Shown: piece by piece, positions 1 to 64,000 of the stretch
Position numbering within the stretch: position 1 is the first letter of the stretch
Layout of the letters: each line of letters opens with the position of its first letter
Assembly (NCBI RefSeq): GCF_002934365.1
Contig: NZ_PTIY01000002.1
Coordinates: 310,001-374,000, forward strand
DNA from: Methylobacter tundripaludum
GTDB taxonomy: Bacteria; Pseudomonadota; Gammaproteobacteria; Methylococcales; Methylomonadaceae
Length of the DNA stretch: 64,000 nucleotides
Direction: 5' to 3'
Program-made: the position numbers and the translations under genes
The notes under the pieces: generated by a model
Database searches by the model: none
Seen by the model: only the letters and a program-made list of their open reading frames with translations
What the model was told of the DNA's origin: nothing

Positions 1-1008
1 GAAGCCGGACTCAACGAAATCGCGCGAGTATTGGGGGCGCTGTCCCGCGGCGACTTGACTGAAACTATCACCAGCGATTATTCGGGGACTTTCGGGCAAC
101 TTAAGGATGACGCCAACACCACAGTAGAAAAACTCAAAGACATTATCAGCCAAATCAAGGACGCGGCTGACGGCATTAACACCGGGGCCAAAGAAATCGC
201 TTCAGGCAATAACGATTTGTCGCACCGCACCGAACAGCAAGCCGCCAGTCTGGAGCAAACCGCCGCCAGCATGGAAGAATTGACTTCCGCCGTTCGACAT
301 AATGCGCAAAACGCCCAGCATGCCAACCGGCTTGCCGTCGATGCATCCGATATCGCGGGAAAAGGCGTTGAAGTGGTTGATCGAGTCGTTGTGACGATGA
401 ATGACATCAATGAATCGTCGCACAAAATCGGGGATATTATTTCGGTCATCGACGACATTGCGTTCCAGACCAATATACTCGCCCTCAATGCCGCGGTAGA
501 AGCGGCTCGTGCCGGCGAACAGGGCAGGGGCTTTGCCGTTGTGGCGGTGGAGGTGCGCAATCTTGCGCAACGCGCCGCGACCGCCGCCGGAGAAATTAAA
601 GACTTGATTCACGATTCGGTAGACAAGGTTTCAGACGGCAGCAAGCTGGTTACCCAGGCGGGAACAACCATGAAAGAAATCGTTGCATCTATCAGCGGCG
701 TTACAGACATGATGGCCGAAATTACCGCAGCCTCCGCGGAACAAGGTTCCGGCATCGAACAGGTCAATCAGGCTATCGCCCAAATGGACGACGTAACCCA
801 GCAAAACGCCGCCTTGGTGGAACAAGCCGCGGCGGCAGCGGAATCGCTGGATGAGCAGGCGCAAAACCTGGTGGAAACAGTGAGCAGCTTTAAAGTGGAT
901 CATAGCTTCAGCAGTTCTTACCGGCTTATCGCTCATCCGGCTCCCGTCGCGACAAGCCGTAAAACGCCGCTGTTAACCACGGATGCCGATGTCTGGGAAG
1001 AATTTTAA
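1..1008 (+). CDS. Methyl-accepting chemotaxis protein (5' end outside window)
   Basis: The frame is open from the first base, so this is the C-terminal part of a longer receptor. The first residues look like the end of a HAMP linker (LSRGDLT followed by the LKDDAN heptads). A long coiled-coil signalling domain follows, with the invariant hairpin tip [20 protein letters not shown] and the [15 protein letters not shown] stretch. This tip binds CheA and CheW. The protein ends in VWEEF, which resembles the NWETF tether that recruits CheR and CheB in E. coli receptors. The ligand-binding half and membrane segments are missing, so the stimulus cannot be inferred. Adaptation sites are likely among the Gln/Glu pairs flanking the tip. 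The family call is secure. Confidence 0.95.
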
Positions 1009-1111
1009 GGAAAGACTGCAAATTGCTGCAAACAGGATTAGACCTGGGAATATCGGTCATCAGCCAGCCTGCTTCAAAGAAGCAAGAACGATAAGGGTAT
1101 GTAGCATCTTT

Positions 1112-1135
1112 ATATTAGATATTTTTATCTAATAT
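1112..1135. repeat. 10-bp perfect AT-rich inverted repeat
   Basis: The arms are atattagata and tatctaatat, with a 4-base tttt loop, about 100 bp after the receptor stop codon. The stem is AT-rich and lacks a following T-run, so it is a weak terminator candidate. It could equally be an operator. Confidence 0.5.
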
Positions 1136-1450
1136 TATCGTTTTATTGAATGTTGAGCCCTGTTTAAACTTTGCTCCGAGGTAAGCGATACGATTCAGGA
1201 GCCTTTGCACTGTGCGTAAATAGCCGTATCACAATTCAAGAAACGCATTAACGTAACTTCGCCGTGTTTTTTCCAAGGCTGAGGGGATTAGTAAAAAGAG
1301 TCTTGTTGGTGCAAGTTAACGAACATGCGCACAAAAACGAATTGCACGTATCAGCCAAATGTAAGCAATCGCACACGTTTAATTTCATGGTAATGTTTAT
1401 AACTAATTGTAATTTTTAGATAAATTTGAATGTTATTCTTGCCGGTTCTT

Positions 1451-1466
1451 TTGGCACAATATTCGC
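1451..1466 (+). promoter_or_regulatory. Possible sigma-54 promoter element
   Basis: The sequence ttggcac-aatat-tcgc matches the sigma-54 pattern TGGCAC-N5-TTGC at all but one core position. The GG and GC doublets have the required 12-base spacing. The next supported gene starts at 1693, about 230 bp away, so the target is uncertain. Confidence 0.35.
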
Positions 1467-1692
1467 TTTAAATACTACGGAGGTTCCTGGAAATTGAATC
1501 GCGGCCTTATGAAATCCAGCAGCTTGAGGATGCAAACCGGCTCGAATCAGAAGAACCCTATGTTGTCATGAAACCTTAAACAGACGTTCATGCCTTTGTT
1601 ATGTCGATAAGTTCTAATTTGTATTTGAAAACCCAACGCCATTTAAACGGAAAAGATATGTTTTCTATATGGCTTTCTCTAGGAGAATAAAA

Positions 1693-1881
1693 ATGAACCT
1701 ACTCAATTTTATCCAAAAAGAGCTGCATGCAGCATGGTATGAAGCGACTTATCCGTTATTTTCGGTCGACTCTGTGGATGACTGTTTTTATACGGAGCTG
1801 TCTAACTACTACCAGTCGATCAAGGGGAAAACTATCGATACCAATAGCGGCGAGTCGCTATTTTCAGCAACAACCGGTTGA
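1693..1881 (+). CDS. Small protein of unknown function (62 aa)
   Basis: I do not recognise this protein. The ATG at 1693 is chosen because aggaga lies 7-12 bases upstream; an in-frame ATG further upstream has no such site. The product starts MNLLNFIQKELHAAW and is moderately acidic. It contains an aromatic stretch (CFYTELSNYYQ) and has no signal peptide or membrane segment. A hairpin follows at 1968-2005. The good ribosome-binding site suggests it is translated, but there is no family evidence. Confidence 0.45.
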   Translation: MNLLNFIQKELHAAWYEATYPLFSVDSVDDCFYTELSNYYQSIKGKTIDTNSGESLFSATTG

Positions 1882-1967
1882 CTCAAAGATCCGGCGTCAA
1901 TGGGTCCTAAGCACCGGTCCCGGTCGCCGGTTTTCAGTTAAGGACTTGGCTGCCGTTTAAATCTATA

Positions 1968-2005
1968 AGAATCAGGCGTCCGCATTAAAGCGGGGTCCTG
2001 ATTCT
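1968..2005 (+). terminator. Hairpin after the 62-aa gene
   Basis: The outer arms agaatcagg and cctgattct and the inner arms ccgc and gcgg form a long stem with one internal loop. No T-run follows, so intrinsic termination is uncertain. Confidence 0.4.
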
Positions 2006-2126
2006 GCGCGTTTGACTAAGGCTATGCGGGCGTTTTACCAGGATGCTTGTTTTATCAAGGCTAGCTTGAGCGCCATAATCCAGTATACTTCGCAGGAACA
2101 ACACGAATGAGTTATTGGGAGGTATC

Positions 2127-2648
2127 ATGAAGCGCACGATCTTATTTATACTACTGCCGGTGGTCTTGGCGGGTTTGGTCTCGGCTTGCGATCAGGGGCG
2201 GAAAACGGAAAAGACGGGTTCGTCCGTAGTCAAAAAATATGCGAAAGCGACTCTGTTGGAAGGTACGGTCAGCAATGACAAGGGCGTGGTTAAAACAGGC
2301 ACGGTGGAGGTAAGCGATGAAAACGGCCGTATTATCGCCCATGCGGCTGTGGATAACGGCCATTACAGTGTGGAAGTTCCGGTTAATACGATTTTGCCGA
2401 TTCTGTTGACGTTTTCTTCCGAGTCGGGCGCGGAAAAATTAGTCGCCGCAGTCGTTCATGACTCGATTACGAAATATGAGATTAATCCATTAACGACCGC
2501 GATTGCAGCCGCCGCCAAAACGATGGGCGGTTATACCCACGCCAATATGATCCGCGCGGCGGAATCTGCGGCGCATGTTCCCGACGCCAACAAAACCACA
2601 ACCGGCTGGCGCGGCGATCCTACCACCCAATACGGCGGCTGGCATTAA
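2127..2648 (+). CDS. Putative lipoprotein, function unknown (173 aa)
   Basis: The start at 2127 follows a strong gggagg site. The N-terminus is a lipoprotein signal with lipobox LVSAC, so the mature protein should be lipidated and anchored in the envelope. A region at about residues 45-100 (GTVSNDKGVVKTGTVEVSDENG, then a GHYSVEVP strand) looks like a carboxypeptidase-regulatory or Ig-like beta-sandwich. The C-terminus is Ala-rich and then polar, ending TTQYGGWH. It converges on the response regulator gene with only 6 bp between the two stop codons. No function can be assigned. Confidence 0.6.
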   Translation: MKRTILFILLPVVLAGLVSACDQGRKTEKTGSSVVKKYAKATLLEGTVSNDKGVVKTGTVEVSDENGRIIAHAAVDNGHYSVEVPVNTILPILLTFSSESGAEKLVAAVVHDSITKYEINPLTTAIAAAAKTMGGYTHANMIRAAESAAHVPDANKTTTGWRGDPTTQYGGWH

Positions 2649-2654
2649 CCCGGT

Positions 2655-3302
2655 TCAATTCTTCATGACTCCCAGAATCATTGCTATATGAGCCAGCTCG
2701 GCGGCGGTTGATACGTTAAGCTTGCTTCTTATTTGCGTACCGTAATTGGCGACGGTTTTATAGCCAAGGCAAAGTTCGTCGGCGATTTTATGGGCGGTCA
2801 GGCCTTTCGCCAGCAGCAGGAATACGTCGAACTCCCTGGCGGACAGGCTATCGACAATGGTCTGATAATCATCTGCGTCGCTATTGTGCAGAGGCGCGTT
2901 TTTCATCAAGCCCTGTTCGATATAAATCTCACCGGCGGCTATTTTCTGTATCGCCTCTACCAGTATTCCGGGGGCGCTGTTTTTGGTGATATAGCCTTTG
3001 GCGCCGGCATTCATGGCCCTGTCCACATAAACCATTTCATCGTGAACGCTAAACACCAGTATTTTGGCGTTACTGTGACGGTTGCAGATGCGGCGTATAC
3101 TCTCCAGTCCGCCGATGCCGGGCATGGACAAGTCCAACACCATGACATCCGGCTGTTGTTCCAGATACAGCTGGCAGGCGGCCTCGCCGCGCTCGGCTTC
3201 GGCGATGACTTCAATGTCGTCCTCTGTCGATAACAGCATCCGAAAACCGGCGCGGACTACGGCATGGTCGTCGACCAGGATGACTTTTATCTTGTCTTTC
3301 AT
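2655..3302 (-). CDS. NarL/LuxR-type response regulator, MxaB/MoxX-like
   Basis: This 215-residue protein has a receiver domain with DDHAVVRAGF, phosphoacceptor Asp at about residue 57 (VMVLDLSMPG) and the conserved Lys in GAKGYITKNS. It is followed by a LuxR-type helix-turn-helix (LSAREFDVF to YKTVANYGTQIR). The start MKDKIKV at 3302 is chosen because it overlaps the kinase stop codon by 4 bp (ATGA); a longer upstream frame only shadows the kinase gene. It is strikingly similar along its length to the regulator beside mxaF at 43.97 kb (shared DDHAVVR, RGE.ACQ, DLSMPGIGG.ESIRR). It is probably the output of the adjacent kinase. A role in methanol dehydrogenase control is an inference. Confidence 0.88.
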   Translation of the reverse strand: MKDKIKVILVDDHAVVRAGFRMLLSTEDDIEVIAEAERGEAACQLYLEQQPDVMVLDLSMPGIGGLESIRRICNRHSNAKILVFSVHDEMVYVDRAMNAGAKGYITKNSAPGILVEAIQKIAAGEIYIEQGLMKNAPLHNSDADDYQTIVDSLSAREFDVFLLLAKGLTAHKIADELCLGYKTVANYGTQIRSKLNVSTAAELAHIAMILGVMKN

Positions 3303-4633
3303 GATAACGGGATGGTTGCGATGATGCTCGTGCCTGATTGCGGTTGAGAGTGGATGGTCAATTCCCCGCCCAAACTGTTGATTCTTTCCTTCATGCCCAG
3401 CAAGCCAAAACCGGTTTTTATCGTGTCGGCTGCACAGCCATGTCCGTCGTCGATGACTTGTAGCCGTAGCTCCGCTCCGGTTTTGGCTTGGTGATCGATT
3501 TTCAGGCTGATGGCGGCCTGCTTGGCTTGTGCGTGACGAACAATGTTGGTTAAGCATTCCTGCACGACCCTGAATATTTGAATGGTGATTTTTTGCTCCA
3601 GATGATCGACTTCGTCAGGGCAGGCGATAGTGAGTTTTAACTCGGGATTTCTAATCGCCCAGTGGTTTAACAGGTCTTCCATAGTGGCTTTCAGCCCCAG
3701 TTCTGTCAAGATCAAGGGGTGCAGTTGATGCATCATGGAGCGTACTACAGTCATTAAATGATCGCAGATAGAGACAATACTGTCAGTGGTTTGTTTGATG
3801 CCGGCAGATCCGGCTTGGGCGCGCCCGGCAGTCACAGCCATCACTTTAATCGCGGTCAGCGATTGGCCCAGTTCGTCATGCAATTCCTGCGACAGTCGTT
3901 GCCGTTCGTCTTCCTGTATTTCCAGGGTATGCTGGGTTAATGCCCGGTTTTCTTGCTGGCTTGCACTCAGCTCGCCGGTCATGTGATTGATGGCTTTGGC
4001 GATACTGTCATATTCCTGGATGGAAAAGTCCGGCAGTTTTTGGCTGTACTGTCCGGTCTCAATGACCTTGAGCGCGTCAACGATGACGGCGATGGACTTA
4101 AGCGCTTTATTGAAAGCCAGATTGACGGCCAAAAAGGTAAATAGCGTCAGCAGAAACAGAGAGCTGAAAAAGGCAATGCTTTCTTGCCAGACTTCGGTGA
4201 TTTCATCCAGCGGGTTGGCCTGAATAATCAGGGTGATTTGTTCGCCGTTGAAGCTGGTGATTTGATGCTCAACTTGAGGATAATCGGTTGCAACCAGATT
4301 GATAAACCACTGCGGCGGCTTTTCGTCATTATTGGTTGGCCGGCTTTTATGAGCAAAACTGATGATTCGCCCGGAAGGCTCTTTGAGTTGAATGCTTAAA
4401 TGCCGGGTTTGGTTCAGCGAATTGAATTTCGGCAGCCATTCGGTCTCATTAAACGGCGTTTGCGAGGCTTGGGAAAAACCGAAGGTTATCAGTTGTACGG
4501 CCAAATTGATTGATGAATCGACTTCTTTATTCACCGCATCGCGAGCTTGCCAGATGGCTATCGAGCTGCCCAGCATCAGAATACACAGGGTAGAGATCAA
4601 AATTCGTATGTTAATTTGGTAGCGTAGGCTCAT
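3299..4633 (-). CDS. Membrane sensor histidine kinase, NarX/MoxY-like
   Basis: This 444-residue HisKA_3-type kinase has a membrane segment at about residues 11-29, a periplasmic domain of about 120 residues, a second membrane segment at about 153-172, and a HAMP-like linker. The dimerisation helix carries the phospho-accepting His at about residue 252 (LSQELHDELGQSLT). The ATPase domain shows an N-box (QECLTNIVRHAQA) and G-boxes (DDGHGCA, GFGLLGMKER). The N-terminal pattern resembles the LapD/MoxY periplasmic domain family. It overlaps the regulator gene by 4 bp, so the two are co-translated partners. MoxY and MoxX regulate methanol oxidation in Paracoccus, and MxaY is a kinase of the lanthanide switch in a methanotroph. 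Orthology to either is not proven here. Confidence 0.88.
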   Translation of the reverse strand: MSLRYQINIRILISTLCILMLGSSIAIWQARDAVNKEVDSSINLAVQLITFGFSQASQTPFNETEWLPKFNSLNQTRHLSIQLKEPSGRIISFAHKSRPTNNDEKPPQWFINLVATDYPQVEHQITSFNGEQITLIIQANPLDEITEVWQESIAFFSSLFLLTLFTFLAVNLAFNKALKSIAVIVDALKVIETGQYSQKLPDFSIQEYDSIAKAINHMTGELSASQQENRALTQHTLEIQEDERQRLSQELHDELGQSLTAIKVMAVTAGRAQAGSAGIKQTTDSIVSICDHLMTVVRSMMHQLHPLILTELGLKATMEDLLNHWAIRNPELKLTIACPDEVDHLEQKITIQIFRVVQECLTNIVRHAQAKQAAISLKIDHQAKTGAELRLQVIDDGHGCAADTIKTGFGLLGMKERINSLGGELTIHSQPQSGTSIIATIPLS

Positions 4634-4878
4634 GTGCGGGTGCTGAGAAATTTTGACAAATAGCGGTATTATTCATTTATAGACGTTTATTAGCCATAGG
4701 AAAAATTCTCTTTTGCAGTCATGTTGTTTTTAACTTTATTGTTATATCAGGATTTTCTGTAATTGAAAGGTAAAGCTAATACCCTTGAAAGCAACCTCCA
4801 CATGCTAATACTTCAAACAATGATCAATTTAGAGTTGACAGTGGGGCGAGTAATCAGCATAATACGCGTCTCAGTAAG

Positions 4879-4955
4879 GCGCCCGTAGCTCAGCTGGATA
4901 GAGTACACGGCTACGAACCGTGCGGTCGGGAGTTCGAATCTCTCCGGGCGCGCCA
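4879..4955 (+). tRNA. tRNA-Arg(ACG)
   Basis: This is a 77-base cloverleaf with acceptor gcgcccg pairing with cgggcgc. The anticodon loop is ctacgaa (anticodon ACG), the T-arm is gttcgaatc, and the CCA is encoded. Confidence 0.95.
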
Positions 4956-4973
4956 TACTGAGATAAAGTTTAT

Positions 4974-5049
4974 TCCCCTGTAGCTCAGTCGGTAGAGCGG
5001 ATGACTGTTAATCATTAGGTCGGCGGTTCGAGCCCGTCCGGGGGAGCCA
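4974..5049 (+). tRNA. tRNA-Asn(GTT)
   Basis: This is a 76-base cloverleaf with acceptor tcccctg pairing with cggggga. The anticodon loop is ctgttaa (anticodon GTT), the T-loop is gttcgagcc, and the CCA is encoded. It lies 18 bases after tRNA-Arg and is probably co-transcribed with it. Confidence 0.95.
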
Positions 5050-5057
5050 AATAAGAG

Positions 5058-5089
5058 AAAGCCTTGCATGAAAATGTAGGGCTTTTTTT
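5058..5089 (+). terminator. Intrinsic terminator after the tRNA pair
   Basis: The stem aaagcc/ggcttt is extended inward by gcat/atgt and runs directly into seven T residues. It begins 9 bases after the tRNA-Asn CCA. Confidence 0.8.
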
Positions 5090-5341
5090 ATGTCTCCAGT
5101 TTCCCTAGCAGTCCTGGCGGATTCAGGGCAATGACTAAGCCAATATTTTTTTTGTATCAGGTAAAATAGGCTTTTTTTGAATAAAGCAGTTTTCCAGTAT
5201 CCAAAGTAAATGCCCTATTTTGTTTGAAATCGTTAAATATTCCGCCAATATTCTCATGATAATGATTTTTGCCATTCCGGGTAGGGAATATTAAAAGCCG
5301 TTTATTGTTTTATATTAATCACCTGTAAGTTGGAGTTTGAA

Positions 5342-6994
5342 ATGATTGAGCTGAAAAAGAGTAAGAATTTTGCCGGTTCGGAAGGTCCGGTGGTGTTGGT
5401 GATTATGGATGGGATCGGGATTGGTAAAAATCCGGAAAGCGATTTTGTGAAACAGGCGAAGACTCCGAATCTGACTTGGCTGCATGAGAATGCCTTGTAC
5501 ACGGAGTTGCGGGCGCATGGCGTTGCCGTGGGACTGCCGGACGACGGGGATATGGGTAATTCCGAAGTCGGCCATAATGCGATCGGCTGCGGCCGTATTT
5601 TTGAACAGGGCGCGGCTTTGGTCGGCAAGGCGATTGCATCGGGTGCTATGTATGCCGACGGTTCGGTTTGGCAGGAGCTCGTTTCCAATGTAAATCACAA
5701 AGCGTCGACGTTGCACTTTATCGGGCTGTTTTCGGATGGCAATGTACATTCCAACCTGAATCATTTGGAATCGATGTTGCGAAAGGCGAAGGAACAGGGT
5801 GTGAAGAAGGCGCGGATCCATGCGTTGATTGACGGGCGCGATGTGCCGCCGACGTCGGCATTGGACTATGTCGAGCGCTTCGACGCCTTCCTGAAAGAAA
5901 TCAATGCGGACGGCACGGTCGATTATTGCGTCGCATCGGGCGGCGGGCGCATGAATATCACCATGGATCGTTATGACGCCAATTGGGATATGGTGAAGCG
6001 CGGCTGGGCGACACATGTGAAAGCGGAGGGCCGGACCTTTGCTTCCATGAAAGAAGCGGTGGAAACTTTCCGTGTCGAAAATCCGGGCATTTTGGACCAG
6101 GATTTACCCGCGTTTGTCATTGAACGCGACCGCGCGCCTGTGGGCCCGATTGTGGATGGCGACAGCGTTATTTTCTTTAACTTCCGCGGCGACCGGTCGT
6201 TGGAAATTACCAAAGCCTTTGAAGCGGATGAATTGAAGGAATTCGATCGCGGTCCGAAACCGGACGTGCTGTATGCGGGCATGATGCAATATGACGGCGA
6301 CCTCGGGGTGCCTGCGCGCTATCTGGTGACGCCTCCGGCGATTGACCGCACGATGAGCGAGTATCTCTCCAATGCGGGAGTCAAACAGCTGGCTATTTCG
6401 GAGACGCAAAAATACGGTCACATGACCTATTTTTTCAACGGCAATAATTCGGGCAAGTTCCCGACTGAGACCTGGAAGGAAATTCCGTCCGATGTATGCC
6501 CGTTCGAGGATGCGCCGCGGATGAAAGCGGATGAAATTACCGATGTGGTGGTTCAGGCGATTGAGAGCGGGGAATATAAGTTTATTCGCCTGAATTTTCC
6601 GAATGGCGACATGGTCGGGCATACAGGCGTGGTTAACGCGGTAAAATTAGCTGTCGAAGCCGTGGATGAAAATGTCGGCAGGATTATGGAGGCACTGAAA
6701 AAGGCCAATGGAATTATGGTTTGCACGGCCGATCACGGCAATGCGGACGACATGTGCGAACTCGATAAAAAGACCGGCGCGCTGGTGTTGGATGAGCAGG
6801 GGCGGTGTAAACCGAAGACGGCTCATTCGTTGAATCCGGTACCTGGGATTGTGTACGATCCGTCGGGGGCGGCCAACGCCCGTTTGGCTGATGTGCCGGA
6901 GGCCGGTATTGCGAATCTGGCGGCGACGTGTATCACGCTGTTGGGCTTTGAGCCGCCGGAAGATTATGCGGCAAGCCTGGTGAAAGTCGGCTAA
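5342..6994 (+). CDS. gpmI: 2,3-bisphosphoglycerate-independent phosphoglycerate mutase
   Basis: This glycolytic and gluconeogenic enzyme interconverts 3- and 2-phosphoglycerate in the cytoplasm through a phosphoserine intermediate and two Mn ions. The 550-residue protein opens with the metal-binding VLVIMDGIG. The serine-nucleophile motif is DGDMGNSEVGHNAIGCGR, and late metal ligands are in GDMVGHTG and CTADHGNADD. The usual family length is about 510-550. The ATG at 5342 is preferred because ggag lies 6 bases upstream. It is monocistronic, following the tRNA terminator. The family call is secure. Confidence 0.95.
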   Translation: MIELKKSKNFAGSEGPVVLVIMDGIGIGKNPESDFVKQAKTPNLTWLHENALYTELRAHGVAVGLPDDGDMGNSEVGHNAIGCGRIFEQGAALVGKAIASGAMYADGSVWQELVSNVNHKASTLHFIGLFSDGNVHSNLNHLESMLRKAKEQGVKKARIHALIDGRDVPPTSALDYVERFDAFLKEINADGTVDYCVASGGGRMNITMDRYDANWDMVKRGWATHVKAEGRTFASMKEAVETFRVENPGILDQDLPAFVIERDRAPVGPIVDGDSVIFFNFRGDRSLEITKAFEADELKEFDRGPKPDVLYAGMMQYDGDLGVPARYLVTPPAIDRTMSEYLSNAGVKQLAISETQKYGHMTYFFNGNNSGKFPTETWKEIPSDVCPFEDAPRMKADEITDVVVQAIESGEYKFIRLNFPNGDMVGHTGVVNAVKLAVEAVDENVGRIMEALKKANGIMVCTADHGNADDMCELDKKTGALVLDEQGRCKPKTAHSLNPVPGIVYDPSGAANARLADVPEAGIANLAATCITLLGFEPPEDYAASLVKVG

Positions 6995-7258
6995 ACCTGG
7001 TGGGTTGGGCTTATAGCTCCAATTAATGGGCGCCCGCTTGCGGCCAGAACCGGCCATTCATTGAAGATTAACTTTGAATGGCTGGTGTTCGGAAGCTGTT
7101 TCTTATGCGGGTTGGCGTGTTATCCGATTTAGATCTTCGTTGTTCAATAATATCCGGCTCGGTTTTAGGGATTAGTGACCGCTTAGAGCCTCGAAACTCT
7201 TTCAGCAATATTTTTTAAGAAGCAATTCGGCTCATGCTGGAAGTCCCATTCTCTGCAA

Positions 7259-8773
7259 TCAGATACGACTGCCCGCCTGAACGCCCCCTCTACCGGAAAG
7301 CTCTTGCCTGGCGGTCGTCTCGGGTGTTTCGGCACGCCTCTCCTTATTCCCGCTTTTGCTTTCTTGGGGCGGCACATGGCTCGCCAGCATAGGCTCGGGC
7401 GCCTTCTGCATTACCGTTACCGGCAGGCCCAGAGCGGCCCAATGATAAAGCCATCCGGCATCCTCGGAAACATTCGGCCATCGCTTGTTTTGCACTTTGG
7501 TGGCCATGTTGACGCAGCCATGGCTGGCGGGACGGCCAAAACTATTGTGCCAAAACGCGCCGTGGAAGGCGTAGTCTTTATGGAAGAACTGCGTATACGG
7601 GACATCTTCCACTTCATAGAAACCACGCTGTCCCCGGCCGACATCGCTACGCATGGTCTTGTGGAGGTAGCGGTCATAGATGTAAAAAGAACCCGTCACC
7701 GTGGGGGTTTTGCTTTTGCCCGTGCTGACCTTGAAGGTACGGACCACTGCGCCATTTTCCACGGCGTCCACACGCTGGTTGTCCAGGTAAACGAAAAGCC
7801 GCCGGTCCGTGCCGGTGTCGAATTGCTCGATCAGGGCTTGCTGCAGCGCACCGCCTCGCACGCTTCTTAAGTTCTGCCTGTCGGCGCTGACTTCTATAGT
7901 GCTTGAGGCAGGCCATGCCGGATTGGGGGTGAATTTAAGTTGGTGCTGCCCAATCCAACTCCATTTTCCAGGGATAGCTTTGCCATCGCGGGTTCTCACC
8001 TGAAGATTGGCCGCGGCATTGGGCCGATCGGCCAACGGTTCGCTAAAGGTCACTTGCAATGGCAAAATTAAGCCTAAATTGGTCAATCCCCGGACATTAG
8101 TTGCGGTGGTAAGCGGAGGGGCGGTCGTCAATTCAAGGTTTAGCGGCGGCAGAGGGACGCCGGTGGTGGATTTATAGTTCAACTGGATCGCATAGCTGTG
8201 GTCTTGCGCATAATCGCCGGCCAGCAAACGGATGTTCTGCCCGGTAGCATCGGGTTCCGCACTCAATGTTATGTCGGCCGAAGCCGTGACTTCGGCCACT
8301 GGTCGGTCGAAATGCAGGGTTATTGATGCGTCTGGTTCCAACATTCTAAGCAAGGGGCCATCCAACTTCGGCACGGCGACCGTTGTGAAGTTAAATTCGT
8401 GGGTTTCGGACTGTCTGGACCAAGATCGCTCCGCCGTTACCTTAATCGTATGGCGAGTCCCGAAGGCCAGGGGAGAGGGCAGGGCGAGACGGGTTTTGTC
8501 CTTCGCCTCAAACAGGACTTTTCCGGTGTCGTCGAGTAGCTCGACTTTGGACAAACGGGCGCCCAAGCCCACCGCCTCCAAGGTGATGGTCTTGCGCGGA
8601 TCGACTTCGTTGACGCTTTGAAAGGACGTCATGGAGAACCCGTAAGGCAGCATGTCTTGGCTGACAAAGGTTGCGTTCGGCTTGGTTTGCACGACTACCG
8701 CCAAAGCCATGGCCGCCGCGGCCAGCCAGAAGAGAAGTAATTTGACCTCACCAAAATAAGTGGCCATCTTCAT
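7259..8773 (-). CDS. L,D-transpeptidase (YkuD) with N-terminal Ig-like region
   Basis: This 504-residue envelope enzyme is predicted to form or remodel 3-3 peptidoglycan cross-links or attach proteins to murein. One N-terminal hydrophobic segment (about residues 9-26) anchors or exports it. A middle region of beta-rich repeats (about 90-310), including LILPLQVTFSEPLADRPNA, resembles bacterial Ig-like domains. The YkuD catalytic domain carries HGAFWHNSFG and the active-site SHGCVNM with Cys at about residue 418. The C-terminus is a charged, low-complexity tail. It is divergent from a second L,D-transpeptidase-like gene at 9116. The specific substrate cannot be told. Confidence 0.88.
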   Translation of the reverse strand: MKMATYFGEVKLLLFWLAAAAMALAVVVQTKPNATFVSQDMLPYGFSMTSFQSVNEVDPRKTITLEAVGLGARLSKVELLDDTGKVLFEAKDKTRLALPSPLAFGTRHTIKVTAERSWSRQSETHEFNFTTVAVPKLDGPLLRMLEPDASITLHFDRPVAEVTASADITLSAEPDATGQNIRLLAGDYAQDHSYAIQLNYKSTTGVPLPPLNLELTTAPPLTTATNVRGLTNLGLILPLQVTFSEPLADRPNAAANLQVRTRDGKAIPGKWSWIGQHQLKFTPNPAWPASSTIEVSADRQNLRSVRGGALQQALIEQFDTGTDRRLFVYLDNQRVDAVENGAVVRTFKVSTGKSKTPTVTGSFYIYDRYLHKTMRSDVGRGQRGFYEVEDVPYTQFFHKDYAFHGAFWHNSFGRPASHGCVNMATKVQNKRWPNVSEDAGWLYHWAALGLPVTVMQKAPEPMLASHVPPQESKSGNKERRAETPETTARQELSGRGGVQAGSRI

Positions 8774-9115
8774 AAAGTCATCTCGTACCCAAACTAGGTG
8801 TATTCATTATTTAAGGCATCCCGTTCGGGGTGTCCAGGCAGAAAGCCGGTATTCAGTTAGTTTTATGCCCATTTCATCGTTCGTATTTTACAACAACTAT
8901 CTCTGTCAGAAGAAAACCTTATAAACTAACCTGGCCTGCAATTCACATCGGATGGTTTTGGCATTCACCGGCAGTATACCCACGGCAAGAGGCCATCCCG
9001 TCTCAACGGCTATAGCCAATACGCTCCAGCCTTGGCTGCGAAGCTCCCGAACTTGCGGATATTTGGTGATTTTATCTAAACTATACCGGTGTTCACTTCG
9101 ATTCCAGCGCACATT
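8774..9115. other. Intergenic region between divergent L,D-transpeptidase genes
   Basis: About 340 bp probably hold the two divergent promoters. On the minus strand a short open stretch (8906-9121) includes ITKYPQVRELRSQGWSVLAI, which is faintly reminiscent of a transposase helix-turn-helix. I do not call it a gene. Confidence 0.4.
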
Positions 9116-9910
9116 ATGCAATCAACAACCAAAATCGTTGCCGGCTTGGCCTTGGCGGCATTGCTCGAAGCTTGCTCCGAACATAAGCCACTCATCGTCA
9201 CGACTCCCACCGTCAAGCCCCAAATCCGGGCCGAACCGAAAATTTATTATACTCCGCCTTCCACGCTGCCTGGTCAACGGACTGTAGAGGATATACTGCA
9301 AGTTTACGGCGGATATGCGGCGCGCCAACTCATTCCCTACTTTGCCAAGGCTAGGGTCTCCTACCCTCCCAGAGAAGTCACCTTTATCGCCTTGAAACAG
9401 GAAAAGAAACTGGAACTATGGGCCAGAGACAGCGGCGAATTCCGTTTCATCCGTGACTACGATATTCAGTCCGCCAGCGGCGTGGCCGGCCCCAAACTGC
9501 GCCAAGGCGACAGGCAGGTGCCGGAAGGTATTTACCGTATTGAGGCGTTGAATCCCAACAGCCATTATCACTTGTCGATGAAAATAAATTACCCCAACGA
9601 ATTCGACATCTTACATGCCTATCAGGAAGGACGCGCCAATCCGGGTTCTGATATTTTCATCCACGGCAGGGCCGCCTCCATCGGTTGTCTGGCCATGGGC
9701 GATAAGGCGATAGAGGAACTTTTCGTCCTCACCGCTCAAGTGGGGGCCGAAAATGTGAAAGTCGTAATTGCTCCGCACGATCCGAGGACCTACCCTTTGG
9801 ATGCTGAGTCCAAAGAACTTCCGAAATGGACCTCGGAACTTTATTCGATTATCTCCAGAGAGATTAAAGCGCTATCGACAGCGATGAAGTCGGCAAAAGT
9901 CGGGTTATGA
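9116..9910 (+). CDS. YafK/DpaA-type L,D-transpeptidase-family lipoprotein
   Basis: This 264-residue protein has a lipoprotein signal ending in LLEAC, so it should sit in a membrane facing the periplasm. The catalytic domain has the YafK pattern: ELWARDSGEFRFIRDY, then QVPEGIYRIEALNPNSHYHLS, then FIHGRAASIGCLAMG with the Cys at about residue 190. In E. coli, YafK (DpaA) releases Lpp from peptidoglycan. The same hydrolase or transferase role is plausible here because an Lpp-like lipoprotein is encoded at 63.1 kb. The start at 9116 gives the proper lipoprotein signal; an upstream alternative would bury it. It is transcribed away from the YkuD gene. Confidence 0.85.
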   Translation: MQSTTKIVAGLALAALLEACSEHKPLIVTTPTVKPQIRAEPKIYYTPPSTLPGQRTVEDILQVYGGYAARQLIPYFAKARVSYPPREVTFIALKQEKKLELWARDSGEFRFIRDYDIQSASGVAGPKLRQGDRQVPEGIYRIEALNPNSHYHLSMKINYPNEFDILHAYQEGRANPGSDIFIHGRAASIGCLAMGDKAIEELFVLTAQVGAENVKVVIAPHDPRTYPLDAESKELPKWTSELYSIISREIKALSTAMKSAKVGL

Positions 9911-10122
9911 CCATCATTGGTTAGCCGGTCTTACAGGGAAAGTCCGGCATGCGGATGCAGGGCTTGTTTACGCTCTTTGATCAGGACTTTCCCGTCTTTA
10001 TGCGGATGCTGCTTGGGTGCTGGAACAATGCCGGCATCAAATAGGCCCCGCCACGCGCCGTGAAGCGCGTAATGGTGTATTAATATCTTTGTTACGCAAT
10101 TTTTAGCCGTCTTTCGTGAACG

Positions 10123-12381
10123 TTAATCAATAGGCGAGCCGCTTTTCAAGCGGCATGAAACAGAATCCGCGGCTTTTTGTTGGAGTTGTTCCGTCAGCTC
10201 CATGATTTGCTGATCCAACATGAACCGCAGTTCCCATTCCATTGCCAGGTCGGCCGGCAGGCTGTCGATGCGGTGGTGTTCGGTGTAGCTTTGTTTAAGC
10301 AGCGCGTGGATGTCGGCAACCCCTGTCTGGGACTCCGGTTGCCGGCCTTGCAGTACTAACGCGGTATTCTCCAGAGCGCTTGTCAGTGCCGCGTCGAAAG
10401 CCCGGCTATGCTGTTGCAGCTCATCGGGAAAATTGCCGAATTGCTGGCCGCTTAGCAATCGATAGCGCCGCCTGATCTGTAGCAAGCCGGACAAATTGCC
10501 GGCCCCTGTAATAACCGCGCTCAGCGCCGTTCTTTCGTTGACTTTGTGGGGCAATCTTGCATCCGGTTCCAGTATCGCGTGAACCACCAAATCCTGGGCG
10601 ACAGCCAGATCTTTTTCTGTCGATAGGCGCAACGGCAAGGTGGACTTAAGCATCAGGCTCAGGTCCGGCAGCCGGGTTGTGAACTTGGCGAGTGTATGCA
10701 GCGCCGCTACGCTATGGTGGCGGGCAAGCACAATCGAACGCCGCGGCCATAGTGCATAGTCGAGTATTCCCATCACGGCTATGCCCAGCAAGATGCCGAT
10801 CACCCGGTCGCGCGGCAGATAAAGATCGGTGACCTGGCCGAAATCGTGTAAAACGAACATTGCGAACGAAAACCCGAGCTGCCTGCCCATGTAGGCTATG
10901 CGTTCACTGCCGGAGGAAATCCAAGCCGCAAGAGCCCAGATCGGGGCTGTTGCAAGCGCAAAGCCGGCGATGGTGTCGAGCTGGGATTGGAACACCAGCA
11001 CATAAAAGTAGGCGCAGAGTCCGCCGAGGATAGCGCCCGACACGCGTAATATCGACAGCCGGTAGTCGGCGCCCAGGCTGGTTTGCGCCGCGACCAGGCA
11101 GGTTGGTATGGCGGTGTTGATATCCGGCCAGCCCAGGCTTTCCACGATCAGCGTGCAGAGTATGGCACCCAGAGAAAATTTAATCCCGAATTGCAGGCTG
11201 TCGGCATGCGTCGCCCAGAATTCATAACCCAACCAGGTCGGAAACCAGCCGGCTGTTTCGTTATCGTCGGTTTCGGCCTCGATGGCTTTAATGTCAGGCG
11301 AAGCTCCGGGATCATGCAAGTCGCGCATCAACCCGGCGATACGTTGCAGCGCGCGCCAAACTGCTGTTAACAGCGAAGGGTTAGTTGCCGGCGAATAATT
11401 GTGCAGCACGTCATCGACCAGCAGCGTGTCTATTTGCCCGGAAACATCGTGCGATTCTTCCACACCTTGCCGCAGCGCTGCACAGGCGCTTTGCAGCGCC
11501 AGATAGACATTTAATTTTTCCTGATTCATCGGTTGGGCGCGGTACTCCGCCGTCAATACCTGATCCAGCCAGATCGCCATCTGCCGCAGGCCGTCGATTT
11601 CAAGCAGCAGGGCAAGATAAGTATCATGCCGTTTATGCATGGCCGGATGTATCAGTTCCGCGTTTGCCAGCAAGCCCAGTACTTTGCCGAAGCTGCCGGG
11701 GCTGGAAAGTGTCGAGATGGCCCGCTTATGGATTTTCACGCCGCTGTCGGCCAGGCGCGCACTCAAGATGTGTTCCACTGCCGTGAGCTGTTCCGCGATA
11801 TTCGCCTTCAGCTGCTTGCGCGGGTCTTGCGGTTTGATAGTCAGATGCACCGCTGTCCATGAGCCGATAGCGAGTATGCCAATGATCGGGATATTCCACA
11901 AGGCGTTATAGATGCCTTGGTCGGGAGTGCTTGGGCTATACAGCACAGCCACCGAATACCAGAGTGCGATGCCGGTAGGCCAGGCGATCAGGCGGGCATG
12001 AAACAGGGCGACAGCCAGTATGATGAAAGACAGGGGCAGCAACAACCAGGCATCGTTACCGGCCAACATCAGCGTAAATACCGAGATCAAGGTGGTGACG
12101 ATGATATAGCCCAGCTGGCGCATGCCGAACGCCAGCGATTGACCGGTATTCGCATAGGCGTCGTAACTCAAGCATATCAGCAGCGCAATCGCCCCCAGCG
12201 GCGGCACATGCAGGGTTTGGCCGACCAGGACAATGATCAGCGAAACGATGAACAGGCGTAATGCGGCTACCCGACGTTCTGGAGAATCTTTGAGTTCAAC
12301 CTTCAGGAATTGCGCCAGGCCGGTTCCGAACCAAAGTCTGCTGCGCCTTTTGTGAGGAACCGAAGCGTCGCCGCGGTTCAT
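10123..12381 (-). CDS. mdtO: FUSC-family inner-membrane efflux protein, MdtO-like
   Basis: This 752-residue protein has two blocks of membrane helices (about residues 45-190 and 385-530), each followed by a cytoplasmic helical region, as in the fusaric-acid-resistance and aromatic-acid exporter family. Recognisable stretches are LIVESLGWPDINTAIPT and GILLGIAVMGILDYALWPRR. It overlaps the membrane fusion protein gene by 4 bp (ATGA), and a YtcA-like gene precedes that one. This is the ytcA-mdtN-mdtO order of E. coli. It should export aromatic or toxic compounds together with MdtN-like and MdtP-like partners. The substrate is unknown. Confidence 0.8.
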   Translation of the reverse strand: MNRGDASVPHKRRSRLWFGTGLAQFLKVELKDSPERRVAALRLFIVSLIIVLVGQTLHVPPLGAIALLICLSYDAYANTGQSLAFGMRQLGYIIVTTLISVFTLMLAGNDAWLLLPLSFIILAVALFHARLIAWPTGIALWYSVAVLYSPSTPDQGIYNALWNIPIIGILAIGSWTAVHLTIKPQDPRKQLKANIAEQLTAVEHILSARLADSGVKIHKRAISTLSSPGSFGKVLGLLANAELIHPAMHKRHDTYLALLLEIDGLRQMAIWLDQVLTAEYRAQPMNQEKLNVYLALQSACAALRQGVEESHDVSGQIDTLLVDDVLHNYSPATNPSLLTAVWRALQRIAGLMRDLHDPGASPDIKAIEAETDDNETAGWFPTWLGYEFWATHADSLQFGIKFSLGAILCTLIVESLGWPDINTAIPTCLVAAQTSLGADYRLSILRVSGAILGGLCAYFYVLVFQSQLDTIAGFALATAPIWALAAWISSGSERIAYMGRQLGFSFAMFVLHDFGQVTDLYLPRDRVIGILLGIAVMGILDYALWPRRSIVLARHHSVAALHTLAKFTTRLPDLSLMLKSTLPLRLSTEKDLAVAQDLVVHAILEPDARLPHKVNERTALSAVITGAGNLSGLLQIRRRYRLLSGQQFGNFPDELQQHSRAFDAALTSALENTALVLQGRQPESQTGVADIHALLKQSYTEHHRIDSLPADLAMEWELRFMLDQQIMELTEQLQQKAADSVSCRLKSGSPID

Positions 12382-13556
12382 TGCGCAATCCGGGCTTTGC
12401 TGGTTCCTTGCTCATTGGTTGGCGAAAGCCCCGGAATTTCGGCGGGGCGATCCAGAACGGTGACAAAGGCGGTCATGCCCATGCGCAACGGATGTTCGGG
12501 GTCGCGTTCGTGTATTTCGATCCGCACCGGGAAACGGGATGCCAGGACGACCCAGTTCAGGGTGCGCTGAACCTCCGGCAGTACCCCTTGCTGCTTGGTA
12601 TTATCGGGATAATTGGCCCAGCCGATACCGGTAACCACCCCACGGTAGCGCTTTCCCGGATAACCGACCAGGAACACGTCGACTTCCTGACCGGGGCGGA
12701 TGGACTGTAAATAGGTTTCTTTGAAGTTGGCGATGACATACCAGTGGCGGTCATCGACCAGCGCGAACATTTGCGTCCCGATCTTGGCGTATTCGCCTTC
12801 GCGTGTGTTCAGGTTGGTGACGTAGGCGTCGAAAGGTGCACGCACCGAACAGTATTCGACATCCAGTTCGGCGGCGGCAACGACCGCTTTGGCCGCTTCG
12901 ATGCGGGCATTGACGTTGCCGACCTGGGCAATCAGCGATACGGCGCGGCGGCTATCGCTTTTGGCCTCGTCTATCGCGCTCCGGGCAGAAAGCTCCTTGG
13001 CTCGTGCATCCGCCAGCTCGGCGCGGGATGCGGCGTACTTGGATCGGGCCTGCTTGAGCTGGTCCGCCGTTACATATTGTTTCTCCGCCAATGGCTCAAG
13101 GCGTTCCAGATAGCTATGCAGATATTCATCCTCAGCCTCAATCCTGTTGACCTCAGCCTCGGCGGCGGCGCGTTGGTGTTCCAGCCGCTCGATGGCCAGT
13201 TCGGCGGAACCGCTGGAGGCTCGTCTTGAATCGACCTCTTTTTCCGCCACCAGTAATTCGGCCTTGGCCTGGGCCAGTTTGGCCTGGTAGGGGCGGGGAT
13301 CGATCACATACAGCAGGTCGCCCTGTTTGACGTACTGATTGTCTTCGACGTGCAATTCCACGATGCGACCGCTCACTTCGGGCGCGATACCGACGATGTT
13401 GGCCCGCACCATCGCATCGTTGGTGCGGGGATGCTGGTAGTTGATGCTCCAGACCAGCATTCCGGTCGAGAACGCTCCGAGCACGATTAATGTGCCGATG
13501 ATGCGTCCCAGCATGATCCGTTGTTTAAGATTTACAGAATGATCGTTGTTTTCCAT
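12378..13556 (-). CDS. mdtN: HlyD-family membrane fusion protein, MdtN/EmrA-like
   Basis: This 392-residue periplasmic adaptor has an N-terminal membrane anchor (about residues 13-33), then NIVGIAPEVSGRIVELHVEDNQYVKQGDLLYVIDP, a split lipoyl/biotinyl-like half motif. A long alpha-helical hairpin (about 85-210) and the second lipoyl half (YCSVRAPFDAYVTNLNTREGEY) follow, and then a beta-barrel. It should link the inner-membrane FUSC pump to the TolC-like protein. It lies 18 bp after the YtcA-like gene and overlaps the pump gene by 4 bp. Confidence 0.88.
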   Translation of the reverse strand: MENNDHSVNLKQRIMLGRIIGTLIVLGAFSTGMLVWSINYQHPRTNDAMVRANIVGIAPEVSGRIVELHVEDNQYVKQGDLLYVIDPRPYQAKLAQAKAELLVAEKEVDSRRASSGSAELAIERLEHQRAAAEAEVNRIEAEDEYLHSYLERLEPLAEKQYVTADQLKQARSKYAASRAELADARAKELSARSAIDEAKSDSRRAVSLIAQVGNVNARIEAAKAVVAAAELDVEYCSVRAPFDAYVTNLNTREGEYAKIGTQMFALVDDRHWYVIANFKETYLQSIRPGQEVDVFLVGYPGKRYRGVVTGIGWANYPDNTKQQGVLPEVQRTLNWVVLASRFPVRIEIHERDPEHPLRMGMTAFVTVLDRPAEIPGLSPTNEQGTSKARIAQ

Positions 13557-13574
13557 GATGGACGGCGCCCGTGT

Positions 13575-13853
13575 TTACGTCGAATAAAATAACAACCAGA
13601 TGGCAAAAGTGCATAACGCCCACAGGCTAGGCACAATTAACAGTGGCGGCCCCAGATATGGCGCCAGCCGGTGTCGCACCAATTGCCACATCAGCACCAT
13701 GCTTGCCATCAGTCCGGCAAGGATACAGATAATCCAGGCAGGCCAGAACGAACCTTCAATACTCAACATCGGGTCGCAAGCCGTCAAAAGAACACTGAAA
13801 ACGGCCGAAAGACCTATTTTCCGCAATCCCGGCATGAATCTCATAATTTGCAC
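13575..13853 (-). CDS. ytcA: YtcA-like small lipoprotein/membrane protein
   Basis: This 92-residue protein has a lipobox-like VLLTACDP at about residue 25, followed by two hydrophobic segments (PAWIICILAGLMASMVLMW and LLIVPSLWALCTFAIWLLF). Its length and layout match E. coli YtcA, encoded immediately upstream of mdtNOP. The position directly before the adaptor gene supports the assignment. Its biochemical role is not known. It is first in the operon, transcribed from the shared 13854-14266 region. Confidence 0.65.
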   Translation of the reverse strand: MQIMRFMPGLRKIGLSAVFSVLLTACDPMLSIEGSFWPAWIICILAGLMASMVLMWQLVRHRLAPYLGPPLLIVPSLWALCTFAIWLLFYST

Positions 13854-14266
13854 CCGAACCGGGAACTGAGCTGGAATAATCTTCGTAACAACATTTGATT
13901 TATTTTAGGCAGCGTATTAATCGGGTCATTAAGAAATCAATCTTTAGATGAAATTTAAAGGTATTAAATAAATTATTTGAGCACCTAATTTTGCTATTTT
14001 GAGTCCTCAATTGCCGGCGTCCTCTTTCAGGTAATGCCTGGTCTACATGTATGCGGACTATAGACGGCGAGGACTGTGTGAACAAGGGTTCCAGCGTATA
14101 AACTTTTTTATTCTACACAATAAAGATAATGATACAGTGTATAAAAGAACAATATATAAATGATACGCGTATTCCCCGGTATTATTGCTTTATTAAAGCA
14201 ATGATATTGTTGAGCGGATATTAACTTAACTTTCCAAAATATAACTAAACTGACGATTGAACTAAG
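13854..14266. promoter_or_regulatory. Divergent regulatory region between ytcA-mdtNO and the outer-membrane factor gene
   Basis: About 410 AT-rich bases separate the two divergent transcription units and should hold both promoters. The clearest element is the palindrome at 14184-14202. No regulator gene is encoded nearby. Confidence 0.6.
14184..14202. promoter_or_regulatory. 19-bp palindrome, candidate operator
   Basis: The sequence attgcttta-t-taaagcaat is a perfect 9+1+9 palindrome, about 65 bp upstream of the outer-membrane factor gene. Size and symmetry suit a dimeric repressor such as a TetR- or MarR-type protein. Confidence 0.5.
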
Positions 14267-15835
14267 GTGTTTTTAAGTTTGCGAGAGTTACAGCGTTGTA
14301 AGTGCGCTAACGTTCTATCATTGTTGCTAGGCCTGCCGCGCAGTGTCGGCAGATTGGCGATACCCGCAATGATGGCGTTGACGGCTTGCGTGCCGCCGAG
14401 TGCGGTGCAGTTTGATGAACCCTATGTTGGGGTTCCGGTTGATCGTGCCGTTAATTGGCGCGGTTACGAAGCCGGAACAGGCGCGCAGCAGATAGCCATG
14501 TCTGGCCGCCCGCGCGAGGAAAGCCCGATCGATACCAAGACAATCTACGACCTGCCTGCGCTAGTCGATCTTGCCTTGCATGCCAACCCGGAAACCAGAG
14601 TTAGCTGGGAAGAGGCGAAAGCCGCCGCAGCCAGGCTGGAAAGGAATCGTAGCGCCTGGTATCCGACGCTGACGGCTATGGCGTTCGGGCAATATTTCAA
14701 AACCAGTTTTCCCATCCCCGGAAGCGCGTTGGTTAGCACGGGTTACTCCTCTGTCGGCAGCCTGGATCTGGCATGGACACTGTTCGATTTCGGGCGCAGG
14801 GAGGCCTTGGTCGATGCGGGCGCGCAGCGCCTCCGCGCCGCTAATTTTGCGTTCAACCGCAAGCATCAGGAAATTGCCTATCGGGTTGCCAGCAGTTTTT
14901 TTGCCTATCAGGCTACCCTGGCCAAGGTCACGGCGGCGCAGCAAACACTTGACGCGGCACAGGCCAATTCCGCTTCGGTTCAGGCGAAACTCGACAAAGG
15001 CCTGGCTACACGCCCCGATTTGTTGCTGGCGGTTCAGGAGCAGGCGAGAGCCAGTTATGACCTGCAAGATGCACGCAGCTCGGTGACTCAGATACATGCG
15101 GATTTAACGGCTAATCTGGGCATTTCGCCTTCTTATACACTGCAACTAATCGATTTAAGCAAGCTGCAGTTACCGGCAAAGCTGGTGCAGTCGGTCGAAA
15201 AAATTGTCGATCAGGCATTGGAACAACATCCCGATCTGATGGCGCGGCTTGCGGAATTGCGGGCACGCGAAGCGGAAGTCAAGAAGGCCAGGGCAGAGTT
15301 CTTGCCCAAGTTTTCCCTGGGCGGCAGTCTGGGTAATCAATACTGGGGGAATGTGCATACAAATCCGCCCGGCAATGAGAGTTATTCGGCAAGTAATGGC
15401 GTCGGTACAGCGATGCTGACGATGGAATGGACCTTGTTCGACGGCTTTGAACGCAGCAATGCGGTGCATGAAGCCGAGGCCAGGAAAGAGGCTTCGAAGG
15501 CCCAACTTGAGGCATCGCGCCTGGAAATCATGCGCGATATCTGGAAAGCTTATGCCGACACCAAAACCGCATTGGAAAAACGCGAGTTTGCATTAGCCTT
15601 GTTGAAAGCCGCCGAAGAATCTTATGCCGCGACAGAAGAATCTTATACCCACGGCTTTTCCACGGTGATAGAGCTGCTGTCCGCGCAAAAGGATTTGGCG
15701 CGCGCCCGTTATACCGAAATCGACAGCCGCGCCACCTTGCTACGATCAGCGGCAACCCTGGTTTATGCTTCAGGAGGACAAAGCCGGGAAGAGTCGAATA
15801 TCGACAGCGAAACGATTGGCCGCCGTATTCCGTAA
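14267..15835 (+). CDS. mdtP: TolC-like outer-membrane efflux factor, MdtP-like lipoprotein
   Basis: This 522-residue (or 518-residue) protein has a lipoprotein signal (lipobox LTACV) followed by two tandem outer-membrane-efflux repeats. Each is built of long helices (ATRPDLLLAVQEQARASYDL; FSTVIELLSAQKDLARARYTE) and beta-strands (SLDLAWTLFDFGRRE; AMLTMEWTLFDGFERS). It should form the trimeric exit duct for the divergently encoded MdtNO-like pump. The start is unsettled: GTG at 14267 overlaps an aagg site, while TTG at 14279 sits 11 bases behind it. Both keep the signal peptide. Confidence 0.85.
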   Translation: MFLSLRELQRCKCANVLSLLLGLPRSVGRLAIPAMMALTACVPPSAVQFDEPYVGVPVDRAVNWRGYEAGTGAQQIAMSGRPREESPIDTKTIYDLPALVDLALHANPETRVSWEEAKAAAARLERNRSAWYPTLTAMAFGQYFKTSFPIPGSALVSTGYSSVGSLDLAWTLFDFGRREALVDAGAQRLRAANFAFNRKHQEIAYRVASSFFAYQATLAKVTAAQQTLDAAQANSASVQAKLDKGLATRPDLLLAVQEQARASYDLQDARSSVTQIHADLTANLGISPSYTLQLIDLSKLQLPAKLVQSVEKIVDQALEQHPDLMARLAELRAREAEVKKARAEFLPKFSLGGSLGNQYWGNVHTNPPGNESYSASNGVGTAMLTMEWTLFDGFERSNAVHEAEARKEASKAQLEASRLEIMRDIWKAYADTKTALEKREFALALLKAAEESYAATEESYTHGFSTVIELLSAQKDLARARYTEIDSRATLLRSAATLVYASGGQSREESNIDSETIGRRIP

Positions 15836-15924
15836 CAAGCGGTGTGGCGGGATTCATTGATTTGAGCCGCTATCTAATACTGTCCTTTATAATGGTAATA
15901 TCTTTCTCGAATATTTCTTGAGCC

Positions 15925-17721
15925 ATGCCCCAAAACACATCTTTCCAACGCGCAGCAGACGCGCCCTCTTTGCCCACCGGAACCGTTAAGTTCATTTTGT
16001 ACTGCTTGTCCGGTTTTCGGGGCTGGATCGTTTTAATGTTGCTTATGGAAACCGGGCAGGCGGCATCCAGCATTCTGGTGCCTTATGCGATAAAAGCCAT
16101 CATGGATGGTGTCGCGCATCTGTCTGGTACATCGGTGCTGGAAACTTTGCGTGCGCCGCTGTTGTTATTGCTGGGTTTGAATGTAGCGGAAATTCTGTTT
16201 AGCCGGGGCAGCGGTGCGGTATTGATTATTATGGGGCCGCGCTTGCGCCAGCGCACGACCAGAGCGATGTACGCCTATCTGCAATACCATGCGCCACGCT
16301 ATTTCGGCAGCCATTTTGCGGGTGCTTTAGCCCATCGTATCAGCGAAACGGCGATGAGCGTCAATCACACGACATGGTCGGTGTTGTGCGATTTTTGGCC
16401 TATTCTGGTCACTTTTTCGGTTTCTATCGCGCTGTTATTAAACGTGCATCAAGGTTTGGGCCTGCTGGTTGCGGGCTGGGTATTGGCCTATGTGAGTCTT
16501 TCGTATTGGTTGGCGACGCGCTGCCAGCCTTATGCCCAAAGTTACGCGGCGACGCGCAGTTTGGTGAACGGCAAGATTGTTGATGCGGTGACCCATATTT
16601 TGAATGCCAAGCTATTTGCGCGCCTGCATTTTGAACGGCAGTATCTGGACGGTTTTTTGGAAACGGAAGTCCGGGCCGGGCGGCGCACTTTTTGGTATAT
16701 GGAACGGGTGCGCTGGTTCCAGTTTATCGCCGCTGCGGCGCTGAAAATCGGCACGATTTACTATGCGCTGACCTTGTGGGACGGCGGCGTAATCGGCGTC
16801 GGCGATTTCACGATGAGTGTTGGACTGGCATTGTTGATCATCAGCGATGCGCGCAACCTGACCCGGCGTTTTTTGGAGTTTTTCGAATATGTGGGCAATG
16901 TCGCCAATGGCGTGAACACGATCGTTCAGCCCCATGAGATTGTCGATGCGCCGGATGCGAAGCCGCTAAAAATCAGCCGAGGCCGGATTGAGTTTCGTAA
17001 TGTGCGTTTCGGTTATGAGCCGAATCAACCCGTGTTCGACGGCCTCAATGTAGTCATTGAGCCGGGGCAGCGGGTCGGGCTGGTCGGTTTTTCCGGTTCA
17101 GGCAAATCGACTTTCGTTGGGTTGATGTTACGCAATTATGAGCCGCAAAGCGGCCGGATTCTGATCGATGGCATGGATATTCAGCAAGTCCGGCTGGATT
17201 CGCTGCACGAACAGGTCAGTCTGATCCCGCAAGATCCCAGCTTGTTTCACCGCAGTCTCAAAGAAAATATCGGTTATGGCCGCCTGGAGGCGGACGATGA
17301 AGCTATCCAGGTTGCGGCGCGCATGGCGCATGCCGACGATTTTATCCGGGTGATGCCCGAGGGTTATGATTCGTTGGTCGGCGAGCGCGGGGTGAAATTA
17401 TCCGGCGGCCAGCGCCAGCGCATCGCCATTGCGCGGGTGATGCTCAAGGATGCGCCGATTTTGATTTTGGATGAGGCTACGTCCAGCCTGGATTCGCTAA
17501 CTGAGCAAACCATTCAGGAAAACCTGGATCGCGCTATGGGCCGCAAGACGGTGATCGCCATTGCACACCGCTTGTCGACGATTGCGCATCTGGATAGGAT
17601 CCTGGTGTTCGATCAAGGCCGTATCGTCGAAGATGGCGGGCACGATCAACTCCTGGCTCGGCAAGGTGTTTATTACCGTTTGTGGAGTATGCAGGCGGGA
17701 GGTTTCTTGCCGTTAACGTGA
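15925..17721 (+). CDS. ABC exporter, fused permease and ATPase
   Basis: This 598-residue half-transporter has a six-helix membrane domain (about residues 20-315). The nucleotide-binding domain has Walker A GFSGSGKST, signature LSGGQRQR, Walker B ILILDEATSSLD and the H-loop AIAHRLSTI. It presumably acts as a homodimer moving a lipid, peptide or drug outward, as MsbA-type exporters do. It starts 89 bp after the MdtP-like gene on the same strand, which may indicate co-transcription, but it is not a known Mdt component. The substrate is unknown. Confidence 0.88.
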   Translation: MPQNTSFQRAADAPSLPTGTVKFILYCLSGFRGWIVLMLLMETGQAASSILVPYAIKAIMDGVAHLSGTSVLETLRAPLLLLLGLNVAEILFSRGSGAVLIIMGPRLRQRTTRAMYAYLQYHAPRYFGSHFAGALAHRISETAMSVNHTTWSVLCDFWPILVTFSVSIALLLNVHQGLGLLVAGWVLAYVSLSYWLATRCQPYAQSYAATRSLVNGKIVDAVTHILNAKLFARLHFERQYLDGFLETEVRAGRRTFWYMERVRWFQFIAAAALKIGTIYYALTLWDGGVIGVGDFTMSVGLALLIISDARNLTRRFLEFFEYVGNVANGVNTIVQPHEIVDAPDAKPLKISRGRIEFRNVRFGYEPNQPVFDGLNVVIEPGQRVGLVGFSGSGKSTFVGLMLRNYEPQSGRILIDGMDIQQVRLDSLHEQVSLIPQDPSLFHRSLKENIGYGRLEADDEAIQVAARMAHADDFIRVMPEGYDSLVGERGVKLSGGQRQRIAIARVMLKDAPILILDEATSSLDSLTEQTIQENLDRAMGRKTVIAIAHRLSTIAHLDRILVFDQGRIVEDGGHDQLLARQGVYYRLWSMQAGGFLPLT

Positions 17722-17731
17722 ACTCCGGCGG

Positions 17732-18388
17732 CTATTGCTCGGCCGCTTTGCGATACCAATAGGCCGCCTTGGTGTCGTCCTGCGCTACCCCTTGACCGGT
17801 TTTGTATTTAACGGCGACATTGTATTGAGCATTTGCCTCGCCTTGTTCCGCGGCCTTGAGATACCAGTCAAACGCTTGGACGTAGTTTTGCGCTACGCCT
17901 TGACCCAGTTCGTACATAACGCCTAATTTGAACTGGGCTTTTGCGTGGCCTTGTTCCGCCAAGTCCCGATAAAGCGATAACGCTTCCTCATGCCGGCCCC
18001 GTTCTTGCAAATCATAGGCTCGTTCAAAGATAACGTTAGCATCCTCCGTGCTTGATGGAGGCGGTTGCTGTGTGTATTCGTCTGGTGTGCTTTGTTCTTG
18101 ATCATCCTGTTGTTCGGTTTCGTTAAACCGCGTACTTTTACTCTGCCGTCCGGCGATAGCTTCCTGTTCCCGAATCCAGGCGTTATGCGCATTGCGTTTA
18201 ACGGGGTCGATTAATACCGCATAGGAAGCATTCACCAGCTTTATGATTCTTTCCGCCTCCTCATTGCTGCCTTGGAATTTATCAGGGTGAAAAGTCTGGC
18301 AAAGGGCTTTATAAGCCGCCCTGATCACACTGATGGGGGCGTCTCTTGTAACTTTCAGATTGTCGTAATGGGTGCGTATCTTGACCAT
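17732..18388 (-). CDS. J-domain protein with C-terminal Sel1 repeats
   Basis: This 218-residue protein has an N-terminal J-domain (about residues 5-70) with the invariant HPD loop in QTFHPDKF, needed to stimulate Hsp70 (DnaK). A polar linker of Gln, Glu and Pro (about 80-118) is followed by two or three Sel1-like helical repeats (KAQFKLGVMYELGQGV; NAQYNVAVKYKTGQGVAQDD; AYWYRKAAEQ). Sel1 repeats bind proteins, so it may deliver particular clients to DnaK. There is no Gly/Phe or zinc-finger region, so it is not classical DnaJ. It ends within a Sel1 repeat. It converges with the ABC exporter gene, with 10 bp between the stop codons. Confidence 0.8.
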   Translation of the reverse strand: MVKIRTHYDNLKVTRDAPISVIRAAYKALCQTFHPDKFQGSNEEAERIIKLVNASYAVLIDPVKRNAHNAWIREQEAIAGRQSKSTRFNETEQQDDQEQSTPDEYTQQPPPSSTEDANVIFERAYDLQERGRHEEALSLYRDLAEQGHAKAQFKLGVMYELGQGVAQNYVQAFDWYLKAAEQGEANAQYNVAVKYKTGQGVAQDDTKAAYWYRKAAEQ

Positions 18389-18715
18389 AACTGATTTCTT
18401 ATTATTATTTTATTGTGAACAAATATCTTTGTGATTATAACTGTTTTCTATTGCCGTATTAACCGCAAAAACGCGGGGGGTCGGGGTCTGATAGATCGGA
18501 TTTCCCTGCCGTCCAAGCCGCGCCGGTTGAATGCGCGTTGCGCAATATACCAATGATATTGTCTGCGTTTCAAATCAAGAGCCATCTATAAAGATCGGGT
18601 CTAATAAGAGGATGCCGAGGTGGGCGTTTTTCCGGCTGATGAAGGCGGTCATGTAGGGGCGACAACAAGTCAGGCCCGGCCGAATGTCCGCGCTGTTGCT
18701 CTCCTCGGTGGTATT
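18389..18715. other. Intergenic region upstream of the J-domain gene
   Basis: About 330 bp lie between two minus-strand genes. I see no gene, repeat or clear promoter in it. Confidence 0.4.
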
Positions 18716-19543
18716 CTAATCAACCGTCCATTGCACCAAGCCGCTGTATGACGTGGCAATAACAATCAAGCCGAAGGCTATGCGGTACCAGGCGAAAACA
18801 ATGAAATCATGATGGCTGATGTAACGTAATAACGCCTTGATCGCCAATAGCGCGCTGAGAAATGCGGCGGCCAGTCCTGCGGCAAAATAAGGCGTGTCGG
18901 CCGCTAGGTCCAATAAATCGCGGTGTTTATACAAATCATAGAGGCTGGCGACAATCAGTGTCGGAATCGCCAAGAAAAATGAGAATTCCGTTGCGGCTTT
19001 GCGCGACAGTCCGAACAGCAAGCCACCGATGATGGTTGAACCGGATCGTGAAGTTCCCGGAATCAGCGCAAAAGCCTGCGCGACGCCGAGTTTTAAGGCA
19101 TCGAGAGCGGTTAAATCGTCGACTTCAAAGATGCGGGTTTTATGCTCCCGTTTTTCCGCCCAGATAATTACGAATGCGCCTACGATGAATGCCAGAGCCA
19201 CCGGAATAGGTTTGAATAAGACGGCTTTGATGTATTTACCAAACAACAGGCCCAGGGTCGCTAGCGGCATGAAGGCAATTATCAGGTTAAGGGTGAATTT
19301 TTGCGCCTGTTTCTGGTTGGGTAAGCCCATAATGACGGTAGCGATTTTGGCGCGGTATTCCCAGCACACCGCCAGGATTGCGCCGACCTGAATCACAACT
19401 TCAAATAGCTTGCCCTTGTCGTCATTAAAACTCAGCAAGTCGCCGACCAGGATTAAATGTCCGGTGCTGGAGATCGGCAAGAATTCGGTCAGGCCTTCAA
19501 CAATGCCCAGAATGATGGTTTTAAGCGTTAAAATTAAGTCCAT
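18716..19543 (-). CDS. uppP: Undecaprenyl-diphosphate phosphatase
   Basis: This integral membrane enzyme removes a phosphate from undecaprenyl pyrophosphate, recycling the lipid carrier for peptidoglycan and other envelope polymers. The 275-residue protein has the two family signatures [15 protein letters not shown] near the N-terminus and [17 protein letters not shown] in the middle. There are about eight hydrophobic helices, and the length is as usual for the family (BacA). It is a single gene, divergent from aceE. Confidence 0.95.
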
Positions 19544-19799
19544 GTTTCATTAGTAATGTGGGTGGAAAATCAGTCGGTTCCGGTTTCGGAGGTTCTCTAT
19601 TCATAATAAACCGCGAGGCCTTAAAAAAACAAACATCCGGCGAACAAAACCCGGATCGGTCCCCCCGCTTTCGGCGTCAAAATGACTAAAACGGGTGCAT
19701 TGCCCCCTCCGCATTGTTTATACTATGTTCAATTACCGGAGTGCTTCTGGCCTTATTTTCACTATTTTAGTAAGATGCCGGGTTGCGCTATGCTCATAC

Positions 19800-19834
19800 G
19801 CCCTATGGGTAAATTCAACTTATACCCAAAGGGC
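19800..19834. promoter_or_regulatory. Inverted repeat upstream of aceE, candidate operator or leader hairpin
   Basis: Arms gccctatgggta and tacccaaagggc pair over 12 positions with one mismatch around an 11-base spacer, ending 85 bp before the aceE start. No T-run follows, so an operator or leader structure is more likely than a terminator. Confidence 0.45.
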
Positions 19835-19919
19835 ATAAGTTTCGTTTGAGCGGGCGAGCTGCTCAACTCAGCTTTATAATTTTTTAATCCGTGCATATCC
19901 GCCGTAACAGGATCAATCA

Positions 19920-22598
19920 ATGACCAACAGTTTAATCTCAAAAATCACCGGACAGAATGACATCGATCCCGCAGAGACCAGGGAGTGGATTGAAGCGCTG
20001 CAAGCTGTGCTGGAACATGATGGCAGCGAACGCGTACACTTTCTGATTGAGCAGCTGGTCGCGGTCACCCGGCATGCGGGACTCGACATCCCTTTCAGCG
20101 CCAATACCGCCTATCTTAATACGATTCCAGTCTCTAAACAGGCGCAGTTTCCCGGTGACGTTACTATAGAACACAAGATTCGTGCCTATGTCCGTTGGAA
20201 CGCGATGATGATGGTGTTAAGGGCGAATAAGCACACCAACGTCGGCGGCCATATCGCCAGTTTTGCGTCGGCGGCCACTTTGTATGATGTCGGCTATAAC
20301 CATTTCTGGCATGCGCCTTCCGATCAACATGGCGGCGACCTGGTTTTTACTCAAGGCCACTTAACGCCGGGCGATTATGCCCGCGCCTTTTTGCAGGGAC
20401 GGTTGACGCTGGAACAGATGGATAATTTTCGTCAGGAAGTAAACGGTAACGGCTTGCCGTCTTACCCGCATCCCTGGCTGATGCCGGATTTCTGGCAATT
20501 CCCGACGGTCTCTATGGGCCTTGGCCCGATTATGGCTATTTACCAAGCGCGTTTCATGCGCTATTTACAGGATAGAGGGTTCGCCGATACTTCGAATCGC
20601 AAGGTCTGGAGTTTTCTTGGCGATGGCGAAACCGACGAGCCGGAATCGTTGGGCGCTATCGGCATGGCCGGACGGGAAAAACTGGACAATCTTATTTTTG
20701 TGATCAACTGCAACCTGCAACGCCTGGATGGGCCGGTGCGCGGCAACGGCAAGATTATCCAGGAACTGGAAAGCGAGTTCCGCGGCGCCGGTTGGAATGT
20801 GATCAAGCTGGTTTGGGGCCAACGCTGGGATGCGTTGCTGGCTCGCGATAAAGACGGGTTGTTGGCGGCCCGCATGATGTCCTGCGTCGATGGCGACTAC
20901 CAAACCTTCAAGGCTAAAGACGGCGCCTATGTGCGCGAGCATTTCTTCAATACCCCGGAATTAAAAGCGATGGTTTCCGACTGGTCAGATCGCGACATCT
21001 GGGAACTTAACCGAGGCGGACATGACCCGGTTAAAGTGTTTGCCGCTTTCCAGGCGGCGGTGAATCATCAAGGCCAACCGACCGTCATTCTGGCAAAAAC
21101 CATTAAAGGTTACGGCATGGGCGCATCGGGAGAAGCCCAGAATATTTCCCATCAACAGAAAAAAATGAGCGAGATTTCGCTAACCAACTTTCGCGATCGT
21201 TATGGGTTGCCTGTCACTGACGAAGAGATGCAGAAACTGCCTTATCTGAGTTTTGCTGAAGGCTCGAAAGAACTGGCCTATATGCAGCAGCGCCGTCATG
21301 AACTGGGCGGCCATTTGCCGTCCAGAAGGGCAAAATCCTATGCGCTGGATGTGCCGGTGTTGAGCGATTTCAAGGCGTTGCTGGAAGCCAGCGGGGAAGG
21401 TCGCGAAATCTCCACGACGATGGCTTTCGTGCGCCTGCTCAACATTCTGGTCAAAGACAAAAATATCGGCAAACGCATCGTGCCGATTGTTCCCGACGAG
21501 TCGAGAACTTTCGGTATGGAAGGCATGTTCCGGCAGTTGGGCATCTGGTCGCAGGTTGGACAGTTGTATACCCCGCAAGATGCCGATCAGCTGATGTTCT
21601 ACAAAGAAGACAAGCACGGGCAGGTGATGCAGGAAGGCATTAATGAAGCGGGCGGCTTGTGCGACTGGATTGCGGCGGGAACTTCGTATTCAACCCATAA
21701 CGTACCGATGATTCCGTTTTTTATTTACTACTCGATGTTCGGTTTCCAACGCGTGGGCGACTTGATTTGGGCGGCGGCCGATCAACGCACCCGCGGCTTT
21801 TTAATGGGCGGCACGGCGGGCAGGACTACGCTGAACGGCGAAGGTTTGCAACATGAAGACGGACACAGCCATTTGATGGCGGCGACCGTACCCAACTGTG
21901 TGTCCTACGATCCGACTTATGCCTATGAACTGGCGGTGATTATCCAAGACGGTTTACGGCGTATGTATGTCGAACAGGAAGATGTGTTTTATTACATCAC
22001 CGTGATGAACGAAAACTACGAGCATCCTGCGATGCCTAAAGGCGTGGAGCTGGACATACTCAAAGGCATGTACAGCTTTAAGAAAGGCGCGAAAAAGAAA
22101 GCGCCCAGGGTTCAATTGCTGGGTTCAGGAACGATTTTCCGCGAGGTCGAAGCCGCGGCTGAGTTGTTGAGCAATGACTGGGGCGTGGAAGCCGATTTAT
22201 GGAGTTGCACCAGCTTTACCGAATTGGCCAGAGACGGCCAATCCTGCGAACGCTGGAATCGCCTGCATCCGGCCGAAACAGCCAGACAATCCCATGTCGC
22301 CAGCTGCCTCGCCAATGCACAAGGCCCGGTGATAGCCGCAAGCGATTACACCCGCGCCTTTGCGGAGCAGATTCGCGCCTATATTTCCGCCCCTTACACC
22401 GTTTTGGGTACCGATGGTTTCGGTCGATCCGATACGCGCGAAAATCTGCGCCGGTTTTTCGAGGTAGACCGCTACCATGTGGCGATTGCAGCGCTAAAAA
22501 GCTTGGCGGATTTGGGGCAGTTTGAAGCCGCCAAAGTGGACGAGGCTATTGCCAAATACGGCATCAACCCTGATGCAGCAGCTCCCTGGCTAATCTAA
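19920..22598 (+). CDS. aceE: Pyruvate dehydrogenase E1 component (homodimeric type)
   Basis: This is the thiamine-diphosphate-dependent decarboxylase of the pyruvate dehydrogenase complex, making acetyl groups from pyruvate for transfer to the E2 lipoyl arm. The 892-residue protein is of the long gammaproteobacterial type. The ThDP motif runs from GDGETDEPES to FVINCNLQRLDGPVRGNGK. Other marks are GGHIASFASAATLYDVGYNH near the N-terminus and TFGMEGMFRQLGIWSQ further on. It starts the aceE-aceF-lpd operon, with E2 beginning 14 bp later behind a ggaagg site. Confidence 0.97.
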   Translation: MTNSLISKITGQNDIDPAETREWIEALQAVLEHDGSERVHFLIEQLVAVTRHAGLDIPFSANTAYLNTIPVSKQAQFPGDVTIEHKIRAYVRWNAMMMVLRANKHTNVGGHIASFASAATLYDVGYNHFWHAPSDQHGGDLVFTQGHLTPGDYARAFLQGRLTLEQMDNFRQEVNGNGLPSYPHPWLMPDFWQFPTVSMGLGPIMAIYQARFMRYLQDRGFADTSNRKVWSFLGDGETDEPESLGAIGMAGREKLDNLIFVINCNLQRLDGPVRGNGKIIQELESEFRGAGWNVIKLVWGQRWDALLARDKDGLLAARMMSCVDGDYQTFKAKDGAYVREHFFNTPELKAMVSDWSDRDIWELNRGGHDPVKVFAAFQAAVNHQGQPTVILAKTIKGYGMGASGEAQNISHQQKKMSEISLTNFRDRYGLPVTDEEMQKLPYLSFAEGSKELAYMQQRRHELGGHLPSRRAKSYALDVPVLSDFKALLEASGEGREISTTMAFVRLLNILVKDKNIGKRIVPIVPDESRTFGMEGMFRQLGIWSQVGQLYTPQDADQLMFYKEDKHGQVMQEGINEAGGLCDWIAAGTSYSTHNVPMIPFFIYYSMFGFQRVGDLIWAAADQRTRGFLMGGTAGRTTLNGEGLQHEDGHSHLMAATVPNCVSYDPTYAYELAVIIQDGLRRMYVEQEDVFYYITVMNENYEHPAMPKGVELDILKGMYSFKKGAKKKAPRVQLLGSGTIFREVEAAAELLSNDWGVEADLWSCTSFTELARDGQSCERWNRLHPAETARQSHVASCLANAQGPVIAASDYTRAFAEQIRAYISAPYTVLGTDGFGRSDTRENLRRFFEVDRYHVAIAALKSLADLGQFEAAKVDEAIAKYGINPDAAAPWLI

Positions 22599-22612
22599 CG
22601 GAAGGACAAAAA

Positions 22613-23908
22613 ATGGCTTTTTTGATTGAAATTAAGGTTCCTGATGTCGGCAATGTCGCAGATATCGATGTAGTAGACGTATTGGTTAAACCGGGCGACG
22701 AGGTAAGCCTGGAACAAACCCTGGCTGTGCTTGAAACCGACAAGGCCAGCATGGACTTACCCTCCAGTGCGGCGGGTACGGTGCAGGAATTGTTTATCAA
22801 ACCCGGCGATAAGGTTTCTGAAGGGACGCTGATTGCGACGGTATTGGCGAGCAGCGAAGAGGTAAGCGTTGCAAAACCGCAAGAACCGGTACAGCAGGCG
22901 GCGGGGCCAGCGGAAACAACAGTGGAAAAAACGCCTGAACCCGCCAGTCAACCGGCTATTGTTACATCCGAACCTGCGCAAGAAGCCTTGTCGAGCGCCG
23001 TTTCTGCCGTAGCGGCGCATGCCACGCCGGCTGTCCGGCTTTTCGCCCGCGAACTGGGCGTCGATATACAAAAAAAAACCGCCGGTACCGGTCGTAAGGG
23101 GCGCATCGTAAAAGACGACGTGAAAAACTTCGTCAAGAAGGTCATGGTTGAAAGTGCGGTCCAAGGCGGCAGCGGAATCCCGGCAATGCCGGCCGTCGAT
23201 TTCTCCCAATTCGGCGAGATAGAAGAGCAGAAACTCAGCAAGATAAAACGCCTGACCGGGCAAAACCTGAGCCGCGTGTGGCTGAACCTGCCTATGGTCA
23301 CCTACCATGACGAAGTCGATATTACCGAAATGGAAGCGTTCCGCGTTGCGCTGAATGCCGAGAAATCCAAGGACGACGTCAAAATCACCGGCCTGGTATT
23401 TATCATCAAGGCGCTGGTTGCCGCGATGGAACAGTTCCCGCAATTTAACGCGTCATTGTCCGCCGATGGCGAAAGACTGATTTTCAAGAAATATTTCAAT
23501 ATCGGTATCGCGGTCGATACCCCCAACGGCTTGGTGGTGCCGGTGCTGCGCGATGTCAACCGCAAAGGCGTCAACGAGTTAACCGCCGAACTGGCCGAGA
23601 AAAGCAACAAAGCCCGTCTGGGCAAGCTGATGCCTGCCGATATGCAAGGCGGCTGCATCACGATTTCCAGTCTCGGCGGCATCGGCGGCACGGCATTTAC
23701 GCCGATCGTCAATGCGCCGGAAGTGGCGATACTCGGCGTTACCCGCGCCAAAATGCAGCCGGTCTGGAATGGCAAGGAATTTATACCGCGCCTGATGTTG
23801 CCGCTCGACCTGACTTACGATCATCGGGTGATCGATGGTGCGGAAGGCGCGCGTTTTATGGCTGCCGTCAAACAGTATTTGGGCGACATTCGCCGTTTAT
23901 TGCTTTAA
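22613..23908 (+). CDS. aceF: Dihydrolipoamide acetyltransferase (PDH E2)
   Basis: This is the core acetyltransferase of the pyruvate dehydrogenase complex. The 431-residue protein has one lipoyl domain (lipoylated Lys in ETDKASMDLPS, about residue 44), an Ala/Pro/Glu-rich linker and a peripheral-subunit-binding domain (ATPAVRLFARELGVDI). The catalytic domain follows, with the active-site DHRVIDGAEGARF near the C-terminus. A single lipoyl domain contrasts with the three of E. coli E2. The gene sits between aceE and lpd in the same operon. Confidence 0.96.
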   Translation: MAFLIEIKVPDVGNVADIDVVDVLVKPGDEVSLEQTLAVLETDKASMDLPSSAAGTVQELFIKPGDKVSEGTLIATVLASSEEVSVAKPQEPVQQAAGPAETTVEKTPEPASQPAIVTSEPAQEALSSAVSAVAAHATPAVRLFARELGVDIQKKTAGTGRKGRIVKDDVKNFVKKVMVESAVQGGSGIPAMPAVDFSQFGEIEEQKLSKIKRLTGQNLSRVWLNLPMVTYHDEVDITEMEAFRVALNAEKSKDDVKITGLVFIIKALVAAMEQFPQFNASLSADGERLIFKKYFNIGIAVDTPNGLVVPVLRDVNRKGVNELTAELAEKSNKARLGKLMPADMQGGCITISSLGGIGGTAFTPIVNAPEVAILGVTRAKMQPVWNGKEFIPRLMLPLDLTYDHRVIDGAEGARFMAAVKQYLGDIRRLLL

Positions 23909-23921
23909 TCAAGAGGATAAT

Positions 23922-25355
23922 ATGGATACTAATCCAGCGATTAACGAATCTGTGGTACATGCGGAAGTTCTGGTATTGGGCGGCGGACCCGGCGGCTACA
24001 CGGCGGCATTCCGCGCTGCCGACCTGGGCAAGCAAGTGGTATTGATCGAGCGCTACCCGGCGCTTGGCGGCGTGTGCCTTAACGTCGGCTGCATTCCATC
24101 CAAAGCCTTGCTGCATGTCGCGCAGGTCATTCACGAAGTCGATGAATTTGAGCAGCACGGCCTAAGTTACGGCAAGCCCAGCTTCGATATAGACAAAATC
24201 CGCAGCTGGAAAGAAAGTGTATCCAAAACGCTGAGCGACGGCTTAGCCCGTCTGGTAAAACAGCGCAAAGTGACGTTGATCCAGGGTACGGGAACATTTA
24301 CCTCATCCCATACGATCGAGGTGAAAACCGAAACAGGCGTAACAACCGTCAGCTTCGATCAGGCGATTATTGCGGCCGGATCGCACCCTACTAAAATCCC
24401 TATTTTTCCGCATGACGATCCGCGGCTGTGGGATTCGACCGATGCACTGGAATTAAAAGAAATCCCCAAAAAACTGTTGATTGTCGGCGGCGGCATCATC
24501 GGGCTTGAAATGGCTACGGTTTATCATGCATTGGGATCGGAAATCAGCGTGGTCGAACTGATGGACCAGATCATTCCCGGCTGCGATAACGATCTTGTCA
24601 CGCCGTTGTATCGGCGCATTAAAAAACAATATCAGAATATCTGGCTGGAAACGCGGGTTGCCGCAATTGAAAAGCACAAAGACGGCTTGAAAGTTTCTTT
24701 TGAAGGCAAAGGCGCGCCGGAGTCGGCCATCTTTGATGCGGTGCTGGTAGCCGTCGGGCGCAGACCTAACGGCAAGAAGATTGGTGCCGATCTGGCCGGC
24801 GTTAATGTCGATGAAATCGGTTATATCGCGGTCGATAAGCAGCAGCGGACCAACGTCCCGCATATTTTTGCGATAGGCGACATAGTCGGTAACCCGATGC
24901 TGGCGCACAAAGCCACTTATGAAGGCAAAATTGCAGCCGAAGTTGCGGCAGGTTTGAAAGCCGGGTTCGATGCCTTGACCATCCCCGCTGTCGCCTATAC
25001 CGATCCTGAAGTCACCTGGATGGGGCTGACTGAAAATCAGGCCAAACAGCAAGGCATAGACTATGACAAAGCGGTTTTCCCTTGGGCGGCCAGCGGACGC
25101 TCGTTGAGTCTGGGGCGGAAGGAAGGCTTGACTAAAATCCTCTGCGAAAAGGAAACCGGCAGAATTCTAGGTGCAGGCATGGTCGGCCCCAATGCCGGTG
25201 AATTGATTGCCGAGGCAGTGCTGGCTCTGGAAATGGGTGCCGATGCCGAAGATGTCGGGTTGACCATTCATCCGCACCCAATGCTATCGGAAACTTTCGC
25301 GTTCGCCGCCGAAATGATCACCGGTTCGATTACCGATCTTTATATAAAGAAATAG
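23922..25355 (+). CDS. lpd: Dihydrolipoyl dehydrogenase (E3)
   Basis: This FAD-dependent disulfide reductase reoxidises dihydrolipoamide using NAD. The 477-residue protein has the N-terminal FAD motif VLGGGPGGYTAAFRAADLG, the redox disulfide in GGVCLNVGCIPSKALL, the NAD motif IVGGGIIGLEMATVYHALG and the C-terminal catalytic HPHPMLSE. The ATG at 23922 is chosen because gagga lies 6-10 bases before it and it starts 13 bp after the aceF stop. The pyruvate dehydrogenase operon ends here. Confidence 0.96.
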   Translation: MDTNPAINESVVHAEVLVLGGGPGGYTAAFRAADLGKQVVLIERYPALGGVCLNVGCIPSKALLHVAQVIHEVDEFEQHGLSYGKPSFDIDKIRSWKESVSKTLSDGLARLVKQRKVTLIQGTGTFTSSHTIEVKTETGVTTVSFDQAIIAAGSHPTKIPIFPHDDPRLWDSTDALELKEIPKKLLIVGGGIIGLEMATVYHALGSEISVVELMDQIIPGCDNDLVTPLYRRIKKQYQNIWLETRVAAIEKHKDGLKVSFEGKGAPESAIFDAVLVAVGRRPNGKKIGADLAGVNVDEIGYIAVDKQQRTNVPHIFAIGDIVGNPMLAHKATYEGKIAAEVAAGLKAGFDALTIPAVAYTDPEVTWMGLTENQAKQQGIDYDKAVFPWAASGRSLSLGRKEGLTKILCEKETGRILGAGMVGPNAGELIAEAVLALEMGADAEDVGLTIHPHPMLSETFAFAAEMITGSITDLYIKK

Positions 25356-25430
25356 CAATTATGTTGTGCTGCTGCCCGGCTTCGTCGATGCAGCAGCGCA
25401 AATCTCAGAACGTGTGAATGAGGAAATTTA

Positions 25431-25820
25431 TTAATACCACACTGAAACTAATTTCCGGCACTCGGCTTTCCATCCGCATTCTGCTTCTTTACACATGCTA
25501 TTGATTTCAGAGCGGAAACAAGGGTAATGCTCAGTAGCATTTTGAATTGTCCGAACAAGTTCTATGTCTGAAGACAGACCAGCCGGGTTTGGAATTCCGA
25601 TGAACGCCGCCAACTGTTGCAAGCTTAAAACCGTCATCGGGCCGTCTTCTTCCAAAATTGAAATATACAGAGCCACCAGCATCTTGTAATACTCTATTTC
25701 AGCCTCTAACCAATCGGCCAATTCTTTGCCGGGTTCAAATGCTCTGGCTTCCGCTTTGTAATAAGCGGCTTCTGAAATCCATTGATGCTGGTTAATAGAC
25801 TTTACTGCATGATTTAGCAT
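25431..25820 (-). CDS. DUF2934-like protein of unknown function
   Basis: This 129-residue soluble protein has an N-terminal stretch ISEAAYYKAEARAFEPGKEL followed by ADWLEAEIEYYK. That matches the short DUF2934 pattern (A-Y-x-A-E-x-R-x-F-x-P-G-x-E-L-x-D-W-L-x-A-E). The rest, with conserved-looking Cys residues (PCFRSEINSMCKEAECGWKAEC), is not recognised. The gene lies 24 bp downstream of htpX on the same strand. Similar short motifs occur at 27647-27886 and 28680-28788, among the Hsp20 genes, which hints at a stress-related group. The function is unknown. Confidence 0.6.
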   Translation of the reverse strand: MLNHAVKSINQHQWISEAAYYKAEARAFEPGKELADWLEAEIEYYKMLVALYISILEEDGPMTVLSLQQLAAFIGIPNPAGLSSDIELVRTIQNATEHYPCFRSEINSMCKEAECGWKAECRKLVSVWY

Positions 25821-25844
25821 TGTTTCGAACCATGGTTGCTTGTC

Positions 25845-26720
25845 TTAATGGATGTTTTGCAGGGCTTCGATACGCTCTTCTAACGGCGGATGGCTCATAA
25901 ACAGTTTGTGCGCGCTGCCGCCGCTAATGCCGAAAGCCGCCAGTTGTCCAGGCAGGTCTTGCGGTTCATATTCGCGTTGCAAGGCGCGAAGAGCGCCGAT
26001 CATTTTGCCCCGTCCGGCCAACTGGGCGCCACCCGCATCGGCTTTAAACTCACGGTAGCGCGAGAACCACATGACCAGCATTGAGGCCAGGAATCCCAAG
26101 GCAATTTGCGCGGCCATCTGGGTAATGAAATAGCCGATGCCATGATCCCGCTCGTTTTGAAGAATAACACGGTCGACAACATGGCCGATGATGCTGGCAA
26201 AAAAGTAAACGAAGGTATTTACCACGCCTTGCATCAGGGCCATCGTAACCATGTCGCCATTGGCGACATGAGTGATTTCATGGCCGAGCACCGCTTCAAT
26301 TTCATCGTTATTCATATGTTGCAGCAAGCCCGTACTGACTGCGACCAACGCACTGTTTCTGTTCATGCCGGTCGCAAAGGCATGGGCTTCTGGAGCTTGA
26401 AAAATACCGACTTCCGGCATGCCGATGCCCGACTGTTGAGCTTGTTTGGCGACAATATTAACCAGCCATTGCTCGGTCTGGTTTTGCGGTTGGCCGATAA
26501 CCTGAACCCCCATAGCCTGTTTTGCCGTCCATTTCGATATCGCTAAGGAAATGAACGACCCGGTCATGCCAATGATTGCCGAAATAACCAGCAGCGCGTT
26601 AAGGTCGAGATTGATACCCTGAGCATCTAAAGTGCCGGTTAAGCCCAAAAGGCTAAAGACAATGCTAATTACAACCATTATTGCGACATTGGTCGCCAGA
26701 AAAAGAAAAATACGCATCAT
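25845..26720 (-). CDS. htpX: Membrane zinc metalloprotease HtpX
   Basis: This inner-membrane M48 endopeptidase degrades misfolded membrane proteins together with FtsH in E. coli. The 291-residue protein has two N-terminal helices (about residues 4-24 and 40-62), the zinc site LGHEITHVANGDM, two further helices and the downstream FKADAGGAQLAG that supplies the third ligand. It ends with SHPPLEERIEALQ. It neighbours Hsp20 genes, a fitting stress-response context. Confidence 0.95.
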   Translation of the reverse strand: MMRIFLFLATNVAIMVVISIVFSLLGLTGTLDAQGINLDLNALLVISAIIGMTGSFISLAISKWTAKQAMGVQVIGQPQNQTEQWLVNIVAKQAQQSGIGMPEVGIFQAPEAHAFATGMNRNSALVAVSTGLLQHMNNDEIEAVLGHEITHVANGDMVTMALMQGVVNTFVYFFASIIGHVVDRVILQNERDHGIGYFITQMAAQIALGFLASMLVMWFSRYREFKADAGGAQLAGRGKMIGALRALQREYEPQDLPGQLAAFGISGGSAHKLFMSHPPLEERIEALQNIH

Positions 26721-26768
26721 ATTTAGGCCTGCTATATCAAAATTGTGACTGAAGAAAACAGTTTGGAA

Positions 26769-27084
26769 CTATGTCTTTGGAATGGTGATGGTTAGTACAC
26801 CGTTACGGTATGCAGTCTCCATTTTTGCCGCGTTGGCAGGTTAACACCCGTTGAAATTGGCCGATGAAACGCTCCCGGTATCGGTATTGACCGTCTTTGC
26901 CATCAGCTTCATCCTTTGCGTGTTCTGTTTTGATTGAAATACGCAGAACCTGATTTTCCAGCTTTATGTCTATTGATGAGTCATCGGCGCCGGGCGCATT
27001 CACGGTCACAATATAGCGATCCGGTTTTTCCTGTAAATCCACGTCGAGCGTTGTGCTAAATGAGTTGGATTTGATATTTTCGGG
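26769..27084 (-). pseudogene. Decayed Hsp20/alpha-crystallin gene
   Basis: On the minus strand the frame from about 27084 reads like an alpha-crystallin domain (PDRYIVTVNAPGADDSS; IDIKLENQVLRISIK). After FQRVL the frame is lost. The expected continuation (PANAAKMETAYRNGVLTIT, then IPKT and a stop at 26769) is present in another frame, consistent with a few missing bases. The N-terminal Hsp20 region is also absent; a stop codon lies at 27085-27087. Two intact Hsp20 genes follow upstream. Confidence 0.75.
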
Positions 27085-27138
27085 TTAGCACTTGGCACAG
27101 CTCAGAAAGGGCGGTCTTAACTGGCCACCCTTTACGGA

Positions 27139-27618
27139 CTAATCAATGTTGATGTTTTTGCGCTTGCTTTTTTCGGTTTTAGGAATAGTCACTTTCAATA
27201 TTCCGTCTTTGAACGACGCTTTTGCGTTGTCGCCATCGACATTGTCGGGCAAGGACAGTGTGCGCTGGAATTCGCCGCGCGTTATTTCGCGGCGAAAGTA
27301 TTTGCCTTTTTCACCTTCCTTTTTGTCTTCCTTAGTGGAAGAGCGGATGGTGATGGTTTGGTTGTTAACAGATACATGCAGATCTTCTTTTTTGAAGCCC
27401 GGCAACGCAGCCTGAACTTCTATGTCGTTGTCGTGATCAATAATATCAACTTTCGGGAATCCTTTTTCCACGCTTACAGGGAAATTCCAGTCTAACAGTC
27501 TGGGCCACCTGCGAGAAAGAAAGTCGTCAAAGAAATTATCAAATGAAATCAAATCGCCGGCCGGTGAGTCGGCCATTAATTCCGTGCTTTTCTTTATGTT
27601 TTGTGTATTGGTTTTCAT
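27139..27618 (-). CDS. Small heat-shock protein Hsp20 (copy 1)
   Basis: This ATP-independent holdase binds unfolding proteins in oligomers. The 159-residue protein has an N-terminal arm with FDNFFDDFLSRRWPRLLDW. The alpha-crystallin domain contains DIEVQAALPGFKKEDLHVSV and GEFQRTLSLPDNVD, and the C-terminal anchoring motif is KVTIPKT. The start at 27618 is chosen for its ggag site; a longer frame upstream is not supported. It is highly similar to the copy at 28073-28564, which points to a duplication. Confidence 0.92.
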   Translation of the reverse strand: MKTNTQNIKKSTELMADSPAGDLISFDNFFDDFLSRRWPRLLDWNFPVSVEKGFPKVDIIDHDNDIEVQAALPGFKKEDLHVSVNNQTITIRSSTKEDKKEGEKGKYFRREITRGEFQRTLSLPDNVDGDNAKASFKDGILKVTIPKTEKSKRKNINID

Positions 27619-27646
27619 AGCATTCTCCGTAATATGGTTCGATCTA

Positions 27647-27886
27647 TCATTCCCATCCGTTATCCGGCCCGGAGTAGCTGAGCTTATGTTTAGTCGCGTA
27701 TTCAGCACACAAACTACTGCTCAGCTCAAGCCACTTTTCAAGTGCATGGTTAGGTGTGGAGCCGCAGCTTTCGGTTTTGTAACGGGTAATCTCAGTAATT
27801 CGGGTATAGCAATCAGGAAGATTGACCGGTAAACCGGATTCATTAAGATTTATTGTCTTTTCAAGTTGTTGACTGATTGCAATCAT
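27647..27886 (-). CDS. Small DUF2934-like protein (79 aa)
   Basis: This short protein has a good ribosome-binding site (gaggtgg shortly before the ATG). Its middle reads EITRYKTESCGSTPNHALEK then WLE, a divergent match to the DUF2934 pattern also seen at 25431-25820. It sits 28 bp upstream of the Hsp20 copy 1 start on the same strand, so the two may be co-transcribed. Several typical residues are changed, so it may be diverging or decaying. The function is unknown. Confidence 0.5.
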   Translation of the reverse strand: MIAISQQLEKTINLNESGLPVNLPDCYTRITEITRYKTESCGSTPNHALEKWLELSSSLCAEYATKHKLSYSGPDNGWE

Positions 27887-28072
27887 TTTCCACCTCGCTA
27901 TTGAGGGGGCTTACATCTCTTGTGTTGAACATGAAATAAAAGCACTGGTAGCCATTCTATATAGAATGGTGGGAAAAAATATTGGTACAAACACTTATCC
28001 TTACTCGTTGTGCGCTTTTATCCTGGGTGCTTTTTTTACACCCAGGATAGTTTTGTGGAATCAAAATGCGGA

Positions 28073-28564
28073 CTACTTGACTTCGATGGTTTTGCGTTTG
28101 CTTTTTTTTGTTTTAGGAATGGTAACTTTCAATATTCCGTCTTGGAACGATGCTTTTGCGCTGTCAGCATCGACATTGTCAGGCAGAGACAGAGTACGCT
28201 GAAACTCGCCTCGGGTTATTTCGCGGCGAAAATATTTACCTTTTTCCTCTTCTTTTTTCTCTTCCTTGGTTGTCGTGCGGATAGTGATGGTCTGGTTGAC
28301 AATCGACACCTCCAGATCCTCTTTTTTTACGCCCGGTAACGCAGCATGAACCTCTATGTCATTATCGTGATCCAGAATATCGACTTTTGGAAAGCCGGTT
28401 TCCGGTAGGGTAGGCGCATTCCAATTCAGCAAGCCAGGCCATCTGCGCGAGAGAAAGTCATCAAAAAAACTGTCAAACTCATCAAATGACACTAATCCGC
28501 CGCGTGATGTTTTGGGCGATATTTCAGAACCTTTTTTTGTCGCATCTATTTCTTTAGTTGTCAT
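28073..28564 (-). CDS. Small heat-shock protein Hsp20 (copy 2)
   Basis: This 163-residue holdase has the same architecture as the neighbouring copy: FFDDFLSRRWPGLLNW, then HAALPGVKKEDLEVSIVNQ, GEFQRTLSLPDNVDADS and a C-terminal KVTIPKTKKSKRK. It has a conventional ATG at 28564 with a gtaag-like upstream site. The high similarity to copy 1, with a DUF2934-like gene or remnant before each copy, suggests that a two-gene unit was duplicated. Confidence 0.92.
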   Translation of the reverse strand: MTTKEIDATKKGSEISPKTSRGGLVSFDEFDSFFDDFLSRRWPGLLNWNAPTLPETGFPKVDILDHDNDIEVHAALPGVKKEDLEVSIVNQTITIRTTTKEEKKEEEKGKYFRREITRGEFQRTLSLPDNVDADSAKASFQDGILKVTIPKTKKSKRKTIEVK

Positions 28565-28679
28565 AACTTACTCCATTAATATCTTTTTAAAATTAAAACA
28601 TTGTTTTAAACGGATTGTGCCTTACATAAGACAATGGGGTTTACAGTAAAAACGCCTGCTCTCTGCCTTATACCGGTCT

Positions 28680-28788
28680 TCAAGGTTTAAACCCTCTGCT
28701 TTCTGCGTTGTAATAGGCAATTTCAGTGAAGGCATATAGTTCCGCAGTCTTCGGCGGGGTTTGAAAGTTTTTTAGCAGTTGCCGCCAT
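28680..28788 (-). pseudogene. Frameshifted DUF2934-like remnant
   Basis: An ATG at 28788, behind a gagata site, opens MAATAKKLSN. The frame then breaks, and the other frame continues PPKTAELYAFTEIAYYNAES then RGFKP and a stop at 28680-28682. The AYYNAESRGF stretch is the DUF2934 core. The end is truncated before the usual G-x-E-L-x-D-W-L part. Confidence 0.6.
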
Positions 28789-28999
28789 TTTTATCTCGGT
28801 ATGTTTAAATATCGTTTTATGAAATAAATACCGTGGCAATTATTCTAAATATAAAAACGGTAAAAAATATTGGTACAACTACCTAGCAAGCCATGTTAGC
28901 GGCGAAGCCAAGCCAGTTGGGCTCCAAGCCTTCCTGTTTTCGAAAATGTGGTTTAATGACTCCATCCATTCATCGGTTCAACGTCAAATAGAGGAAAAA

Positions 29000-30673
29000 A
29001 TGTTTAAGAAATGTTATGCGGCGCTATGGTTAGCGGTTGTTTTTGGCGTTACGCAGGTTCATGCGGATGGTTCCAGGGCTGCAATCGCCAGTGCGCATCC
29101 GTTGGCGACCGCAGCCGGGTTTGAAGTGATGGAGAAGGGTGGCAATGTTTTCGATGCGGCTGTCGCTGTCAGTGCGACATTGGCGGTTGTCGAACCTTCC
29201 GGGTCCGGGTTGGGCGGCGGCGGTTATTGGCTGCTGCACCGTGAGCAGGACGGTTTTGAAACCATGATCGACGGGCGAGAGACAGCGCCGTTAGCGGCTC
29301 ACCAAGCTATGTACCTGGACAAGGCGGGCAAAGTGGTCCCCCGTTTATCGCTTGACGGCGCGTTGGCTGCGGCTATTCCCGGCATGCCTGCGGCGCTGGT
29401 GCACCTGTCGGAAAAATACGGACGCTTGCCGTTGGCGGAAAGCCTGCAACCTGCGATCAGGGCGGCAGAGAGCGGTTTTGCAATCGGCGAGAAATACCGG
29501 AAGTTGCTCAAGTTCAGGGTTGAGGTGATAAAAAAGCACCCGCAGACGGCACAGATTTTTTTGCCCGACGGCAAGGTTCCCGAAGCTTATTCGATACTCA
29601 GGCAGCCGGACTTGGCCCATACCTTAAAGCAACTGGCGGTCTCGGGCCGGGACGGGTTTTATGGCGGCGAGATCGCCGATAAACTGGTGGCGGGCGTCAA
29701 CGAGGCCGGCGGCATCTGGACCAAACAGGATCTTGCATCCTATCGGGTGGCCGAGCGGGAGCCGGTAAAGGGCAGTTATCGCGGCATAAAAATCACCAGC
29801 GCCGCGCCGTCGTCATCCGGCGGTATCGTGCTGATCGAGGCCTTGAACATTTTGTCGGGCTACGACTTGAATCAGGCCGATGAACAGACCCGAAAACATC
29901 TTATTACCGAAGCCATGCGCCGCGCTTATCACGACCGGACCTTATACATGGGCGATTCCGATTTTATCGACATGCCGGTTAAACGCTTGCTGAATGAAGA
30001 TTATGCGGCCGGATTGCGCAGCAGTTTGCGTGCTGACAAGGCATTGCCCAGCGCGATGATGTCGGGCGAAATTCAGCCGCAGCCCGAAGGCGTCAATACC
30101 ACGCATTTTTCGATTATCGATGAAGAAGGCAACCGGGTTGCGGCGACGCTTAGCATTAACTTTCCGTTTGGCGCGGGATTGGCTGCGCCCGGCACCGGCG
30201 TGTTGTTGAACGATCAAATGGATGATTTTGCCAGCCGGCCGGGAGTAATGAACGGCTACGGCCTGGTCGGCAGTGTCGCCAACGTAATCGCGCCGGGTAA
30301 ACGTATGTTGTCCAGCATGACGCCCACTTTTCTCGACGACGGCCATAAAGTCGCGGTGCTGGGAACACCCGGCGGCAGCCGGATCACTACGATGGTACTG
30401 CTAGCCGCTCTGGATTTTGCCGAAGGCAATGGGCCGGACTCATGGGTGCAAGTGCCGCGTTTCCACCATCAATTCATGCCTGACGTGATCGAATATGAGA
30501 AAGGCGCCATGACAGCGGACGAGCTTACCGGCCTGGCCGCAATGGGGCATCAACTGAAAGAGGCGCGCTATAACTACGGCGATATGCAGGCCGTGCAATG
30601 GAATAAAACCACGCATCAGCTGGCAGCGGCGAGCGATCGGCGGGGCGAAGGGCGCGCCGTTGTCGGGCATTAG
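29000..30673 (+). CDS. ggt: Gamma-glutamyltransferase
   Basis: This periplasmic N-terminal-nucleophile hydrolase cleaves glutathione and other gamma-glutamyl compounds or transfers the glutamyl group. The 557-residue precursor has a signal peptide ending near VHADG and the N-terminal family stretch IASAHPLATAAGFEVMEKGG. The autoprocessing site is EGVNTTHFSIID, where the first Thr (about residue 367) should become the small-subunit nucleophile. The oxyanion-type GTPGGSRITT motif follows. The ATG at 29000 follows gagg and gives the signal peptide. A phosphopantetheinyl transferase gene follows after 14 bp. Confidence 0.93.
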   Translation: MFKKCYAALWLAVVFGVTQVHADGSRAAIASAHPLATAAGFEVMEKGGNVFDAAVAVSATLAVVEPSGSGLGGGGYWLLHREQDGFETMIDGRETAPLAAHQAMYLDKAGKVVPRLSLDGALAAAIPGMPAALVHLSEKYGRLPLAESLQPAIRAAESGFAIGEKYRKLLKFRVEVIKKHPQTAQIFLPDGKVPEAYSILRQPDLAHTLKQLAVSGRDGFYGGEIADKLVAGVNEAGGIWTKQDLASYRVAEREPVKGSYRGIKITSAAPSSSGGIVLIEALNILSGYDLNQADEQTRKHLITEAMRRAYHDRTLYMGDSDFIDMPVKRLLNEDYAAGLRSSLRADKALPSAMMSGEIQPQPEGVNTTHFSIIDEEGNRVAATLSINFPFGAGLAAPGTGVLLNDQMDDFASRPGVMNGYGLVGSVANVIAPGKRMLSSMTPTFLDDGHKVAVLGTPGGSRITTMVLLAALDFAEGNGPDSWVQVPRFHHQFMPDVIEYEKGAMTADELTGLAAMGHQLKEARYNYGDMQAVQWNKTTHQLAAASDRRGEGRAVVGH

Positions 30674-30687
30674 GCAAGGATTATGCC

Positions 30688-31395
30688 TTGAATACTGATA
30701 CTGTAGAAATATGGCATGGCGATATTGCCGCCGAGCACGCCCATTACCAAGACTATTGGCGCGTTCTCGATGCCGTCGAGCAAGCCCATGCCGGAAAATT
30801 TAACAACGACGTGCTGCGCAGGCGTTATGTCGTCGTGCGCGGCCGGTTAAGACACGTATTAGCCGAAACGCTTAATCAGCCGCCGGACAAGATCAGCATA
30901 AAAAAAGCCGAACACGGCAAACCCTATCTGGCCGACACGCCGGAGCTGGCGTTCAATTTGTCGCATTCGGCCGGCACGATGGTCATTGCCGTAGGCTGGA
31001 ACTGCCGCTTGGGCATAGATATAGAGAATTACAAACCCAGAAGCAGTCTGGCTGCGCTGGCCGATAAATGTTTTGCCGAAGAAGAAATCGCATATTGGAA
31101 CCGGCTTTCGGAAGCTGAAAAAACAGCCGGGTTTTACCGCTTCTGGACGCGCAAAGAGGCCTTCGTTAAGGCCACCGGGCGCGGCATCGCCTTAGGGTTA
31201 AATCACTGTGTTATCAATCCTGAAAACCAAACCGAATTTTTAAGGGTTCCTGCCGGTTGCGGGCAGGCTTCATCATGGCATTTGCGGGATATTGCTTTGG
31301 GGCCGGGCGCTTGCAGCGCGTTAGTGACGGACAAGGCTATTGCCGAAGTCAAGCTTATAGAATTGGCGTCATTGAAAACGGAATATATGGTTTAA
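30688..31395 (+). CDS. Sfp-type 4'-phosphopantetheinyl transferase
   Basis: This enzyme moves the phosphopantetheine arm from coenzyme A onto a Ser of acyl- or peptidyl-carrier domains. The 235-residue length is typical of the two-lobed Sfp type. Motifs are KAEHGKPYL, the metal-binding LGIDIE, and FYRFWTRKEAFVKATGRGI. It begins at a TTG (30688) with aagga about 11 bases upstream, 14 bp after ggt, so the two are probably co-transcribed. No polyketide or peptide synthase gene is in the window, so its carrier protein is elsewhere. Confidence 0.9.
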   Translation: MNTDTVEIWHGDIAAEHAHYQDYWRVLDAVEQAHAGKFNNDVLRRRYVVVRGRLRHVLAETLNQPPDKISIKKAEHGKPYLADTPELAFNLSHSAGTMVIAVGWNCRLGIDIENYKPRSSLAALADKCFAEEEIAYWNRLSEAEKTAGFYRFWTRKEAFVKATGRGIALGLNHCVINPENQTEFLRVPAGCGQASSWHLRDIALGPGACSALVTDKAIAEVKLIELASLKTEYMV

Positions 31396-31405
31396 GGGGG
31401 AGGGA

Positions 31406-31434
31406 CCCCGTTCCAGCGATCGCTTGGAACGGGG
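31406..31434. terminator. Strong hairpin between convergent genes
   Basis: Ten-base perfect arms ccccgttcca and tggaacgggg enclose a 9-base loop containing gcgatcgc. It lies between the stop codons of the transferase and the PepSY gene, which suits a bidirectional terminator, but there is no T-run on either strand. Confidence 0.5.
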
Positions 31435-31443
31435 AGTAGTTAC

Positions 31444-31965
31444 CTACCTTTTTTCGTCGGCCTCTTCGCCGATTTCCCATGCTTCGGTTGAGACTTCAAT
31501 AATCTTACCGTTAGCCGCATTGACTTCAACTTTGGTTTCTACCGCTTTGTCGTTGACTATATCAATTTCATAGCTGGCATCGCCGTTTTTTTCTATTTCG
31601 TATTCAACCTCCTGAACAGTGCCGGGGTGGGCTTTAAGTGCAATATCTACGGCTTCTTTTTCCGTTATTTTAGCGTTTTTCTTGAAAGCTTCGTCATCAG
31701 CTTTGCTGACTTCACTTTCCGTTTCGGTGATTTTTCCGGTTTTGGCATCGCACATGAATTCCCATTCAATGCCGCTGGAATCCTTGATTTCAAATTCATA
31801 AAAAGGTTTGCCGGCTACATTCAATTTTTCCAGCTTGATGAATTCGCCGGTTTTTTGTTTTTGTATGGCGGCAATACATTTATCCATAGGCTGCCCCGCT
31901 GCGTAACTGGAGACGGATGTTGCAAGACCAAGGACTAAGGCACAGCTAAGGGTTGTTGTTTTCAT
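31444..31965 (-). CDS. Secreted PepSY-domain protein
   Basis: This 173-residue protein has a signal peptide (cleavage near SSYAAG) and two PepSY-like repeats: FYEFEIKDSSGIEWEFMCDA then KTGKI, and YEIDIVNDKAVETKVEVNAA then NGKI. It is strongly acidic at the C-terminus. PepSY domains occur as protease inhibitors and as periplasmic sensors or metal-related proteins, and the exact role here is not evident. The ATG at 31965 follows a clear aggag-type site (reverse of ttttctcct). It is a single gene. Confidence 0.8.
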   Translation of the reverse strand: MKTTTLSCALVLGLATSVSSYAAGQPMDKCIAAIQKQKTGEFIKLEKLNVAGKPFYEFEIKDSSGIEWEFMCDAKTGKITETESEVSKADDEAFKKNAKITEKEAVDIALKAHPGTVQEVEYEIEKNGDASYEIDIVNDKAVETKVEVNAANGKIIEVSTEAWEIGEEADEKR

Positions 31966-32136
31966 GGTTTTCTCCTAAAAATGAAAGCAGGTAGGTATTA
32001 TGGAAAACGGTTAAATCCTCGACACAGGGAATAATGATTGATCCTGCGAGTAAAGGCATTGTTTTTCCAATATGACAATGATAACGCTCTATCTAGCTTT
32101 CCGGCGAAGTTTTTTGTTTTCGCCCCATGTACCGTC

Positions 32137-33090
32137 TTACCAGAAAGTTCCCGGTTGCAGCTGTTCGGACTTACCTGTCAGGGCTTGCTTGCTCTGTTTA
32201 TGCAGCAGTAAATACACTTTTTCGGCAGCTTTTTGTTCGGTTTCTCCCCAATGTTCAATGTTACCGGCGCAATAGTTTTGACGCAGGTGCTTCCGGGTTG
32301 TTTCATCATCTATCTTGGTCAATGGGATGATTTTTTGCCACGCGGCATCGGAACTGCATAGCGTTTGCTTGGCTTGTTTGCCGGCATCTAAAAATTGCCT
32401 GAGCGCCTGTTTATGCCGATCCGCCCAACTTTGTTTAAATATGTAACCGAGATTGGCGACGGAGTCCGAAATTCCCAAGCCTTGCAAAATACTGCGGCCG
32501 TCAATCAGCGTCCGATACCCTTCCGCCTCAAGCCTTGCAGCAAAGTGCCAGTAATTGAGCACCGCATCAATCCGGCCTTGCTTAATCTGTTCATTAAGCA
32601 GCGGCGGCGCGGCAAACACCTTTTCCACCGACGCATCGAGGTCCATATCCAGCTGCTGTTTCGCCAGGGTTTGCAGCAGCAGCCAGTTTTTATCCAGCTC
32701 GCCGCCGGCTATACCTAAGCGTTTACCTTTAAGATCCTGCAAGGAATGAATGCCGCTATCTTTTGGCACCATCAGCACGCCCGAAATATCCGAATAAGGA
32801 TAAAAGGTGAAATCAGCCCCTTTTTCGCGCAAGCCGGACACCCAAATCCAGTCGGAAACGATGATGTCGACCGCCCCGGATTGCAACGCGATCTTACCGG
32901 CTTCCGTATTGGCGACATGGTGAATGTCCAGCTGAACATCAGCCTGCTTGGCTTTCAACTCATCCTGCAATGCGGGCAACTCCCACTCTACCGTACCGCC
33001 CGACTGAACGCCGATGCGGATAACGGTTTTTTCCGCCGCAAAGCCGTTAGCAGACAACAACAGACTCAACAGTAAGACTTTAAATTTCAT
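32137..33090 (-). CDS. ABC-transporter substrate-binding protein (SsuA/NitT-like), lone
   Basis: This 317-residue periplasmic binding protein has a signal peptide ending NGFAAE. The fold resembles the aliphatic sulfonate, nitrate and thiamine-precursor type: IRIGVQSGGTVEWELPAL, then IIVSDWIWVSG, LKGKRLGIAGGELDKNWLLL and the domain-2 GRIDAVLNYWHFAARLEAEG. No permease or ATPase gene is adjacent, so it must pair with a transporter elsewhere or act otherwise. It lies downstream of the mxa genes on the same strand. The ligand is unknown, and a link to methanol oxidation is speculative. Confidence 0.75.
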   Translation of the reverse strand: MKFKVLLLSLLLSANGFAAEKTVIRIGVQSGGTVEWELPALQDELKAKQADVQLDIHHVANTEAGKIALQSGAVDIIVSDWIWVSGLREKGADFTFYPYSDISGVLMVPKDSGIHSLQDLKGKRLGIAGGELDKNWLLLQTLAKQQLDMDLDASVEKVFAAPPLLNEQIKQGRIDAVLNYWHFAARLEAEGYRTLIDGRSILQGLGISDSVANLGYIFKQSWADRHKQALRQFLDAGKQAKQTLCSSDAAWQKIIPLTKIDDETTRKHLRQNYCAGNIEHWGETEQKAAEKVYLLLHKQSKQALTGKSEQLQPGTFW

Positions 33091-33279
33091 GGCAACAATC
33101 CTGGTAAAACAAAAAATAAAAGATAACTCTCGTTCCGGTGCGCATCGTTATATTCCACCCCGCGGAGCCTCACGGTTCCCTTGAGCGTAGCCGAAGATCG
33201 GGGGGTAAAAGGTATTTAAGGAATCAGCTGATAACGGGAGTGCGGGTTTTGCCTGCAAGCGCACTATGTTGTTAATGAT

Positions 33280-33789
33280 TCAAACTGTATCGACTTGCGT
33301 GTCATCGGATTGTCGGTAATAACTGTAAGCAATGGCAATGGCCGCAAGCGTAATTAACTGCCAGATATAACTGTCGAAATAAGCGACACAGATGGCTATA
33401 AGGCCTAGAAATATCGCAGTAAAAATAGATTGCCAGCCTGTTTGTATGCCATCCAGATAAACCGTTAAGGCCAGCACTAGCAGCACAACCAAATCGCCTT
33501 CTTCATGATAGAGTCTTCCAGTGCGCTGATAGGCATAAATGATGATTGCCACACACAAGCCGCCTGTCCAATGCAGCAGCGGGCGGATAAACTTTTTGAG
33601 ATTATCTGGATTGTATTTGTATTGATAATAGCCCGGAGCGATGGCTATACCGCTAAATAAAAACATGATCACCAACCAAATATCGTGGGTTTTATGCAGA
33701 TAACTGTAATCAATGTAGGCGCCGAGTAACGATAAAACTAATCGTAGTGTAAAAAGATTATGGGTTGAGAGCAGGTTTTGTTTGTTCAT
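33280..33789 (-). CDS. Multi-spanning membrane protein of unknown function
   Basis: This 169-residue protein has five or six hydrophobic helices (for example LVIMFLFSGIAIAPGYY, LVVLLVLALTVYLDG, FTAIFLGLIAICVAYF) and an acidic tail (SDDTQVDTV). I do not recognise a family. It begins 76 bp after mxaL on the same strand, so it could be the last gene of the mxa operon. Confidence 0.6.
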   Translation of the reverse strand: MNKQNLLSTHNLFTLRLVLSLLGAYIDYSYLHKTHDIWLVIMFLFSGIAIAPGYYQYKYNPDNLKKFIRPLLHWTGGLCVAIIIYAYQRTGRLYHEEGDLVVLLVLALTVYLDGIQTGWQSIFTAIFLGLIAICVAYFDSYIWQLITLAAIAIAYSYYRQSDDTQVDTV

Positions 33790-33865
33790 TTACAGTACTC
33801 AATAAGATAGATAACTAATGCTAGTTGCCGGTTTCCATTGTCCAGATTGGGAACCGGCGATTTAT

Positions 33866-34825
33866 TTACGACCGGAAAAGCGGACGGAATTTATGCAGCT
33901 TGGGCAGATAGACAAGGCTTAACAGCAGCAATGCCAATAATGCCGGTTGCCAGCGAATATCGCTTTGCACGACTTTTTCAGTCGCCAGTTTCGGGTTTTG
34001 TAATGCCTGGTTAAGGTTTTTTAAGTCGGTTAAGCGGGCGTAAGCCAAACCGGATTCGGCGGCCAGTTTTTCCAAATAAGTTTCGTGCAAGGCTGTTAAA
34101 TGCTCGTTGCCGGTGGCGGCTTCGCTGCCGAATGGGGCATTGCGCGCGTTGTAGCCTTTGATTTGCGACGGGTCCAGATTCGATTGTCCGAACGTAGAAC
34201 GGTGCGGCACATCGTCCCGTGCATAAAATCCGGTTTGTTTGCCCAGGCTGTCGAACTTGGGGATAGGCACAGCCTGCAATCCGCCGGCACCGATAATCAT
34301 GCCTTTTGCTTGCCCCTTTACCGCTGAAAAATCTGCTTGGTAATTGGGATTAACGGGCGGTGCTTCCTGTCCGTCGGTAATGAAGATCAACGAACTGTCG
34401 CTTTTTTGCAGCATTTCCAACGTGCTCAGCAAGCCTTTGGCGATATTGCTGTCTGCGGCCCAGGCCATGCGCCAGTCGACTTTGCCGATCGCGGTGTCTA
34501 TTTCCGTATAAGCGGAGCACACTTCCAGCGGCTCGAATAACAGGGTTGAGCGCCTTTCGGTGAACAGGCCCAGGCCGACTTTGGATTCGCATGGCAGTTT
34601 TTGCAACAGTTCGCGCAAGGTTTGCTTGACAAAATGCAGGCGGCTGACGGCTTGGTTGTCTTGTTGGTAGTCGGTCGCATTCATGCTGCGGGTAATGTCG
34701 ATAATAAAGGTGTAGTTGTAGGTTGGGGTTTTTTGCTGTTTGCTGGGGTATAGGAACAGCACCAGCATCGCTAAAACTGCCAGCAGAAGGCACCAGGTTC
34801 GATAATCTTTTAATGCTTTGTTCAT
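33866..34825 (-). CDS. mxaL: Methanol dehydrogenase assembly protein MxaL (vWA)
   Basis: This 319-residue membrane protein has a short N-terminal membrane anchor, a von Willebrand A domain with a MIDAS-like site FIIDITRSMN and SSLIFITDGQEAP, and a C-terminal hydrophobic helix (ALLALLLLSLVYLP). MxaL belongs to the MxaRSACKL group needed for activity of calcium methanol dehydrogenase, probably by inserting calcium into MxaF. Its position after mxaK matches known mxa operons. A 27-bp inverted repeat separates it from mxaK. Confidence 0.85.
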   Translation of the reverse strand: MNKALKDYRTWCLLLAVLAMLVLFLYPSKQQKTPTYNYTFIIDITRSMNATDYQQDNQAVSRLHFVKQTLRELLQKLPCESKVGLGLFTERRSTLLFEPLEVCSAYTEIDTAIGKVDWRMAWAADSNIAKGLLSTLEMLQKSDSSLIFITDGQEAPPVNPNYQADFSAVKGQAKGMIIGAGGLQAVPIPKFDSLGKQTGFYARDDVPHRSTFGQSNLDPSQIKGYNARNAPFGSEAATGNEHLTALHETYLEKLAAESGLAYARLTDLKNLNQALQNPKLATEKVVQSDIRWQPALLALLLLSLVYLPKLHKFRPLFRS

Positions 34826-34833
34826 TGTTTTTC

Positions 34834-34973
34834 CTCGTTCCCACGCGCCGCGTGGGAATGCCGTGCAGGACGCGCTGCGTCCCGTATTTGTGCAATGTGT
34901 ATTTTTATATACTGATCGTGATTCGCGGCGCAGCGCGCCTCGACTGCATTCCCACGCGGCGCGTGGGAACGAG
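34834..34973. repeat. REP-like palindromic repeat between mxaK and mxaL
   Basis: Two exact inverted copies of a 27-base unit (34834-34860 and 34947-34973; core cccacgcgccgcgtggga) flank about 86 bp. The spacer includes a second GC-rich near-palindrome (cgcgctgcg). Each 27-base arm is itself largely palindromic. It lies inside the mxa transcription unit. Confidence 0.85.
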
Positions 34974-34983
34974 ATGGATCAAA

Positions 34984-35544
34984 TCAAGGCAAACCACGCG
35001 GAAACCCCGGTACTGTCGTCCACAACTGCGATTTTTGGTTCTTAAGTTCGTCGTCCGGCATGTCGACCCTGTCCATTTCCGGCAATAGACGCATGGCGAC
35101 TTCAAGGTTGTATTTGGCATCCCAATCGCCGCTGTTTAATGCCAAAGACTGCCGGTAGGCCTGTTTCGCCAATCCGGCCAAAGGCATTGCTTCGTTGATA
35201 TTCATGGCTTTTGCCTGCTGCATGGCTTGCTCCAGATACAGGTTGCCGAGGTTGTAGCGGGCTTTGGCCTGGAAGTCCCGGCCGCTTTTGTCCATAATCA
35301 GGCTCAGGGTCGACAAGGCCTCGTCGTAACGGTGTTTTTGCTTGAAATAAAAAGCCCGCGCCAGTCTCAACTCCGGCTCGCCGCCGATCACTTTATTAAC
35401 GGCCACATCTTTTCCCGAAACCAATTGCCGGATTAAGTCATTGTTTTGATGGATGCCGTACAACGCGCCGGCGCTGTAAACGAAAGCCGCTAAACTGAGC
35501 GCCAACGCGGCCCACAGCGTTATATGCCTGATCGTTCTTATCAT
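34984..35544 (-). CDS. mxaK: Methanol dehydrogenase accessory protein MxaK
   Basis: This 186-residue protein has one N-terminal membrane segment (about residues 8-27) and a helical, tetratricopeptide-like region (FYFKQKHRYDEALSTLSLIM; KARYNLGNLYLEQAM; AYRQSLALNSGDWDAKYNLE). It is in the expected place between mxaC and mxaL, overlapping mxaC by 4 bp (ATGA). MxaK is required for calcium methanol dehydrogenase function in Methylobacterium. A scaffold role for the assembly complex is inferred from the repeats. Confidence 0.85.
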   Translation of the reverse strand: MIRTIRHITLWAALALSLAAFVYSAGALYGIHQNNDLIRQLVSGKDVAVNKVIGGEPELRLARAFYFKQKHRYDEALSTLSLIMDKSGRDFQAKARYNLGNLYLEQAMQQAKAMNINEAMPLAGLAKQAYRQSLALNSGDWDAKYNLEVAMRLLPEMDRVDMPDDELKNQKSQLWTTVPGFPRGLP

Positions 35545-36521
35545 TGTTTGACCTCAAAAAATTTAACGCCGAGCAGAACCAGCAACAGGAAGGCCGCTAC
35601 GCTGTAGCAGGCTGCCGACAAATCCTGTTTGGGGATGCGTTCGATATAGTGCATCGGCAGGTTCTCCAGCTGGTTGATGTCGGCAATCGCCTGCTTTAAC
35701 GCGTCCGGGCTTTCCGCTTCATAAGCCTGATAGGGACTGCCCAACCCCAAAAAAAACTTATGCAGGTACAGTTCGGGCATAGCCCCAGCGTTGTCGTCCC
35801 GGCTGTCTTCAGGCTGGTCGAAAATGCCGGGGCTGCCCGCCGTGCGCAGGAAAATCCAGTACAGGCGGACTTGTTGTTGTTTAAACCATTCGCGCAATTT
35901 CTGTTCGCTGTCGTGATCGATCGCCGCCGCGCCGTCCGAAACCAGCAGCACGATACGCGAGCCGGTGACCGGTTGTTGTTCAAAAAATGAGATAGCCATC
36001 CCTAAGCCTTTGCTGACATGGGTAAAACCCAGCGCCGGTGTCGCGGTCGCCGCAATCGCCGCCTGCACCGCGTTTTTGTTTTCGGTCAGCGGCATCACGA
36101 ATAGCGGCGAAGTGCTGTATTCCGCGACCCCGATCAAATCGTTTTGCCGCTGTTTGACAAAATCGGTCAATAGCCGCCGCGCCGCCGTGGCCTTGGATTC
36201 ATCCGAGCCGTTCGGCGCGCGTCCGGCGAATGTGTTATCCATGCTGCTGCTGCGATCCAGCAATAACACGATATGCGCGCCGTGGCCGATCCTCTCTTGG
36301 CTTTGTTCGGTGCGATGCAGGCCCGCGATGCCCAGCACTAATCCGGCGATTGCCGCGACGGCGCACAGCCGAAGACAGCCGACGACAACAGCCGACAGCG
36401 TGTCGCGGGGTATCAACGCCGTCCACGGAGCGGGGCTGGTGCGCATGCCGCTATTGAACAGCGGCAACAGGGCCAGTAACAGGCCTGTTAAAGCCCAGGG
36501 GTTATTAACCGCCAAATTCAT
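35541..36521 (-). CDS. mxaC: Methanol dehydrogenase assembly protein MxaC (vWA)
   Basis: This 326-residue protein has hydrophobic segments near the N-terminus, a von Willebrand A domain with a MIDAS-like motif (VLLLDRSSSMD; VLLVSDGAAAIDHDSEQ) and a C-terminal membrane helix (SVAAFLLLVLLGVKFFEV). It belongs to the calcium-insertion and assembly group. It overlaps mxaA upstream and mxaK downstream by 4 bp each, so translation is coupled. Confidence 0.88.
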   Translation of the reverse strand: MNLAVNNPWALTGLLLALLPLFNSGMRTSPAPWTALIPRDTLSAVVVGCLRLCAVAAIAGLVLGIAGLHRTEQSQERIGHGAHIVLLLDRSSSMDNTFAGRAPNGSDESKATAARRLLTDFVKQRQNDLIGVAEYSTSPLFVMPLTENKNAVQAAIAATATPALGFTHVSKGLGMAISFFEQQPVTGSRIVLLVSDGAAAIDHDSEQKLREWFKQQQVRLYWIFLRTAGSPGIFDQPEDSRDDNAGAMPELYLHKFFLGLGSPYQAYEAESPDALKQAIADINQLENLPMHYIERIPKQDLSAACYSVAAFLLLVLLGVKFFEVKQ

Positions 36522-37393
36522 CGGCTGCCCCGTTCGATTTTACGGCATTGCTCGCAGAGTTCTTTTAGTTGCTGCAAGTCCTGTGCTACGGCAATCATGG
36601 CGTCGGAAAAAAAGTAACGATTGGAGTAGTTGAAAAACCAAGCCAATTGGGAATTTATTTGCAGATACTGCGGGTTGCGCCGGTAAAATTCGCCCAGCCG
36701 GTTAAGGAACAGCGGCTGGCCGTTGAGGCTGTTCAAGGCGTGGTGGACAACGGTCAAAGCCTGCTCCATGTCGGCTTCAGACAATCCCGCCAGTTTGCGC
36801 AAGGTTCGCTTGAACAAGGTGCGCCGCGACATGCCGGAAAAGCATCCGTATAAGTAAGCCAGATAGACCGCTATCAGTACGGCGACGCTCAGGCTGGCGG
36901 CCAAGCCGTACAAAGCCTGGGTGTTCGCCAATAACGGCGGCGGACTGTCCGGGCGCATGTATTCGCCCTGTTCGCTTTGGCGCACCACCAATTCCCTGAG
37001 CGGGGACAGGGTAAAAGTCCAGGCGGGGACGTTTTGGCTGATGCTTTTTTCGCCCTGACTGAGCTGCACGGTAAAGCCGGGCAGGGTTAACGATTTAACC
37101 TCCAGCGGCGCGTAAAAGACCTGGTACAGCAAGTCGATTTGATAACGCTGTCCTGTTTGTTTAACCGTGACCCGGTTCAGGTTCAGCCAGCGGTTGATTT
37201 GTCCTTTGACCGGTAAACTGCCGGGTTGCAAACTGATGCCCGAACGGGTTTCGATAATAATGCGCTGGGGAATTTCATCGCCGTTAACGTAACCGAACGG
37301 GCGGGGCGTTTCGACGTTAAAATAGCTGACCGGCTCGTCGATCGAGCCGGAACAGCCCAGCAGCGACAACACCATGATTAACAGGATTCTCAT
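36518..37393 (-). CDS. mxaA: Methanol dehydrogenase assembly protein MxaA
   Basis: This 291-residue protein begins with a signal of lipoprotein type (SLLGCSG). A beta-rich periplasmic region follows (for example QRIIIETRSGISLQPGSLPV), then one membrane helix at about residues 175-193 and a cytoplasmic helical tail (AGLSEADMEQALTVVHHALN). MxaA is required for calcium-dependent methanol dehydrogenase activity. The gene overlaps mxaS and mxaC by 4 bp on either side. Confidence 0.85.
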   Translation of the reverse strand: MRILLIMVLSLLGCSGSIDEPVSYFNVETPRPFGYVNGDEIPQRIIIETRSGISLQPGSLPVKGQINRWLNLNRVTVKQTGQRYQIDLLYQVFYAPLEVKSLTLPGFTVQLSQGEKSISQNVPAWTFTLSPLRELVVRQSEQGEYMRPDSPPPLLANTQALYGLAASLSVAVLIAVYLAYLYGCFSGMSRRTLFKRTLRKLAGLSEADMEQALTVVHHALNSLNGQPLFLNRLGEFYRRNPQYLQINSQLAWFFNYSNRYFFSDAMIAVAQDLQQLKELCEQCRKIERGSR

Positions 37394-38226
37394 GCGACCC
37401 TCTGCTGCAAATGACGATTAACGGTTTGGGTGCTGTAGCCTTCGGTAATAAACAACGGTTCGCTGCCAAAGGCCCTGAAGATATGTTTCAGGTCGTGTTG
37501 GCGCTGCCGGTAGGCGGCGACTATTTTTTGCCGCAATGCCGGACGCATGAACAGCGTGCGGGTCGCATGGCTTTCCATGTCCTGGAAAGAAATCAGGCCC
37601 CAATTGGGCAAGGCGGCGTATTCGTCCTGAGTCCATAACACCAACGGGATCACATCGTGACTTTGCAACGAACCTAACACAGCCCGCAGTTGAGGCAGCG
37701 GAAAATGGCAGTCGGACAACAAAAACACCAGCGAGCGCTCGGCAGGCAGAAAAGCCAGCGCATTTTGCAGCCCGTTTGCGCTGCCGCTAAAGTTAAGACG
37801 TTCCAGTTGTTTTGCCAGCGCCGACACCCGTCCCAAGTGCTGGCCGGCGGGAAGCAGCCAGCGCTGCTCGATACGCTCGGTACAGCCGATAAAGCCGAAT
37901 TTGTCGCCGTAATCGAAAGCCGAATGGGCGGCGGTCAGCAAAAACCGGAGCAGGGTTTGTTGTTTGTCGGCATAGCCCATCGATGCCGACATATCGGCAA
38001 TCAGATAGACGTTGACGGAGCTTTGCTGCTGATAGACGCGTACCCGATACGACGAAAACGGGTCGAGCACGCTGGCGCGCAAGTCTATGCGTCTGGGGTC
38101 GGGGCTGGCAATCAGCGGTTCGTGGCGCTTGAACAGCTGTCCGGCGCCGATCATTTGTCCGGGATGCGCTCCCGGATAAACGGAACTTGATTGCCAGGGT
38201 AAGCGGTAATGTAGCGTTTCGGTCAT
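37390..38226 (-). CDS. mxaS: Methanol dehydrogenase assembly protein MxaS (DUF58)
   Basis: This 278-residue protein belongs to the DUF58/vWA-like family that regularly accompanies MoxR-type ATPases. It carries YPGAHPGQMIGAGQLFKRHE near the N-terminus and a MIDAS-like LIADMSASMGYADK in the middle, followed by LVFLLSDCHFPLPQL. The start MTETLHYRLPW at 38226 is chosen because the longer upstream frame is translated from repeat DNA. It is probably the partner of MxaR. Confidence 0.86.
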   Translation of the reverse strand: MTETLHYRLPWQSSSVYPGAHPGQMIGAGQLFKRHEPLIASPDPRRIDLRASVLDPFSSYRVRVYQQQSSVNVYLIADMSASMGYADKQQTLLRFLLTAAHSAFDYGDKFGFIGCTERIEQRWLLPAGQHLGRVSALAKQLERLNFSGSANGLQNALAFLPAERSLVFLLSDCHFPLPQLRAVLGSLQSHDVIPLVLWTQDEYAALPNWGLISFQDMESHATRTLFMRPALRQKIVAAYRQRQHDLKHIFRAFGSEPLFITEGYSTQTVNRHLQQRVA

Positions 38227-38648
38227 GGCTTGGTTTTTTACGATGTTTTTTGTTTTATGTATTAAAACGAATGCTATGCGTTGTAGGGTGTGAAAGCCGT
38301 TCGTGCTGAGCCCTTCGGCTACGCTCAGGAGAGCCTTGTCGAAGCATGAACGGCTTTCACACCTCTCATCCCCTTGGTTGAGCATTCCAAAATCCCGCTC
38401 ACCCTTCGACAGGCTCAGGGCGAACGGGATTTTGGAATGCTCACCACGAAGGACACGAAGAAAAAAACATAACTAAGCGGGACAGGGTTTGAAACCCCGT
38501 CCCCAACGTTTTACGATGCCTGAGCAAAGTGGTTATATTTAGCTAACGCCTTACGTTTCGGACGGGGCAGCATGCTCCGTCCGGCTCAACACGAAGAAAA
38601 AATATAAAACTTCGTGCTCTTCGTGTCTTCGTGGTGACGTTTTTTTTA
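38227..38648. repeat. Cluster of nested inverted repeats between mxaR and mxaS
   Basis: This 420-bp non-coding stretch holds three palindromic units. The first has arms tgaaagccgttc and gaacggctttca (about 38290 and 38347). The second has perfect 19-base arms at 38379-38397 and 38425-38443. Both enclose a shared core of the form ccttcg-aggctcagg. The third is a wide pair of caccacgaaggacacgaag-like arms (about 38442-38466 and 38613-38637). They look like dispersed non-autonomous elements. Confidence 0.8.
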
Positions 38649-39665
38649 TTAAGGCGCAGCCACCTGGTCCAAAATCCCCTCGATCAATTCGGGCAGCAGC
38701 TGTTCTTTCCTGTAGGCATACATCGGGTTTAAAAACAGCCGGTGCGTCATGCAGACCGGAAAAACCGCTTGCAGGTCTTCCGGCAACACATGATCACGCT
38801 GTTCCAGCCAAGCGCGGGTTTTGGCGGCGCGGATCAAGTAACTCATGCCGCGCGGACTGGCTCCGGCCATTAACAATTGCGGCATTTCGACATCGCTTAA
38901 TTGAACGCCGTATTGTTGCGGTTGGTGCGTAGCTTTCCATAAACTCAGCGCGTAAGCATGGAGTTTAGGGCTGGTCTGTATATGTTGCTGCAGCGTTTGC
39001 GCCAGCTCATTGAGCCGGTAATAAATACCGCTGTTAGCGACTCCTGCAACCAGCCGGTCGGTATCGTGAAAACGGGGATTGAACATCAGCTCGTCCAGCT
39101 CGGTATCGCCTCTGGGCATATCGATGTTGATTTCCATCATGAAGCGGTCTTTGGCGGCGGCCGGCAGCTCGAAGGTTTCTTCCTTCTCGACGCGGTTGCG
39201 GTCGGCAAAAACCTGGATGTGCGGAAAATGATAGTCGCGGTTAAAGGCGTTGATGCTGCGCTCGGCCATCGCTCTTAACAGCAAGGCATGAACTTGCGGG
39301 CGGGCGCGGTTGATTTCGTTGAAGAAGAAGGTGGCGAGGGTGTCGCCGTGTTTCAGCAAAGGCCCCGGATCGACGCACGGACGGCCTTGTTCGTTTAAAT
39401 AGGTGTAATAGATCAAGTCGGCGGGCATCAAGTCAATGGTGCCTTCAATCCGCTGGTAATCGCCGCCCAAGCCTTGGGCGACCGCTCTTAGCAGCGTGGT
39501 TTTGCCGACGCCGACATTGCCTTCCAGTAATACATGGCCTCTGGCGAAAACGGCCAGGATGATATTTCTGACCGCAGGTTGCAGGCCGATAACGGTTTGA
39601 TTGATTTGTCGTTCAAACTGTAACGCTTGCTCGCGCCAGTCGGTGAGTTGGGTGTCTGTGTTCAT
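38649..39665 (-). CDS. mxaR: MoxR-family AAA+ ATPase MxaR
   Basis: This 338-residue AAA+ ATPase has Walker A GNVGVGKTTLL, Walker B-like ATFFFNEINRARPQV, sensor region DRFMMEINIDMPRGDTELD and a helical lid domain (SDVEMPQLLMAGASPRGMSY). It is thought to act as a chaperone-like motor with the vWA proteins (MxaS, MxaC, MxaL) during methanol dehydrogenase maturation. It follows mxaI, as in known mxa operons. Confidence 0.92.
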   Translation of the reverse strand: MNTDTQLTDWREQALQFERQINQTVIGLQPAVRNIILAVFARGHVLLEGNVGVGKTTLLRAVAQGLGGDYQRIEGTIDLMPADLIYYTYLNEQGRPCVDPGPLLKHGDTLATFFFNEINRARPQVHALLLRAMAERSINAFNRDYHFPHIQVFADRNRVEKEETFELPAAAKDRFMMEINIDMPRGDTELDELMFNPRFHDTDRLVAGVANSGIYYRLNELAQTLQQHIQTSPKLHAYALSLWKATHQPQQYGVQLSDVEMPQLLMAGASPRGMSYLIRAAKTRAWLEQRDHVLPEDLQAVFPVCMTHRLFLNPMYAYRKEQLLPELIEGILDQVAAP

Positions 39666-39678
39666 TTTAGTTTTGTGC

Positions 39679-39786
39679 TAGTTCCCAAGCTCCAGTTTGG
39701 GAATTCGGTAGTGGAAGCTCCAGCTTCCCGTCTCGCGAAGCTGGAGCTTCGTCCTCTGGGTTCCCAAGCCGGAGCTTGGGAACCAG
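39679..39786. repeat. Palindromic repeat between mxaI and mxaR
   Basis: Arms gttcccaagctcc (39681-39693) and ggagcttgggaac (39771-39783) are perfect inverted copies. Inside lies a second nested pair, gaagctccagcttc and gaagctggagcttc. It separates the abundant structural gene mxaI from the assembly genes. Confidence 0.8.
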
Positions 39787-39864
39787 CGTAAAAAAAGGGC
39801 ATAAGATACAAACAGACTCACAAAGGGGACGAAAAGTGGAATGCATTTATGCCCAAAACAATGG

Positions 39865-40149
39865 CTATTCGATGTCGTCTACGTCATAAACAAACTTGCC
39901 GGTCTTGGCCAAATGTTCCTGGCGCTTTTTATTGCGCGCTTCCATTTCCACAACCGATTGGGCTTGTTTGTTGAGTTCGTTGACATCGTGTTTCGGGTCA
40001 TACTTACTGCCCGCCACTTTTTCCGGGTAACCCGGTTTGGGTTCCCAGCAAACGCCCGGTTCGCTGCAATTTTGGCCGTCGTAAGCGATAGCGGAATAGG
40101 ACAGCGCCGCCAACACGACGCCTGCATTAATTAAAAGCATTTTTTTCAT
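39865..40149 (-). CDS. mxaI: Methanol dehydrogenase small subunit MxaI
   Basis: This is the beta subunit of the alpha2-beta2 calcium methanol dehydrogenase. The 94-residue precursor has a signal peptide ending SAIAYDG. The mature part has the typical CSEPGVCWEPKPGYPEKVAG, then KYDPKHDVNELNKQ and a Lys-rich helix ending KTGKFVYDVDD. Its Cys pair forms the known internal disulfide of this subunit. XoxF-type enzymes usually lack it, so its presence supports a calcium enzyme. A gagg site precedes the ATG. It lies 13 bp after mxaG. Confidence 0.95.
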   Translation of the reverse strand: MKKMLLINAGVVLAALSYSAIAYDGQNCSEPGVCWEPKPGYPEKVAGSKYDPKHDVNELNKQAQSVVEMEARNKKRQEHLAKTGKFVYDVDDIE

Positions 40150-40162
40150 CTGTGTTTCCTCT

Positions 40163-40636
40163 CTATTTTAACCATTTGGCTTTTTTAGGATTACCTGTGT
40201 AGATGTCCCGTATCCAGGACATAATCATCAGCATTTCATCGGTTGATAGATTGACGTATTGCGGCCCCATCATGCCGCTGGCGCCGCCGAACAAGATTTC
40301 AAACAAGCCCTGATCGGTAGCGGCAGACGGATAGGTCCAGTAATCGTCCGCCAGTCCGGGCCCCAATTTACCTTCGGCTTCGTGGCCGTGACAGCCGGAG
40401 CAGGCGGTCAAATAAAGGTCATGACCCTTTTGTATGATTTCTTTATTACCGTTATAAGGGTTCTTGCCCGTTTCCTTGAATTGATTGAAAACGGCTTCGT
40501 TGCCGCCCGATTTGGCGACGCTCATATCCAGCGGCGCGCCGGTAATGGCGTTACGAAAGGTTATTTCCGCTAAAGCCGCCGAGCTGATCAACACCAGGCC
40601 GGCAGCCGATGCGGCTAATAATTTTTTTCTGTTCAT
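40163..40636 (-). CDS. mxaG: Cytochrome cL, methanol dehydrogenase electron acceptor MxaG
   Basis: This 157-residue periplasmic class I cytochrome c accepts electrons from the PQQ of MxaF. The signal peptide ends SSAALAE. The heme-binding motif is CSGCH in LYLTACSGCHGHEAEGKLGP, and the axial Met is probably in GASGMMGPQYVNLS. The length is a little shorter than some cytochromes cL. The gene lies between mxaJ and mxaI, the normal order. Confidence 0.94.
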   Translation of the reverse strand: MNRKKLLAASAAGLVLISSAALAEITFRNAITGAPLDMSVAKSGGNEAVFNQFKETGKNPYNGNKEIIQKGHDLYLTACSGCHGHEAEGKLGPGLADDYWTYPSAATDQGLFEILFGGASGMMGPQYVNLSTDEMLMIMSWIRDIYTGNPKKAKWLK

Positions 40637-40664
40637 TTGTCAGTCCTAATTTCTTTATGATTTT

Positions 40665-41504
40665 CTAAGGCGCATCGGGTTCAGCAACCAAAGGGATGCC
40701 TTCCGCTTCCAGCAACTCGGTTATTTCATCTCGATGATCTTCAATAACTTTGTTCAACTGAGCCAGCAAGGTTGAATCGTTTTTTCGAACCCCCATCGAT
40801 GTACTGAAATGAAAGTCGACTTTTTGTCCGTCCGCACGAACATTGTCGTCAGGAATCATCGTCATCACCACCGGTGTGGCCGAGGCTTTGACATAACGCG
40901 CCGCAGACGGCCCCCAAAGAGAGGCGATTTCGGCATGGCCCGATGAAATCTCGGAGACCAGTTTCGAGGTTTCGTATTTGATGTACTGGTTGCGCCTGGA
41001 TTTAAAGCCCACCAATTCCTGTGAATAATTGAACATATCGTTATAACGCCCGATAGCCTTCATCATCACTTCCGGCGGCGTGCCGGGCACAAAAGCGATG
41101 CGTTGCGCCTTGCGTAATGCCTCGCTATCCCAGTTTTTTAGGTCCAGGTTGTCGGCTTCACGCGAGATGAAAACGTAGCCGGACCGGTAGTAAGGTTGGG
41201 TGGTCAAAACGCGGGGATCGCCTTTATCAACACCTATCGCTACATCGCACAGTCCTTTATCCAGCGTGTCCCGTATGTAATAACGCGGGTCGCTCCAGTA
41301 AACGTATTCGACTTTTCTGTTCAGCGCTTTGCCGACCAGTTCCGCCAGTTTATTTTCAAAGCCTTCGCCCGCCTTATTGGAATAGGGCATTTCGTCTTCC
41401 GCGGCGCAGACCTTCAGCGCTTTGTTTTGTTCGGCCTGGGCTTGGGGGATTGCCAAACAGCCACCCAAACACAAAGCCGTTATCAAAAACTTGTTTATGT
41501 GCAT
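40665..41504 (-). CDS. mxaJ: Periplasmic solute-binding-like protein MxaJ
   Basis: This 279-residue protein has an N-terminal signal peptide (GGCLAIPQAQAEQ). Its periplasmic binding-protein fold is of the family found beside PQQ methanol dehydrogenases: LKVCAAEDEMPYSNKAGEGF then ENKLAEL, followed by VYWSDPRYYIRDTLDKGLCD. MxaJ is required for an active dehydrogenase and may help in maturation or interaction with MxaF. The ATG at 41504 is preferred because gagag lies just upstream. It lies between mxaF and mxaG. Confidence 0.93.
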   Translation of the reverse strand: MHINKFLITALCLGGCLAIPQAQAEQNKALKVCAAEDEMPYSNKAGEGFENKLAELVGKALNRKVEYVYWSDPRYYIRDTLDKGLCDVAIGVDKGDPRVLTTQPYYRSGYVFISREADNLDLKNWDSEALRKAQRIAFVPGTPPEVMMKAIGRYNDMFNYSQELVGFKSRRNQYIKYETSKLVSEISSGHAEIASLWGPSAARYVKASATPVVMTMIPDDNVRADGQKVDFHFSTSMGVRKNDSTLLAQLNKVIEDHRDEITELLEAEGIPLVAEPDAP

Positions 41505-41824
41505 ATTTACTCTCAATCAATGCAGGATTAAAAACGTGATGCCATTACAGATGTCACTGTAGGGAGTGGTTTTAGCCCCAACCTGTTGATTTAAGCAGTG
41601 CAAAGCCCTCTCGACAATTACTCCTGCATCCGTGCAGTCGTCCACAGGGAGAGGGTTGGGTGAGGGAAAATCAAAATAAGGAAAAGGACTTATTTGAATC
41701 CCCTCATCCCAGCCTTCTCGGCAATTGCTCCTGCATTGCTCTACTACCTACATCCATGTAGGCATCCCTGAGGGAGAAAGGACGCACTCCTAAATAGCGG
41801 CTAAGGTTCCTTCTACACGCAGTT
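41505..41824. repeat. Repeat-filled spacer between mxaF and mxaJ
   Basis: This 320-bp spacer contains a direct repeat of about 24 bases (41606-41629 and 41713-41735; ctcgrcaattrctcctgcat). It also contains facing arms gggagagggttgggtgaggg (about 41647-41666) and cccctcatcccagccttctc (about 41700-41719), which can fold into a large hairpin. It sits directly after the most highly expressed gene of the locus. Confidence 0.75.
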
Positions 41825-43639
41825 TTAATAACCTAATGCAAAGACCATCACACCGCCGCCTTGTTGAGTGTAGTGCGCCAGTTCCTTAAACGCACCGACT
41901 GCACCCAAACCTGCGGTAGGGTCTTGCAAGTCGAACACTAAGCCAACGCCGGGCCAACCGCCGACACCGTAGTAAATCGCCACATATTGCTTGCCTTTAT
42001 GTCCGAAGGTAATCGGGTGGCCGATAACGCCGGAAGGTAGTTTGAATTTCCACAATTCTTTTCCGTTCCGTGAATCCAGCGCTTTGATGTAGCCGTCCAA
42101 GGTGCCGTAGAAAACCAGATCGCCCGCCGTTGCGGTAGTGCCGCCCCAGACGGCGAATTTTTCCTGGATTTCCCATTCGAATTTACCGGTCACGGAGTTC
42201 ATCGCTTTGACTTGGCCCAAGGTGCCTTTAGGCCCCGGATACATGTTCAGCGTCGCGCCGACAAAGAACTGGCCTGCGCGGTAAGGCAGCATGAACGGTT
42301 CCCAGTCCATGCAGATATGGTTGGTACCCATGAAGAACAGTTTTTTGTTCGGATCGTATGATTCGATGCCTTGGTTGTGATAACCCATCGCGGATGGACA
42401 AATGCCTTTGGCTTCATGATCCATGTGGGTCGAAAACTCGGGATCGCGAATCGGCAGGCCGGTTTTTAAATCGACTTTTTTAACCCAGTTGACGGTATCG
42501 TCGATTTTAAACGCGTTGACCAAATCGCCGTTTTCACGGTTCAGGGTATAAACCAGACCGTTGCGGTCGGGGTGGGTCAGCAGTTTGGTCATTTTGCCGT
42601 CAACCAGCTGTTCCGATAAGCCCATGTAGTTGACGCCGGCGTAATCCCATTCGTCATGCGGCGTTTTTTGATAGCCGAATTTCGCCTCGCCTGTGTTGAT
42701 GTCGCGGCCCCAGATGGTCATCGTCCATTTGTTGTCGCCAGGACGCATGGTTTCATTCCACGGCGCGGGGTTGCCTGAGCCGTAATAGAGCATGTCCAGG
42801 TCGGGATCGAACGCATACCAGCCCCAGTTGGTGCCGCCGCCGATTTTCCAGGCGTCGCCTTCCCAGGTCTTAAGACCCAAACCGAATTGGCCGTAATGCG
42901 GGTTGGCGCTGTTAAAATCCTTGGCCAGTTTGATGTCGGCATCGGGACCTGTAGCGTAAACGCGCCAAGCCTGTTTGCCGTCTTTGATGTTATAGGCGGT
43001 GGCGTAACCTCTTACACCCAGTTCCGCGCCCGAGCTGCCGACAATGACCTTGTCTTTAGCGACAAAAGGCGCAACGGTCAGCGTGGAGCCCATCGCAATA
43101 TCGGAATTTTCCATTTTCCACAACAACTCGCCGGTCTTCGCGTTTAACGCCACGATATGGCCGTCCAGCTGATTCTGGAAAATAGTCGCCGGGTAACCGT
43201 CGCCGGCGGGCGCATAGGCCAAGCCCCGGTTGACCACGTCGCAGCACGCTACGGCGCGGGCGGCCGGGTTTTGTTTAGGTTTGTATTCCCATAAGATTTT
43301 GTCCGGCTGATCCAGGTCGATCGCGAAAATATTGTTAGGGAAGGGCGTATGCACATACATGATGCCGTCAATAACCAGCGGTCCGCCTTCATGCCCGTTC
43401 AGTACGCCCGTAGAAAAAGACCAGACCGGCTGTAGATGCTGGACGTTGTGCGCGTTGATCTGCGTCATTTCGCTAAAGTGGGTCGCACCGTAGTCTTTGG
43501 TCTGCATGACCCAGTTAGTATCTTCTTTTGACAGTCGATCCAGGGCTTTATTGGCTTGTGCCGGTATCGAAACCGAAAACAAGGCGCCGCTACAGACAGC
43601 GGATGCGACAGCGGTGCGGGTGAATTTGGAAATCCGCAT
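41825..43639 (-). CDS. mxaF: Calcium/PQQ methanol dehydrogenase large subunit MxaF
   Basis: This periplasmic quinoprotein oxidises methanol to formaldehyde. The 604-residue precursor has a signal peptide ending IPAQANKA, the adjacent-Cys disulfide [13 protein letters not shown], beta-propeller Trp-docking repeats ([39 protein letters not shown]) and the catalytic Asp in DEWDYAGVN. The residue two after the catalytic Asp is Ala. In lanthanide XoxF it is Asp, so this is the calcium-type enzyme, in agreement with the adjacent mxaI. The start MRISKF follows a strong ggagga site. The upstream region carries a phased repeat array. Confidence 0.97.
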
Positions 43640-43964
43640 AGTTCCTCCAGAGTTATGAATGTTGTACTTATATAAAGTCATAAAGCCAGCCCGTGCGTAT
43701 CAATAAGGTTTAAGTAAGATAACTAGCTTTCTTGATCAAAACGCTTGCAACACCTTATTGAAATGCAGGGCTGAACAGGCGCTCATGGTACGGGAGCGGG
43801 TGCATGCAGCGTTACGGAATAAGCCCGGAAATCGGCGGGAAAAATCCCGTAATAAACCGGGAAAATATCCTGTCTCAGGTTGAGATAAAACGGGAAAAGC
43901 TCCTATCGATTTGCCGTTTATAAACAGGCATGATGGTCTTTTTGACACGTTAAGGAGCAAAGTA
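43640..43964. promoter_or_regulatory. Divergent mxaF-mxaB regulatory region
   Basis: This 325-bp region separates mxaF (minus) from mxaB (plus). The part at 43814-43898 is a set of CGGGAAA-like units, described separately. The mxaF promoter should lie between the array and 43650; I cannot pick a secure -10/-35 pair. Confidence 0.7.
43814..43898 (+). promoter_or_regulatory. 11-bp-phased CGGGAAA repeat array
   Basis: Units acggaat (43814), ccggaaa (43825), cgggaaa (43836), ccgtaat (43847) and cgggaaa (43858) start exactly 11 bp apart. A further cgggaaa lies at 43891, three such periods on. Such helical phasing is typical of cooperative binding by a response regulator on one DNA face. MxaB is the obvious candidate binder. 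Confidence 0.6.
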
Positions 43965-44621
43965 GTGGCGGGTAAGATTAGTGTGTTGTTGGTGGATGAT
44001 CATGCCGTGGTTCGGACGGGCTACAAAGCTTATCTTTCCTTGTCCGATAAGATCGGACAGATTTATGAGGCGGACCGGGGCGAGACGGCCTGCCAAATGT
44101 ACAGCCAATATCAACCGGATATTGTGGTGGTGGATTTATCGATGCCGGGCATAGGCGGTTTTGAGAGCATCAGGAGGCTGATTAACCGTGATCAGCATTG
44201 TAAAATCCTGGTATTCAGCATTCACAATGAATTGGTTTATGTGACGCGGGCGCTTGCGGCCGGAGCGAAAGGCTATATCACTAAAAGCAGCGTGCCTGAA
44301 ACGCTGATTACCGCAGTGTATAAAATAGCCCAGGGCGGCACTTATGTTGATCCCGAGATTGCCCAGCAACTGGCGGTTTCGATGGCTGGAGAGCAGGACG
44401 AATCGGAGAAAATCAAGCTGCTTTCGCCTAGGGAGTTCGATGTGTTCTGTTTGCTGGCGAATGGCTATACCGTCCGTAAAGCGGCGGAAAAACTGTGTTT
44501 GAGCTATAAAACGGTGTGCAACCACGGTACCGTGATCAAGGAAAAAATGGGCGCGGAAACGCTGGCAGAACTGACTTTGTTGGCAAGCCGGCAAGGGCTT
44601 ATTGAAATTCGCGAAAATTGA
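43965..44621 (+). CDS. mxaB: Response regulator MxaB
   Basis: This 218-residue NarL/LuxR-type regulator has the receiver domain (LLVDDHAVVRTGY; phospho-Asp at about residue 57 in VVVDLSMPGIGG; switch Lys in GAKGYITKSS) and the C-terminal helix-turn-helix LSPREFDVFCLLANGYTVRK then SYKTVCNHG. In methanotrophs MxaB activates mxa genes and takes part in the lanthanide switch to xoxF. The GTG at 43965 is chosen because aaggag lies 8-13 bases upstream. It has no kinase beside it. A close paralogue with a kinase is at 2655-4633. Confidence 0.88.
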   Translation: MAGKISVLLVDDHAVVRTGYKAYLSLSDKIGQIYEADRGETACQMYSQYQPDIVVVDLSMPGIGGFESIRRLINRDQHCKILVFSIHNELVYVTRALAAGAKGYITKSSVPETLITAVYKIAQGGTYVDPEIAQQLAVSMAGEQDESEKIKLLSPREFDVFCLLANGYTVRKAAEKLCLSYKTVCNHGTVIKEKMGAETLAELTLLASRQGLIEIREN

Positions 44622-44628
44622 AATAAAA

Positions 44629-44705
44629 GACGAAAGACGAAAGACGAAGGGCGAAGGGCGAAGGGCGAAGGGCGAAGGGCGAAGGGCGAAGGGCGAAGGG
44701 CGAAA
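44629..44705 (+). repeat. Heptanucleotide tandem repeat, 11 units
   Basis: There are three gacgaaa-type units, seven exact ggcgaag units and a final ggcgaaa unit. A partly inverted tttcgcc stretch follows at about 44725-44740, so the transcript can fold. It lies between the convergent mxaB and mxaD genes and starts 8 bp after the mxaB stop. Confidence 0.9.
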
Positions 44706-44751
44706 AACATCTTTCGTCATTTGCCTTTCGCCTTTTGCCTATAAATATTTT

Positions 44752-45282
44752 TTATTTTTCCAGCTTTTGTTTTAGTCCCGCCAAGCCGTTCTTAAAGAAC
44801 TCATTCATCGCTTTAACCGCGGCAGCGTCATTCAAGTTTTCGGGTGGCGTATTGCCGGTGTCGCCACGGTAGAAACGGCTTTTTAGTGTAACCACGCTGG
44901 TATTGGCGTCGTTGCCCGGCGTTACTTGAAGGTTGATGGTATAGGAGCTGGCCGGAAACGCCGTTACATTTTCGGTTTTGAGGCGGTAATTGTATTCATG
45001 ATCTTTATCGCTGTAAAAATCCAGGTTTTCCACGAGCTGTCCGCCGTTTTGCAGGGTGATGGTCCGGGCGCCGTCGGAGGCGTTTTTGCCATCGCCCGAG
45101 CTTGCTTTGACGTCAGGATGCCAGCTGGCAATGGCGTCAAATTGCTTGATCGCATTCCAGACGGCGTCTACGGAAGCATTGATAGTGATGCTTTCTTTGG
45201 CTTTTTGCGGGGTCGGTCCGTGGGCAACAGAAGTTACGGGGAATAAGAGGAAACTCAATAATATTAAGGGTAAACGGTTCAT
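44752..45282 (-). CDS. mxaD: Periplasmic SRPBCC protein MxaD
   Basis: This 176-residue protein has a signal peptide ending SVAHGP and an SRPBCC (START-like) fold: SITINASVDAVWNAIKQFDA, then IASWHPDVKASSGDGKN. MxaD is a 17-kDa periplasmic protein that improves the interaction of methanol dehydrogenase with cytochrome cL in Methylobacterium. It is separated from the main operon by mxaB and has its own upstream region with cgggaaa-like motifs. Confidence 0.88.
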   Translation of the reverse strand: MNRLPLILLSFLLFPVTSVAHGPTPQKAKESITINASVDAVWNAIKQFDAIASWHPDVKASSGDGKNASDGARTITLQNGGQLVENLDFYSDKDHEYNYRLKTENVTAFPASSYTINLQVTPGNDANTSVVTLKSRFYRGDTGNTPPENLNDAAAVKAMNEFFKNGLAGLKQKLEK

Positions 45283-45324
45283 GTGATTAATGTCATTATT
45301 AAAATAACCTATTATTCATGGCTT

Positions 45325-45370
45325 CGGGTAAAAGACATCGGGTAACTTTCCCGATAACAGTCGGGAAATT
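45325..45370. promoter_or_regulatory. CGGGAAA-like motifs and hairpin upstream of mxaD
   Basis: The motifs cgggtaa (45325), cgggtaa (45339) and cgggaaa (45362), and the inverted tttcccg (45347), cluster within 46 bp upstream of mxaD. The last two form an 8-bp hairpin, tttcccga/tcgggaaa. They resemble the array between mxaF and mxaB but are not regularly 11-bp phased. Confidence 0.45.
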
Positions 45371-45528
45371 TTCGTTTTTTATGGCTTCTGGAAACGTCCG
45401 ATGCTTTGTTGCGGCTGTATGAGCGGGGCAAGGGTGCGGAAAAAGATGTTAAAATAGCAACAGGGTGGCATGAAAAAAACCGCCGCCAAACAAATCCAGA
45501 CCGAACTTTACTAACGAAATAATATCAA

Positions 45529-46932
45529 ATGAGTATAAAAACACGTTTTGCCCCGAGCCCAACCGGTTATCTGCATGTAGGCGGCGCTCGCACTGCCTTG
45601 TTTTCCTGGCTTTATGCGCGCAAGCATGGCGGAAAATTTATTTTAAGGATCGAAGATACCGATTTGGAGCGGTCAACTCAGGAGTCGGTCGATGCCATTT
45701 TGGAAGGCATGACCTGGTTGGGGCTGGAATATGATGAGGGACCTTTTTATCAGACTCACCATTTTGATCGGTATAAAGAAGTTATTCAGCAGTTGCTGGA
45801 TCAGGGCGATGCCTATTATTGCTATTGCAGCAAGGAAGAGCTGGAGCAGCTGCGTACCGAGCAAATGGCGAACAAGGAAAAGCCGCGCTATAACGGTAAA
45901 TGCAGGGATTTGTCGGGGCCGAAAGGCGACCGGGAAGCGGTCATCCGCTTTAAAAATCCGGTTGACGGCGCGGTCACAATTCCCGATTTGATTAAGGGCG
46001 ACATTGTCGTTGCCAACAAAGAACTGGACGACCTGATTATCGCCAGGGGCGACGGCACGCCTACCTACAATTTAACGGTGGTGGTCGATGATATGGATAT
46101 GAAGGTCACGCATGTTATTCGCGGCGACGACCATATCAACAACACGCCCAGGCAGATGAACATTCTTAAGGCTTTGGGCGCGGAACTGCCCAAATACGCG
46201 CATTTGCCGATGATCTTGGGGCCTGATGGCGCCAGATTGTCTAAGCGCCACGGTGCGGTCAGCGTGATGCAGTTTCGCGATGACGGTTATCTGCCCGAGG
46301 CCTTGTTGAATTATCTGGTGCGGCTGGGTTGGTCGCATGGCGATCAGGAGGTTTTTTCCATCGATGAAATGGTCGAGCATTTTGCGTTGGAAAATGTCAA
46401 TGTGTCGGCGTCTGCATTCAACACCGAAAAGCTGTTATGGCTGAACCATCAGTATATTATGAACGGCGATCCGGCTCATGTCGCGCGTCATTTAAGCTGG
46501 CACATGGGCGAGCTGGGCATCGATCCTTCCTCAGGGCCGAGTCTTGTCGATATAGTCAAGGCGCAACGGGAGCGCTGCAAAACACTGGTTGAAATAGCCG
46601 CCGCCAGTGTTTATTTCTATAAGGATTTTGACGCTTATGATGAAAAAGCTGCGAAAAAGAATTTTACCGCCGGCTCGGATGAAGTTTTGGCGAGGCTGCA
46701 CGATGAATTCGCCGCAGTGACCGAATGGAATGGCGATACCTTGCACCAGATTGTGGTGAATCTGGCCGAAACCATGTCATTGGGTTTAGGCAAGGTGGCT
46801 CAACCCTTGCGTGTCGCTGTCTGCGGTTCAGCGGTTTCGCCGGCGATTGATATAACTTTGTCGTTGCTGGGCAAAGAAAAAACCTTGGCTAGGATACAAC
46901 GTGCTATAAATCATATAAAAAATTTAAATTAG
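45529..46932 (+). CDS. gltX: Glutamyl-tRNA synthetase
   Basis: This class I aminoacyl-tRNA synthetase charges tRNA-Glu. The 467-residue protein has the ATP-binding signature [20 protein letters not shown] (the HIGH equivalent), a zinc-type segment [13 protein letters not shown], and the KMSKS equivalent ARLSKRHG, then the helical anticodon-binding half. Two tRNA-Glu genes lie just downstream, a common and functionally fitting arrangement. Confidence 0.97.
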
Positions 46933-46979
46933 TATTGGACTGAATAGAGAAATGCTGTAGAATGCCGGTTCTCAGCTTA

Positions 46980-47055
46980 GGGGCCATAGCTCAATTGGGA
47001 GAGCGCAACACTGGCAGTGTTGAGGTCAGCGGTTCGATCCCGCTTGGCTCCACCA
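46980..47055 (+). tRNA. tRNA-Ala(GGC)
   Basis: This is a 76-base cloverleaf with acceptor ggggcca pairing with tggctcc. The anticodon loop is ctggcag (anticodon GGC) and the CCA is encoded. It begins 47 bp after gltX. Confidence 0.95.
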
Positions 47056-47078
47056 AAAGGCTGATTAAACCAGTTCTA

Positions 47079-47154
47079 GTCCCCATCGTCTAGTGGCCTA
47101 GGACACCGCCCTTTCACGGCGGTAACGGGGGTTCGAACCCCCCTGGGGACGCCA
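47079..47154 (+). tRNA. tRNA-Glu(TTC), copy 1
   Basis: This is a 76-base cloverleaf with acceptor gtcccca/tggggac, anticodon loop ctttcac (anticodon TTC) and encoded CCA. Confidence 0.95.
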
Positions 47155-47254
47155 TTTATAAAGTCTATGAAAATGGACATTCTACGGCTTATGAAAGTCA
47201 TAGAAAATAGCAGTTTGTTTTTAAGTTGAGCATAGGCTGACTAAACCAGTTTTA

Positions 47255-47330
47255 GTCCCCATCGTCTAGTGGCCTAGGACACCGCCCTTTCACGGCGGTA
47301 ACGGGGGTTCGAACCCCCCTGGGGACGCCA
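47255..47330 (+). tRNA. tRNA-Glu(TTC), copy 2
   Basis: The tRNA sequence is identical to copy 1, displaced by 176 bp. The 20 bases before each copy are also nearly the same (ggctgaytaaaccagttytag), so this is a local tandem duplication. Confidence 0.95.
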
Positions 47331-47337
47331 TTAATAG

Positions 47338-47369
47338 AAGGGTTATCGGAAATGATAACCCTTTTTTTA
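47338..47369 (+). terminator. Intrinsic terminator after the tRNA-Glu genes
   Basis: A 9-bp stem agggttatc/gataaccct with a 6-base loop runs straight into seven T residues, 8 bases after the second tRNA-Glu. Confidence 0.88.
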
Positions 47370-47477
47370 TGCCCGCCGGTTTGATTCCGGCAATAGGCAT
47401 CGCGCAATAATCTTTATCTAAAACAGCGGTTGTTCTATAAAATAGAGCTTCCGTCATTCGTAATGATTGTTGTCCGC

Positions 47478-48422
47478 ATGCACACGCATAAATTAAGTCT
47501 ACTGAAACACGAGCACGATTTTTCAGCCATTAATAAGAAAGGGGAGCGGCGAACCAAGCAGGTTCTTGTGCTGACCTTTTTAACCATGATAGTGGAAATA
47601 GCCGCAGGCACCGTGTTCGGGTCGATGGCGCTGCTTGCCGACGGCTGGCACATGGGGACGCATGTTGCGGCTTTCATAATCACTCTCATTGCCTATCGCT
47701 ATTCCCGCGTTCATGCGCATGACCATACTTTTGCGTTCAGCCCTGGAAAAGTAGGCGTTTTGGGCGGATATACCAGTTCCGTTGTTCTGGGTATTGTGGC
47801 CTTGATCATGCTGGTTGAGTCGGGGCAACGCATAGTTAATCCCCACATAATTCACTTTGATGAGGCCATCGCCGTTGCCGGCTTCGGTTTATTCATTAAT
47901 CTGGTTTGTGCGCTACTGCTTAGAGATCACCATCATCATGATCATAGCCATGATCACGCTCATCACCATGACCAAAATCTTAAAGCGGCTTACCTGCATG
48001 TCCTTGCCGATGCATTAACTTCGGTGCTGGCCATTGCCGCGCTGACATTAGGTAAATATTACGGCTGGCGCTTTCTGGACCCGGTTATGGGCATTATCGG
48101 TGCGCTGATTATCATGCAATGGGCCTATTCTTTGGTTAGAGAAACCAGTCCGGTATTACTGGATGAAAGCATCGCGTTGAAACATAAGCTGGCTATCATG
48201 GAAAAAATAGAAAATGACGCAGACAACCGAATTTCAGACTTGCATATCTGGCGGGTAGGGCCGGGCCACTTCGCCATAATTATTTCTCTGGTGTCGCATG
48301 ACCCCAAAGCGCCGGAATATTATAAGGACCTGTTAAAAGAGATCGTGGGCATTAATAAACTGTCGCATATTACCGTCGAGGTAAATAAATGCGCTGGAGA
48401 TTTTTGTATTCAACAAGAATGA
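47478..48422 (+). CDS. Cation diffusion facilitator, DmeF-like metal exporter
   Basis: This inner-membrane divalent metal/proton antiporter of about 314 residues has six helices. Metal-site residues appear in MALLADGWHMGTHVAAF and in YLHVLADALTSVLA. Helices IV and V are joined by a His-rich loop (DHHHHDHSHDHAHHHD), and a C-terminal cytoplasmic domain ends with ITVEVNKCAGDFC. The DmeF branch exports cobalt or nickel. The start MHTHKL at 47478 matches typical DmeF N-termini; an in-frame ATG at 47463 is possible. The exact metal is not determined. Confidence 0.88.
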   Translation: MHTHKLSLLKHEHDFSAINKKGERRTKQVLVLTFLTMIVEIAAGTVFGSMALLADGWHMGTHVAAFIITLIAYRYSRVHAHDHTFAFSPGKVGVLGGYTSSVVLGIVALIMLVESGQRIVNPHIIHFDEAIAVAGFGLFINLVCALLLRDHHHHDHSHDHAHHHDQNLKAAYLHVLADALTSVLAIAALTLGKYYGWRFLDPVMGIIGALIIMQWAYSLVRETSPVLLDESIALKHKLAIMEKIENDADNRISDLHIWRVGPGHFAIIISLVSHDPKAPEYYKDLLKEIVGINKLSHITVEVNKCAGDFCIQQE

Positions 48423-48467
48423 TGGTTTTTTGGGTGGCAACGCGTAACTTGATTTAAAAAGCGAACA

Positions 48468-50081
48468 ATGATGAATATACAAATGCGTAAAGGATGGGCT
48501 TGTTGCCTGATTAGCGTGGCGCTGCTGAGTTGCACTGCGTCAGACGGCGTCAAGCCTGAGGCAGTCAAGTCCAAGAACGTCATCATGATTATTGGCGACG
48601 GCATGGGGCCGCAGCAAGTCGGGCTATTACTGTCTTATGCCAGACAGGCGCCGCACAGCGTTCTTGCCGATCGCACTACCGCGTTAGACCGTATGATGGA
48701 ACGGGGACGATTGGGTATTTCGCTGACTTATACCGCCGATACATTGGTGACGGATTCTGCGGCGTCAGCGACGCAATTGGCGACCGGGAAATTTGCCGGT
48801 GCGGAAATGTTGGGTTTGGATAAAGACGGCAACCCACAGGAAAATATTATCGAAAAAGCCAGGCGTCTGGGTAAAGCGACCGGTCTGGTTTCAGATACGC
48901 GTATTACTCATGCAACTCCCGCCGCCTTTGCCGCGCACCAGACGCACCGCAGCCAGGAAAACAGCATCCCGGAAGATTTGTTGGCAACCGGCGCGGATGT
49001 GATGCTGTCGGGCGGCTTAAGTTATTGGCTGCCCGAGCAGGCCAATGACAAAAACTCAGCGCTGCATCAGCAATTGGCGCAGATGACAGGTAATAGTATT
49101 GAGATCAAATCATCGCGTAAGGATGCTAAAAATCTGCTGACCGCCGCGCAACAACAAGGCTATGCGCTGGCGTTCAACAAGGTGCAACTCCAACAGGCCA
49201 CAGGGAAAACATTAGGTTTGTTTGCCGATTCCGGCATGGCGAATGGCATAGTCGAAACCCAAAACCGCAAAGATGCCGGGCATGTCCAGCCGACGTTAAA
49301 AGAAATGTCCATGCAAGCCTTGGAGATTCTAAGCCGTAATGAACAGGGATTTTTCTTGATGATTGAATCCGGGCAAATCGATTGGGCCGCTCACCGCAAT
49401 GACACCGGTCTGCTGTTGCATGAAATGCTGCGATTCAACGACACCTTGAACGCCGTGCTGGATTGGGCGGAAAATCGGCAGGATACGCTGATCATCGTCA
49501 CCGCCGATCATGAAACCGGCGGTTTCGGCTTTAGTTATTCCGGCGTAGACATTCCCAAGCCGCACAGCCTGCCGGGAGCCGCATTTGCCGGTGGAGCATT
49601 ATTCCAGCCCAACTTTAATTTCGGCGATCCTTCGGTTTTGGACAAGATTTATGCGCAACAACTAAGCTATCACGATATTTTCAGCCAGTTTGACCGGTTG
49701 CCTAAAGACCGGCAAACACCGTTAAAACTGACCGAGTTGGTTAACCGCTACACGGAATTTAAGATTACCGAAGCGCAAGCGGTAAAAATCCTGGCAACCG
49801 AGGCCAATCCGTTGTATCGGGCAGGGCATACCTCTCTGGGCGAGAAAACGGTACCGAAAATGGAAGTCAACGGCGAGTTCTTCGTTTATCAAAAAGAGAA
49901 TCGTGAAAACCTGTTGGCGCAGGCTGTCGCCGCCAGTCAGCAGGTGGTTTGGGCGACCGGGACTCACACCAGTACTCCGGTGTTTGTTTTTGTAACGGGG
50001 CGGGAGCAAGTCACACAGCCCTTTGCTAAAATCCTGCATCATACCCGCTTGGGGCAATTGGCGATTGACGCTTTGCATTAG
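48468..50081 (+). CDS. Alkaline phosphatase (PhoA superfamily), putative lipoprotein
   Basis: This 537-residue secreted phosphomonoesterase has a lipoprotein-type signal (ALLSCTASD), so it is probably membrane-anchored on the outside. Metal and catalytic motifs are IMIIGDGMGPQQV, the phosphorylated Ser in TLVTDSAASATQLATG, MIESGQIDWAAHRND and IVTADHETGGFGF. It should release phosphate from organic esters. A tandem Pho box and a small membrane-protein gene follow its stop codon. Two ATGs (48468, 48483) could start it; the signal survives in both. Confidence 0.92.
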   Translation: MMNIQMRKGWACCLISVALLSCTASDGVKPEAVKSKNVIMIIGDGMGPQQVGLLLSYARQAPHSVLADRTTALDRMMERGRLGISLTYTADTLVTDSAASATQLATGKFAGAEMLGLDKDGNPQENIIEKARRLGKATGLVSDTRITHATPAAFAAHQTHRSQENSIPEDLLATGADVMLSGGLSYWLPEQANDKNSALHQQLAQMTGNSIEIKSSRKDAKNLLTAAQQQGYALAFNKVQLQQATGKTLGLFADSGMANGIVETQNRKDAGHVQPTLKEMSMQALEILSRNEQGFFLMIESGQIDWAAHRNDTGLLLHEMLRFNDTLNAVLDWAENRQDTLIIVTADHETGGFGFSYSGVDIPKPHSLPGAAFAGGALFQPNFNFGDPSVLDKIYAQQLSYHDIFSQFDRLPKDRQTPLKLTELVNRYTEFKITEAQAVKILATEANPLYRAGHTSLGEKTVPKMEVNGEFFVYQKENRENLLAQAVAASQQVVWATGTHTSTPVFVFVTGREQVTQPFAKILHHTRLGQLAIDALH

Positions 50082-50186
50082 CAGCGGTTCGTTCACGAAA
50101 GACACGATGTGTTTATTTCAACGTTGATAACCGTCCGCAGCTTGATGCTTTGTTGAATATTCTTGCCGATCACACACATTATTGCA

Positions 50187-50226
50187 GTGTCATGAAAAGT
50201 TCATCATAGCGTCATTATATTGTAAC
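50187..50226 (+). promoter_or_regulatory. Tandem Pho box (PhoB site)
   Basis: Four CTGTCAT-like units start exactly 11 bp apart: gtgtcat (50187), agttcat (50198), gcgtcat (50209) and ttgtaac (50220). This is the architecture of two adjacent Pho boxes. A -10-like cagaat lies at 50237-50242, about 10 bp after the last unit, as in PhoB-activated promoters. It precedes the 40-residue gene at 50277. Confidence 0.65.
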
Positions 50227-50276
50227 GTAGCCGGTTCAGAATAACCCGTTGAATTATTTACAAAGGGTTATTCCGT

Positions 50277-50399
50277 ATGAACAAATCGACACCGAATAAT
50301 TTCAATATAATGACGGCCTCAGCGGCTATGATTGTTTTCGGTTTGTTGGTGACTTGGGGTGTTGAACTGTTTGTCAAAACAGTGTTTCGATTGGGTTAA
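50277..50399 (+). CDS. Small single-span membrane protein (40 aa)
   Basis: This short gene encodes MNKSTPNNFNIMTASAAM followed by a hydrophobic helix (IVFGLLVTWGVELFV) and ends KTVFRLG. The layout is a polar N-terminus, one membrane helix and a positively charged end. A weak aaaggg site lies about 10 bases upstream of the ATG. A tandem Pho box and -10-like element precede it, and no other plus-strand gene is downstream, which suggests the promoter serves this gene. I do not recognise the family. The alternative is a chance open frame. Confidence 0.5.
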   Translation: MNKSTPNNFNIMTASAAMIVFGLLVTWGVELFVKTVFRLG

Positions 50400-50410
50400 A
50401 CCCGCGCAAA

Positions 50411-51364
50411 TTACAACCATCCCTTCCGTTTAAAAAACCAATAAGGCGCGAGCCCCGACAGTACCATTAAGCATAGTGCGCCGGGATAGCCCAGCTGCAA
50501 ATTGAGTTCCGGCATATGTTGGAAGTTCATGCCGTAAATGCTGGCGACCAGAGTAGGGGGCAGGAATACCACGGCGGCAATCGAAAAGATCTTAATAATC
50601 TTGTTTTGGGTGATGTTGATAAAGCCTTGGGTCGAGTCCATCAGGAAGTTGATTTTATCGAACAGGAATGTGGTGTGGGACATCAGCGTATCTACGTCGC
50701 GCATGATTTCCCGCGCCGTTTCCTGTAACTCGGGATGATTGCGCAAGTGCCGTTGCAGAAAGGATATGGAGCGTTGCGTATCCATCAGGCATAAACGAAT
50801 CTTTCCGTTGCTGTCTTCCAGTTTGGCCAGTTGGTCGATCGCATTTTCAAGGTCGGAGTCTATTTCTTCCAGCACCAAATAACTGACTTCTTCCAGTTTG
50901 CGGTGAATGTCTTCCAATGCGTCGGCGAGGTTTTCCACTTTTTGCTCGAACATCAGCACCAGCAGTTCCTGCGGAGAATGGGCGGCTACTTGCCCGCGTC
51001 GCGCGCGCATGCGCAGCAGCCGGAAATCGGCTAGCGCACCTTCGCGCAGGGTGATTAAGCGCTCGCTTTGCAAGATGAAAGCGACGGTCGCTGTGCTGTG
51101 CCGTCCCTCGCTTTGAGCAAGAAACAGGGAGCGTACATGGACGCCGGTATGATCGGTAAAGTAACGCGCCGAAGACTCGATTTCCTCCACATCATCCGAT
51201 TCGGGTAGCGTTGTGCGTAAAAATGCTTGCAGCTGAGCGCGCTCGCTGTCGCTGGGATCGTGGGCGTCAATCCAGGCGGCTTTGGCTACTGCTTGCTTGA
51301 ATTGATCTTCCGGCGGCGTTTGTTCTTTGAGTCTGCCGTTGTCGAAATTGAATAGTCGTAGCAT
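50411..51364 (-). CDS. corA: CorA-family divalent metal transporter
   Basis: This 317-residue pentameric channel is for Mg and related divalent ions. It has a long soluble N-terminal domain with helical stalk (AIDQLAKLEDSNGKIRLCLM) and two C-terminal helices. The selectivity loop is YGMNFQHMPELN, containing the invariant GMN, and the end KRKGWL is positively charged. It converges with the 40-residue gene; the next minus-strand gene, sixA, is upstream with 21 bp between. Confidence 0.93.
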   Translation of the reverse strand: MLRLFNFDNGRLKEQTPPEDQFKQAVAKAAWIDAHDPSDSERAQLQAFLRTTLPESDDVEEIESSARYFTDHTGVHVRSLFLAQSEGRHSTATVAFILQSERLITLREGALADFRLLRMRARRGQVAAHSPQELLVLMFEQKVENLADALEDIHRKLEEVSYLVLEEIDSDLENAIDQLAKLEDSNGKIRLCLMDTQRSISFLQRHLRNHPELQETAREIMRDVDTLMSHTTFLFDKINFLMDSTQGFINITQNKIIKIFSIAAVVFLPPTLVASIYGMNFQHMPELNLQLGYPGALCLMVLSGLAPYWFFKRKGWL

Positions 51365-51385
51365 TAATGTTTTTCCGTTTTTTTA

Positions 51386-51895
51386 TTATTCAGGCAAGCT
51401 GTCCGGGCGAACCAGCGCGACTAACTTGGCGCAGCCTTCGGTCAGGTCTGTCCAGCCGCCTTCAAAGGCAAGTTGGGCCAAGGCGGCGGTAGGCAGATGT
51501 TTTCCGTTAGCCGATAACGGAACCGAGCTGGGGATTAATTTTAATAACAAATCTTCCAATCCCGGGTTGTGCCCGACTAATAGCACCCGCCGTTCATGGC
51601 AGCTGGTTTTTAATACGGTAAGCAATGTCTTAGCATCTGCCTCGTAAATGCGTAAGTCACAGATGATAGACGATTCGTCTATGTCTAACTGCCGGCAAAC
51701 CCGCTGCGCGGTTGTCAGAGCACGCGTCGCGGGAGAGCTGAGTATGATGTCGGGTATCAGGTGCTGTTCGCGCAACCAGCGTCCGACCCGTTTGGCGGCG
51801 CGCCGTCCGCGTTTTTTTAAGGGGCGGGAAAAATCATCCATATCAACCGGCCAATCTGATTTGGCGTGCCGTAACAATAAAAGTTCGTGGGTCAT
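51386..51895 (-). CDS. sixA: Phosphohistidine phosphatase SixA
   Basis: This 169-residue histidine phosphatase has the N-terminal catalytic LLLRHAKSDWP, a second Arg in SPATRALTTAQRV and the second catalytic His in VLLVGHNPGLEDLL. In E. coli, SixA dephosphorylates phospho-His in a phosphorelay or in the nitrogen phosphotransferase system. It is followed by corA on the same strand at 21 bp. Confidence 0.93.
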   Translation of the reverse strand: MTHELLLLRHAKSDWPVDMDDFSRPLKKRGRRAAKRVGRWLREQHLIPDIILSSPATRALTTAQRVCRQLDIDESSIICDLRIYEADAKTLLTVLKTSCHERRVLLVGHNPGLEDLLLKLIPSSVPLSANGKHLPTAALAQLAFEGGWTDLTEGCAKLVALVRPDSLPE

Positions 51896-52168
51896 AAATA
51901 TTTCTGTTAATGAGGGCTGATATTTGGACGTTTTGGCGCCTGCGATACTATAGCAGTTAATTTTTACAATTCTATTAAATCAAACGCAAAAAAACACCTG
52001 AAGCGTAGTTAATACAAGGCATTCGGAGCGTTAGTATCTTGGCCGGGCGGGTAGTATTGGGTAGTATTACTTATTGATTGCAAGGGTTGGTTGCTATATC
52101 CTACAGACGATTATGCAATATCAACTGGTTTTTTAAGTTAGTCAACGAATAATAAACTGAGGTGAGCC

Positions 52169-52435
52169 ATGTCAATAAAAGAAGATTTTGAGAAATTATT
52201 GGAAAGGTTGCAAGTAGAACGCGACGAAATCAATTTAAAACTGCATCTGGCTTCCATGGAAGCCAAGCAAGAATTTGAAGAAGCGGAAAAAGAATGGCAC
52301 AGTTTAAAAATTAAAGCTGCTGAAATAGCGGACGAGTCGATAGAGACTTCCGAAGAATTTATAGACAAAGCCAAAATAGTCGGTGAAGAACTTAAACGCG
52401 CCTACAACCGTATTGGCAAGCGCCTGGCCGATTAA
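52169..52435 (+). CDS. Small coiled-coil protein of unknown function (88 aa)
   Basis: This highly charged, almost wholly helical protein (DFEKLLERLQVERDEINLKL, then EFEEAEKEWHSLKIKAAEI) forms a predicted coiled coil, without a signal peptide or membrane segment. The gaggtgagcc-ATG context is a good ribosome-binding site. A hairpin terminator follows. The function is not recognisable. Confidence 0.7.
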   Translation: MSIKEDFEKLLERLQVERDEINLKLHLASMEAKQEFEEAEKEWHSLKIKAAEIADESIETSEEFIDKAKIVGEELKRAYNRIGKRLAD

Positions 52436-52470
52436 GCTGATATAGAAACTTACAAGATTAACACTCTCTT

Positions 52471-52507
52471 GCACTCCCTTGTTTAAGGGGGTGCGTCTGG
52501 ATTTTTT
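52471..52507 (+). terminator. Hairpin terminator after the 88-aa gene
   Basis: A 10-bp stem gcactccctt/aagggggtgc (one G-T pair) with loop gttt is followed by gtctgga and a six-T run. Confidence 0.65.
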
Positions 52508-52611
52508 ACAGGGCGGTAAATTCATAATCTATTTTTTTCTGGTTTCAACATCTCAATCAGGCTCATAGAAAATTCCTGCTAACATGCTCTTTAATCGGCA
52601 AGGAGAATATT

Positions 52612-54759
52612 ATGAATTTTTCACGTTGGGCGCTGCTGGCTTTCATTGCCGCTTTGGTTGCGGTGTTTTTTGCGTTTGATCTGCAGCACTATTTAACCCT
52701 GGAAATGCTTAAGTTGCAGCAGGCGGCTATCGAAGCTTATCGAGCCGACCATCCTGTTTTGGCGTCTGTTGTTTATGCGTTGATTTATATCGCAGTGACC
52801 GGTTTATCCTTGCCGGGCGCCACTGTTCTGACGTTGGCCGGCGGCGCTGTTTTCGGTTTGCTGTGGGGAACGTTGATTGTCTCTTTTGCATCCACGATCG
52901 GCGCAACACTGGCTTTCTTGGCGGCCCGTTTCTTGTTTAGCGAGGCGGTTAAATCCCGTTTCGGCGATCGCCTGAATCTTATCAATAAAGGTATGGACAG
53001 ACAGGGAGCGCTCTATCTTTTTACGCTGAGATTGGTCCCGGTTTTCCCCTTTTTTGTGATTAATCTGGTTATGGGCTTAACCAACCTGAAAGCACAAACT
53101 TTCTATTGGGTCAGCCAAGTAGGCATGTTGGCCGGGACGGTGGTTTATGTCAATGCGGGGACTCAGCTGGGCAAGCTGGAGTCATTGTCGGGAATTTTGT
53201 CGCCCGGCCTGATCGGCTCTTTTGCGTTATTGGGTGTTTTTCCGCTGTTGGCCAATAAGATCGTCGAAGCCATCAAGGCGAACAAGGTTTATGCGCAATG
53301 GGTGAAACCAGCGCGCTTTGACAGCAATATTGTAGTGATAGGCGCAGGCTCTGGAGGATTGGTGACCGCTTACATAGCGGCTGCGGTCAAAGCCAAAGTT
53401 ACCTTAATTGAAAAACATAAAATGGGCGGCGATTGCTTGAATACCGGCTGCGTGCCGTCCAAAGCCTTGATCCGTTCCGCGAGGTTGCTGGCCCAGATGC
53501 GCCGGTCTGCGGATTTCGGCATCAAAAAAGCCGACGCCGAAGTGAATTTCGCCGAGGTAATGAGCCGGGTGCAATCGGTTGTTAAAGCCGTCGAGCCGCA
53601 CGATTCGGTGCAACGATACACAGACCTTGGCGTGGAGGTTATCGAAGGCGAAGCAACGATTATTTCACCCTGGGAAGTTCAGGTGAAAACAGCCCACGAG
53701 TCCCGCATTATCACCACGCGTTCTATCGTCATTGCCGCCGGAGCGCGCCCCTTCGTCCCGCCGATTCCCGGTATCGAGCACATCGGTTATCTGACCTCCG
53801 ACACGGTTTGGGATTTGCGCGAATTGCCCAAGCGGCTGGTCGTGCTCGGCGGTGGGCCTATCGGTTGCGAGCTGGCGCAAAGCTTTGCCCGCTTAGGCAG
53901 CGAGGTTACCCAGGTCGAAATGTTGCCGCGTTTATTGGTTCGGGAAGACTCGGAAGTCTCGGAAGCCGTGATGGCGACATTTCGCCTGGAAGGCATTCAT
54001 GTGCTCGTGGAACATACCGCCAAAGGATTTATTATTGAAAACGGTGAAAAAATCTTGTTTGCCGAGCATGACGGTAAAGAGCTGCGTATTCCTTTTGACA
54101 ATTTATTATTGGCTATCGGCCGGGTCGCCAATATCCAGGGTTACGGCCTTGAACAGCTGGGCGTTGACATCTCGGCCGGCCGCGCGATTGAAATTAATGA
54201 ATTCCAACAAACCAATTACCCGAATATATTTGCCTGCGGCGATGTATCCGGTCCGTTTCAGTTTACCCATACCGCCGCTCACCAGGCTTGGTATGCGTTG
54301 GTGAATGCATTGTTCGGCAGCTTCATCAAGTTTCGTACCGACTATTCGGTGATCCCCTGGGCGACTTTTACCGATCCTGAAGTTGCGCGGGTCGGCCTTA
54401 ACGAACAGGATGCGAAGGCAAAGGGCGTCGTTTATGAGCTTAGCACTTATCATCTTGACGACTTGGATCGTGCGATAGCCGATGGCGTGGCGCACGGTTT
54501 CGTCAAGGTATTAACCGCGCCGGGCAATGACCGGATTCTTGGCGTGACCATTGTTGGGGAGCAGGCGGGTGAATTGATCGCCGAGTTCGTGCTGGCGATG
54601 AAGCACAATATCGGTTTGAACAAGTTGCTGGACACCATCCATATTTACCCAACGCTATCCGAGGCTAACAAATACGCGGCGGGCGTCTGGAAGCGTAATC
54701 ATGCGCCGAAAGGCTTGCTGTGGTGTATCGCCCGTTATCACGATTGGCGTAGACGGTGA
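52612..54759 (+). CDS. TVP38/VTT membrane domain fused to a FAD-dependent disulfide reductase
   Basis: This 715-residue fusion begins with a TVP38/TMEM64 (DedA-like, VTT) membrane domain at about residues 1-220, including YAVLIYIAVTGLSLPGA-like helices and the signature TLRLVPVFPFFVINLVMG. A mercuric/glutathione-reductase-like domain follows at about 240-700: FAD motif VVIGAGSGGLVTAYIAAAVK, redox disulfide GGDCLNTGCVPSKAL, NAD motif VVLGGGPIGCELAQSFARLG and C-terminal HIYPTLSEANKYAAG. It has no mercury-binding Cys pair at the C-terminus, so it is not MerA. Similar fusions are known in other bacteria. The reaction is unknown; tethering a thiol reductase to the membrane is the visible consequence. 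An aggag site precedes the ATG. Confidence 0.9.
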   Translation: MNFSRWALLAFIAALVAVFFAFDLQHYLTLEMLKLQQAAIEAYRADHPVLASVVYALIYIAVTGLSLPGATVLTLAGGAVFGLLWGTLIVSFASTIGATLAFLAARFLFSEAVKSRFGDRLNLINKGMDRQGALYLFTLRLVPVFPFFVINLVMGLTNLKAQTFYWVSQVGMLAGTVVYVNAGTQLGKLESLSGILSPGLIGSFALLGVFPLLANKIVEAIKANKVYAQWVKPARFDSNIVVIGAGSGGLVTAYIAAAVKAKVTLIEKHKMGGDCLNTGCVPSKALIRSARLLAQMRRSADFGIKKADAEVNFAEVMSRVQSVVKAVEPHDSVQRYTDLGVEVIEGEATIISPWEVQVKTAHESRIITTRSIVIAAGARPFVPPIPGIEHIGYLTSDTVWDLRELPKRLVVLGGGPIGCELAQSFARLGSEVTQVEMLPRLLVREDSEVSEAVMATFRLEGIHVLVEHTAKGFIIENGEKILFAEHDGKELRIPFDNLLLAIGRVANIQGYGLEQLGVDISAGRAIEINEFQQTNYPNIFACGDVSGPFQFTHTAAHQAWYALVNALFGSFIKFRTDYSVIPWATFTDPEVARVGLNEQDAKAKGVVYELSTYHLDDLDRAIADGVAHGFVKVLTAPGNDRILGVTIVGEQAGELIAEFVLAMKHNIGLNKLLDTIHIYPTLSEANKYAAGVWKRNHAPKGLLWCIARYHDWRRR

Positions 54760-54885
54760 TTGCAGATATTAATCGAGGCGACTTTTGTCTATAATCGGGA
54801 CAATTTTAGACCCGTGCCGAACAATGCAAATAAAACGTTGTTATTTCCTCATCAGGTTCAGGTTCCAGTTAACAGGAGTAACAAT

Positions 54886-55581
54886 TTGAACCCAAAGCAC
54901 AAGATTTTATTTGCAGGCGATCCTCATGGAGATTTCAAACCGCTGATCGCCGCAGTGCATCAATACAAACCCGAAGCCGTCGTGTTGCTGGGCGATTATG
55001 ACCTGGAAATGCCCTTGGAGGTTTGCCTGCAGGACATTGTCGGTTTGACCCAAATCTGGTGGATTGCCGGGAATCATGATTTTGAAACGCCCAGCAAGCA
55101 TAAACACCTGTTTGATTCCGCTCTGGCCGATAAGGGATTGCATTTGAAAGTCACGGAAATAGCGGGACTCAGAATTGCCGGTTTGGGCGGTATTTTCTTG
55201 GGCCGGGTCTGGTATCCGCCGCAGCAGCCTAAATGGAGGAATAAGCAGCATTATCTGCATAATCAGCCCGCCCATACCAGACATACGGCGATGTCATTAA
55301 AATACAAGGGGGCGATTTGGCATGATGAGTTTGAAGCGTTAAAAACGCTGAAAGCGGATATTCTGGTGACCCATGAAGCGCCGGGCGCTCATCGGCACGG
55401 CTTTGATGTGATTGGCGAGCTGGCCGCCGCGATGGGCGTGAAAAATATCTTTCACGGCCATTTGCATGAGAATTATGCAGCCATTGTTAAGAACAACATC
55501 AAGGTAGTCGGCGTGGCGGACAGGGCTGTCGCCGATTTGATGGGTAATTGTTTAGTTCCACCATTAAGTGGTCTGGTTTAA
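54886..55581 (+). CDS. Metallophosphoesterase (3' end altered by IS remnant)
   Basis: This calcineurin-like phosphoesterase of about 231 residues has the five metal motifs: ILFAGDPHGDF, LLGDYDLE, IAGNHDFE, LVTHEAPGAHRHG and IFHGHLHE. The start is TTG at 54886, chosen for an aggag site 8 bases upstream. The final residues (CLVPPLSGLV) are encoded by DNA that matches the end of the adjacent IS481-type remnant, so the original C-terminus has been replaced. The catalytic core is complete, so activity may persist. The substrate is unknown. Confidence 0.82.
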   Translation: MNPKHKILFAGDPHGDFKPLIAAVHQYKPEAVVLLGDYDLEMPLEVCLQDIVGLTQIWWIAGNHDFETPSKHKHLFDSALADKGLHLKVTEIAGLRIAGLGGIFLGRVWYPPQQPKWRNKQHYLHNQPAHTRHTAMSLKYKGAIWHDEFEALKTLKADILVTHEAPGAHRHGFDVIGELAAAMGVKNIFHGHLHENYAAIVKNNIKVVGVADRAVADLMGNCLVPPLSGLV

Positions 55582-55990
55582 TAGTAAAAATCGCTGGCAC
55601 TTTCCGGTAAAAATTGGGTATAGCCTCGAAAGGAGGTATGCGTCCAATAGCGCGTAATTTGAGGTTGAAGTTATAGTTAATGCGTCTTCAGTGCCTCGGC
55701 GCTGTCATAATGGAAACGTTTGACAGTGTTTACCTTGATCTTTGATCTTTTTGTTCATGGCTTCAACCAGCAGATTGTAACTGAACTCGACACCGTTGTC
55801 GGTCAGGATTTTTACGATCTTGAAAGGATACTGCGCCAGCGTTTGCCGCAGAAATTCGGCGGCGGTTTCCATACGCTTGTTGTCGTGCAGTTCCAAATAG
55901 ACGTAGCGCGTGGCCCGATCGATAGCGACGAGTCGGTACGGTTCCACCACTAACGCCACTGTTTCAATCGGCGATGGGACGCACTATACC
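55548..55990 (-). pseudogene. IS481-type transposase remnant
   Basis: On the minus strand 55705-55959 reads as an integrase core: VAIDRATRYVYLELHDNKRM then LTDNGVEFSYNLL. Shifted frames continue downstream with VKRFHYDSAEALKTH, then NYNFNLKLRAIGRIPPFEAI and PDHLMVELN, which is the transposase C-terminus. The N-terminal helix-turn-helix part is missing and several frames are broken. It is a dead insertion-sequence fragment abutting the metallophosphoesterase gene. Confidence 0.8.
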
Positions 55991-56120
55991 ACCCTAGCCA
56001 GTTTTGCGGAAAGCCTGCAACAGATAGTTGCAGAGCTATAATATTTGCCGTGACCCTTACTGACGGATACTGATGAAGTGTGGCGAAGGGGTATCCAACG
56101 CCACCTTAAATTCGTTAAGA

Positions 56121-56513
56121 CTACTTTTTAATAAAGTAATAATAGCCGCCGAATTTTCCTTTTAAAGTCATGCTGTTGTCGTCTTTCGCCTCTAAAGAAA
56201 ACACGTCAAACCTGTTGTTACCCAAAAGAGCGACTTTTAATTTACCGTCTTCTATTTCGTAGTTTACCGGCGGTTGATCATAGAATTTTCCTTCGCGCGG
56301 AATATGTAGGATCGTTACTTTGCCGTCTTTAAATATCCAGGTATCTTCCCTCGGAATGGCTTCTTTATCGGTTAAAGAGTTTTTGGTGGATTGCAGCTTC
56401 CAGGTACCCTCGACTTCTGCTTTGGATTGCAGGGTAATATCGGCATAAGCAGCGCCGGTAAATACGGATAAGGTCAATAATATTGCCGCTAGATTTATTC
56501 TTTTCATGTTCAC
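56121..56513 (-). CDS. Secreted lipocalin-like protein (130 aa)
   Basis: This small exported protein has a signal peptide ending AAYADIT and a beta-rich mature part (EVEGTWKLQSTKNSLTDKEA; NYEIEDGKLKVALLG; MTLKGKFGGYYYFIKK). It resembles lipocalin-like or DUF4488-type domains that bind small ligands. A decayed copy of its 3' part lies at 59548-59662. Nothing in the neighbourhood indicates its ligand. Confidence 0.65.
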   Translation of the reverse strand: MNMKRINLAAILLTLSVFTGAAYADITLQSKAEVEGTWKLQSTKNSLTDKEAIPREDTWIFKDGKVTILHIPREGKFYDQPPVNYEIEDGKLKVALLGNNRFDVFSLEAKDDNSMTLKGKFGGYYYFIKK

Positions 56514-56663
56514 TTTCCTGTTTTAATGTAAGTAATCCTAAAAAACCGGCTGGCGCTGTACGGGTCTCTATCTATATCAGGTGAATCCGCTATTAGCTGA
56601 ATGCCTTTCATTGAAGCCCCAAGTATTTTTAATGCCAAATGATTTTTTGAGGATAAGGGATCG

Positions 56664-56858
56664 GTGCGCCGTTGTGGAAAACTAAAGCTTTTTTATACCG
56701 GGTATCAATCGATCCAATCACTTCGGGGATGCGCCAAGCTTGAAAGCGCTGTTCGATACTTCCGTACCGAAGTCCAGTATGCGCCGGAAATGGCCGAAGC
56801 AACAGCGGTTTATTATGTAGTGCTGGAGAAGACTGTTTTTAATGGTTGTTATTCATGA
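56664..56858 (+). pseudogene. Probable tyrosine-recombinase C-terminal remnant
   Basis: The translation TGYQSIQSLRGCAKLESAVR then YFRTEVQYAPEMAEATAV parallels the C-terminal box of phage-type integrases (pattern LLGHTKLESTVRYLGIEVDD). The catalytic His and surrounding residues are replaced, and nothing of the upstream domain is present. I read it as a degenerate fragment, not an active gene. Confidence 0.5.
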
Positions 56859-56887
56859 GGTTGTCTTCGTTTAACGGGTGATTCTTG

Positions 56888-57571
56888 CTAATCACATGTG
56901 TGAACAACCGGGACTTGACTCACTATTTTGACAATAAACCACCACTGAAAACCTATCCCCAAAAGCACGGCGATATGCAGGATTTCATGGGGGCCGATTA
57001 TGCCGGGAAGTATTGTTAATTGTTGGTAGTATTCAATAATTGCCCCTACCGTATAGAAAATACCGCCGAGCACGAACGGCCGGATAAAAGCAAAGCTATA
57101 TCTTCGCCAAAGATGAAACTCCATTAGAAGTCCCATCCATCCAAGTCCCAGATAGAAAGACAAACCGAACCATTCCGGTATTGTTGTAAAAAAAATTGTT
57201 TTTACGATAAGACCGCTGATGGTCAGGACCCAAACGATAGCGAGAAATCCCCATCTTAAAAATCCGGTAAAAAGAATACAGTGTATGGGTGTAAAGGTGC
57301 CGGCGATGACTAAGAAAATAGCTGCATGGTCGAGTCGTTGAAAAACCGTATGCGCTGCTCCGGTTGTCGGCAACAAATGGTAAACGCCACTGACCAATAA
57401 TAAAAAAATACAGGAACCGGAAAATACGGCCAGTGAGATGATGCGAATAGTCGACCCTTTTTCTTGTCGAAACATGAGGGTGGCCTGATAAGCAAAGAAA
57501 ATTGCTCCCAAAAGATGGGTTATTGAACTCAAAGGGTGAGTAAAACCAAGTATCGGATAAATAGCAGACAT
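56888..57571 (-). CDS. PAQR/hemolysin III family membrane protein
   Basis: This protein of about 227 residues has seven hydrophobic helices and the PAQR hallmarks: SSITHLLGAIFFAYQ, the metal-ligand region SGVYHLLP, RLDHAAIFLVIAGTFTPI and the late HEILHIAVLLGI. The family (YqfA, hemolysin III, adiponectin-receptor-like) probably hydrolyses or senses lipids. The start MSAIYP at 57571 follows ggagg by about 10 bases. It is a single gene beside mobile-element remnants. Confidence 0.88.
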   Translation of the reverse strand: MSAIYPILGFTHPLSSITHLLGAIFFAYQATLMFRQEKGSTIRIISLAVFSGSCIFLLLVSGVYHLLPTTGAAHTVFQRLDHAAIFLVIAGTFTPIHCILFTGFLRWGFLAIVWVLTISGLIVKTIFFTTIPEWFGLSFYLGLGWMGLLMEFHLWRRYSFAFIRPFVLGGIFYTVGAIIEYYQQLTILPGIIGPHEILHIAVLLGIGFQWWFIVKIVSQVPVVHTCD

Positions 57572-58188
57572 AGTAAAAAACACCTCCAACCTTATCTTGT
57601 CGCGCCGTTAAAGAAATAATATTCCCACATTTGATTGCTTTGCAAGATCATGATTTACTTGCCGTATTTAGGCAGTTGATAGTTCGGCTTACTGCTTGAA
57701 ATCAGCCGGTTTTGTCCATTAAATGGTTTAATTTTTTCCGTATGCTCAGATGAAACTTGATTTTTTATTCATTGCGCCGCCAATGCCAACGCTTTTTCTG
57801 TATTCCTGATCAGGATAGGTAGGGATGCAGGTAAGCGCAGGTTTTGAATGGTGTGGTCCGCTAAAATGAAAATAGGGGATCTGTCGGGTGATGGACGCAT
57901 CTGTATTACGAAAATTTGGAACAGCTGCGGTCATCCGAGCGAATGAATCGGAAACGAGAACTGCCGTTTGTTTGGAACAAGACGCCTCAATTTGAAGTGG
58001 GGAAAGCCCACGTTATTTTTTAGTCACTCTGTTATACTCTTTGAATATCCCGAGCTCAAAGGTAATTCCGGGATGCTTTCCGCAAGTGCCATTTTCGGCC
58101 TGTATGCCTCTTCTCACCGAAGTGTTGTGCCCGTTCGATCAGAACATTTTCCTGATGTACAACCCGTTCCCGATGAGAAGAAATCCCT
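57572..58188. other. Gene-poor 0.6 kb region
   Basis: Short open frames here show no family pattern and no ribosome-binding sites that I trust. It presumably holds the promoter of the hemolysin III gene and that of the methyltransferase pair. Confidence 0.4.
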
Positions 58189-58860
58189 ATGCCCGGTTAC
58201 CATGTCAAGTTCCAGACCGTCACTGTTGGCGGTACGGACTACCTGATCCGTTCTTTGTCAGATCTCCAGCAATATTCTGACCCGCTAGGCGAGGCCGAGC
58301 TTGCCGGTATCTCACCGGCCAGTTGGCCGTTATTCGGTCATTTATGGCCGTCAGCTCGGGTACTGGCTTTGGCTATGCATACTATTGAGCTGACCGGGAA
58401 ACGCATTCTGGAAATCGGCGCCGGTCTCGCTCTGGCAAGCCTAGTCATCCATCGTCGGGCAGGAGACATGACCGTCAGCGATTGGCATCCTCTGAGTCAG
58501 GCTTTTTTGAATGAGAACCTGCTGCTGAACAAACTGGGGCCGCTGAAATATCATGCAGGAAACTGGGAGGCAAACAATCCTGAGCTGGGTCAGTTCGACT
58601 TGATCATCGGCAGTGATGTCCTTTATGAGCGGCAGCAGCCCGGCCAGCTTGCCGGTTTCATTGACCGTCATGCCGGGCCGTCTGCACAGATCATTATCGT
58701 TGACCCGGATCGCGGCAACCGTGTCGGTTTTTGCCGGGAAATGGCTGAACTCGGTTACGGCTTTACTACGCGACGTGCCGATCATGTGATGGAAAACGGC
58801 GATCCGTTTAAGGGGCGTTTCCTGACCTTTGCCCAAGCGCTGGCGCTGGAGCCGTCATGA
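58189..58860 (+). CDS. Class I methyltransferase (METTL21/nicotinamide-methyltransferase-like)
   Basis: This 223-residue SAM-dependent methyltransferase of the protein-lysine type has GHLWPSARVLA, the SAM-binding motif ILEIGAGLALASLVIHR, the acidic loop in VSDWHPLS and the family-typical FDLIIGSDVLYE, then IIIVDPDRGNR. The substrate is unknown, probably a protein. It overlaps the next methyltransferase gene by 4 bp (ATGA), so both are translated together. Confidence 0.85.
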   Translation: MPGYHVKFQTVTVGGTDYLIRSLSDLQQYSDPLGEAELAGISPASWPLFGHLWPSARVLALAMHTIELTGKRILEIGAGLALASLVIHRRAGDMTVSDWHPLSQAFLNENLLLNKLGPLKYHAGNWEANNPELGQFDLIIGSDVLYERQQPGQLAGFIDRHAGPSAQIIIVDPDRGNRVGFCREMAELGYGFTTRRADHVMENGDPFKGRFLTFAQALALEPS

Positions 58861-59531
58861 TTGGCCGCGACAATGTTCTTTGGTTGCAGTTCTGGCGTGA
58901 CCGGCGAACCGATTTTCACCAGCAAACGGTGAATCGGCTACTGACCAAATTTTGGCCCAGTCTTGATCTGGCAAAAGGCAGTCGGGTATTTGTACCGCTC
59001 TGCGGCAAGAGTTTGGACATGATTTGGCTTGCCAAGCAGGGGCATGAAGTCATCGGCGTTGAGTTGAGTCCTATTGCGGTACGGGCTTTCTTTCGGGAGA
59101 ACCATCTGAAGCCTGTCCGTCGGCAGGTTGGTAAATTTACGCTATGGAAACATGGGAGACTCAGCATTTTATGCGGTGATTATTTCTCATTGACCGAGGG
59201 CGATCTGGGGCCGGTTGATACGGTTTATGACCGGGCAGCGCTTACCGCCCTGCCGGAAGACATCCGTCGGCGCTATATTGCCCATTTGAGTTCGATTGTT
59301 GCGGAAACCGCCAAGGTTTTTCTGCTGACCACGGAGGATGCGGAAGAAAAACAGAGTCCAAGCCAAGCTTTTGGCGTTGCCGAAGAGATCAAAACATTGT
59401 ATTCGGAGACTTACGAGATCGACTTGGCCCACGTTGAGAGCGCGTTCGAGATTAACCCGGAATTGCCGGATAAGCCCCCGGAACGTATCGAATACAAGGT
59501 CTATCGACTCTCCGGCAAAGCTGCCGGGTGA
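58857..59531 (+). CDS. tpm: Thiopurine S-methyltransferase family protein
   Basis: This 224-residue methyltransferase follows the bacterial TPMT pattern: LWLQFWRDRRTDFHQQTVNR, then the SAM motif RVFVPLCGKSLDMIWLAKQG and GVELSPIAVRAFF, then VDTVYDRAALTALPEDIRRR. In other bacteria these enzymes methylate selenium or tellurium compounds and thiopurines. It is co-translated with the preceding methyltransferase. Confidence 0.92.
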   Translation: MIGRDNVLWLQFWRDRRTDFHQQTVNRLLTKFWPSLDLAKGSRVFVPLCGKSLDMIWLAKQGHEVIGVELSPIAVRAFFRENHLKPVRRQVGKFTLWKHGRLSILCGDYFSLTEGDLGPVDTVYDRAALTALPEDIRRRYIAHLSSIVAETAKVFLLTTEDAEEKQSPSQAFGVAEEIKTLYSETYEIDLAHVESAFEINPELPDKPPERIEYKVYRLSGKAAG

Positions 59532-59547
59532 TGTTACAGAAGAGACT

Positions 59548-59662
59548 GCGACACTACTTTTTAATAAAGTAATAATGGCCGCCGAATTGTCATGCTGTTG
59601 TCGTCTTTTTCCACTAAAGTAAACAGGTCAAACCGGTTCTAATTGCCGAACCGTTAGAGCGC
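59548..59662 (-). pseudogene. Decayed partial copy of the 56.1-kb lipocalin-like gene
   Basis: This stretch repeats the 3' part of the gene at 56121-56513 with scattered substitutions and at least one internal deletion. It begins with the same actttttaataaagtaataat and then matches catgctgttgtcgtcttt. No open frame survives. Confidence 0.7.
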
Positions 59663-59837
59663 GAAGTGAATCCAGATATTGGATATGGCATAATTAACAA
59701 GCACATCCATTTGTTCTCGATTCAGTCAGGCTGGTTATGACGCTGCCAAATCTGTAAAATAAAAGCAGCTGCGAAAAAATGTCAGGTGATTTTTTGACGC
59801 GATTTTTCTAACAATAATAATTTACGGAATAATAATT

Positions 59838-60560
59838 ATGTGTTTTAGTGCAAATATGTCTCTTGGCCTGGGTTTGGTTGGACTGGCCGCGTCTACTGTT
59901 ACTTTTTTGGATAAAAGTGAACCGTTTTGGGTTCGGGTTGCACGGTTTTACGCCATTTTTCATTTTTCCCTGATGGAATTTATTCAGTATTTCGCTTATC
60001 CGGTGGCGGATCAGTGCGGCTATGGCGCCAATCAATTATTGAGTGAACTTTCAACTTACCATATCAGCTTGCAGGCATTGGCGATTATGCCTGCGTTGGC
60101 GACTTATTCGTCCGACAAAACCGCGCTGAAGAAGGCGACCATCACCGGCGTAATCCTCAGTTCGTCATTTTTGGTTTTCAGTTTTCTACCTAAAGAATGG
60201 CAACTATTCGATATTGCGCCGAATTTTATCGGCAATATGATCTCGTGCCTGTTCATGGGCCAATACCATATCGGCTACCACATCGGCAGCGCGTTCGGCT
60301 TGCTGGTTACCTGGGGTTCGTTGTTTGGTTTGGCGGCCAGCGGTTTTGTCTGGAAGGATAACTGGCGTATCGCTACCTATCATTTCGTCATGGCGATTAT
60401 GACGCTGTTTATGCCGCAATGGATATTCGGCGTATCAACCGGCGAAGCGGCGGCAATGTATTGTTTTTATTCGATACCGATCACTATCAGCTTTATGCCG
60501 CAATTTAAAAAATTCTTCGCCGCACAGAATGTCATAGAAGAAGAGCGTGAATACGCCTGA
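59838..60560 (+). CDS. Multi-spanning membrane protein (DUF5765-like)
   Basis: This 240-residue protein has about seven hydrophobic helices and begins MCFSANMSLGLGLVGLAAS, a start pattern seen in an uncharacterised membrane family. It contains FHFSLMEFIQYFAYPVADQC and GQYHIGYHIGSAFG, with several buried His and Glu residues that could bind a metal or ligand. It is a single gene without informative neighbours. The function is unknown. Confidence 0.65.
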   Translation: MCFSANMSLGLGLVGLAASTVTFLDKSEPFWVRVARFYAIFHFSLMEFIQYFAYPVADQCGYGANQLLSELSTYHISLQALAIMPALATYSSDKTALKKATITGVILSSSFLVFSFLPKEWQLFDIAPNFIGNMISCLFMGQYHIGYHIGSAFGLLVTWGSLFGLAASGFVWKDNWRIATYHFVMAIMTLFMPQWIFGVSTGEAAAMYCFYSIPITISFMPQFKKFFAAQNVIEEEREYA

Positions 60561-60631
60561 CAGGAATAATGGCGAGGGTGTGGCGGGGCAGGGTAGCTAT
60601 GCGCTCTGCCACTGCTCCTCAGTTTAGGCGG

Positions 60632-61855
60632 CTAGCGCTTAAAATCAGCCAGCTTCGCCAATAAATAGTCTAAATCTTTGCCGGTATGCTCGGCACAGAC
60701 CTGCAACCTGATTTCCTGCTCGCCTTGAGGAACAACCGGGTAATTCAGGCCGGTAACCAGAATATTATTCGCCAATAAATGCGCGGCCAAAGCCGAGGTT
60801 TTTCCGCTATCCCTGATCAGGACCGGCACGATAGGATGCTCTCCCGGCAAGGTTTCAAATCCCAGTTGTTCAAGTCCCGATCTAAGGCGGGCGCTAAATA
60901 GCCGTAACTTTTCCAGCAGTTGTAAACCTTCATCACTGGTAACAATGTCTAAAGCTGCGCCGGCTACGGCCGCTTCGGCCGGCGTAATCGGGTTTGAATA
61001 AATGTAAAACGGCGAGGTTTCCCGCAAGTAAGCTATCGCCGCCGAGCTGGAAACGACATAGCCGCCGTTAACGCCGAAAGCTTTGCCTAGCGTTGCAATC
61101 AAAATATCCGCCTTGGCCTTGGTATATTCTTCCGTACCCCGGCCGGCACGCCCAAAAGCGCCAACGCCGTGAGAATCATCGACTAGGGTGATGATCCCTT
61201 CTTCATACGCCCCTTCATGCCGTTTACAGCAGGCGTTTATTTCATCGAGAGGTGCGTAATCGCCGCGCATGCTGAAAACTCCGTCAGTGACCACGCAAAC
61301 GCGCTTGACCCGGCCTTTGTAAGCCTCAAGGATTTTGTCCAGGGCAGTCATGTCCGCATGAGCATAAATTTCTTTGCCGGCGGGATGGGATAAGCGTATC
61401 GCGTTGATAATGCAGTTGTGATTCAGCGCATCGCTGACAACCAAAGTATCGGCGGAAATAAACTGAGGCAACACGCCCGTCATCGTCGTATAAGCGGAAC
61501 TGAACAGCATTGCCGATTCGCGGCCGTGGAATTCCGCCAGCTTTTGCTCCAGTTCAATATGCGGCCGGTAAGTGCCGCTGATAAAACGAACCGCTCCGGG
61601 GCCGGTGCCGAATTTTTCAGCGGCTGCGGCTTCCGCCTTGATAACCTGCGGATGTACGGAAAGTCCGAGATAGGAATTGGAATTCATACGCAAGAAAGCT
61701 CTGTCCCCGTATCCTTCGAGAAAATAGCGGGGGCCGAAGCCGTCAGCGGCCGCTTGCATGCCGGTAACGACTTTTTCATTACCTTTGCATAGGTCTTGTT
61801 GTTGTAATTGGGTTAATTTGTCGGTGAGCAGCGGATCTAATTTTTTCAGTGACAT
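60632..61855 (-). CDS. kbl: Alpha-oxoamine synthase, 2-amino-3-ketobutyrate CoA ligase-like
   Basis: This 407-residue PLP enzyme of the aminoketone synthase group has MNSNSYLGLSVHP, GAVRFISGTYRPHIELEQKL, the PLP-stacking and binding stretch VVSDALNHNCIINAIRL, TLVDDSHGVGAFGRAGRG and the PLP-Lys in ADILIATLGKAFGVNGGY. It lies 12 bp after a threonine-dehydrogenase-like gene on the same strand. The expected reaction is cleavage of 2-amino-3-ketobutyrate with CoA to glycine and acetyl-CoA. Other members make aminolevulinate, KAPA or sphingoid bases, so the context carries the assignment. Confidence 0.75.
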   Translation of the reverse strand: MSLKKLDPLLTDKLTQLQQQDLCKGNEKVVTGMQAAADGFGPRYFLEGYGDRAFLRMNSNSYLGLSVHPQVIKAEAAAAEKFGTGPGAVRFISGTYRPHIELEQKLAEFHGRESAMLFSSAYTTMTGVLPQFISADTLVVSDALNHNCIINAIRLSHPAGKEIYAHADMTALDKILEAYKGRVKRVCVVTDGVFSMRGDYAPLDEINACCKRHEGAYEEGIITLVDDSHGVGAFGRAGRGTEEYTKAKADILIATLGKAFGVNGGYVVSSSAAIAYLRETSPFYIYSNPITPAEAAVAGAALDIVTSDEGLQLLEKLRLFSARLRSGLEQLGFETLPGEHPIVPVLIRDSGKTSALAAHLLANNILVTGLNYPVVPQGEQEIRLQVCAEHTGKDLDYLLAKLADFKR

Positions 61856-61867
61856 AAATGCCTCCGG

Positions 61868-62812
61868 TTATTTGAGCGTAATTTTTTCCAGCATGTCCTT
61901 GACCATCGCCGGCAAATCGAATTGAGCCTGCCAGCCCCATTCGGCTCTGGCGGCGCTGTCGTCCATGTGTCTGGGCCAGGAATCGGCAATCGCCTGGCGT
62001 AATGAATCGACCTTATAAGCGACCCTGAATTCAGGCATATGTTTTTGTATTTCCGCCGCCAACTGCTGCGGGGTAAAGCTCATCGCCGCCACATTAAACG
62101 CGTTTCTGTGCTTTAGCTGCCGGCTGTCCGCCGTCATCAGGTTAATAGCCGCATCGATCGCGTCGGGCATGTACATCATATCCAGTTGCGTATCGGCTTG
62201 GAGGAAACAATCATAATGTTGCGACTTTATTGCCGCATAAAAAATATCCACCGCATAATCGGTGGTGCCGCCGCCGGGTGGGGTTTTGCTGGAAATCAGC
62301 CCCGGATACCTTAAGCCGCGTACATCGACGCCAAAGCGATGATAATAATAATCGCACAGCAGCTCCCCTGAAACCTTGCTGATTCCGTAAATGGTCGTGG
62401 GCCGCTGAACGGTGTCCTGCGGCGTATCCATAGGCGGAGTTTCCGGGCCGAAAGCGGCTATGGAGCTGGGGAAGAACAACGCGCATTGGTGTGTTCTGGA
62501 GGCCTCCAGTATATTGATCAAACCGTTCATATTGACGTCCCACGCCAGCTGAGGCTTTTGTTCGGCAACGGCGGAAAGCAGGGAGGCGAGATGAAATATC
62601 GTATCGATATTATATGTCTTTATAACTTGATTGAGGGCGGCCGCATCGCGGACATCCAGGCTGCAATAAGGTCCCGGTTGGGTTAATTCGTCCTGGGCCG
62701 GTCTCTTGTGTCCGGCAGCCAGCACATTCTCCGCGCCGTATCGGTCGCGCAAGGCTATCGTTAATTCGGAGCCGATCTGCCCGGTTGCGCCGGTTACCAG
62801 TATTTTTTTCAT
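61868..62812 (-). CDS. SDR-type L-threonine 3-dehydrogenase
   Basis: This 314-residue NAD-dependent short-chain/epimerase-type enzyme has the dinucleotide motif KKILVTGATGQIGSELTIAL, FHLASLLSAVAEQKPQLAW and the catalytic Ser-Tyr-Lys set (FFPSSIAAFGP; TTIYGISKVSGE). The family-specific YPGLISSKTPPGGGTTDYAV matches epimerase-like threonine dehydrogenases, which make 2-amino-3-ketobutyrate. The product would feed the Kbl-like enzyme encoded next. The ATG at 62812 is preferred, with a gaaggg site. Confidence 0.85.
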   Translation of the reverse strand: MKKILVTGATGQIGSELTIALRDRYGAENVLAAGHKRPAQDELTQPGPYCSLDVRDAAALNQVIKTYNIDTIFHLASLLSAVAEQKPQLAWDVNMNGLINILEASRTHQCALFFPSSIAAFGPETPPMDTPQDTVQRPTTIYGISKVSGELLCDYYYHRFGVDVRGLRYPGLISSKTPPGGGTTDYAVDIFYAAIKSQHYDCFLQADTQLDMMYMPDAIDAAINLMTADSRQLKHRNAFNVAAMSFTPQQLAAEIQKHMPEFRVAYKVDSLRQAIADSWPRHMDDSAARAEWGWQAQFDLPAMVKDMLEKITLK

Positions 62813-63123
62813 CAACACCCTTCGTTGTTTTTTAAGGTTGGACATGGGTATAGGATACGCCACCCAGCGCCGACAGCATTCAACAATCCGCGCATTGTGT
62901 ATTTTTGCGGCATTGAACGCTTACGACGATTTTTGGCGGATCGATTCATCAAGCAACTCGTATGAAGTGACGCGATACGGGGGTGTCAGAGTTTTTAAAT
63001 CCACTGTGTTAAGCCTGCGTTAAGTTACCGATATGCAAGATATATTCAAATAGCTCAGATTAAACAGAGGGTTATTTGATATGTGGGGTTTTATGGTCAT
63101 CATCTTCAGTAAGGAAAAATAAT
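62813..63123. other. Intergenic region between divergent threonine and Lpp-like genes
   Basis: About 310 bp that should carry the promoters of both divergent units. I see no gene and no clear repeat. Confidence 0.4.
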
Positions 63124-63402
63124 ATGAAAACAGTAATGAAGCTATCAATGATTGCGCTGGCTTGCAGCCTGATTACGGCTTGCGCAACAAATTCGGATAT
63201 CGAAGATTTACAGTCGCAAGTTAACGGCTTGGACGGTTCTGTTAAACAAGCATCAGCTGATGCATCCAGTGCGCAAACGACGGCCGCCGATGCGGCGGCA
63301 AGGGCAGGGGCCGCAGAAACCGCAGCCAAGCGGGCAGCTCAATTATCTCAAGACGCCAATAACAAATTGGATAAAAAATTCAAAAAATCAATGAGAAAAT
63401 AA
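63124..63402 (+). CDS. Lpp/OprI-like outer-membrane lipoprotein
   Basis: This 92-residue protein has a lipoprotein signal ending LITACAT. An Ala-rich heptad coiled coil follows (DIEDLQSQVNGLDGSVKQAS, then repeated AA-AA units), and the tail is Lys-rich (KKFKKSMRK). The organisation is that of Braun-type or OprI-type lipoproteins that link or brace outer membrane and murein. A clear aaggaaaa site precedes the ATG. Abundant expression is expected but not shown. The L,D-transpeptidase-like proteins at 7-10 kb could act on such a protein. Confidence 0.85.
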   Translation: MKTVMKLSMIALACSLITACATNSDIEDLQSQVNGLDGSVKQASADASSAQTTAADAAARAGAAETAAKRAAQLSQDANNKLDKKFKKSMRK

Positions 63403-63632
63403 ATCATTGCTGCTTTTGAGCGGAAAAAGTCCCGTGGCTATGCTGTGCGTATACTATGGGACTTATTTGACGGCTACGTGTCGATTTGAGACGGCGGCGG
63501 CCGGCTGAAACTGCCATACAGGGTGACAATAAATGTCGAGCTGCGCTATGCTAGTCCGCCTGTGCGCTTTTATATCCGAATTCCGAATGCCCTAGCGTCT
63601 CCCCTCCACACATTAATGCCGGCATCAAGATC

Positions 63633-64000
63633 ATGAAACGAATTTTATCCCTGTTCATTTTTTGCCTCGGGACTGTCCCTTATCCGGTAGTAGCCGATAT
63701 TGACGCTCAGCCGGGGATAGCGGCCGCTGAACTTGAACGCGAAATTCATCAACAGATAAACCGTGAGCGGCAAAAGCACGGCCTGCCCCAATTGAATAAC
63801 GATGAGTTGCTCGCGGCCATCGCCCGTCAGCATAGCCGCGACATGGCGCGTTATCATTTTTTTAACCACACGAATTTGCAGGGGGAAGGTCCCGTCGAGC
63901 GGGCTAAAAGGTTGGGATGGGACAGGAAAAAGCAAGCCGACGCCAATACCTGGGTAATCGGTCCGGGCGAAAACATATTTATGAATCATCTTTACGATAA
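63633..64000 (+). CDS. CAP-domain (SCP/PR1) secreted protein, 3' end outside window
   Basis: The ATG at 63633 opens a frame that runs off the window. A signal peptide (ILSLFIFCLGTVPYPVVA) is followed by EREIHQQINRERQKHGLPQL, then IARQHSRDMARYHFFNHTNL and GPGENIFMNHLYD. This is the bacterial CAP/SCP pattern with the conserved HS-DM, F-H and GEN elements. Such secreted proteins are often envelope-associated, and their biochemical role is unclear. It is not on a complete frame here, so the length is unknown. Confidence 0.85.
   Translation, partial: MKRILSLFIFCLGTVPYPVVADIDAQPGIAAAELEREIHQQINRERQKHGLPQLNNDELLAAIARQHSRDMARYHFFNHTNLQGEGPVERAKRLGWDRKKQADANTWVIGPGENIFMNHLYD

Follow-up and report, generated by a model that had tools for sequence, protein, structure and literature searches.

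BvgA is a regulator of the NarL family, and PhoB-type regulators, which belong to the OmpR family, recognize 11-bp direct repeats with half-sites every 11 bp. For the Pfha promoter of Bordetella, the available portion of the published account describes three BvgA dimers spaced 22 bp apart with one monomer per turn of the helix, the high-affinity site lying farthest upstream and the last dimer abutting the -35 region (PMC7250471). In Pseudomonas, the ACTU motif of CrbR, an imperfect inverted repeat, extends from -52 to -36 and is needed for activation, as stated in the accessible part of the report (PMC5715377). In the case of the methanotroph Methylotuvimicrobium buryatense, the accessible sections of the genetic study report that MxaB raises mxa and lowers xoxF, that MxaY controls the mxaB transcript and acts upstream of MxaB, which is termed an orphan, and that a change of Glu147 makes MxaY constitutive (PMC5018670). 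In the same sections, xoxF still rises 3-fold with lanthanum when mxaB is deleted, whereas its lanthanum response is lost when mxaY is deleted (PMC5018670); the residual response implies that something besides MxaB acts on xoxF. The lanthanide switch between the two methanol dehydrogenases is known genetically, and its DNA sites are absent from the literature searched: the available text of PMC5018670 describes no MxaB binding site, none was found in the accessible parts of PMC11845868, PMC12997753, PMC8645107, PMC12482762 and PMC10728633, and a word search of PMC13390443 gave none, the scope being the open literature, outside which lie subscription papers, the original MxaB paper included.

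In this study, we have analysed a stretch of 64,000 nucleotides from Methylobacter tundripaludum, hereafter the window, in which mxaF, encoding the calcium methanol dehydrogenase large subunit of the PQQ dehydrogenase family (41825..43639, - strand), is divergent to mxaB (43965..44621, + strand), as it is in 60/70 of the relatives' regions; this arrangement, together with an MxaB orthologue, is a mark of the MxaB/MxaY switch. MxaB (218 aa) combines a receiver domain (PF00072, 6.9e-26) with a GerE/LuxR helix-turn-helix (PF00196, 3.4e-11) and is thus a NarL/LuxR-type response regulator. The histidine kinase encoded at 3299..4633 (- strand) is an orthologue of MxaY, with a LapD/MoxY periplasmic domain (PF16448) and the conserved Glu147 of the published protein, and beside it lies the gene of a response regulator with 53% identity to MxaB (2667..3296, - strand), a candidate alternative binder. 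The xoxF gene is outside the window.

Between mxaF and mxaB, the first-pass annotation had listed five CGGGAAA-like units at exact 11-bp phasing and a sixth three helical turns further on, and all six are present exactly where it placed them. Read in the window, acggaat, ccggaaa, cgggaaa, ccgtaat and cgggaaa start at 43814, 43825, 43836, 43847 and 43858 and agree with CGGGAAA in 4, 6, 7, 4 and 7 letters out of 7; the sixth, at 43891, agrees in all 7 and lies 33 bp beyond the fifth. It is the phasing, rather than the heptamer, that is unusual, since CGGGAAA alone shows no enrichment (19 occurrences in the 64-kb window against 15.45 expected). Five units at a lag of 11 reach a summed agreement of 28/35 at a single place in the window, with both strands scanned; no sum above 24 is found in the window when the lag takes any other value between 7 and 22, and none of 30 first-order Markov windows reached 28 at lag 11, their maximum being 24. 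The array is real and far beyond chance, and the evidence from relatives is much stronger than that from the window alone. A search of Rfam with 43400-44200 gave no match up to E = 1. A short repeat of the window, at 34723-35088, is visible in the translations as PTRRVGTR.

Conservation in relatives had been named beforehand as a test on which the array could fail. MxaB relatives were sought in 201 genomes of the family, and 184/201 have one at 1e-30 (presence counts across genomes, here and below, ignore the kinship between genomes). The regions upstream of mxaB come from 70 of the 101 places that reach 60% identity, taken from the best downwards and less completely further down the ranking; 64 of these 70 could be anchored on CGTTACGGAATAA, allowing up to 3 mismatches, and gave 63 distinct sequences, and none of the six that do not anchor was found beside mxaF. 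In the anchored frame, letters 9, 20, 31, 42 and 53 are A in 63, 62, 63, 57 and 61 of the 63 sequences, and the column profiles recur at lags of 11/12 and 22/23 bp to a degree equalled by none of 5000 permutations of the columns; this period persists in 29 representatives below 75% identity. Of the letters that all five units have in common, the A's are conserved best, as 11-bp phased A-tracts would be if they formed an element that bends the DNA or serves RNA polymerase in the manner of an UP element, and no regulator site at all. We consider such an element very improbable, because the GG ahead of the A's and the CC arm behind them are also conserved, most strongly at units 1, 3 and 5, and because single inverted repeats of the same kind stand at mxaB, mxaY, xoxF and a TonB-dependent receptor gene.

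The organization of the array favours a site for a dimeric regulator. The strongest repeat is that of 22/23 bp, corresponding to dimers, followed by that of 11/12 bp, corresponding to half-sites, and units 1, 3 and 5 each form the left half of an inverted repeat that is completed on the right by NCC or TCC. The array is best read, from these letters, as three inverted-repeat sites of the form GGA-N5-NCC, with centres at 43821, 43843 and 43865, which end on the mxaF promoter. The initial reading as five direct repeats was retained, but inverted repeats fit better the CC arms, the lone sites found elsewhere and the 22/23-bp peak. Units 2 and 4, half-way between the others, are conserved as well, and the three inverted-repeat dimers alone do not account for them. 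In one relative (L015), the array is longer by exactly one 22-bp repeat. Six others (L004, L013, L014, L030, L037 and L046) have extra, partly repeat-like sequence between the array and the mxaB box, beyond which L013 carries a partial second copy of the array.

A second line of evidence is given by a position weight matrix (PWM) built solely from the mxaB-proximal site (28 distinct 17-mers among 62 sites), whose GGA and TCC letters are fixed by choice because the training sites were selected by GGA-N5-TCC, a pattern that 62/70 regions yielded. Slid over the array, the PWM has its four best mean centres at 33, 56, 55 and 11 of the anchored frame, that is, at three sites two helical turns apart. 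Site 1 (units 1-2, TACGGAATAAGCCCGGA; 43813..43829, + strand), with its centre at 43821, about -43 from the inferred mxaF start, overlaps the -35 region; its core GTTACGGAA is nearly invariant in the 63 sequences, and the site is the fourth-best mean position of the array. Site 2 (units 3-4, GCGGGAAAAATCCCGTA; 43835..43851, + strand), centred at 43843, 22 bp from site 1 and at about -65, is the best mean position. Site 3 (unit 5 and the TCC arm, CCGGGAAAATATCCTGT; 43857..43873, + strand), centred at 43865 and at about -87, is, in the present genome, the array's strongest inverted repeat, and its distance to site 2 is 22 bp here and 23 bp in many relatives. Family mean scores are similar for sites 2 and 3 (-0.63 and -1.14); in the window, site 3 scores 14.2, site 2 scores 2.3 and site 1 scores -4.4. 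The array has thus withstood the conservation test, and its sites are found again by a matrix derived from another site, both of which support the proposal that it is a likely regulator site. CGGGAAA is a common heptamer, and coincidence, or neutral conservation of the DNA that separates two divergent genes, might be invoked, yet we attach a negligible probability to this idea in view of the period test, the independent PWM and the recurrence of the same geometry at other promoters.

The position of the sites relative to the promoters is also constrained. The inferred mxaF -10 (TACCAT, family consensus TAnnAT; 43785..43790, - strand) has its A, T, T and A in 63, 58, 58 and 59 of 63 distinct promoters, and TAnnAT lies 31 bp from the site 1 centre in 57/63 of them and 30 bp in 4, with none found in 2, so that the proximal site abuts the -35 region. 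A distance of about -43 from the start is the usual place for an activator that touches RNA polymerase. As for a -35 element of mxaF, AACGCT, the hexamer that was found by eye where such an element normally lies, is unlike TTGACA and was discarded, and a poor -35 is to be expected of an activated promoter. The sixth unit is contained in a separate site at the mxaB promoter (ACGGGAAAAGCTCCTAT; 43890..43906, + strand), with its centre at 43898, about -43 from the inferred mxaB start, which has the best PWM score of the 64-kb window (20.9) and itself belongs to the training set. The mxaB -10 is inferred at 43929..43934 (CATGAT, + strand), and CATnAT is found 31 bp from the mxaB box in 56/62 promoters.

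Relatives in which mxaB lies elsewhere indicate which of the two genes the array accompanies. The array is still at mxaF in G027 and G052, where the genes are about 14 kb apart (0 mismatches), in G001 (about 6 kb, 3 mismatches) and in G017, where mxaB is about 2.4 kb off (1 mismatch) and a weaker copy also precedes mxaB; the array therefore serves mxaF. Altogether, 16/20 mxaF upstream regions contain unit 1 with no more than 3 mismatches; at 4 mismatches, by our estimate, the best match in 500 bases would often be due to chance. The exceptions to an array at mxaF are G185, at a contig end, and G015, where mxaF and the array are separated by about 38 kb; in the latter (L005, L186), this stretch between mxaF and its promoter has inverted ends GCTATTGGAATAGTTGGACGC and is probably a mobile element. 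The interpretation of the first-pass annotation is refined in two points: the array stays with mxaF when mxaB is elsewhere, and the sixth unit belongs to a site of mxaB itself. The best explanation of the conserved letters is that the array is an activator operator of the mxaF promoter and a candidate target of MxaB.

Similar boxes are found at other genes of the switch. In the 64-kb window, the PWM scores 9 or more at four places, namely the mxaB box, array site 3, mxaY and the mxaD-like gene; five shuffled windows contain 1 to 6 such places, and four is therefore no enrichment, yet all four are at switch genes. The box upstream of mxaY (4696..4712, - strand; centre 4704) is 31 bp from an inferred -10 (AATAAT, 4668-4673), and it is present in 3/4 genomes examined (absent in G024), with the -10 at 31 bp in 3/3. 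Upstream of an mxaD-like gene (PF10604) at 44752-45282 (- strand) are two boxes 23 bp apart (45338..45377, - strand; centres 45346 and 45369) and an inferred -10 (AATAAT) at 45311-45316. Two boxes 22 or 23 bp apart occur in 45/47 usable upstream regions of this gene (five of 52 entries left out, and at least three further loci too short), and 45/47 have a -10 at 30-31 bp from the proximal box centre, the -10 search being lenient (several forms, 27-34 bp). The distance from site to inferred -10 is accordingly the same 31 bp at mxaF, mxaB and mxaY, and 30-31 bp at the mxaD-like gene. A tandem repeat occupies about 44650-44720, between mxaB and the mxaD-like gene.

Outside the window, a TonB-dependent receptor gene (L220, G000 C4:262718) has a box in 14/14 loci examined in the genus, 46 bp from TAnnAT in all of them, and in 22/22 further loci of the family (L329-L350), from genomes chosen for having MxaB. 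In the latter, the box scores 12.6 to 21.4, the lower value being reached by 3/880 shuffles, and lies 45-46 bp from TAnnAT in 19 and 31 bp in 3; the -10 search was again lenient (TAnnAT at about 20-70 bp), and the receptor counts leave out the partial matches L233, L234, L240, L241 and L351-L355. In other families, 3/5 loci examined have the box. The identification of the receptor with LanA was rejected: LanA was discovered in M. buryatense, and in that organism the receptor is without a match at 1e-100. Of six loci examined among the other exact matches of the box in the own genome, four are in open frames, one is upstream of the TonB receptor and one (L218) is unplaced; a seventh (L203) is in an open frame, in a count that leaves out L211-L213, L215 and L243.

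The first-pass annotation had also looked to xoxF for a CGGGAAA-type box, an expectation that is borne out, with exceptions. Among the 108/110 xoxF regions scored, with a box defined as a best PWM score above the 95% level of shuffles, it is present in 44/64 genomes with MxaB and in 11/44 without, where about 5% is expected; 20 of the 64 genomes with MxaB have no scoring box, and the counts include L111 (with MxaB) and L092 (without), in which the best matches are away from the box place. The boxes of the 44 MxaB-containing genomes lie near the start region in 29, in the -35/-10 spacer in 14 and farther down in 1. In the genus of the window the box is just downstream of the -10 (GAGTGAAAATTTCCTGT), and in genera g11 and g12 it is between the -35 and the -10 (TTAGGAAAAAATCCTT); we infer that a regulator at either position should repress. 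In some genera, the box is overlapped by a palindrome, TGGnGTGA/TCACCCA (by eye), which may add to its conservation. The xoxF leader (L073 and other xoxF upstream regions) contains a palindrome, ACTAATATTAGT, that hardly varies, and, just ahead of the ribosome site, a possible hairpin. Considered as structured RNA, 17 leaders give 12 pairs, 1 of them with changes on both sides, which is weak covariation, and the leaders of 4 loci have no Rfam match above the gathering score. In M. buryatense 5G itself (G010, NZ_KB455575.1), we found the array (L043), the mxaB box, the mxaY box, the mxaD-like box pair (L282) and a box in the -35/-10 spacer of xoxF (L120), and these conserved boxes fit the published MxaB genetics of this organism.

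As to the protein that occupies the boxes, MxaB is favoured over its paralogue by co-occurrence and by the published genetics: MxaB (at 60% identity or more) and mxaF are both present in 86 genomes, mxaF only in 2, MxaB only in 9 and neither in 104. We hold with reasonable confidence that MxaB binds the array, with or without help from the paralogue. G176 retains the array, and no MxaB orthologue was found in it. MxaB being an orphan, with its link to MxaY left open in the available text of PMC5018670, the paralogue has to be taken seriously as an alternative or a partner. It adjoins mxaY in 4/4 genomes checked, M. buryatense (L327) included, and shares with MxaB much of the recognition helix (YKTVxNxGTxI), so that it may recognize the box as well; MxaY and the paralogue may form the true two-component system upstream of the orphan MxaB. 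Among Methylophaga and similar regulators of about 50% identity (L310-L323), a link to a kinase, as in the paralogue, is usual, and no strong box was found just upstream of them. That the boxes are bound mainly by the paralogue, MxaB acting indirectly or on a subset, would agree with their persistence in genomes without MxaB (at xoxF in the 11/44, at the TonB receptor in G120) and with the lanthanum response of xoxF, which survives deletion of mxaB and is lost with mxaY, in the sections of PMC5018670 at hand. We nevertheless think it unlikely, as mxaF tracks MxaB, while a more distant relative occurs in most genomes with or without mxaF; in genus g14, the genomes without MxaB have no xoxF box, though one relative, presumably the paralogue, is still present at about 1e-60 in most of them; and it is MxaB that is reported, in those same sections, to raise mxa and lower xoxF.

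Both regulators, or a heterodimer, might also use the same boxes, with mxaB and mxaY under the partner of MxaY and mxaF and xoxF under MxaB. The presence of boxes at all of mxaY, mxaB and mxaF is in line with such sharing, as are the place of MxaY upstream of MxaB and the only partial loss of xoxF control without MxaB (PMC5018670, available text); we see it as possible, if somewhat doubtful, and as overlapping with binding by MxaB, so that the probabilities assigned to the two do not sum to one. Binding by MxaB remains our preferred explanation, and the best account, by analogy with BvgA at Pfha, is that this NarL/LuxR-type regulator binds cooperatively as phased dimers. Phosphorylated MxaB would bind inverted GGAAA half-sites as dimers, with firm binding first at site 3, the distal inverted repeat. 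From there, further dimers would cooperatively occupy sites 2 and 1, every dimer lying on one face of the DNA and the last one, at about -43, recruiting RNA polymerase to an mxaF promoter with a poor -35. A single dimer site at the same position would activate mxaB, resulting in positive feedback, and like sites would act at the mxaY and mxaD-like promoters. At xoxF, a regulator bound over the start region or between the -35 and the -10 would block the promoter. Without lanthanides, MxaB would thus be active, with mxaF on and xoxF off, and with lanthanides it would be inactive.

It is conceivable that the position of the box relative to the -10 carries the whole metal switch, with MxaB, perhaps together with the MxaY-linked paralogue, turning mxaF, mxaB, mxaY, the mxaD-like gene and the TonB receptor on and xoxF off, and with repression of xoxF reached separately by different genera, through a box over the start region or in the spacer; on this broader model we are evenly divided. 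The boxes supply the exact letters to mutate, and their position predicts the direction of control. They also place mxaY in the same feedback loop, with the paralogue beside it as a possible missing part, and nominate the TonB-dependent receptor as a new member of the regulon.

The M. buryatense MxaB/MxaY lanthanide switch involves the same proteins and target genes as here, and has the same boxes at five promoters. The array, known here from its sequence, appears to be the same kind of architecture as that of BvgA at Pfha, whose primary site TAAGAAATTTCCTA, as printed in the available part of the paper, resembles the present box, with a gap that reads N4 there and is N5 here (PMC7250471); the conservation of the half-turn units 2 and 4 sets the present array apart from Pfha, and the regulon and the signal differ too. 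CrbR, of the LuxR family, shares with the present box, as far as the accessible text goes, an inverted repeat just upstream of a promoter, whereas its ACTU motif has another sequence, is a single site and responds to acetate. From PhoB-type regulators, the present case differs in that MxaB has a LuxR/GerE domain and the boxes are inverted repeats.
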